Shown one piece after another: positions 1-21,463 of a stretch of DNA of 21,463 nucleotides (its first letter is position 1; each line of letters opens with the position of its first letter). The stretch lies in the IMG/VR virus record IMGVR_UViG_3300021963_000756, positions 1 to 21,463 of that record. One strand, given 5' to 3'. The stretch comes from a virus. The notes under the pieces are model-generated. The model saw only the letters and a program-made list of their open reading frames with translations, was not told where the DNA came from and did no database searches. Made by a program: the position numbers and the translations under genes.

Positions 1-431
1 GCATCCTTGAACTCCGCGCCAGGGTCGAGACACTGGAAGCTGCGGCCCGCAAGCACATCGCCGAAACCAGCAGCAACATCTTGGCTTTGGCGAGCAGGGT
101 CGAGTCTCTGGAAGCTGCCGAACGCCAAGCATCAAAGGTCTATCAAATCAGCAAACCGCTCAAGCTCACCCCGGAGCAAGCGCAACAGGTTAGGGATCTG
201 CTCGCACCCAACTCCAAGCCAACTCGCAATTCCTCCCAAATTGGCAGTTCGCTGGTGGAGCGGGTGGCGCTTGCTATTAGCGGAATTGAGTACGGCTTGG
301 AACGGGATGAGGAAGCCGTCAACTGGGCATCTGAAGCCCGCGCCGCGATACGCGAGGTGGCAATGTGGATGCGTGAGAACGAAGTCGGCTATACAGCCGC
401 TAGCTGGCTAGAGCAGGAGGCAAATCAATGA
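1..431 (+). CDS. Coiled-coil phage protein, 5' end cut by window edge
   Basis: The frame is open from the first bases, so this gene starts to the left of the window; the visible part has about 142 residues. Its start shows two copies of the pattern R-V-E-T/S-L-E-A-A, 25 residues apart, with charged and hydrophobic residues alternating as in a coiled coil. This suggests an oligomerising stalk or structural protein, but that is inference. The C-terminal half is a small helical region with several Trp and Ala residues and ends E-Q-E-A-N-Q. The next gene starts inside its stop (ATGA), so the two are translationally coupled. A TTG at 81 could start a shorter protein of 116 residues, but the coiled-coil repeat begins before it, so I favour the longer frame. 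A competing frame at 7-411 is read as a shadow. Function unknown. Confidence 0.7.
   Translation, partial: ILELRARVETLEAAARKHIAETSSNILALASRVESLEAAERQASKVYQISKPLKLTPEQAQQVRDLLAPNSKPTRNSSQIGSSLVERVALAISGIEYGLERDEEAVNWASEARAAIREVAMWMRENEVGYTAASWLEQEANQ
21..118 (+). repeat. Imperfect direct repeat inside a coiled-coil coding region
   Basis: Bases 21-43 and 96-118 match at 21 of 23 positions by eye, and the copies are 75 bases (25 codons) apart. They encode the repeated R-V-E-x-L-E-A-A unit. The spacing keeps the reading frame, so this looks like an internal duplication of a coiled-coil segment and not a separate element. Confidence 0.6.
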
Positions 432-610
432 CTGACTACAAGTTTGTGCCACTGAACACGCTGGAGAATCGCCTTGGTGATGCTTTGGGCTTGGCAATCA
501 GCATGATCCGCAAGCCTGAGACTATCGACAACAAGGCCATGGCTCAGATTGAGGCCCCATTCAAAGAATGGTGCGACGGTCTCATTGATGGAGGACTGCT
601 CAATGAATAA
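428..610 (+). CDS. Small phage protein, unknown function (60 aa)
   Basis: The 60-residue product is unrecognised. It has a Leu/Ala/Ile-rich central helix and a tryptophan-cysteine motif (E-W-C-D-G) near the end. There is no signal peptide or clear membrane segment. The start is well supported: AGGAGG at 415-420 lies 7 bases before the ATG, which overlaps the stop of the upstream gene as ATGA. Its own end overlaps the next gene by 8 bases. It forms a tight three-gene run with its neighbours and is probably co-translated with them. Small genes of this type are common in phage early or accessory regions. No function is offered. Confidence 0.75.
   Translation: MTDYKFVPLNTLENRLGDALGLAISMIRKPETIDNKAMAQIEAPFKEWCDGLIDGGLLNE
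590..594 (+). promoter_or_regulatory. Ribosome binding site that sets the start at 603
   Basis: GGAGG lies 8 bases upstream of the ATG at 603. The same frame is open back to an ATG at 549, but that start has no comparable site and would overlap the upstream gene by more than 60 bases. The site therefore favours 603. Confidence 0.7.
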
Positions 611-845
611 ACTATCACTTGCCGCAGAAGCAGTTTTGGATGCCTATATGAATAACTGTGGCTGGCTCGATGGTCCGTTTGAAAAAGATTATCGCTGTGC
701 TGCTGCCGTTCTTCGTGCTGCTGCGGATCAGGTATTAGCCGTTGAATGGGAAGGGCGAATAGAACCTGATACAACCCACAGTCTCGGCATTAACTGGTCG
801 CGTGACGCATTGCACGCAATAGCAGATGAACTCGAAGCCCAGTAA
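603..845 (+). CDS. Small Ala-rich phage protein, unknown function (80 aa)
   Basis: The 80-residue protein has an Ala-rich N-terminal helix (L-A-A-E-A-V-L-D-A), a middle with A-A-A-V-L-R-A-A-A-D-Q-V, and a C-terminal helix ending A-D-E-L-E-A-Q. I recall this layout from small hypothetical proteins in phages of cyanobacteria and other aquatic hosts, but it has no assigned role. GGAGG at 590-594 supports ATG 603 over the longer ATG at 549. The gene overlaps the stop of the previous one by 8 bases and closes the plus-strand run. It converges on the glycosyltransferase gene, with only 22 bases between the stops and no terminator hairpin seen there. Confidence 0.7.
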   Translation: MNKLSLAAEAVLDAYMNNCGWLDGPFEKDYRCAAAVLRAAADQVLAVEWEGRIEPDTTHSLGINWSRDALHAIADELEAQ

Positions 846-867
846 CCATTACCACTAATCGCTTTCA

Positions 868-1752
868 TTAACTACACAATTTGACATAATATTGTTTAAA
901 GTTATTTTTCCACAATTGTTTATAATAAATCCACATTGTCTCACAGTCTTCTTTTAGAGCTCGTATCTCCCCCGTGGAAATATTTTTAACTCTCTCGACA
1001 CACTCCTCCCAAGTGTCTCCGTAAATAAATGGTAAGTCATGTATACCTCTAAAAATACCGTGCCAGTAGGAGGGTTTAATCATAAATTGCTTGGAATATG
1101 CTCGCGTGATTGGGATACAACCTGCCTCTAAAGCTTCGTACAGTCGAAAAGAATCCATACTGTCTTGCCCTTCGGGACATAAGGCAAAGGTGCTTTGCCG
1201 AAGCATATTTACGTATTTTTTAGTGCTGAGTCCATCATCAGCGCCAAAACCGCTGCATGTATGTATTTGATTGTTTTTAAATATTTGAAAAGCCTCTAGC
1301 ATCGCCTGCCTTTCTCCGTGCGGCGTTCCTGCGAATGACCAAACCAACGATCGTTCTACTGAATCTTCGGTTTTTAAATATTTAGTAAACTCGCGTTTAT
1401 AACCGAGGCCAAAAAAGCTGACCTTTGGGTGACTTAATTGGTTTGGATGAATGTAATTACGAAGTAGGCCCACACAGTTCGGATCATGCAGCCACTCACA
1501 AGGTTCTAAAAGGTTTTCATCGCTTAATAAAACAATTACGTATCTTTTTCCTTTCTGCCGTAATTCCTCAAGCACATGCCGATAAGGCACAGCGTGGTTA
1601 CAAATAAGAACTGTATTTTTATCTGTTTTTATCTTTTTCCACTCATACTCGATATTTATATGATCCTGGATATCGCTTACTAAATAACTTAACCAATCAG
1701 ATTCGAACAGGTTTTGATCTGATGATAACCATTGAACTCTTACGTCACCCAT
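868..1752 (-). CDS. Exostosin-like glycosyltransferase (GT47-type)
   Basis: The product has 294 residues and no signal peptide. Residues 189-215 carry F-A-L-C-P-E-G-Q-D-S followed by S-F-R-L-Y-E-A-L-E-A-G-C-I-P-I, the nucleotide-sugar binding signature of the exostosin family (retaining GT-B fold enzymes). A preceding segment with S-F-A-G-T (139-143) fits the start of the C-terminal Rossmann lobe. The protein would move a sugar from a nucleotide donor to an unknown acceptor: virion protein, phage DNA or host envelope glycan. The start is ATG at 1752; no Shine-Dalgarno site is visible. The gene is alone on its strand between two plus-strand groups, and its bases are visibly richer in A and T than the genes on either side, which suggests recent acquisition. 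The family call is firm; the acceptor is unknown. Confidence 0.82.
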   Translation of the reverse strand: MGDVRVQWLSSDQNLFESDWLSYLVSDIQDHINIEYEWKKIKTDKNTVLICNHAVPYRHVLEELRQKGKRYVIVLLSDENLLEPCEWLHDPNCVGLLRNYIHPNQLSHPKVSFFGLGYKREFTKYLKTEDSVERSLVWSFAGTPHGERQAMLEAFQIFKNNQIHTCSGFGADDGLSTKKYVNMLRQSTFALCPEGQDSMDSFRLYEALEAGCIPITRAYSKQFMIKPSYWHGIFRGIHDLPFIYGDTWEECVERVKNISTGEIRALKEDCETMWIYYKQLWKNNFKQYYVKLCS

Positions 1753-1800
1753 AGTGATTTTGAAGTGTGCTTCAGATTAGCGCGAGACACCTAAAATTAG

Positions 1801-2187
1801 TTGTTGCAGTGGGCATTTTCGTTGGATTGTAAGCATTGTGTCGCCGAGCTTTATCGTGCCGATTCTGCAAAGTTAAACGATGAAGCTTTTGTCCGTGAAG
1901 CCTTGGCTAATGCTGCTGATCTAGCTAACGCTACTCTTATTGACATTCGCACTCACGCATTTGAGCCACAGGGCATAACGGGGTTTGCTCTGCTCGCCGA
2001 ATCCCATATTTCGATCCACACATGGCCCGAATGCGGTTTTGCTGCTATCGACGCTTTTACCTGCGGTGATAAGACTAAACCTGATGTTGCTTGCAGTTAT
2101 TTAGCTGCTACCTTTGAAGCTCGCGGACACAGTATTTCTGTTATTGATAGAGGATCACCAAAAATCTTAAGCAATTCTAACCTGTAA
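1801..2187 (+). CDS. speD: S-adenosylmethionine decarboxylase proenzyme (SpeD, pyruvoyl-dependent)
   Basis: This is a full-length small SpeD (128 residues; bacterial class 1B enzymes have about 115-130). Residues 67-76 read E-S-H-I-S-I-H-T-W-P. Self-cleavage at E67-S68 would turn Ser68 into the pyruvoyl group; His73 and Cys88 (in F-T-C-G-D) match the processing and catalytic residues. The spacings Ser+5=His and Ser+20=Cys are those of the Thermotoga enzyme. The enzyme decarboxylates AdoMet to supply aminopropyl groups for spermidine, although some homologues have switched to ornithine or arginine. No spermidine synthase is visible. A stop codon (TAG) directly precedes the first TTG at 1801, so translation starts at TTG 1801 or just inside it. 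It is divergent from the glycosyltransferase, with 48 bases between them. Confidence 0.92.
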   Translation: MLQWAFSLDCKHCVAELYRADSAKLNDEAFVREALANAADLANATLIDIRTHAFEPQGITGFALLAESHISIHTWPECGFAAIDAFTCGDKTKPDVACSYLAATFEARGHSISVIDRGSPKILSNSNL

Positions 2188-2226
2188 CATACGTAGCTAA
2201 AATAGTATTAACCCCGCGCACATTTT

Positions 2227-2661
2227 GTGAGCGAGTCTGATCTTGTATTCGATCTTCAGTGCTTACAACGTCGGACTGCTAGAAAAAGATTTCGCAAGGA
2301 TATTCTCGACGCGTGGAACAATACCTGTGCTTACTGTGGCTCTGACCGCGCTCATACCCTCGATCACATTGTTCCTCGTGCTAAAGGCGGAGCAACAAAA
2401 CGAGGGAATTTATTAGCCTGTTGTCCCACTTGTAACTTAGCTAAGTCAGATATTAGTTGGTTGTTATGGTATCGTTCTCAGACGTTCTGGGATGAAGAAC
2501 GCGAATTAGCTATTTGGAATTGGTTAAGTTACAATCATGAAACTAGTATTGCTGCGCGCGAATACGAAGAAGCGTGCCGAGAGCCATTAAAACTACCGGC
2601 ACGCCCTGAAAGTGAGGCTGAGGATTTACTTCTTAGCGAGCCGAGTGATGATACCGGCTAA
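2227..2661 (+). CDS. HNH endonuclease
   Basis: The 144-residue protein contains a compact HNH nuclease centred on residues 34-73. C34-A-Y-C37 and C66-P-T-C69 form the zinc knuckles, L-D-H-I-V-P-R (45-51) carries the Asp46-His47 pair, and N61 sits before L-L-A-C-C. This is the standard CxxC...DHxxP...N...CxxC arrangement of free-standing phage HNH enzymes, which nick or cut DNA. Its Trp-rich C-terminal part (residues 78-105) is not recognised. The start is GTG at 2227, 39 bases after speD. The last 36 bases overlap a small gene on the other strand. It could be a homing-type enzyme or a packaging-associated nuclease; with no terminase in view I cannot choose. Confidence 0.88.
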   Translation: MSESDLVFDLQCLQRRTARKRFRKDILDAWNNTCAYCGSDRAHTLDHIVPRAKGGATKRGNLLACCPTCNLAKSDISWLLWYRSQTFWDEERELAIWNWLSYNHETSIAAREYEEACREPLKLPARPESEAEDLLLSEPSDDTG

Positions 2662-2802
2662 GATTTCCAGTACTCGATACAGCTTTGCGACAGCGGCGTC
2701 GTCCTTCGGGGTGGGCGTCAGGTTGACGATGGCCAGGGCTAAGGCGTGAATCGCGAACAGCACGGTGAGCAGTTGCTGCGCGTGGGCGAGGAGTTGATCC
2801 AT
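2626..2802 (-). CDS. Small membrane protein, holin candidate (58 aa)
   Basis: A 58-residue frame fills the apparent gap after the HNH gene. It begins M-D-Q-L-L-A-H-A-Q-Q, has one hydrophobic stretch of about 18 residues (11-28, L-L-T-V-L-F-A-I-H-A...), then a polar turn T-P-T-P-K-D-D, a second amphipathic stretch, and the basic end R-L-A-K-K. An AGAGG site lies about 11 bases before the ATG. This layout resembles small phage membrane proteins found near lysis genes, and the endolysin is only 1.1 kb away, so a holin or holin-like role is plausible but unproven. It is the last of three minus-strand genes in a row and overlaps the HNH gene tail by 36 bases, end to end. Confidence 0.65.
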   Translation of the reverse strand: MDQLLAHAQQLLTVLFAIHALALAIVNLTPTPKDDAAVAKLYRVLEILAGIITRLAKK

Positions 2803-2831
2803 TGTTGTTAAAACCTCTACTAACAGTTTAC

Positions 2832-3146
2832 TTACTCTCTTTTAAAAGTACTCTTAATTTCGATTGCTCCACCGAGTAGTTCTTGAGCCTTGGATCCGTC
2901 TGGCTCGTGCTCGATTACTAAGTATTTCGGAGGCTCTTGCGCCTCCCAGGTCTTTTTTATTTTTTCGGTCTGAAGCTCAAGGTCTTTTAGCGTCGACTCT
3001 ACTTTCCATAGTATCCAGTCGTGTTTGCAGTAATTTAAAATCAGTTTTACTATTTTATTTTTACGCAGGGATTTATAATGTTGCGCAAAATCATTTACGA
3101 TTTCGTACGTTAACGCAAACCAAAAATTGTACTTAGGGTTTTTCAT
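2832..3146 (-). CDS. Unknown phage protein (104 aa)
   Basis: The product is 104 residues, Lys- and Trp-rich, with an aromatic N-terminus (N-F-W-F-A-L-T-Y) and a charged helical middle (residues 50-75) that could form a coiled coil. The C-terminal part, P-P-K-Y-L-V-I-E-H, looks like a beta strand. The N-terminal stretch is too broken by charges for a good membrane span. It starts 14 bases inside the end of the upstream gene and is followed after 29 bases by the 58-residue membrane protein gene, so the three form one operon. The region is AT-rich compared with the endolysin gene. Function unknown. Confidence 0.65.
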   Translation of the reverse strand: MKNPKYNFWFALTYEIVNDFAQHYKSLRKNKIVKLILNYCKHDWILWKVESTLKDLELQTEKIKKTWEAQEPPKYLVIEHEPDGSKAQELLGGAIEIKSTFKRE

Positions 3147-3402
3147 TGATTCTGCTCATGATTAATTGATCAAGTTTGTCGTTGATGTGGTTTAGTCGAT
3201 CTTTAATGTCTGTTAGGCCCGAATTCAGATCATCTTTAGATGCGTACACGCGTGGGAAATCTGAAATATCTTTTTCAACTTGCTCCAGTCTTTTTTTAAT
3301 CGAGCTAAATCGATCGTTGAGGATGCTTTGTCTCTGTTGATGCGACCAGGTAAAAAGACCGATTGCCGTAGCAAATGCGGCAATGAAAGCTTCGGCGCCC
3401 AC
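3133..3402 (-). CDS. Membrane-anchored coiled-coil protein (89 aa)
   Basis: Residues 3-19 (A-E-A-F-I-A-A-F-A-T-A-I-G-L-F-T-W) form one membrane span. It is followed by a basic S-H-Q-Q-R-Q and a long helix with heptad spacing of Leu and Ile to about residue 83, including Y-A-S-K-D-D-L. One N-terminal span plus a soluble coiled coil is seen in phage lysis accessory and holin-like proteins, so it may help the endolysin; this is inference from layout and position. The start used is GTG at 3402; the frame stays open upstream without an ATG, so a longer form is possible. It is divergent from the PPC-like gene across a 93-base gap that should hold promoters for both directions. Confidence 0.68.
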   Translation of the reverse strand: MGAEAFIAAFATAIGLFTWSHQQRQSILNDRFSSIKKRLEQVEKDISDFPRVYASKDDLNSGLTDIKDRLNHINDKLDQLIMSRINEKP

Positions 3403-3495
3403 GTCGACATCTTTAACTACATAAATTTTACTCAGGAGCAGTTACGATCGAATATAGATTTTCGCTTAAAATATAGTTATTGTGAGGGCTCGTAA
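3403..3495. promoter_or_regulatory. Divergent promoter region
   Basis: This 93-base AT-rich gap separates the minus-strand membrane genes from the plus-strand lysis genes. TATAGT at 3472-3477 is a reasonable -10 box for the plus side, but no good -35 box lies 16-18 bases upstream. AGGAG at 3432-3436 is not followed by a usable start codon. No tRNA-like structure is seen. Confidence 0.35.
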
Positions 3496-3933
3496 ATGTC
3501 TCAGTTCACCAAGAACTTAGAGCTGGACTCGGTTATTAATAGTGGTCTGACCGATCCTTCGCGCCGTACTGAATCCACGCACTTTGATCAGCGTCGCACC
3601 CTCGATGCCAGCGGCGTGGTTGTGGTCGGAGCTTCCTCCCGTGAGTATGCCGCTGATGGCGCTTACGGTATCTCTGATTATTATCAATTAACTTTTAATG
3701 CCACCGGCATCCTCCGAGTGAGCATCCGCAATCAAAACTCCTGCGGCGATGTCATCATTCTTAACTCCGCTGGTTCTCAGGTTCTGACTGCTTCTCCCTC
3801 GAAGTACAGCCCTCGGGCTACCACTGTCGCTAGCACGACTATTAATACCTCTGGCGATTACTACTCCTATATTCAGCTGAAAGGCCGCAGTGGCGCTGAG
3901 TATCGTGTGGGTATCGACGTTACAAGCAGCTGA
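3496..3933 (+). CDS. PPC-like beta-sandwich domain protein (145 aa)
   Basis: After a polar N-terminus of about 45 residues, the rest (about 50-143) reads as a small beta sandwich: D-Y-Y-Q-L-T-F-N-A-T-G-I-L-R-V-S-I, then D-V-I-I-L-N-S-A-G-S, then T-I-N-T-S-G-D-Y-Y-S-Y-I, and finally A-E-Y-R-V-G-I-D-V. This order of strands and the G-D-Y-Y motif resemble the bacterial pre-peptidase C-terminal (PPC) domain, often found in secreted cyanobacterial proteins. There is no signal peptide. The gene sits directly before the endolysin (TGATG overlap), so it may be a virion surface decoration or a partner of lysis; both are inference. ATG 3496 follows a weak GAGGG. Confidence 0.55.
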   Translation: MSQFTKNLELDSVINSGLTDPSRRTESTHFDQRRTLDASGVVVVGASSREYAADGAYGISDYYQLTFNATGILRVSIRNQNSCGDVIILNSAGSQVLTASPSKYSPRATTVASTTINTSGDYYSYIQLKGRSGAEYRVGIDVTSS

Positions 3934-5171
3934 TGAAAACGTCCCCAAGTGGGGTCGCTTTTATTAAGCAGTTTGAAGGACTGGAGTTACATTCGTATCA
4001 ATGCCAGGCGGGAGTCTGGTCTATTGGATACGGTACGACTGGTCCGGATATTGGCCCCGGTATGCTAATCACCAAGGAGGAAGCCGATCGCTTGTTCGAG
4101 CGCGACCTGGCTTTTTTCGAGCAAGGTGTTCGTGATTGTTTAAAAGTACAAGTTAACCAGAACGAGTTTGATGCTCTTGTAAGTTTTGCTTACAACGTCG
4201 GTCTTGGCGCTTTTGGTTCCTCCACACTTCTACGGTTACTTAACGACGGAGCGAGTCGCTCAGTTATCGCATCTGAGTTTCTTCGCTGGATTAAAGCTGA
4301 CGGAAAACCAAGCGAAGGCTTAAAAAATCGTCGGGAAAAGGAAAAGCAGTTATTTTTGTCGAAGCCTATTAACGCGGCCTTGGCGCACTCCATCCTCGCT
4401 CAGCGCGACACGTGGCTGAAACGTAAGCCGCTGCCGTCTAGTTCGTTAGCGGCGGAAGAGAAACTTTTCGTGCCCAAGGGGTCTGCCCACGTCTGGCAAA
4501 CCATCACTATGGTGCCGGGAGAAACGCATTATAAAGTTCATTTAGAGGCCCAGCCGGATAAACCCTGGTGGTTCTTTCCGAATCACTGGAAGATTATTAA
4601 TGATCCCAAGCCTGAAGTTCAGGATGCTCCCAAGCAAGCTGAGTCTTTAGTTCTGGATGTTCCGTATTACTCTCAGCGTGATAATTCGCGGGATCCGATG
4701 CGGACTTGTTTCTCAAGTTCGTGCGCGATGCTGCTGAAATACTTGAAGCCGAACAGCATTCGTGGTGACGATGACTATATAAATACTGTTTTTAAACACG
4801 GCGATACTGTTTCAGCTTCGGCGCAATTAGCTGCTTTAGAAGATTACGGTCTCGCCGCTGACTTTAAGCAAGATGGTGGTTGGGGCGATATTGACGCTCA
4901 GTTGGCTCGCGGGATCCCTGTCCCTATCGGTATTCTGCACAAAGGTCCGGTCACTAATCCCACCGGCGGTGGCCACTGGATCATTGTTATTGGGCGCACC
5001 GAAACGGGTGATGGTTACGTTGTCCATGATCCTTTTGGTGATCTGGATTTGATTAACGGCGGTTACTTATCGGCGGACGGCAAGGCTAAGGTGTATTCGA
5101 AGAAAAACCTCGGCCCTCGGTGGATGGTTGAGTCCAACCGAAGCGGCTGGTACATCAAGGCTCACAAGTGA
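3933..5171 (+). CDS. Two-domain endolysin: GH24 muramidase plus C39-like cysteine peptidase
   Basis: The 412-residue protein has three parts. Residues 1-145 form a T4/P22-type lysozyme (GH24): Glu15 in F-E-G, Cys24 at the place of T4 Asp20, and Ser30 at the place of T4 Thr26 (V-W-S-I-G-Y-G). Asp or Cys at the second site is normal in the family; Ser at the third is less usual. Residues 175-225 form a Trp-rich linker domain of unknown role. Residues 238-410 look like a C39-type papain-fold peptidase: T-C259-F-S-S-S-C-A-M-L-L, G-G-G-H348-W, and H-D366-P-F-G as Cys-His-Asp. It should cut both glycan and peptide bonds of peptidoglycan. There is no signal peptide, so export would need a holin. It overlaps both neighbours by one base. 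Confidence 0.85.
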   Translation: MKTSPSGVAFIKQFEGLELHSYQCQAGVWSIGYGTTGPDIGPGMLITKEEADRLFERDLAFFEQGVRDCLKVQVNQNEFDALVSFAYNVGLGAFGSSTLLRLLNDGASRSVIASEFLRWIKADGKPSEGLKNRREKEKQLFLSKPINAALAHSILAQRDTWLKRKPLPSSSLAAEEKLFVPKGSAHVWQTITMVPGETHYKVHLEAQPDKPWWFFPNHWKIINDPKPEVQDAPKQAESLVLDVPYYSQRDNSRDPMRTCFSSSCAMLLKYLKPNSIRGDDDYINTVFKHGDTVSASAQLAALEDYGLAADFKQDGGWGDIDAQLARGIPVPIGILHKGPVTNPTGGGHWIIVIGRTETGDGYVVHDPFGDLDLINGGYLSADGKAKVYSKKNLGPRWMVESNRSGWYIKAHK

Positions 5172-5332
5172 TGGTTGACTGGCGGAACATCGAGCGCTGC
5201 GCTCAGCAGAGAGCCGATTTCAAAACCTTTAACTGGGACGAAGAATGCAGTCCTTTAGGGGATCTGGAGACTCGTGAAATGGCCCGAATGATGTGTTACA
5301 GGCAGACACTTATCGCGGCATTAACTCGTTGA
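5171..5332 (+). CDS. Small unknown protein (53 aa)
   Basis: This short frame starts at the ATG formed by the endolysin stop (TGATG) and ends with TGA at 5330-5332. The product begins M-V-D-W-R-N-I-E-R and ends A-A-L-T-R. It has three Cys and is helical, with no membrane segment. Translational coupling to the endolysin and the lack of any other reading for this stretch support it. Function unknown. Confidence 0.55.
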   Translation: MVDWRNIERCAQQRADFKTFNWDEECSPLGDLETREMARMMCYRQTLIAALTR

Positions 5333-5365
5333 CTTGAGTAAGATATTTTCTCTAAGAGCCTGCTC

Positions 5366-5602
5366 GTGACCTTCAATCTCGATCAAATTCTTACCTCCTG
5401 GGACACTGCCTGGGAACAAAGCAAAGCAGATTTTTTGGATGAACTTTATGAGTTTTATACCCCCGACGACTACTGCTATACAGGCTTGTTTCAGCGGTAC
5501 CAGAAAGATCTGGCTCAGTTTGTTCGGGATCATGATCGGCTCGATCCCGCAGATGCTCGCTTTGGCAAGCCGTGGTTATTCCCTGTGCCTACAATTAGTT
5601 AA
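5366..5602 (+). CDS. Small acidic aromatic-rich protein, unknown (78 aa)
   Basis: The 78-residue product is rich in Asp, Glu, Tyr, Phe and Trp (for example L-D-E-L-Y-E-F-Y-T-P-D-D-Y). It has no Gly in its first 38 residues and no membrane segment. The strong negative charge and small size fit a protein that binds another protein or mimics DNA, but nothing specific supports either. The start is GTG at 5366, the first possible start after an in-frame stop at 5339. Gaps to its neighbours are 33 and 14 bases. Confidence 0.6.
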   Translation: MTFNLDQILTSWDTAWEQSKADFLDELYEFYTPDDYCYTGLFQRYQKDLAQFVRDHDRLDPADARFGKPWLFPVPTIS

Positions 5603-5616
5603 GATCAAGTGATTCC

Positions 5617-5841
5617 ATGGCGGACAGGGATTACCGAGAGGAATACGATTCGTTTCATGGAACCGAAGAGCAGAAGAAGCGCAGAGCTGCCCGTAATAAG
5701 GCTCGCCGCCACTTAGAGCGAGAGGGTCGGGTTAACAAGGGCGACGGAAAAGACGTGGATCACAAAGATCACAATCCGTTGAATAATAGTTCGAGTAATA
5801 TAAGAGTTAGAGACCGTTCGGCTAATAGGAGCGATCAGTAG
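5617..5841 (+). CDS. Small HNH-type protein (74 aa)
   Basis: The protein has a basic helical N-terminal half (K-K-R-R-A-A-R-N-K-A-R-R) and then V-D-H-K-D-H-N-P-L-N-N (47-57) and S-S-S-N-I-R-V (58-64). The V-D-H-x-D-x-N-P-x-N-N...N-L/I-R-V pattern is the core of a widespread class of very short phage HNH proteins that lack zinc cysteines. Such proteins are usually annotated as HNH endonucleases and often sit near structural or packaging genes. The start is ATG at 5617. The stop shares one base with the GTG start of the next gene. Confidence 0.72.
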   Translation: MADRDYREEYDSFHGTEEQKKRRAARNKARRHLEREGRVNKGDGKDVDHKDHNPLNNSSSNIRVRDRSANRSDQ

Positions 5842-6335
5842 TGGCGATCTTACCGGGATCGGGTCCGAGCAAAACCCCAGAAAGCAAACCCGGCTTTATG
5901 ACCCCTGCGGGTCTTGGCGGCCTCAATCAGGAGCCCTTCCTGGGCATCCGTCGGGTTGCTCAGCTCGACAGCGCTAACCGGGTCGCCGCTCAGCTTGAGC
6001 ATGATCGAGGGGCGTACGTGCGTCCCGCCGTGGGACCCGTCGAGTACGGCGAAGGCAATATCAAAAAAAGCACCGCTTTGACTGGTCCTGCCGGTTACAA
6101 CCAGCGCGCTATTCCGTTGCCTGACAGCCCTGACGACATGAGTCAGGCTCAGTATTTACTTTCCCTGGAGCAAGCTACGCCTGCACAACGTATGCGGATG
6201 CAGGCTGCTCTGGCGGGTGCTAAGCAGAACTTTTTAAATACGCGCTTAGCGCAGACTGAATATCCGCTGAATACTCATAATATGATGGATAATCTTATGA
6301 ATATTGCTCGCGCTAAACTTAAGCAAGGCAAATGA
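5841..6335 (+). CDS. Unknown phage protein, possibly structural (164 aa)
   Basis: The N-terminal third is rich in Gly and Pro and looks extended. Residues 100-160 are helical, with several Gln, Met and Asn residues (S-Q-A-Q-Y-L-L-S-L-E-Q, N-M-M-D-N-L-M-N-I). There is no membrane segment or enzyme motif. Such Gly/Pro/Gln-rich proteins are common among virion or scaffold components, but that is a guess from composition. The start is GTG at 5841, overlapping the HNH stop by one base; the end overlaps the next gene as ATGA. It belongs to a tight chain of four genes leading to thyX. Confidence 0.65.
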   Translation: MAILPGSGPSKTPESKPGFMTPAGLGGLNQEPFLGIRRVAQLDSANRVAAQLEHDRGAYVRPAVGPVEYGEGNIKKSTALTGPAGYNQRAIPLPDSPDDMSQAQYLLSLEQATPAQRMRMQAALAGAKQNFLNTRLAQTEYPLNTHNMMDNLMNIARAKLKQGK

Positions 6336-6463
6336 GAGACACTGATTTCCCCATCCGGATGGCTGGTCAGCGCTTAGGTCTTGAGGCTTATAAGCTGACC
6401 GGTATTACCCCGTCCGAGATTACCCGCCGTCTCCGCTACCAGGAAGCTTTCCCGAGGACTTGA
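6332..6463 (+). CDS. Small unknown protein (43 aa)
   Basis: The frame starts at the ATG in ATGA at the upstream stop and ends at TGA 6461-6463. The product begins M-R-D-T-D-F-P-I-R and contains I-T-P-S-E-I-T-R-R-L-R, a short basic helix that could be part of a helix-turn-helix, although it is too short to call. Overlaps at both ends within a chain of overlapping genes are the main support. Confidence 0.55.
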   Translation: MRDTDFPIRMAGQRLGLEAYKLTGITPSEITRRLRYQEAFPRT

Positions 6464-6630
6464 TGATGCGATTCGCTGGTCACCACACCCAAATAAATCC
6501 CGGTGATATGCCGTATGTCACTACCCGGATGGCGGGCGAGCTGCCGAAAAAGAATCCAGGCTTGGTAGAACGGATCACTGAAGCTATTATTCCTGGGTCT
6601 AAAGTCGTGAAGCAAGGTGGCGAACAGTAG
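6463..6630 (+). CDS. Small unknown protein (55 aa)
   Basis: The frame opens with two ATG codons at 6463, sharing one base with the previous stop, and ends at TAG 6628-6630, inside the start of thyX. The product is hydrophilic (M-M-R-F-A-G-H-H) with a helical second half (N-P-G-L-V-E-R-I-T-E-A-I-I-P-G). No motif is recognised. Continuous overlaps from 5841 to 7324 suggest one message for all five genes. Confidence 0.55.
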   Translation: MMRFAGHHTQINPGDMPYVTTRMAGELPKKNPGLVERITEAIIPGSKVVKQGGEQ

Positions 6631-7324
6631 GCTGCACACCGCAAGTCTCGATTGGATAACCCCAGAGTCTGAGCGCATCGTTGCTGCCCACGCTCGCGTA
6701 TCAACCAAAGATCCAGACCGTGGGGAAGCGGTTCGCCTCCTCCGCTACTGTATTAAGCACGGACACTGGAGTGTTTTTGAGCAGGTCTGCGCATCGTTTG
6801 AAGTTCTGACGACGCGAGCCATATCCCCTCAGTTACTAAGGCACCGCAGTTTTACGTTCCAGGAAACAAGTCAGAGATATTGTGATCCCTTAGATATTCT
6901 GGAGCAGTTGTCCGCTGAGTCTCCTGAGTTTGACCTCAGAGCTCAGGACGAAAAAAACCGTCAAAACAGCTTCGCGTTCGAGGACGATCACGTTGAGCGG
7001 CAGTTTCGGGAACGGATTTTGGGTTTGTTTGAGCAATCGCAGGAACTGTATCGTGACCTGCTAGACGCAGGCGTGGCAAAGGAGTGTGCCCGCAACGCGT
7101 TACTTCTTTGTGTTCCGACTCGGTTGCACATGATGGGCACCTTGCGGAGTTGGATCTTCTACGTCGGGCTCCGAAACGCTCCAGGCACTCAGTTCGAGCA
7201 CCGGTTGATCGCCCAGGCCGTCGGTCAGGTTTTGGGCCGGGAAGTTCCTGTTATTACTGAGGCCCTGCTTGAGGCAGCCAACACCGATAGCAATTCGGCT
7301 TTAGAAGGCTGGAAGTACTTATAA
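6617..7324 (+). CDS. thyX: Flavin-dependent thymidylate synthase ThyX
   Basis: The 235-residue enzyme has the ThyX signature at residues 75-88: R-H-R then seven residues then Ser85, within R-H-R-S-F-T-F-Q-E-T-S-Q-R-Y. The family consensus is R-H-R-x7-S, where the Ser and flanking Arg bind dUMP. A second conserved block, C-V-P-T-R followed by R-S-W-I-F-Y-V-G-L-R and E-H-R, provides FAD and nucleotide contacts. It makes dTMP from dUMP with methylene-tetrahydrofolate, FAD and NADPH, supplying thymine for phage DNA. ThyX is common in cyanobacteria and their phages. The start is GTG at 6617, 14 bases inside the upstream gene. It is the last gene of the plus-strand block and is followed by a hairpin. 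Confidence 0.95.
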   Translation: MANSRLHTASLDWITPESERIVAAHARVSTKDPDRGEAVRLLRYCIKHGHWSVFEQVCASFEVLTTRAISPQLLRHRSFTFQETSQRYCDPLDILEQLSAESPEFDLRAQDEKNRQNSFAFEDDHVERQFRERILGLFEQSQELYRDLLDAGVAKECARNALLLCVPTRLHMMGTLRSWIFYVGLRNAPGTQFEHRLIAQAVGQVLGREVPVITEALLEAANTDSNSALEGWKYL

Positions 7325-7331
7325 AGCGAAA

Positions 7332-7353
7332 GCCGGGCTTGATTAGGCCCGGC
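7332..7353. terminator. Hairpin terminator between convergent units
   Basis: GCCGGGC (7332-7338) and GCCCGGC (7347-7353) form a perfect 7-base stem with an 8-base loop, just after thyX. It lies between convergent genes. The T-run is weak on either side (CTTAAG on the plus side, CTTTCGCTTTA on the minus side), so efficiency is uncertain. Confidence 0.6.
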
Positions 7354-7383
7354 CTTAAGTTCGCCTCGCGTCGCGTTACCTAA

Positions 7384-7953
7384 TCATAAAAGCTGATTCC
7401 AGGGATCCTTAGTTTCTTCAGGATTTTTTAAAGGTGCTGGAGTTGCCTGCACCGGTTGGCGTTGCATCGACATCATTTGAATGCGAGCAAGCTCCGCTTT
7501 GAGCACGGCGTTCTCTTCGAGCACCGGATCCACTTGGCTCTTGACCCACGCTTGTGAGTTTGAGGTCAGTTGCTCCAAGATGTTTGAGGGATGCGGGAAG
7601 TTATAAACCTCTCCTTTGTTAGTAGGAATGTGCGTCCCGGCTTGCTGCTTGCAGAGCTCACGCAGGAACACTGAAGTCTTGTCCACAGGCACCCCGCACA
7701 TAAAGCTGAGCTGCTGTGGACTCACCAGACCCTTGTTGATTTCGTAAAGACCGTTGAAAGCAACTGCTACCCGCACCGCTTCGTTTTCTTGTTCGTCTTT
7801 CTTGCGACGCGCTTCGCTAGCGATAGCGGCTCCTCCCAACGCACCGCCAAATGCGGCAACGTTCACGGGGTAAAGGTCAGGCGCTGTAGCAATTAACGCG
7901 ACACTCGATGCGACACCAATGCCGAAAATCGAAGCAAATGTTTTGTCAATCAT
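7384..7953 (-). CDS. Membrane protein of the replication block (189 aa)
   Basis: I take ATG 7953 as the start because it overlaps the primase-helicase stop as ATGATTGA, a coupling arrangement; a longer frame from 8007 would overlap by 62 bases. Two hydrophobic segments lie near the N-terminus: about residues 6-24 (A-S-I-F-G-I-G-V-A-S-S-V-A-L-I-A) and 30-45 (V-A-A-F-G-G-A-L-G-G-A-A-I-A). These are followed by a basic R-R-K-K, suggesting a hairpin in the membrane with a cytoplasmic C-terminus. The rest is helical, with a possible coiled coil at 135-155. It might tether replication to the membrane, but only its position suggests that. It is the last gene of the minus block and faces the thyX hairpin. 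Confidence 0.7.
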   Translation of the reverse strand: MIDKTFASIFGIGVASSVALIATAPDLYPVNVAAFGGALGGAAIASEARRKKDEQENEAVRVAVAFNGLYEINKGLVSPQQLSFMCGVPVDKTSVFLRELCKQQAGTHIPTNKGEVYNFPHPSNILEQLTSNSQAWVKSQVDPVLEENAVLKAELARIQMMSMQRQPVQATPAPLKNPEETKDPWNQLL

Positions 7954-10756
7954 TTTGATCGTCAGAAGATTGTTGTTTTGGAGCGTCATGAGCCGCAAAA
8001 GCGGCATCCCATGTAGTTGGGTTCGAGGCGTATTCTATGGGTGACGGCAAACGTGTGTCACCAGAGGCTGCGCGATCCGTGGAAATGTCATAGGGCTTTA
8101 ACCTTAGACCTTGGACAACTGCGCGACCATTAATAAATTTGGGTTCTACGCCAGGAATTTTCAGCACATTATTTACGGTTTCCTTAAGACGATCAACGAA
8201 GCGAGGCTTAGCAGCAGCCTTGTACCCGTTGGATTTGGCGAAGTTAGCGTATGAGGCATAGATCTCTTGATACGCGTTCTTGATATACAAACCTCGTTCC
8301 TGCTCATCGATGCTGGGGCGGAACGCGCCACCACCCAAGGTCGTGTGGCTGTTGGGAGCGTACAAGCAGCACTCCGCCAACCATGCGCAGATCGGGTTGT
8401 TGAACACGAGTGCCTCAAGGTTCGTAGCGTTCAGGTGCGGGCAGTATTTGACGGGATTCGCCAGTACATCCCGCATTTCGTCAAAGGGCATGTTGATTGC
8501 CCACGCTGCGATTCCAGGCAATTCAGGCGCCAGCTCACCTTCGATGCGGTCCGCATAGACACTCAGCAAATCGCGCCGCTGTGACGCCGGAACGACGTTG
8601 TTCATCACGATTGTCAGACGCCGCCGTTCGAGACCACTACTGATATCGGAAGAGCTGATGTGCTCGTTACTGGCGATGGATACCAGCAGCTCGGGCTTGA
8701 AGTTAATCACTTGCGTGCCGTACTTTCGCTCCGCCCGCAGGGTGTCAGAAGCTGACGTGAGCTTCTTAAGCGTGTCGAGACGCTTGCTGAAGGATGCTTC
8801 GTCCGTAAGCAGCAGCAGGCGCTTGCCGATCAAGCTGTGAGCCTCAAACCGGTTCGTTTCGATGGTTTCTAGATCGCTCGTATGCGTGCCGCTGAATCCA
8901 GACAGGGCGATTAAAACCTGCTGCAGCGTGGACTTACCCGAACCACCCGCACCGATTAGGTGAAGGAATTTTTCTCCGGTCGTGTACCCCGTGAGCACTG
9001 CGCGGCAGAACGCTTGGATCAGGATTACCTTGTCGGGACCGACCGCCCACTGCAGCCACTTAAGAAACTCCGGGCACTTTGCCGTTAAGTCAAAGTCGTA
9101 AGCCAGCTTGGTCTGAAAAAATAAATCCTTCTGATTACCTTTTTCAAAGCTTTGCGTCTTGGCGTCATAAACACCGTTTTTAAAGGCGATCTTGCCCCGA
9201 CCCGCCTTCCAGATTGAGCTCCGTCCTCCGTCAATCGACTTCAGGAGTTTTGCTTTAAGAATGTGAAAGACTGAGCTTACGGTCGCTGAGTTGTACTTAG
9301 GCAGTACACCTGCTGTCACAAACGTGTCTAGGGTTTTAACAATTCGCCGTTTGATATGATGTTCGTCGTTTATATACCAGATACCCTCGTCTTCGTCATA
9401 AGCGAAGAACTCATCGAGGCTTGAGTCGAATAAGAACTTATCGCCGTAGTTGTTAACGATTACATCAGCAATATCGTTTTCGGAAAACTGCCGGTTGTTT
9501 GACTGCAGCTGGATCAGTTGTGCTGGCGAAGAAGGGGTCGAAGGTGATGACATTTTTGATTTTGTTGATGTTGATGTTGGTGCGGCTGTTGCCACGGGGG
9601 GCGGAGTGACAGAGCTCGGAGCCGTGGGATCCTCAAAAGTCAGAATTGAGTTGACGGGTTTCGGCTTTTGATTCTGGATCTGAGCTTTTACCTCGTCGGG
9701 GCAGATCGCATCGAATAGTGTCTTGTCCTGAGCCTTTATCTTTTTCCAGATCCCCGCCTCTCCCGTCTCAGATGCAATTGCAATTGCGGGCTTGAGGGAG
9801 GCCACATCCGTGATGCTGCCTAGGATCCGGTCGAATTTGCCATCGAGCTGAGGGTCGTACTCGTAGATATTCTCGAATATTTGGTTCGCTGTGTCAAGGG
9901 GGTCCCGTCGGACGGCGATTCCAGCGGTGTTAAGCCAGTTGCACCAGCCGATGATCTCTTTGAGTGCCCCTGCCATAGCGAAGGAACGGTCTTCGACCTC
10001 CTCGCCTTCCAGAATCCCTTTGACGGTCGCTGCTAGAAGTTGTTCGAGATTTACTCCGCTCGAATCCACCTTGGCGCTGAGGGCTTCCCTCGCTCCATCC
10101 CTAGTTACCGATTCTTTTGGTAACGATAAATATATTTGATAAGCTTCGTCGATTTTTGAAGCGGGTATGAAATTTTGACTTATATAAATAAGTTTAGTGT
10201 TTTCCTTGGCCCCATAAAACAAATTCGGGACCTGCGTGGCCCTAATGTCAGATCCTGGAATCTGTTTCGATACTTCACGAGTAAACCATTGATAAAACCC
10301 TGTGTCGATAATTTCTTTTTCGAGTCCAAAAACTAGCCTGAATCTTGGCCAGTTATCTTCACTACTTGGTGAGTAATATGCGAAGCTCAGATATTTTTTA
10401 CAGACCTCTAATTCAACTGCTTGAGTTTCATCTAACTGTTGATCTTGAATCTTATTTCCGTTCTTATCTTTACCGTCTGCTTGATTATCAACATCGATAA
10501 TTAGTAGACCAGCTTTTATACAACCGGTCTCGTTTTTTGTGCGCTTACCATCGACAAGATGCCACGCACACAGGCCATAACCTTGTGTGACGTTATCTGC
10601 GATATCTAAGGTATCGCCTGTAAGCGGCTCCCAATTTTCGTTGAAGGCTTTGAAGTTGCCGCCTGCCGAAATCTTCCCGGTTCGAGCGTTGACATGTTTG
10701 CGAACCTCTTGATTTCGGCTGTAATGAAACTTCATCGCTGTGTCCCGCCCAGACAT
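7946..10756 (-). CDS. Primase-helicase (AEP-like primase domain plus SF3/D5-type helicase)
   Basis: This 936-residue protein is the largest in the window. Its N-terminal part has L-L-I-I-D88-V-D90-N and, further on, Y-Y-S-P-S-S...P-R-F-R-L-V-F, the pattern of archaeo-eukaryotic-type primase domains in phage replication proteins. A Pro/Ser/Thr-rich linker spans about 365-415. The C-terminal half carries a Walker A motif, G-A-G-G-S-G-K-S-T, near residue 604 and a Walker B-like L-L-L-L-T-D-E-A-S near 650, in the D5_N/SF3 helicase layout. It would unwind phage DNA and lay primers for the DNA polymerase. The start is ATG 10756; Met8 (10735) is an alternative. It follows the RecB-like nuclease after 39 bases. 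Confidence 0.88.
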   Translation of the reverse strand: MSGRDTAMKFHYSRNQEVRKHVNARTGKISAGGNFKAFNENWEPLTGDTLDIADNVTQGYGLCAWHLVDGKRTKNETGCIKAGLLIIDVDNQADGKDKNGNKIQDQQLDETQAVELEVCKKYLSFAYYSPSSEDNWPRFRLVFGLEKEIIDTGFYQWFTREVSKQIPGSDIRATQVPNLFYGAKENTKLIYISQNFIPASKIDEAYQIYLSLPKESVTRDGAREALSAKVDSSGVNLEQLLAATVKGILEGEEVEDRSFAMAGALKEIIGWCNWLNTAGIAVRRDPLDTANQIFENIYEYDPQLDGKFDRILGSITDVASLKPAIAIASETGEAGIWKKIKAQDKTLFDAICPDEVKAQIQNQKPKPVNSILTFEDPTAPSSVTPPPVATAAPTSTSTKSKMSSPSTPSSPAQLIQLQSNNRQFSENDIADVIVNNYGDKFLFDSSLDEFFAYDEDEGIWYINDEHHIKRRIVKTLDTFVTAGVLPKYNSATVSSVFHILKAKLLKSIDGGRSSIWKAGRGKIAFKNGVYDAKTQSFEKGNQKDLFFQTKLAYDFDLTAKCPEFLKWLQWAVGPDKVILIQAFCRAVLTGYTTGEKFLHLIGAGGSGKSTLQQVLIALSGFSGTHTSDLETIETNRFEAHSLIGKRLLLLTDEASFSKRLDTLKKLTSASDTLRAERKYGTQVINFKPELLVSIASNEHISSSDISSGLERRRLTIVMNNVVPASQRRDLLSVYADRIEGELAPELPGIAAWAINMPFDEMRDVLANPVKYCPHLNATNLEALVFNNPICAWLAECCLYAPNSHTTLGGGAFRPSIDEQERGLYIKNAYQEIYASYANFAKSNGYKAAAKPRFVDRLKETVNNVLKIPGVEPKFINGRAVVQGLRLKPYDISTDRAASGDTRLPSPIEYASNPTTWDAAFAAHDAPKQQSSDDQND

Positions 10757-10795
10757 TGTGGCACGTCTGACCCGGCGTGGCCACCGAAAAAACCC

Positions 10796-11575
10796 TTAAG
10801 GTGAAGCCTGTAGATTGTAAAACTTTTTCAGGACTTCCAGCCACTGTTCTTCGTGTTTTTCGACATCGTTTTTACCAAAAGTAAACACCTGCACCGAAAA
10901 TTCAGGATTGGGAGTTGAGACAATTATTTGCGTTTTGTCTATTTTTATTCCTAAACATTTTTCTGCTGCAATTTTGTACGCAGCTAGCTGTAACTGTGTC
11001 TTCTTAAGTTTGAATACTCCCGAGATTAAAGCTTTACGTAACTGCTCGTCTAGGTTTGCGCTGGCTCTCGGAAACTTATAGCTGTAGGGACCTGCTGAGG
11101 TTTTAAAGTCACCCAAAATAGTTTCGCCGTTCGTATCCACGTAGATGATGTCGCAGCATCCTGCGTACCCGTATCCTGTAATTTCGTCGTAGTAATGGAT
11201 TCTACCTACCCCATCTTCTCCCGTATATTGCGACCATTGCGGCTGGTTATACGGTTTTTCAGACCAGAGGACCTTACCTTCGCTAAGCAACTCCTCTAGT
11301 TTTGCAGGCATTCCCTCCCAGAACGGCAAGTATTCCTTGGGCGGTTCTACTCGTAAACCACGGATCCAATTCTCTACGGCATTATGAATCCAAGTTCCTC
11401 GTTCGGCGGCTTTGTCCGCTACGCCGGGATTCATTATGTTCCAGTGAGCCAGCTTGCGACGTGTCTCGTCCGTTTGCGTGGCGGATAAAACGCTTGTTAC
11501 TGATGGAAGCGGTTTAGGAACTCCAGCGCAATTATAATGTCGTAGACCGTTAAGGGTTAGTCGTGTTTGGGACAC
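10796..11575 (-). CDS. RecB/Cas4-like PD-(D/E)XK nuclease
   Basis: The 259-residue protein has the ordered motifs of this family: R-G-T-W-I-H64 (an early His helix), E106 in W-S-E-K-P, D142 in A-G-C-C-D-I-I-Y-V-D, the core G-D156-F-K158-T-S, and Q196-L-A-A-Y200 in the closing helix. These are metal and phosphate contacts of RecB-type exonucleases. No Cys cluster typical of the iron-sulfur Cas4 form is seen. It probably degrades or processes DNA ends during recombination and replication. The start is GTG at 11575, the only canonical start nearby; it lies within a nested inverted repeat (11552-11609) that could hide it. It lies between the acidic-tail protein and the primase-helicase. Confidence 0.88.
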   Translation of the reverse strand: MSQTRLTLNGLRHYNCAGVPKPLPSVTSVLSATQTDETRRKLAHWNIMNPGVADKAAERGTWIHNAVENWIRGLRVEPPKEYLPFWEGMPAKLEELLSEGKVLWSEKPYNQPQWSQYTGEDGVGRIHYYDEITGYGYAGCCDIIYVDTNGETILGDFKTSAGPYSYKFPRASANLDEQLRKALISGVFKLKKTQLQLAAYKIAAEKCLGIKIDKTQIIVSTPNPEFSVQVFTFGKNDVEKHEEQWLEVLKKFYNLQASP

Positions 11576-11609
11576 AATTTTGTGTCGAATTGAACGAATA
11601 CTAACCCTT
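11552..11609. promoter_or_regulatory. Nested inverted repeat over the nuclease start codon
   Basis: An outer pair of perfect 10-base arms, AAGGGTTAGT (11552-11561) and ACTAACCCTT (11600-11609), encloses an inner stem GACACAA (11571-11577) / TTGTGTC (11580-11586). On the minus-strand message the outer arm nearest the upstream gene carries an AAGGG Shine-Dalgarno-like run. The inner stem contains the GTG start (11573-11575). Folded RNA would hide both; as DNA, either palindrome could be an operator. Confidence 0.55.
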
Positions 11610-11614
11610 TTTTA

Positions 11615-11977
11615 TTAAAAAGTCAGAGAAGGGTGATTAGGTGGTGTGTAGTTATCGTCGTCATCATCTTCTTCAATATCATCCTCATCTTCTTCCTCTT
11701 CATCCTCGTCCACAAAGAATTCAGATTTCTGATATTCGAATTCCTTGCTACGGGAATTCAAGTCTTCGGAGAGGCACATGCCTGCGCAAAAACTTTCAGT
11801 AACAATTTCCGCGCACTCAACGGCAGATCGGGCTTCCCCCTCAGGGGATACGCACTCTTGCAGGAGCTGATTGGAAACCAGAAGAGAACAGATCTTGTCG
11901 AGTTTGGCATTAGTTATTGTCAGTTGATCCAGGATTGATTTCTGGAACGCCTCAAATTTTTGTGATCTTGATGTCAT
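11615..11977 (-). CDS. Protein with a long acidic tail, unknown (120 aa)
   Basis: Residues 1-60 are helical, with I-T-N-A-K-L-D-K-I-C-S-L-L, a possible short coiled coil. Residues 88-110 are almost only Asp and Glu, followed by a short aromatic and Pro end, P-P-N-H-P-S-L-T-F. Acidic tails ending in Phe recall SSB-type protein-interaction tips or DNA mimics, so it could bind a replication partner or a basic protein; neither is shown. The ATG at 11977 overlaps the stop of the upstream methyltransferase-like gene as ATGA. It precedes the RecB-like nuclease, with the inverted repeat between them. The GAA/GAT-rich tail gives a low-complexity stretch at about 11640-11720. Confidence 0.7.
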   Translation of the reverse strand: MTSRSQKFEAFQKSILDQLTITNAKLDKICSLLVSNQLLQECVSPEGEARSAVECAEIVTESFCAGMCLSEDLNSRSKEFEYQKSEFFVDEDEEEEDEDDIEEDDDDDNYTPPNHPSLTF

Positions 11978-12516
11978 TCTGTGAGCGGAGGTAAAGGTTC
12001 AACGCGGTCCCAATCTAAGCCGAAGCTTACATGGGTGCCATCATGCCAGTTCTCTGGCTTTTGGAACACGAACCAGCAGCTAGTAACTGAGTCCCGTGTG
12101 CTTCCCAATGCCCGGAACTTCGGACGTGGGTTTAGCACGATCATATTACTGAGTTTGTTTTTAAGGAGAAAAGTTTTTCTGCGAGCTACAGGTTCAATAA
12201 AGGAAAGGCGATCAAGAACCGCAATTCCTTGGGCAGCAATCTGCATACCGTACTCCAATATGTATTCGCTGTACTCTGACAGTCCTGTAGTGTTTGCGAT
12301 TACCCAATCGTAATTTTTTTGTTTCTCGGATACCCACCATATTGGATCCGTTAAATTTTCTTCGCTTTCGTTTCGGGCGACAGCATAGTTGTGCGACCGC
12401 AGTTGATCGCTAAGGATCCCTAGCGGGTCATGAGGAACCAACACTGTGCCTGTTATGTAAGCGTGCTTGATCAGCGCGTGGGTTACGCCGTTCGGGATGC
12501 TGTAGAAGTCCGACAA
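11974..12516 (-). CDS. Degenerate adenine-methyltransferase-like protein (180 aa)
   Basis: The layout matches short phage N6-adenine methyltransferase relatives: F-Y-S-I-P-N-G-V-T-H-A-L at the N-terminus (normally ...P-T-P...), a first strand T-V-L-V-P-H-D (24-30), the motif IV strand D-W-V-I-A-N (70-75), R-L-S-F-I-E-P (103-109), N-P-R-P (129-132) and D-S-V-T-S-C-W-F-V-F-Q-K (142-153). However, motif IV, normally N-P-P-Y/F, reads N75-T-T-G78, and the glycine-rich AdoMet loop after the first strand is replaced by P-H-D-P-L-G. The catalytic and cofactor sites therefore appear lost, and the protein may bind DNA or regulate. The start is TTG at 12516, just after an in-frame stop, with AGG 5 bases upstream. 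It is divergent from nblA. Confidence 0.62.
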   Translation of the reverse strand: MSDFYSIPNGVTHALIKHAYITGTVLVPHDPLGILSDQLRSHNYAVARNESEENLTDPIWWVSEKQKNYDWVIANTTGLSEYSEYILEYGMQIAAQGIAVLDRLSFIEPVARRKTFLLKNKLSNMIVLNPRPKFRALGSTRDSVTSCWFVFQKPENWHDGTHVSFGLDWDRVEPLPPLTE

Positions 12517-12588
12517 AACCTGTCGTAGTCAGGGTTTGCTGAGCTTAGCCAATCTGAGCGGGCGCGTCCAGTAAATAATGAGTATAGT
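12511..12588. promoter_or_regulatory. Divergent control region between the methyltransferase-like gene and nblA
   Basis: CGACA (12511-12515) and TGTCG (12521-12525) form a 5-base stem that includes the TTG start (12514-12516) of the minus-strand gene. AAACC (12516-12520) can also pair with GGTTT (12533-12537). TATAGT at 12583-12588 is a candidate -10 box for nblA, placing a start about 16-20 bases before ATG 12611. No clear -35 box is seen. Confidence 0.35.
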
Positions 12589-12610
12589 AAGCACATACGC
12601 TCTTAAGATT

Positions 12611-12829
12611 ATGTTAAATCTGGAGTGGACTACTACCGAGCAGAGTTTTACGCATCAGCGCGTAATGATGGACGCTCGGAAGCTTGATAAAGATGACCTG
12701 CTAGAGATTTTCGAAGCTATTCACCAGCAGTATCAGATCCGAGGGCACCTGTTTTCTAAGTTGATTGCTTGGTGTGCTCGTAACGGCGTAGAGCTTCCTC
12801 CTTTTGAGGAGCTGTTAGAACCCAACTAA
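12611..12829 (+). CDS. nblA: NblA-like phycobilisome degradation protein
   Basis: The 72-residue product lines up without gaps over about 44 residues with remembered cyanobacterial NblA: it starts E-Q-x-F and shares an Asp, a Gln and an Arg at the same spacing (D+18, Q+30, R+34 from the Glu), with hydrophobic residues at matching helix positions (M/L, F/I, L/I, Y/F). NblA is a small helical adaptor that links phycobiliproteins to ClpC protease so that light-harvesting phycobilisomes are degraded; phages such as Microcystis phage Ma-LMM01 carry it. ATG 12611 gives the usual short N-terminus; an in-frame ATG at 12578 would add 11 residues but overlaps the candidate promoter. It is the only plus-strand gene in the replication block and overlaps the end of the opposite gene by 74 bases. 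Confidence 0.66.
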   Translation: MLNLEWTTTEQSFTHQRVMMDARKLDKDDLLEIFEAIHQQYQIRGHLFSKLIAWCARNGVELPPFEELLEPN

Positions 12830-13178
12830 TTTGATCATCCTGGGTTATTTTCATAAACCCTAAGCGCGTAACGTATTTAGATAACGTCTGAGCTTTCTCA
12901 TGATCGTTGACGATTAAAACATGATCCCCCGTGGGAATTAAACGGAGGACGTAATAAACGTTTTGCAGGCAAGCTCGAAGCTGCCTCAAGGATTTTTTGC
13001 GCTTTTCGTTTTGCGCTCGACGTGTCCTTTTGTTAGGTCGTCTCTGATACCAGTCGTTGCTGGCTCGTTTTGACCTATTGATTATCAGACCTAGGTTCCA
13101 GATTCCTTCTGTGATTACGCTTGCGTAAACGGAGCACCAAGCGTCCCCTATTTTTGTCCGGCGTACTAGTTGTTTCAC
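12756..13178 (-). CDS. Basic unknown protein (140 aa)
   Basis: The N-terminal 70 residues are very basic (R-R-P-N-K-R-T-R-R-A-Q-N-E-K-R-K-K), so nucleic acid binding is likely. The C-terminal half has a small alpha/beta look: H-V-L-I-V-N-D-H-E-K-A-Q-T-L-S-K-Y-V, then G-F-M-K-I and I-S-W-V-L-T. No known family is recognised. The start is GTG at 13178, immediately after the terminator at 13182-13205, so it may be expressed by read-through or from a promoter not seen. Its last 24 codons lie opposite the end of nblA; the composition and strand pattern of the tail look protein-like, so I keep both genes. Confidence 0.62.
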   Translation of the reverse strand: MKQLVRRTKIGDAWCSVYASVITEGIWNLGLIINRSKRASNDWYQRRPNKRTRRAQNEKRKKSLRQLRACLQNVYYVLRLIPTGDHVLIVNDHEKAQTLSKYVTRLGFMKITQDDQISWVLTAPQKEEALRRYEHTKQST

Positions 13179-13181
13179 AAT

Positions 13182-13205
13182 AAAAAAAAGGCCGGTAGTC
13201 CGGCC
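13182..13205 (-). terminator. Rho-independent terminator (minus strand)
   Basis: GGCCGG (13190-13195), loop TAGT, CCGGCC (13200-13205) form a perfect GC-only stem. Read on the minus strand it is followed by eight T residues (13189 down to 13182). It lies 21 bases after the stop of the 273-residue gene and ends that transcription unit. Confidence 0.85.
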
Positions 13206-13226
13206 CTTAGGTTATTTACTTAAAGC

Positions 13227-14048
13227 TCAGAACTCCAGTCCGAGAGCTTTCGCCTGTTCTTCAGTCAGTTCGAGGGCCTTCTTAGCTTTTGGCGCAGGAG
13301 GCGGATTGCTCTCCTCATCATCAGCCACATCAGCAGCTTTGAGAGCTTTAGCAGGAACTCCAGCAGAAGGGAGAGATCGCTCAGCAGGCGCCCCACGCGT
13401 TGCCGCAAACTGGGCCTTGATCTCCGCATGATCTGAGCCAAGTGGAAGCTCAACCAGATCCGATCCAGGAATGTGAGACTTGAGGGCGGCAGTGATGAGG
13501 TTTGTGCCCGTGGAGGAAAGCCACGCATTTACGTCTTCAATTAGCTTGGTTTCGTCATCGCTTGCTGCGGGTCGGTCAGCAAATTCAAGCGCGTTAAAGT
13601 TAATCTTCGCGCCGTCAGCTCCGGTAATAGGATCCCGTTCGTTAAAACTACGGGTCACAAATTTCGTTGCTGTAACCACCGAGGCACAGTTGATTCGGTT
13701 GTTGTAAAGCGTTTGGAAGTAACTAATGAAGTTCTTCTGCGACGATTTACCCGAGATCATCGAGGTGGTGACGCACCGAGGCGGAAGCAGCCTGTGGTTG
13801 GGGGAGACGCCGATATACGCGATCCTCAGGAACTCCTCCTGATTTCGCAGACCGAGATTACCGAAGTAAGGGGTAAAGCCCAACAGGATGAACTCGATGG
13901 GAATACCGTTGTCGTTCTTATCGACGATTGCGCTGTCGGGGTCGACATCAGACTTCCAACGGCGTGCTTGAAGGTCGATCCTTAAAGTGTGCGGAGGAAC
14001 GTTGCAGAGAATTTCGTCTGCGGAGAATTGGCCAGCGATAAAAACCAT
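13227..14048 (-). CDS. Unknown protein next to SSB, Ala/Pro-rich tail (273 aa)
   Basis: Residues 1-170 look like a folded domain with several beta strands (I-P-I-E-F-I-L-L-G-F-T-P-Y-F, E-F-L-R-I-A-Y-I-G-V, K-I-N-F-N-A-L-E-F-A). Residues 205-260 form a flexible Ala/Pro/Glu-rich linker, and the end is L-E-L-T-E-E-Q-A-K-A-L-G-L-E-F, an acidic hydrophobic tip. A folded domain, flexible linker and conserved tip is the plan of DNA-binding proteins that recruit partners. Its place 9 bases after SSB and before a terminator supports a replication or recombination role, but no family is recognised. The start is ATG 14048, with no clear Shine-Dalgarno site. Confidence 0.72.
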   Translation of the reverse strand: MVFIAGQFSADEILCNVPPHTLRIDLQARRWKSDVDPDSAIVDKNDNGIPIEFILLGFTPYFGNLGLRNQEEFLRIAYIGVSPNHRLLPPRCVTTSMISGKSSQKNFISYFQTLYNNRINCASVVTATKFVTRSFNERDPITGADGAKINFNALEFADRPAASDDETKLIEDVNAWLSSTGTNLITAALKSHIPGSDLVELPLGSDHAEIKAQFAATRGAPAERSLPSAGVPAKALKAADVADDEESNPPPAPKAKKALELTEEQAKALGLEF

Positions 14049-14057
14049 GGTCGTAAA

Positions 14058-14702
14058 TCAGAGCGAGAAATCAATAGAACCGATAGCTGCGGCAGCAACT
14101 TTACCCTTTTCAGGGTCCGCTGCCTTTTTAGGAGCGGATTTAGTCGATTTGGGCAAATACAGAATTTTGTCAACGTTGTAGTTCAGATAACTCTTTTCGT
14201 CTTTTTCGCTAGTTGACACTTTGCCGACAGCGATGGTCGGTGTGCCGGGCGACAGTTCAGAAAGCTGTTTGGAAAGTTCCGCCCACGCAGTGAGCTTCAT
14301 CCAGCAGGTCTCGGAGTTTTCGGTTTGCCAAGCAAGGGATCGGTTGGTGACCGTCGTATCACTCAGCTCAACTTCATCAGCTTTGGGACCCAGACCACCC
14401 GTGGCAACGAAGAGGTTGATCGCGAGGAGATCCTCAAAGTTGGCTTCTGTAACCACGAGCATCGGCTGCATTTGCAGAACACCATCGGGTGTTGGCCTGG
14501 TGGGCCCCACTGCGAGCACGGTTTGGTTTTCTTTAAGATCTTTCAGCAGCTTGCCAACGTAGTGGTTCTTTTGCTGAAGGAGCTGTACCTTAGTCGGCAC
14601 GCGTTTGTCGTTTGACGGAAGCGACTCCGCCAGCACATTCAGCACACCATCGTCTTCTTGTGCTTCAGCGGTTACCCGCAATCCCAGCAGAAAAACGTTC
14701 AT
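14058..14702 (-). CDS. Single-stranded DNA-binding protein (SSB-like, OB fold)
   Basis: The 214-residue protein begins M-N-V-F-L-L-G-L-R-V, a typical first strand of an OB fold. Its second half has the order found in bacterial SSB: N-L-F-V-A-T-G-G-L-G, V-T-N-R-S-L-A-W-Q, C-W-M-K-L-T-A-W-A-E-L-S-K-Q-L, then T-I-A-V-G-K-V-S-T, Y-L-N-Y-N-V-D-K-I-L-Y-L. Residues 1-95 may be a second, diverged OB fold or an insertion. The C-terminal 35 residues are Lys/Ala-rich, ending S-I-D-F-S-L, unlike the usual acidic tip. It would coat single-stranded phage DNA for the polymerase and helicase. I use ATG 14702; the frame is open to 14762, but that start would overlap the HNH-HTH gene more. Confidence 0.72.
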   Translation of the reverse strand: MNVFLLGLRVTAEAQEDDGVLNVLAESLPSNDKRVPTKVQLLQQKNHYVGKLLKDLKENQTVLAVGPTRPTPDGVLQMQPMLVVTEANFEDLLAINLFVATGGLGPKADEVELSDTTVTNRSLAWQTENSETCWMKLTAWAELSKQLSELSPGTPTIAVGKVSTSEKDEKSYLNYNVDKILYLPKSTKSAPKKAADPEKGKVAAAAIGSIDFSL

Positions 14703-15231
14703 CTTTAAGTTTTCGGTAAACGGTCGAACGGTGGACGTTGAGAGCCTTGGCGATCTGGTCAACCCCAGCGCCTTGGCTTCGGTACGCTAGGAGCAATTTG
14801 GTATCACCGCAAGTAAGTTTCGAATTTTGGTTCTTGTGATACTCGAAGTGATATGGATTTATACAGTTTTTGTTTTTACACTTTAATTTTGCTGTAAGTG
14901 TATCTTTTGGTATGTTGAGGTATTTAAGGATTATGTCCTTAACGTAAAACCGTTTACGGAACGCGTAGATACAGGGAGATCCGTTTGTGTATTTATCGGC
15001 CCACAAATAACACTCATCGTGTTCAAATGAGTTATGAGCTAAGTCTTGTAATAATCTCGATAACGCTGTTTTTTCTACGACCTCGTATATGAGGTCAAAT
15101 TTATCCGCATCAAATGCCCGTAAAATATCGTAAGCTTGCGCCTGTGCGTGATTTGTATCCAAAGCACACACGTCTATATTAAATTGTGTCTTATTTTTAG
15201 ACAGTATTAAAGTATATCTATTTATATTCAA
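14665..15231 (-). CDS. HNH-like zinc domain with C-terminal helix-turn-helix (188 aa)
   Basis: Residues 70-130 follow the layout of phage HNH (HNH_3-like) enzymes: C-Y-L-W-A-D-K (74-80), I-Y-A-F-R-K-R (88-94), then C118-K-N-K-N-C123-I-N-P-Y-H128-F-E. The usual His pair just before the first Cys of that last motif is missing (it reads T-A-K-L-K-C), so nuclease activity is doubtful. Residues 141-176 (D-T-K-L-L-L-A-Y-R-S to R-S-T-V-Y-R-K-L) form a resolvase-type helix-turn-helix, a DNA-binding head. It may be a decayed homing enzyme turned regulator. The start is TTG at 15231, overlapping the upstream stop as TTGA; its end overlaps the SSB gene by 38 bases. The stretch is visibly AT-rich. Confidence 0.68.
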   Translation of the reverse strand: MNINRYTLILSKNKTQFNIDVCALDTNHAQAQAYDILRAFDADKFDLIYEVVEKTALSRLLQDLAHNSFEHDECYLWADKYTNGSPCIYAFRKRFYVKDIILKYLNIPKDTLTAKLKCKNKNCINPYHFEYHKNQNSKLTCGDTKLLLAYRSQGAGVDQIAKALNVHRSTVYRKLKDERFSAGIAGNR

Positions 15232-16139
15232 CGATTTTTAGCTTTGTACTCAGCGCTGCTTAAGAGAGTTTGCTTGAGGGATTCAAGTTCCTCCGAAGTA
15301 AACCCACCTTCAGCGCGTGGATCTTCCCGAGTATAAGTCTGTATGCCCGAAGGATCGGCATCCCGACCTAACACTTCTCTGTAAAGAGTATTGAGTTGTT
15401 GCTCTTTACGCTCTGGAGACTGCTCGATATCCTTGCGAATGTCTTGGATGCTCATCGAGGATCCGGCGTAATGAGTGAGGCCGCCGGTGTCCGCTTGCCG
15501 CCCTAATACATCTTTGTAAATATTTTGAATGTCCGATTCCCTGCCCGAAACCTGAGGCTGAGGAGCGGGGGCCGGTTCAGGAGCCTTAGGTTGCTGTTGC
15601 TGCATCCCGATAACTTCCACGCGACCCTGCATAATCTGGTCATACAGACCACCTTTACCGGGCAGGTTCGTGGATCCTGGGTTTAAGAGTTGTTGATTTT
15701 TCGTGATGTATTCTTTTAATTCGGCGGGACTATATCCTGCTTCAAGGTTACGCCAATAATCCTCGTGACCAAAATATTCCGGGCTTGCTCCGTAAGAGGT
15801 TGAGATTGCGGGACGGGAAGGCTTGGGCGCTTCCTGCACAGGCGCAGTTACCTGAGGACTAAAAGTATTAGTGATTGTCGGGGATACAGTAATCGGACCT
15901 CCCCCACCCAAGGTCGCAGCTTCCTTTTGACGCATCGTAACTTCTGGTGTCATCTGCGTGGCCGCCCTGCCTAAGCGACCTCCGCGTTGAGTCTTAGGTG
16001 CGAACGTAAATTTAAGTTCAGGAAAATAATCTGTCAGGACTGATTCAGTTTTAGCCTCACCGTTTTCCTCGGTAACCGTGGGCAGCTCAAAACCGAAAGC
16101 CTGACCGGCTAAATCAAAGTTATAGCGACGCCGAGCCAT
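15228..16139 (-). CDS. Protein with two DUF4214-like repeats, possible virion component (303 aa)
   Basis: The N-terminal 110 residues are low-complexity, with many Pro, Thr and Gly. Residues 120-170 have an aromatic segment (Y-F-G-H-E-D-Y-W-R-N-L-E-A-G-Y-S) and end G-L-Y-D-Q-I-M-Q-G. After a Gln/Pro/Ala linker (180-198), two repeats follow: I-Y-K-D-V-L-G-R-Q-A-D (207-217) and L-Y-R-E-V-L-G-R-D-A-D (252-262), the second ending S-S-A-E-Y. The Y-R-x-V-L-G-R-x-x-D...S-x-E-Y pattern is that of DUF4214, distantly like phycobilisome linker domains, and common in surface and phage structural proteins. The start is ATG 16139, 25 bases downstream of a TATAAT box. It is out of place among replication genes. 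Confidence 0.66.
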   Translation of the reverse strand: MARRRYNFDLAGQAFGFELPTVTEENGEAKTESVLTDYFPELKFTFAPKTQRGGRLGRAATQMTPEVTMRQKEAATLGGGGPITVSPTITNTFSPQVTAPVQEAPKPSRPAISTSYGASPEYFGHEDYWRNLEAGYSPAELKEYITKNQQLLNPGSTNLPGKGGLYDQIMQGRVEVIGMQQQQPKAPEPAPAPQPQVSGRESDIQNIYKDVLGRQADTGGLTHYAGSSMSIQDIRKDIEQSPERKEQQLNTLYREVLGRDADPSGIQTYTREDPRAEGGFTSEELESLKQTLLSSAEYKAKNR

Positions 16140-16164
16140 TACTTTTAAGACGGAATCTTTACTG

Positions 16165-16170
16165 ATTATA
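16165..16170 (-). promoter_or_regulatory. Candidate promoter -10 box (TATAAT)
   Basis: A perfect TATAAT on the minus strand lies in the 67-base gap (16140-16206) upstream of the DUF4214-like gene. No good -35 hexamer is found 16-18 bases before it. A start near 16158 would leave a leader of about 18 bases. With the terminator at 13182-13205 it would define a four-gene unit. Confidence 0.45.
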
Positions 16171-16206
16171 CTGCTTCGTAGCTCGTCAGTTCCGAATCAA
16201 AAGCTT

Positions 16207-16707
16207 TCACGCTTTTCGTTCGAAGAAACGTCTCAGCTGATGACCTTTTTGGATCACTTTATCCAATACGTTTAACGTAATAATTGCTTCTTCATATGTC
16301 CTGTAAGTTTGAGCTTTATCTTTGTTTATCACATAATCAGCGACAGTTTTATCCGTCAGGATATTCGTCGCGTATTTACCGGTTGGTCCGACGATGACCC
16401 AGACCTCGCGAAACTTCAGTTTTGTTTCCGAGGCCATTTCGGCTTCAGTGTAGAGTTGTTTTTTCCTAAGTATTTTAGTCGTATTATTTACTACCTTAGT
16501 TTTTTCGTCTTTTTTAATCTTTACGTCGATGTTGTGCTGCCGCTTTAGCGCACGAGCGTGGTTACTTGCCTTTAATGGCGAATCAAAGATCTCTGGTGAC
16601 ACAAAGATACTTTGTTCGCCTGCGATGGCAGCGTAGTACTTGCCGTTGTGCTTCACTGTAAAAATCTCTTTTTCAGGTGTTTTAGGGATTTCAAGCAGGT
16701 TGTCCAT
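16207..16707 (-). CDS. Unknown basic protein (166 aa)
   Basis: The 166-residue product is Lys-rich, with an N-terminal beta-like stretch (E-I-F-T-V-K-H-N-G-K-Y-Y-A-A-I, then S-I-F-V-S-P-E-I-F), a charged middle (K-I-K-K-D-E-K-T-K-V) and a second alpha/beta part (V-W-V-I-V-G-P-T-G-K-Y-A). The G-P-T-G-K is not a full P-loop (it lacks the GxxxxGK spacing), so no ATPase is claimed. The ATG at 16707 overlaps the polymerase stop as TAATG, so it is translated after the polymerase. Function unknown; a polymerase accessory role is possible by position only. Confidence 0.68.
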   Translation of the reverse strand: MDNLLEIPKTPEKEIFTVKHNGKYYAAIAGEQSIFVSPEIFDSPLKASNHARALKRQHNIDVKIKKDEKTKVVNNTTKILRKKQLYTEAEMASETKLKFREVWVIVGPTGKYATNILTDKTVADYVINKDKAQTYRTYEEAIITLNVLDKVIQKGHQLRRFFERKA

Positions 16708-18599
16708 TACTTAGCGGCCCACGAATTGCCTACGCTCGCATCTGCTGATGCTGGCACTGATGTTAAGACATATTGCGCCGCTTGCACCATTGTGTCTTCC
16801 AATATTTTTTTGTATTCCTCTGCCTTGTGTTCTCTAACTTCTAGAACTAGTTCGTCGTGCACACAGGCCACCAAATAAGCGTCATCGTTAAGGGAGTCGC
16901 TCAGATTGGAGATTGCGATTTTTAAGATGTCTGCACCGGATCCTTGGATCAGGGTATTTGCGCTGCACATCATCGTGGCGTCGTCGTAGCTCAGTAATCT
17001 TCGGCGTCCGCACGCTGTTCTGGTGTACGTCCAACCATCAGCCACCAGGGCCCCTCGTTCCTGGTGCCAGATCCTGAGCCGTGGGTACGCCGCGTGGAAG
17101 GAGGTGTGAGCTACCTTCGCTTCCGATAGCGAGATTATCTTGCCGCTTTGAGCGGCGTAGGTTTTGTACTTTCGGTAGCCCATGCCGTACAGCAGAGCGA
17201 AGTTCAGTGTTTTTCCGTCCTGCCTTTCGTCCTTCGTAACTTCGTGAATATCTTTTTTATAAATAAGACTTGCCGTCATCGTGTGTAGGTCAATATTCTC
17301 CACAAACGCTTTTTTCATCTGCGGGATGTTGATCAGCTCCGCCCCTAATCGAAGTTCGATTTGCGCCCAGTCACAGATAACGAGTTTGTATCCGGGGCTA
17401 GCAATAAATATTTCGCGAAAATCTTTTGATCTGGGTACTTGTTGAATATTCACTCCATAAATATTTTTAACTTTCGACTTCGCGACTTTGGGAGCACCGC
17501 TGCTGGTGAATCGTCCGGAGTTTGCACCCACCTGGTTGTAACCCGAGTGAAGCCGCAGTGAAACTGGATTGATGTTGTCCAGCAGCTTATTGGCGTGTTC
17601 GAGTCTCGTTTCGATCTTGGCGCGCTCCCGGTAAAGGCCCAGCGTGGGGTCGTCGCTGTCGAACTCTGCGAGCGCTACCTGGTTTAGTGTCGTTTTATTT
17701 GTTTTGGCGTCTAGCGGCAGTGCGATCCCGCACGCTTCGAACGAGGCGATTAACTGAGCTGGGCTGCTTGGATTAAATTCCTTTGTTCGTTTTTTACCTA
17801 ACGCTAGTTCACCATCCTCTCTCCTAGGAAGCTTCCTATCATCAGGCAGTCGGCGATCTAGTTCTTGTACAAACTCGTTTGTTTTGTTATCGAGCTCTTC
17901 CTCGATCTTTAATTTGAGTTTTTTAAGTTTGCCGATATCGATATTGAAACCTCGTCGACACATCTGCGCAACAGGCCGGATACACTTACTTTCGACCGAG
18001 TAAATGCCCAGTAAGTTCTCCTCCTTAAGTTCTTCGTACTGTTGCTTGGCAATAAGCGGCAGAATTTTTACGTCCTTCGCAGCATATTCAAGCTGACTGT
18101 CAGTTAATTTTTCTGCGCTCCAGTCGCTTGTTTGCTCCTCTTTTGAAATTTCGATCTCCAGGCGACGTTCTGCTACAGCCTTGAGTCCACACGAAACGTC
18201 AGCGAAATACGGTTTTTTAGTTTGAGGGGCGATCCTTTTTTCCTTAAACCCTGCTCGTAATATCCTTTCTGCAATGTAAGTACAGAAAATATTGTTGCGG
18301 TAATCGCAACCGACCGAATATAAAAACTGTAGGTCGAAGTTTGCGTTGTGGATGACCAAGGTCTTCCGTTTTTCTATATATCTGCAGATCGGCTCAACGT
18401 CGATTTTGAAAGCGTCGAATACGTAGACGGGATCAGCTAAGTCGTCGACTGAAGCGGAGCAGAGCTGAATCAGACGGAGCTTTGCTATCCAGCTATCGAG
18501 CCCCGTGGTCTCCGTATCGAGAACTACTTTGTCGTATTTCTGAAGCGCCTCCAAAGCTTCGAGGCATTTCTCTTGGGTATCGACGTAAACGAAGGTCAT
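16707..18599 (-). CDS. Family A DNA polymerase with 3'-5' exonuclease
   Basis: The 630-residue protein is a Klenow-like polymerase without a 5'-3' nuclease domain. Exonuclease motifs: D28-T-E30-T-T-G, H-N-A-N-F-D89, and Y172-A-A-K-D176. Polymerase motifs: A, V-I-C-D410-W-A-Q-I-E-L-R; B, R459-Q-D-G-K463-T-L-N-F467...Y-G; C, V-H581-D582-E583. Motif A reads D-W-A-Q where most bacterial enzymes have D-Y-S-Q. The residue at the E. coli 762 position is Phe. The gene copies phage DNA together with the primase-helicase and SSB. I start it at ATG 18599: a GTG 27 bases upstream (18626) would put the start inside a terminator hairpin. It is coupled to the 16207 gene. Confidence 0.95.
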   Translation of the reverse strand: MTFVYVDTQEKCLEALEALQKYDKVVLDTETTGLDSWIAKLRLIQLCSASVDDLADPVYVFDAFKIDVEPICRYIEKRKTLVIHNANFDLQFLYSVGCDYRNNIFCTYIAERILRAGFKEKRIAPQTKKPYFADVSCGLKAVAERRLEIEISKEEQTSDWSAEKLTDSQLEYAAKDVKILPLIAKQQYEELKEENLLGIYSVESKCIRPVAQMCRRGFNIDIGKLKKLKLKIEEELDNKTNEFVQELDRRLPDDRKLPRREDGELALGKKRTKEFNPSSPAQLIASFEACGIALPLDAKTNKTTLNQVALAEFDSDDPTLGLYRERAKIETRLEHANKLLDNINPVSLRLHSGYNQVGANSGRFTSSGAPKVAKSKVKNIYGVNIQQVPRSKDFREIFIASPGYKLVICDWAQIELRLGAELINIPQMKKAFVENIDLHTMTASLIYKKDIHEVTKDERQDGKTLNFALLYGMGYRKYKTYAAQSGKIISLSEAKVAHTSFHAAYPRLRIWHQERGALVADGWTYTRTACGRRRLLSYDDATMMCSANTLIQGSGADILKIAISNLSDSLNDDAYLVACVHDELVLEVREHKAEEYKKILEDTMVQAAQYVLTSVPASADASVGNSWAAK

Positions 18600-18608
18600 G
18601 TTGAAGGT

Positions 18609-18640
18609 AAAAAAGTGCGCCGTCACAAAGGACAGCGCAC
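18609..18640 (-). terminator. Hairpin terminator or attenuator before the polymerase gene
   Basis: GTGCGC (18615-18620) and GCGCAC (18635-18640) pair, and GTC (18622-18624) with GAC (18631-18633) extends the stem past one mismatch; the loop is six bases. On the minus strand six T residues (18614 down to 18609) follow. It lies after the 66-residue gene and 10 bases before the polymerase ATG. Confidence 0.65.
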
Positions 18641-18654
18641 GTGGTTCGAGCTGA

Positions 18655-18855
18655 TCAGTTTTCGTGTACCGCTGTCATAACCGAGCTGTAGAGCTCAGCT
18701 TGTTGCGAGTGGTACTCGAAATCTTTTTCAAGTGCAGCGCGGATACACTTAATGATTGTTGGAGCATCTAAGGTTTCAGCTGCCATGCAGAAAGCTTCTG
18801 CCAAACTATTTATTAGTTCGTCAGCTTCGTACATTGGCGACAACTTAGGTCCCAT
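18655..18855 (-). CDS. Small helical protein, unknown (66 aa)
   Basis: The product is 66 residues, acidic and almost fully helical, with A-D-E-L-I-N-S-L-A-E-A-F and I-I-K-C-I-R-A-A-L-E. There is no membrane segment or known motif. The ATG at 18855 shares a base with the stop of the upstream 274-residue gene (TGATG), so the two are coupled. Its stop is 15 bases before the terminator hairpin, so it ends a unit. Met8 is an alternative start. Confidence 0.62.
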   Translation of the reverse strand: MGPKLSPMYEADELINSLAEAFCMAAETLDAPTIIKCIRAALEKDFEYHSQQAELYSSVMTAVHEN

Positions 18856-19679
18856 CAGCTTGCTGCCAACATTTCAAAGTTTTTAGCAATATAGCGATCG
18901 ATGTCTCCCCACATCTCGACAAGCTGCTTGCTTCGCTCGGTGGCAGAGATCTTGTAGTAGATGCGCCGAGTGTTCTCGATTTGAGGCGAGGTCGCACCTG
19001 AATTAGTGGCGCCCACCGAGAGCATCCGTTTGTGGTGAAGCAGATCATGCTTTGTGCAGTAAACGAGACCCTCACGTAACGCTAAGTACATAGGCGAGAC
19101 GTGGAAGGTCTTCCGCCGTTCGATTCCGCTGCTGGGATCGATAGGCGACAGCGCACCGTTTCTCAGCTCAAACCCACGCAGGAACTTGCATGACTTACTC
19201 GAACCTTTCGCCATTAGGTCGTTGGCATACATAATGGCGGTCTCCCGTAGGGTCACCCACTCTTTTTCGCTGGTGACTTTTAGAAGCATGGCCACCCCCA
19301 GCGTGGAGTAACGGCTTGTCCGGTTCAGATGAGCAATGATCTCGTCGAGATCAAGTACGGTTGAAGCGCCTTCTAAAACTTTAAGTTTCGGAGTAGCGTG
19401 TTTAGCTTTTTGCTTGGGCGCAGTTCCTTTGGTTTGCTGGATCGAAATCTTCCAAGCGAGCGAAGCTAAATCTTCGCTTTGCTTATTGACTGCCAGCTCG
19501 AACAGTTTGCCAGGATCGAGCGCATCAAAATCGATTACGTGATCAAGGTCGATCATCGGCTTCTTGTCCGAATCCGACGTGGTTGCCGAGAAGAGCGCCA
19601 CGGCTTCTTGAGGTTCAAGGAGAGTGCCGCCTAGACGGAATTGAAAGTTCATGTCAAATGGTTTGAATGACTCGCCCAT
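18855..19679 (-). CDS. Unknown phage protein (274 aa)
   Basis: The 274-residue product is soluble and mixed alpha/beta. Its start F-Q-F-R-L-G-G-T-L-L-E looks like a strand. Residues 84-100 are Lys-rich (T-A-P-K-Q-K-A-K-H), probably a linker, and the second half is helical with a basic patch (S-S-G-I-E-R-R-K-T-F-H-V, H-D-L-L-H-H-K-R-M-L). No family is recognised. I use ATG 19679; Met10 (19652) is equally possible. The 30 bases before ATG 19679 are almost all pyrimidines on the coding strand, so there is no Shine-Dalgarno site. Its position upstream of the polymerase suggests an early or replication-linked role, not proven. Confidence 0.68.
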   Translation of the reverse strand: MGESFKPFDMNFQFRLGGTLLEPQEAVALFSATTSDSDKKPMIDLDHVIDFDALDPGKLFELAVNKQSEDLASLAWKISIQQTKGTAPKQKAKHATPKLKVLEGASTVLDLDEIIAHLNRTSRYSTLGVAMLLKVTSEKEWVTLRETAIMYANDLMAKGSSKSCKFLRGFELRNGALSPIDPSSGIERRKTFHVSPMYLALREGLVYCTKHDLLHHKRMLSVGATNSGATSPQIENTRRIYYKISATERSKQLVEMWGDIDRYIAKNFEMLAAS

Positions 19680-19708
19680 GGTAGAAAGAGAAGAAGAGAT
19701 GACAAGAG

Positions 19709-19740
19709 AAGCTTAGTTTATTTCGTCTTTTTTTAAGCTT
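19709..19740. repeat. Inverted repeat in the 19680-19744 gap
   Basis: AAGCTTA (19709-19715) and TAAGCTT (19734-19740) are perfect 7-base inverted arms with an 18-base spacer that includes seven T residues on the plus strand. On the coding (minus) strand no T-run follows the second arm, so it is at best a weak terminator or an operator for the 274-residue gene. Confidence 0.3.
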
Positions 19741-19744
19741 TCGT

Positions 19745-20197
19745 TCACAGACGCAGGCTTAAATTTTTAAATACTTGCTCAACGTTTTCGCACCACTGAT
19801 CAATGTCGTCGCAAATTTCGTAACTTATTTCGTTTAAATCCTCGTCTAATAATCTGACTGCCTTCCTTAAGAAGGGGATTCGGTCTACCCCGAAAAAAGC
19901 TTTGAAGTAAGAGCGTACGTTAATAGCGATATCGTATGTAACTCCGGTAGGTAGACCGTTTGAATCTTGCTCTCCTTTTACTACTGAGAACAGTAAGTTC
20001 TCTGTTATGTATTCAATACTACAGTCGTTATACTTAAAACTCTTTTTAAATTCGTTCGTAGGTAAATCCAGGCTAGTTTTTATACAGTCGTTTACCCAGC
20101 TTATTAATTCCTCTTTTCCGCTCTGTACGCTGCCGTAATCTAAACAAATTTTTGTAAGTGTCTCTATAAGCTTCGAGATGTGCGTATCGTTCTTCAT
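19745..20197 (-). CDS. Acidic unknown protein (150 aa)
   Basis: The 150-residue product is helical and acidic, with a middle stretch V-T-Y-D-I-A-I-N-V-R-S-Y-F and a C-terminal acidic helix rich in Asp and Glu (D-E-D-L-N-E-I...D-D-I-D-Q-W). No enzyme motif or membrane segment is seen. The ATG at 20197 shares one base with the stop of the upstream small gene (TAATG). The DNA is visibly AT-rich. Function unknown. Confidence 0.65.
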   Translation of the reverse strand: MKNDTHISKLIETLTKICLDYGSVQSGKEELISWVNDCIKTSLDLPTNEFKKSFKYNDCSIEYITENLLFSVVKGEQDSNGLPTGVTYDIAINVRSYFKAFFGVDRIPFLRKAVRLLDEDLNEISYEICDDIDQWCENVEQVFKNLSLRL

Positions 20198-20406
20198 TAA
20201 ATCTTATCCACGTCGTTTATCTTCAACCACCGAAACACGCCGTTTATTTTTCCGCTGCAAATATAAAGGGTATTATTTTCGGGATTGAACCAGAGATCAC
20301 CCAGTTTCGTATTGGTTTCTTTTTCTTCGTCGCTAATCGTACGGTTTACCCACGTCGAGCGCTCTTCGTATTCCTCTATTAGGTTTTGAAGTTTGTCAGC
20401 GGACAT
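20197..20406 (-). CDS. Small protein with a fibre-like G-D-x-W motif (69 aa)
   Basis: After a helical charged start (L-I-E-E-Y-E-E-R), residues 34-63 read K-L-G-D-L-W-F-N-P-E-N-N-T-L-Y-I-C and then G-V-F-R-W-L-K-I. This G-D-x-W-[FY]-[ND]...L-Y...W pattern is often repeated in phage tail-fibre and neck-type proteins, where it forms a small beta unit. Here it stands alone in a 69-residue protein among replication genes, so it may be a detached module. The ATG is 20406, with TAAGAG about 12 bases upstream. It lies 19 bases after the VWA gene. Confidence 0.6.
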   Translation of the reverse strand: MSADKLQNLIEEYEERSTWVNRTISDEEKETNTKLGDLWFNPENNTLYICSGKINGVFRWLKINDVDKI

Positions 20407-20425
20407 CGTTCGTAGGGCTCTTACA

Positions 20426-21463
20426 TTAACGTAGACAACGTTGGATTGCGTCTATTGTCGCATCCGGGTTGTACAGATTTACTGAGTAAAGCTCATCGCT
20501 GAACTTTTTGCAAACCTCTGGTATTTCCGAATTGATGCAAACAGTGCTCCATTGTACGCCGGTGTTTTGTTTGAAGTGATTAAGCCGACGAATAAAGTTT
20601 TCGTGTACTTCACTGTTTCCGTCCGTGATCATTAAAACATCAGCTCGCTCACTAATCTTGGCGCTGTCCAACGCGTGGCAGATAACGGCATTAAAACTAG
20701 TGCCGCCTCCTAGAGTCCACGTTCCGATAAAGTCCAGCAACTTGCTGTTGTCGGCTCGTTCGTCTTTCAGTTGAACTGATCCGTTGATTCGTGTATCGAA
20801 AAGATGCACTTGAATTTCACGCTTTTCCTTGAGTGCTTCTTCGGCAATGACGAAGGCGATTGCTTTGCTCCACACCTCTGACTCGCCACTCATGGAGCCA
20901 GATACATCGATGTACATGACAATAGGCCCTTTGCCTATGTCTTTTCTGTGTGATGTATAGTCTTTGGTGAGAATAGTTTTTTGAGAATACTTAAGTGCGA
21001 ATAATGCTTGTCCTTCGGGTGTAGCAGCGAGCGCTACTTCCGCTGGGAAAGCTTTGGTAACATCATTACCGAACTGAGCTCCAGTAATCGCTTCGTACCG
21101 GTCGTTTATTTTGCGAGCTCGTTTGCGTTCTTGCCAGATCCGACGTAACGCGCCGAGCCTTTTTGCCAAAGTCCGAAGATCCTTGTTGTTCTTTAGTTTT
21201 TTAGCTAAAGCTTTCTTAGCTTCAAGATCCGCACCGTGGGAACCAGCACCTTCTTTATCGCCGTAGAAGCTGCTTAACGCTTCGCTTGTTTCATCGCTTT
21301 CTTGGATTGTTTTGTCGACGACTCGATGTGACTGGCTCTGGATTTTGTCCTTCGCTTTTTGTATTGCTTCGGTAATTGCTTGACCGAGTTTTTTACCTTC
21401 GCGCCTCAGCTGCTCAGCCTTCTCTTTGTCACCGTCTTGAACAGCTTGCTGATACTGTTCGCG
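20426..21463 (-). CDS. VWA-domain protein (ViaA/CoxE-like), 5' end cut by window edge
   Basis: The frame is open to the right edge, so at least 345 residues are coded here; a TTG at 21169 is inside the gene. The upstream part is a Lys/Glu/Gln-rich helical region, then A-L-A-K-K-L-K-N-N and L-A-K-R-L-G-A-L-R-R-I. The C-terminal VWA domain has a complete metal site: D-V-S-G-S-M-S (DxSxS), G-G-G-T-S and M-I-T-D-G-N. The helical lead plus VWA resembles ViaA/CoxE-type proteins, which in bacteria and some phages work with a MoxR-family AAA+ ATPase as a chaperone-like pair. Such a partner would be expected beyond the right edge. Its target in the phage is unknown. Confidence 0.85.
   Translation of the reverse strand, partial: REQYQQAVQDGDKEKAEQLRREGKKLGQAITEAIQKAKDKIQSQSHRVVDKTIQESDETSEALSSFYGDKEGAGSHGADLEAKKALAKKLKNNKDLRTLAKRLGALRRIWQERKRARKINDRYEAITGAQFGNDVTKAFPAEVALAATPEGQALFALKYSQKTILTKDYTSHRKDIGKGPIVMYIDVSGSMSGESEVWSKAIAFVIAEEALKEKREIQVHLFDTRINGSVQLKDERADNSKLLDFIGTWTLGGGTSFNAVICHALDSAKISERADVLMITDGNSEVHENFIRRLNHFKQNTGVQWSTVCINSEIPEVCKKFSDELYSVNLYNPDATIDAIQRCLR

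Follow-up and report, generated by a model that had tools for sequence, protein, structure and literature searches.

A divergent NblA-like gene at a conserved position in cyanophages related to S-EIV1

NblA is the cyanobacterial protein that starts the dismantling of the light-harvesting antenna. It links ClpC, through its N-terminal motif, to phycobiliproteins, through its C-terminal part; an alternative proposal is that NblA acts by mimicry and thereby loosens the rods (PMC4103541, PMC7966870). Phage nblA, which the first-pass annotation of the present sequence described as known in few phages, now has a longer list that includes Ma-LMM01, MaMV-DC, PaV-LD, 14 cyanopodoviruses, S-TIM5, S-SCSM1 and others (PMC9602691). 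When tested in hosts, NblA proteins from other phage lineages degrade phycobilisomes or deplete phycobilins (PMC9602691, PMC4103541). In Ma-LMM01, nblA overlaps a neighbouring gene and is located among nucleotide and DNA-processing genes (PMC4103541), and NblA of S-SCSM1 was detected only by distant-homology methods, as is the case here (PMC9602691). For the S-EIV1 group, a survey of environmental genomes gave hli and ptoX only, and no nblA (PMC5332604), and an S-EIV1-like prophage has been named without nblA (PMC9239245). The Pfam NblA model gave no match in S-SCSM1, and we liken the NblA proteins of S-SCSM1, S-TIM5 and the cyanopodoviruses, which belong to different phage groups, to the present protein by description and not by sequence. 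Divergent NblA proteins of marine cyanophages were reportedly described by Nadel et al. in 2019.

We analyzed a window of 21,463 nucleotides, positions 1 to 21,463 of the virus record IMGVR_UViG_3300021963_000756 (Table 1). The open reading frame of 83 amino acids at 12578-12829 on the plus strand is present as annotated, with a product then given as 72-83 residues; however, comparison with IMG/VR relatives (8 close ones first, then 51 viral contigs encoding relatives of the gene, found by profile search) showed that the conserved protein begins with MLNLEW and has 72 residues. The start at 12578 was ruled out, because several relatives have GTG in place of this upstream ATG or lack it, and stops interrupt the stretch in some; the gene therefore starts at the ATG at 12611. 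The dN/dS ratio was approximately 0.07-0.17 against relatives with estimable dS, and approximately 0.4, based on few changes, against the nearest relative, L002. The NblA-like reading frame is a real gene under purifying selection and not a chance ORF. Most relatives encode a longer C-terminus, while the window and L002 stop early (TAA, 12827-12829 in the window); the codons for F-D-H-P behind this stop are apparently a remnant of the tail that the relatives kept.

Table 1. Features of the window considered in this study.
Feature	Position	Strand	Evidence
SpeD (S-adenosylmethionine decarboxylase)	1801-2187	+	DNA up to 78% identical to cyanobacterial genes
Divergently transcribed neighbour g11974, unknown function, slot marker	11974-12516	-	Gene order
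-10-like element TATAGT	12583-12588	+	TANA(G/T)T in 10/10 aligned sequences
Conserved leader AAGATT right before the start codon	12605-12610	+	Invariant in 10-sequence DNA alignment
NblA-like gene, 72 aa, ATG start	12611-12829	+	Start from relatives; purifying selection
NblA-homologous domain (residues 7-53)	12629-12769	+	hhalign, 47-50 gapless columns; AlphaFold2 helices; column table
E-Q-x-F motif (residues 10-13), conserved N-terminal NblA motif	12638-12649	+	Column table
Converging neighbour, 74-base overlap with the NblA-like gene	12756-13178	-	Gene order
Extension at the C-terminus, specific to the lineage and beyond the NblA domain (W54-C55 ... L62-P63 ... L68)	12770-12826	+	43-protein column table
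F-D-H-P codons (TTT GAT CAT CCT) past the stop	12830-12841	+	Sequence compared with relatives' tail
Conserved replication-block gene g13227, second slot marker	13227-14048	-	Gene order

When the DNA of ten upstream regions was aligned, the candidate -10 box that had been proposed for the gene proved to be conserved, although the sigma-70 promoter scan of the upstream region found no -35 element and no full promoter. Since no -35 was found, the promoter amounts to a conserved -10-like element only. Own expression from this element, and its timing, would form part of the mechanism proposed below.

The window protein alone had no NblA match in Pfam (PF04485), NCBIfam or PHROGs, and single-sequence searches in general were unproductive (Pfam, PHROGs, phage tblastn); its whole family is absent from NCBIfam and PHROGs. 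A search of the single protein against the PDB gave a hint of the NblA structure 3cs5 (E 1.5). With relatives, the matches to PF04485 rose from 3/9 to 15/25 and 27/43 members (best E 0.018, 3.5e-4 and 1.3e-5), and growing alignments brought 3cs5 to E 0.78, 0.018 and 0.0028 in PDB profile searches, the last of which placed 3cs5 and 1ojh, both NblA crystal structures, as the top two. When the phage family was aligned by hhalign to an independent set of 39 NblA proteins, drawn from cyanobacterial genomes and from two phages (Ma-LMM01 and PaV-LD), the probability was 92.9% and then 94.3%, with 50 gapless columns and P 9.5e-8. The score of 39.5 compares with a maximum of 21.8 in 300 column shuffles of the phage alignment, and that of a smaller phage set, 35.3, with a maximum of 22.7 in 400 shuffles. 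A generic helical profile as the cause of the match was rejected by the column shuffles and by reversal. In the reciprocal search, in which 386 cyanobacterial genomes were searched with the phage profile, the best two matches (G046:C1:4091363 and G077:C1:1946936) are proteins that the Pfam NblA model scores at 66 and 54 bits. The E-value of this search is per genome and modest; the evidence is that both best matches fall on NblA, in register.

A scan with a neighbour gene, starting at the lineage's divergent end, found two further contigs, L417 (a sister phage) and L451, whose genes in the same slot and orientation exceed the curated PF04485 cut-off of 25 bits, with 41.7 bits (1.6e-10) and 31.1 bits, respectively. 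Over 65 amino acids without a gap, the window and L417 proteins share 43% identity, and the L417 protein is 33% identical to a cyanobacterial NblA over 48 amino acids. Because L417 bridges both, and because synteny is shared, homology between the window protein and NblA is established, and we regard descent of the window gene from nblA as very likely. The Pfam check proposed for the annotation failed with the single window sequence but succeeded with its same-slot orthologues; the missing match is therefore a problem of sensitivity, and the original reading of the gene as NblA-like held. An unrelated small helical early protein, such as a regulator in the replication block, could also come to resemble NblA by convergence of amphipathic helices, and the missing curated-threshold match of the single sequence would fit this, as would weak matches to other families, e.g. 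to DUF4158 in 20/43 members (residues 26-68 of the window protein, covering the second helix and the tail). However, passing orthologues, far lower scores of shuffles and the fact that NblA ranked first in the Pfam, PDB and reciprocal searches largely refute this explanation, which we consider highly improbable.

The homologous region contains the E-Q-x-F motif, in which E10, Q11 and F13 are invariant in all 43 members of the phage family and occur in 39, 39 and 37 of the 39 NblA proteins, respectively. The gapless alignment of about 44 residues that had been noted from the sequence was reproduced at about 45 residues by the PDB search, hhalign and the column table. AlphaFold2 placed helices at residues 9-22 and 27-58 of the window protein (pLDDT 79.8, pTM 0.47) and at the corresponding residues 15-28 and 33-63 of L417, which was run without an alignment. 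The predicted fold is thus a two-helix hairpin (helix-loop-helix), the helix pair expected at first and not some other fold. Foldseek/VIA found no fold match for the model of the window protein, but hairpins of this size (72 residues) and pTM (0.47) are difficult to match.

The window protein and cyanobacterial NblA (PF04485; 3cs5, 1ojh) have in common the gapless domain of about 47 residues, E-Q-x-F, the two-helix hairpin and a basic-acidic pair that opens helix 2. In contrast, the window protein is about 20% identical to cyanobacterial NblA, falls under the Pfam cut-off, carries an extra W-C...LP tail and lacks the helix-2 lysine. We take L51 and K53 (Anabaena numbering) to be the C-terminal phycobiliprotein-binding residues of NblA, and the role of K53, near the end of helix 2, was reportedly addressed by Bienert et al. 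in 2006. The L51 position is kept in 41/43 family members, whereas position 53 varies and is Ala in the window protein, not the Lys of NblA. In L417, the end of helix 2 reads LVKH, close to the LLKH/FLKH of cyanobacterial NblA, and H-C stands in place of W-C in a tail that is otherwise of the same kind. NblA of Ma-LMM01 and PaV-LD is likewise borne by cyanophages; unlike the window protein, it passes Pfam easily (52 and 45 bits), belongs to other phage lineages and is without the tail.

As first described, the NblA-like gene lies on the plus strand among minus-strand neighbours and overlaps the opposite gene by 74 bases. Neighbour mapping showed a single gene order across relatives, although the converging neighbour was undetected in some that retain the NblA-like gene. 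The gene occupies the same slot on the opposite strand in 80/80 loci found via g11974. Among 80 loci found via g13227, it is present in 72, and in the remaining 8 the contig breaks off at most 460 bases from g13227, which gives the same slot in 72/72 informative loci. In the scan of the divergent end, 60/70 newly fetched loci carry the gene, the rest being early-ending contigs or members of one clade; the locus sets of these scans overlap, and the counts are not independent. Neither the NblA-like gene nor g11974 was found in this clade (L400, L402, L403, L404, L406 and L407). In L402, L406 and L407, a large ORF on the same strand follows the slot beside g13227.

These results show that the NblA-like gene is a syntenic core gene of the lineage, missing only from one divergent clade. 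The first-pass annotation had read it as a moron inserted into the phage genome, and a recently captured host nblA under its own promoter would indeed agree with the opposite strand, the -10-like element and the overlap with the neighbour. This idea does not survive the constancy of the slot in phages whose polymerases, among those measured, are about 59% to 85% identical to that of the window, nor the fact that a scan covering 84,980 species of bacteria and archaea found no relative of the gene; we give it almost no credence. Recent capture is refuted for the lineage, and the original capture of nblA must therefore be old.

The relative G005 (87 kb), which has the gene order of the window, encodes a terminase and a major head protein that are 52% and 69% identical, respectively, to those of Synechococcus phage S-EIV1. 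The window fragment yielded no head gene, and its placement in the lineage comes from the gene order in common with G005; the best match of its primase is that of S-EIV1. Judged from these sequences, the phages that carry the NblA-like gene belong to an S-EIV1-like cyanophage lineage, which is widespread (136 contigs in one scan). The related cyanophages with the gene are mostly uncultured, and we know of no isolate with an orthologue of the window type. Because the terminase and head protein of G005 and the primase of the window resemble those of S-EIV1, the host is most likely a Synechococcus-like cyanobacterium, which would suit an NblA function. A DNA-identity search against cyanobacterial genomes matched mainly SpeD, most strongly in genomes of 2-3 Mb, which may be a weak hint of the host; the same search found no prophage. 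Scans for tRNA genes were without hits.

Other genes of these phages were also observed. The window encodes an Exostosin (GT47)-like glycosyltransferase (868-1752, minus strand), a phage lysozyme domain fused to a C39-like peptidase domain (3933-5171, plus strand) and, near its end, a CoxE-type VWA protein (20426-21169, minus strand). In the same region of G005, an ORF at 83273-84460 (L317) has the P-loop-like GVPGTGKS and recalls MoxR-VWA chaperone pairs.

A second small NblA-like protein (LTLEDEFVLTRIR...) was flagged by the Pfam search in G003, G005 and G007. This second family was found in 59 contigs (e.g. L055:1459-1710, L056:1432-1683 on the minus strand, and L075; L468-L526), in the same phage lineage and away from the replication block. 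It is present in all nine type-I contigs of at least 60 kb among those listed and was not found in the window fragment. Its alignment with NblA reached an hhalign probability of 88% and a score of 32, against a maximum of 21.7 in 300 shuffles, while the single members tested remained below the Pfam cut-off (best approximately 18.6-18.9 bits). The second family is probably kin of NblA, with less certainty than the first. Since the two phage families align poorly to each other, we do not claim a duplication within the phage.

S-EIV1 is the nearest cultured phage of the lineage found. It had no match to the NblA-like family of the window or to its two neighbour genes; its ORF 73902-74222 (L319:33902-34222; AHV82245.1), annotated as hypothetical, scored 20 bits with our own NblA model and 16.3 bits with that of Pfam. 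The AHV82245.1 protein looks NblA-like and has a long acidic tail.

We favor the interpretation that the window gene is a divergent NblA orthologue, core to S-EIV1-like cyanophages, whose product is a phycobilisome adaptor for ClpC, and we consider this probable. The protein would form the NblA helix-loop-helix dimer, its E-Q-x-F end would bind the host ClpC chaperone, and its second helix would bind phycobiliproteins. Host phycobilisomes would then be fed to the Clp protease and lost, which may free amino acids, reduce light absorption during infection, or both. It is thus plausible, as first suggested, that the gene lets the phage dismantle host phycobilisomes. Alternatively, a protein that is NblA by descent may have been retargeted: it would still bind ClpC, but the W-C...LP tail would serve as a new surface for substrates, and the protein delivered, or shielded, would be a different one from the host or the phage. 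W54, C55, P63 and L68 are invariant in 43/43 phage proteins outside the NblA domain, position 53 is variable, and the phycobilisome role could fall to the second family, which these genomes also carry. However, L417, with the most NblA-like domain, has the same kind of tail together with LVKH, and nothing points to another target; we regard retargeting as unlikely.

NblA1 and NblA2 of Synechocystis have been described as a heterodimer. By analogy, S-EIV1-like phages might fix two unlike NblA-type adaptors per genome, the window type and the LTLEDEF family, which could act jointly, perhaps as a heterodimer, or divide their targets, with the W-C...LP tail giving the window type a new ClpC substrate. 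We offer this as a speculative idea and regard it as unlikely.

What is apparently new is the divergent family with its conserved W-C...LP tail and its core status, together with the likely pair of families. NblA of the window type lies below the thresholds of annotation libraries, and the alignment and the bridging sequences L417 and L451 will help others to find such genes. Earlier reports treat phage NblA mostly as an accessory gene of scattered occurrence; the form described here is fixed in a widespread cyanophage lineage, which suggests that dismantling of the antenna is a standing part of infection there.
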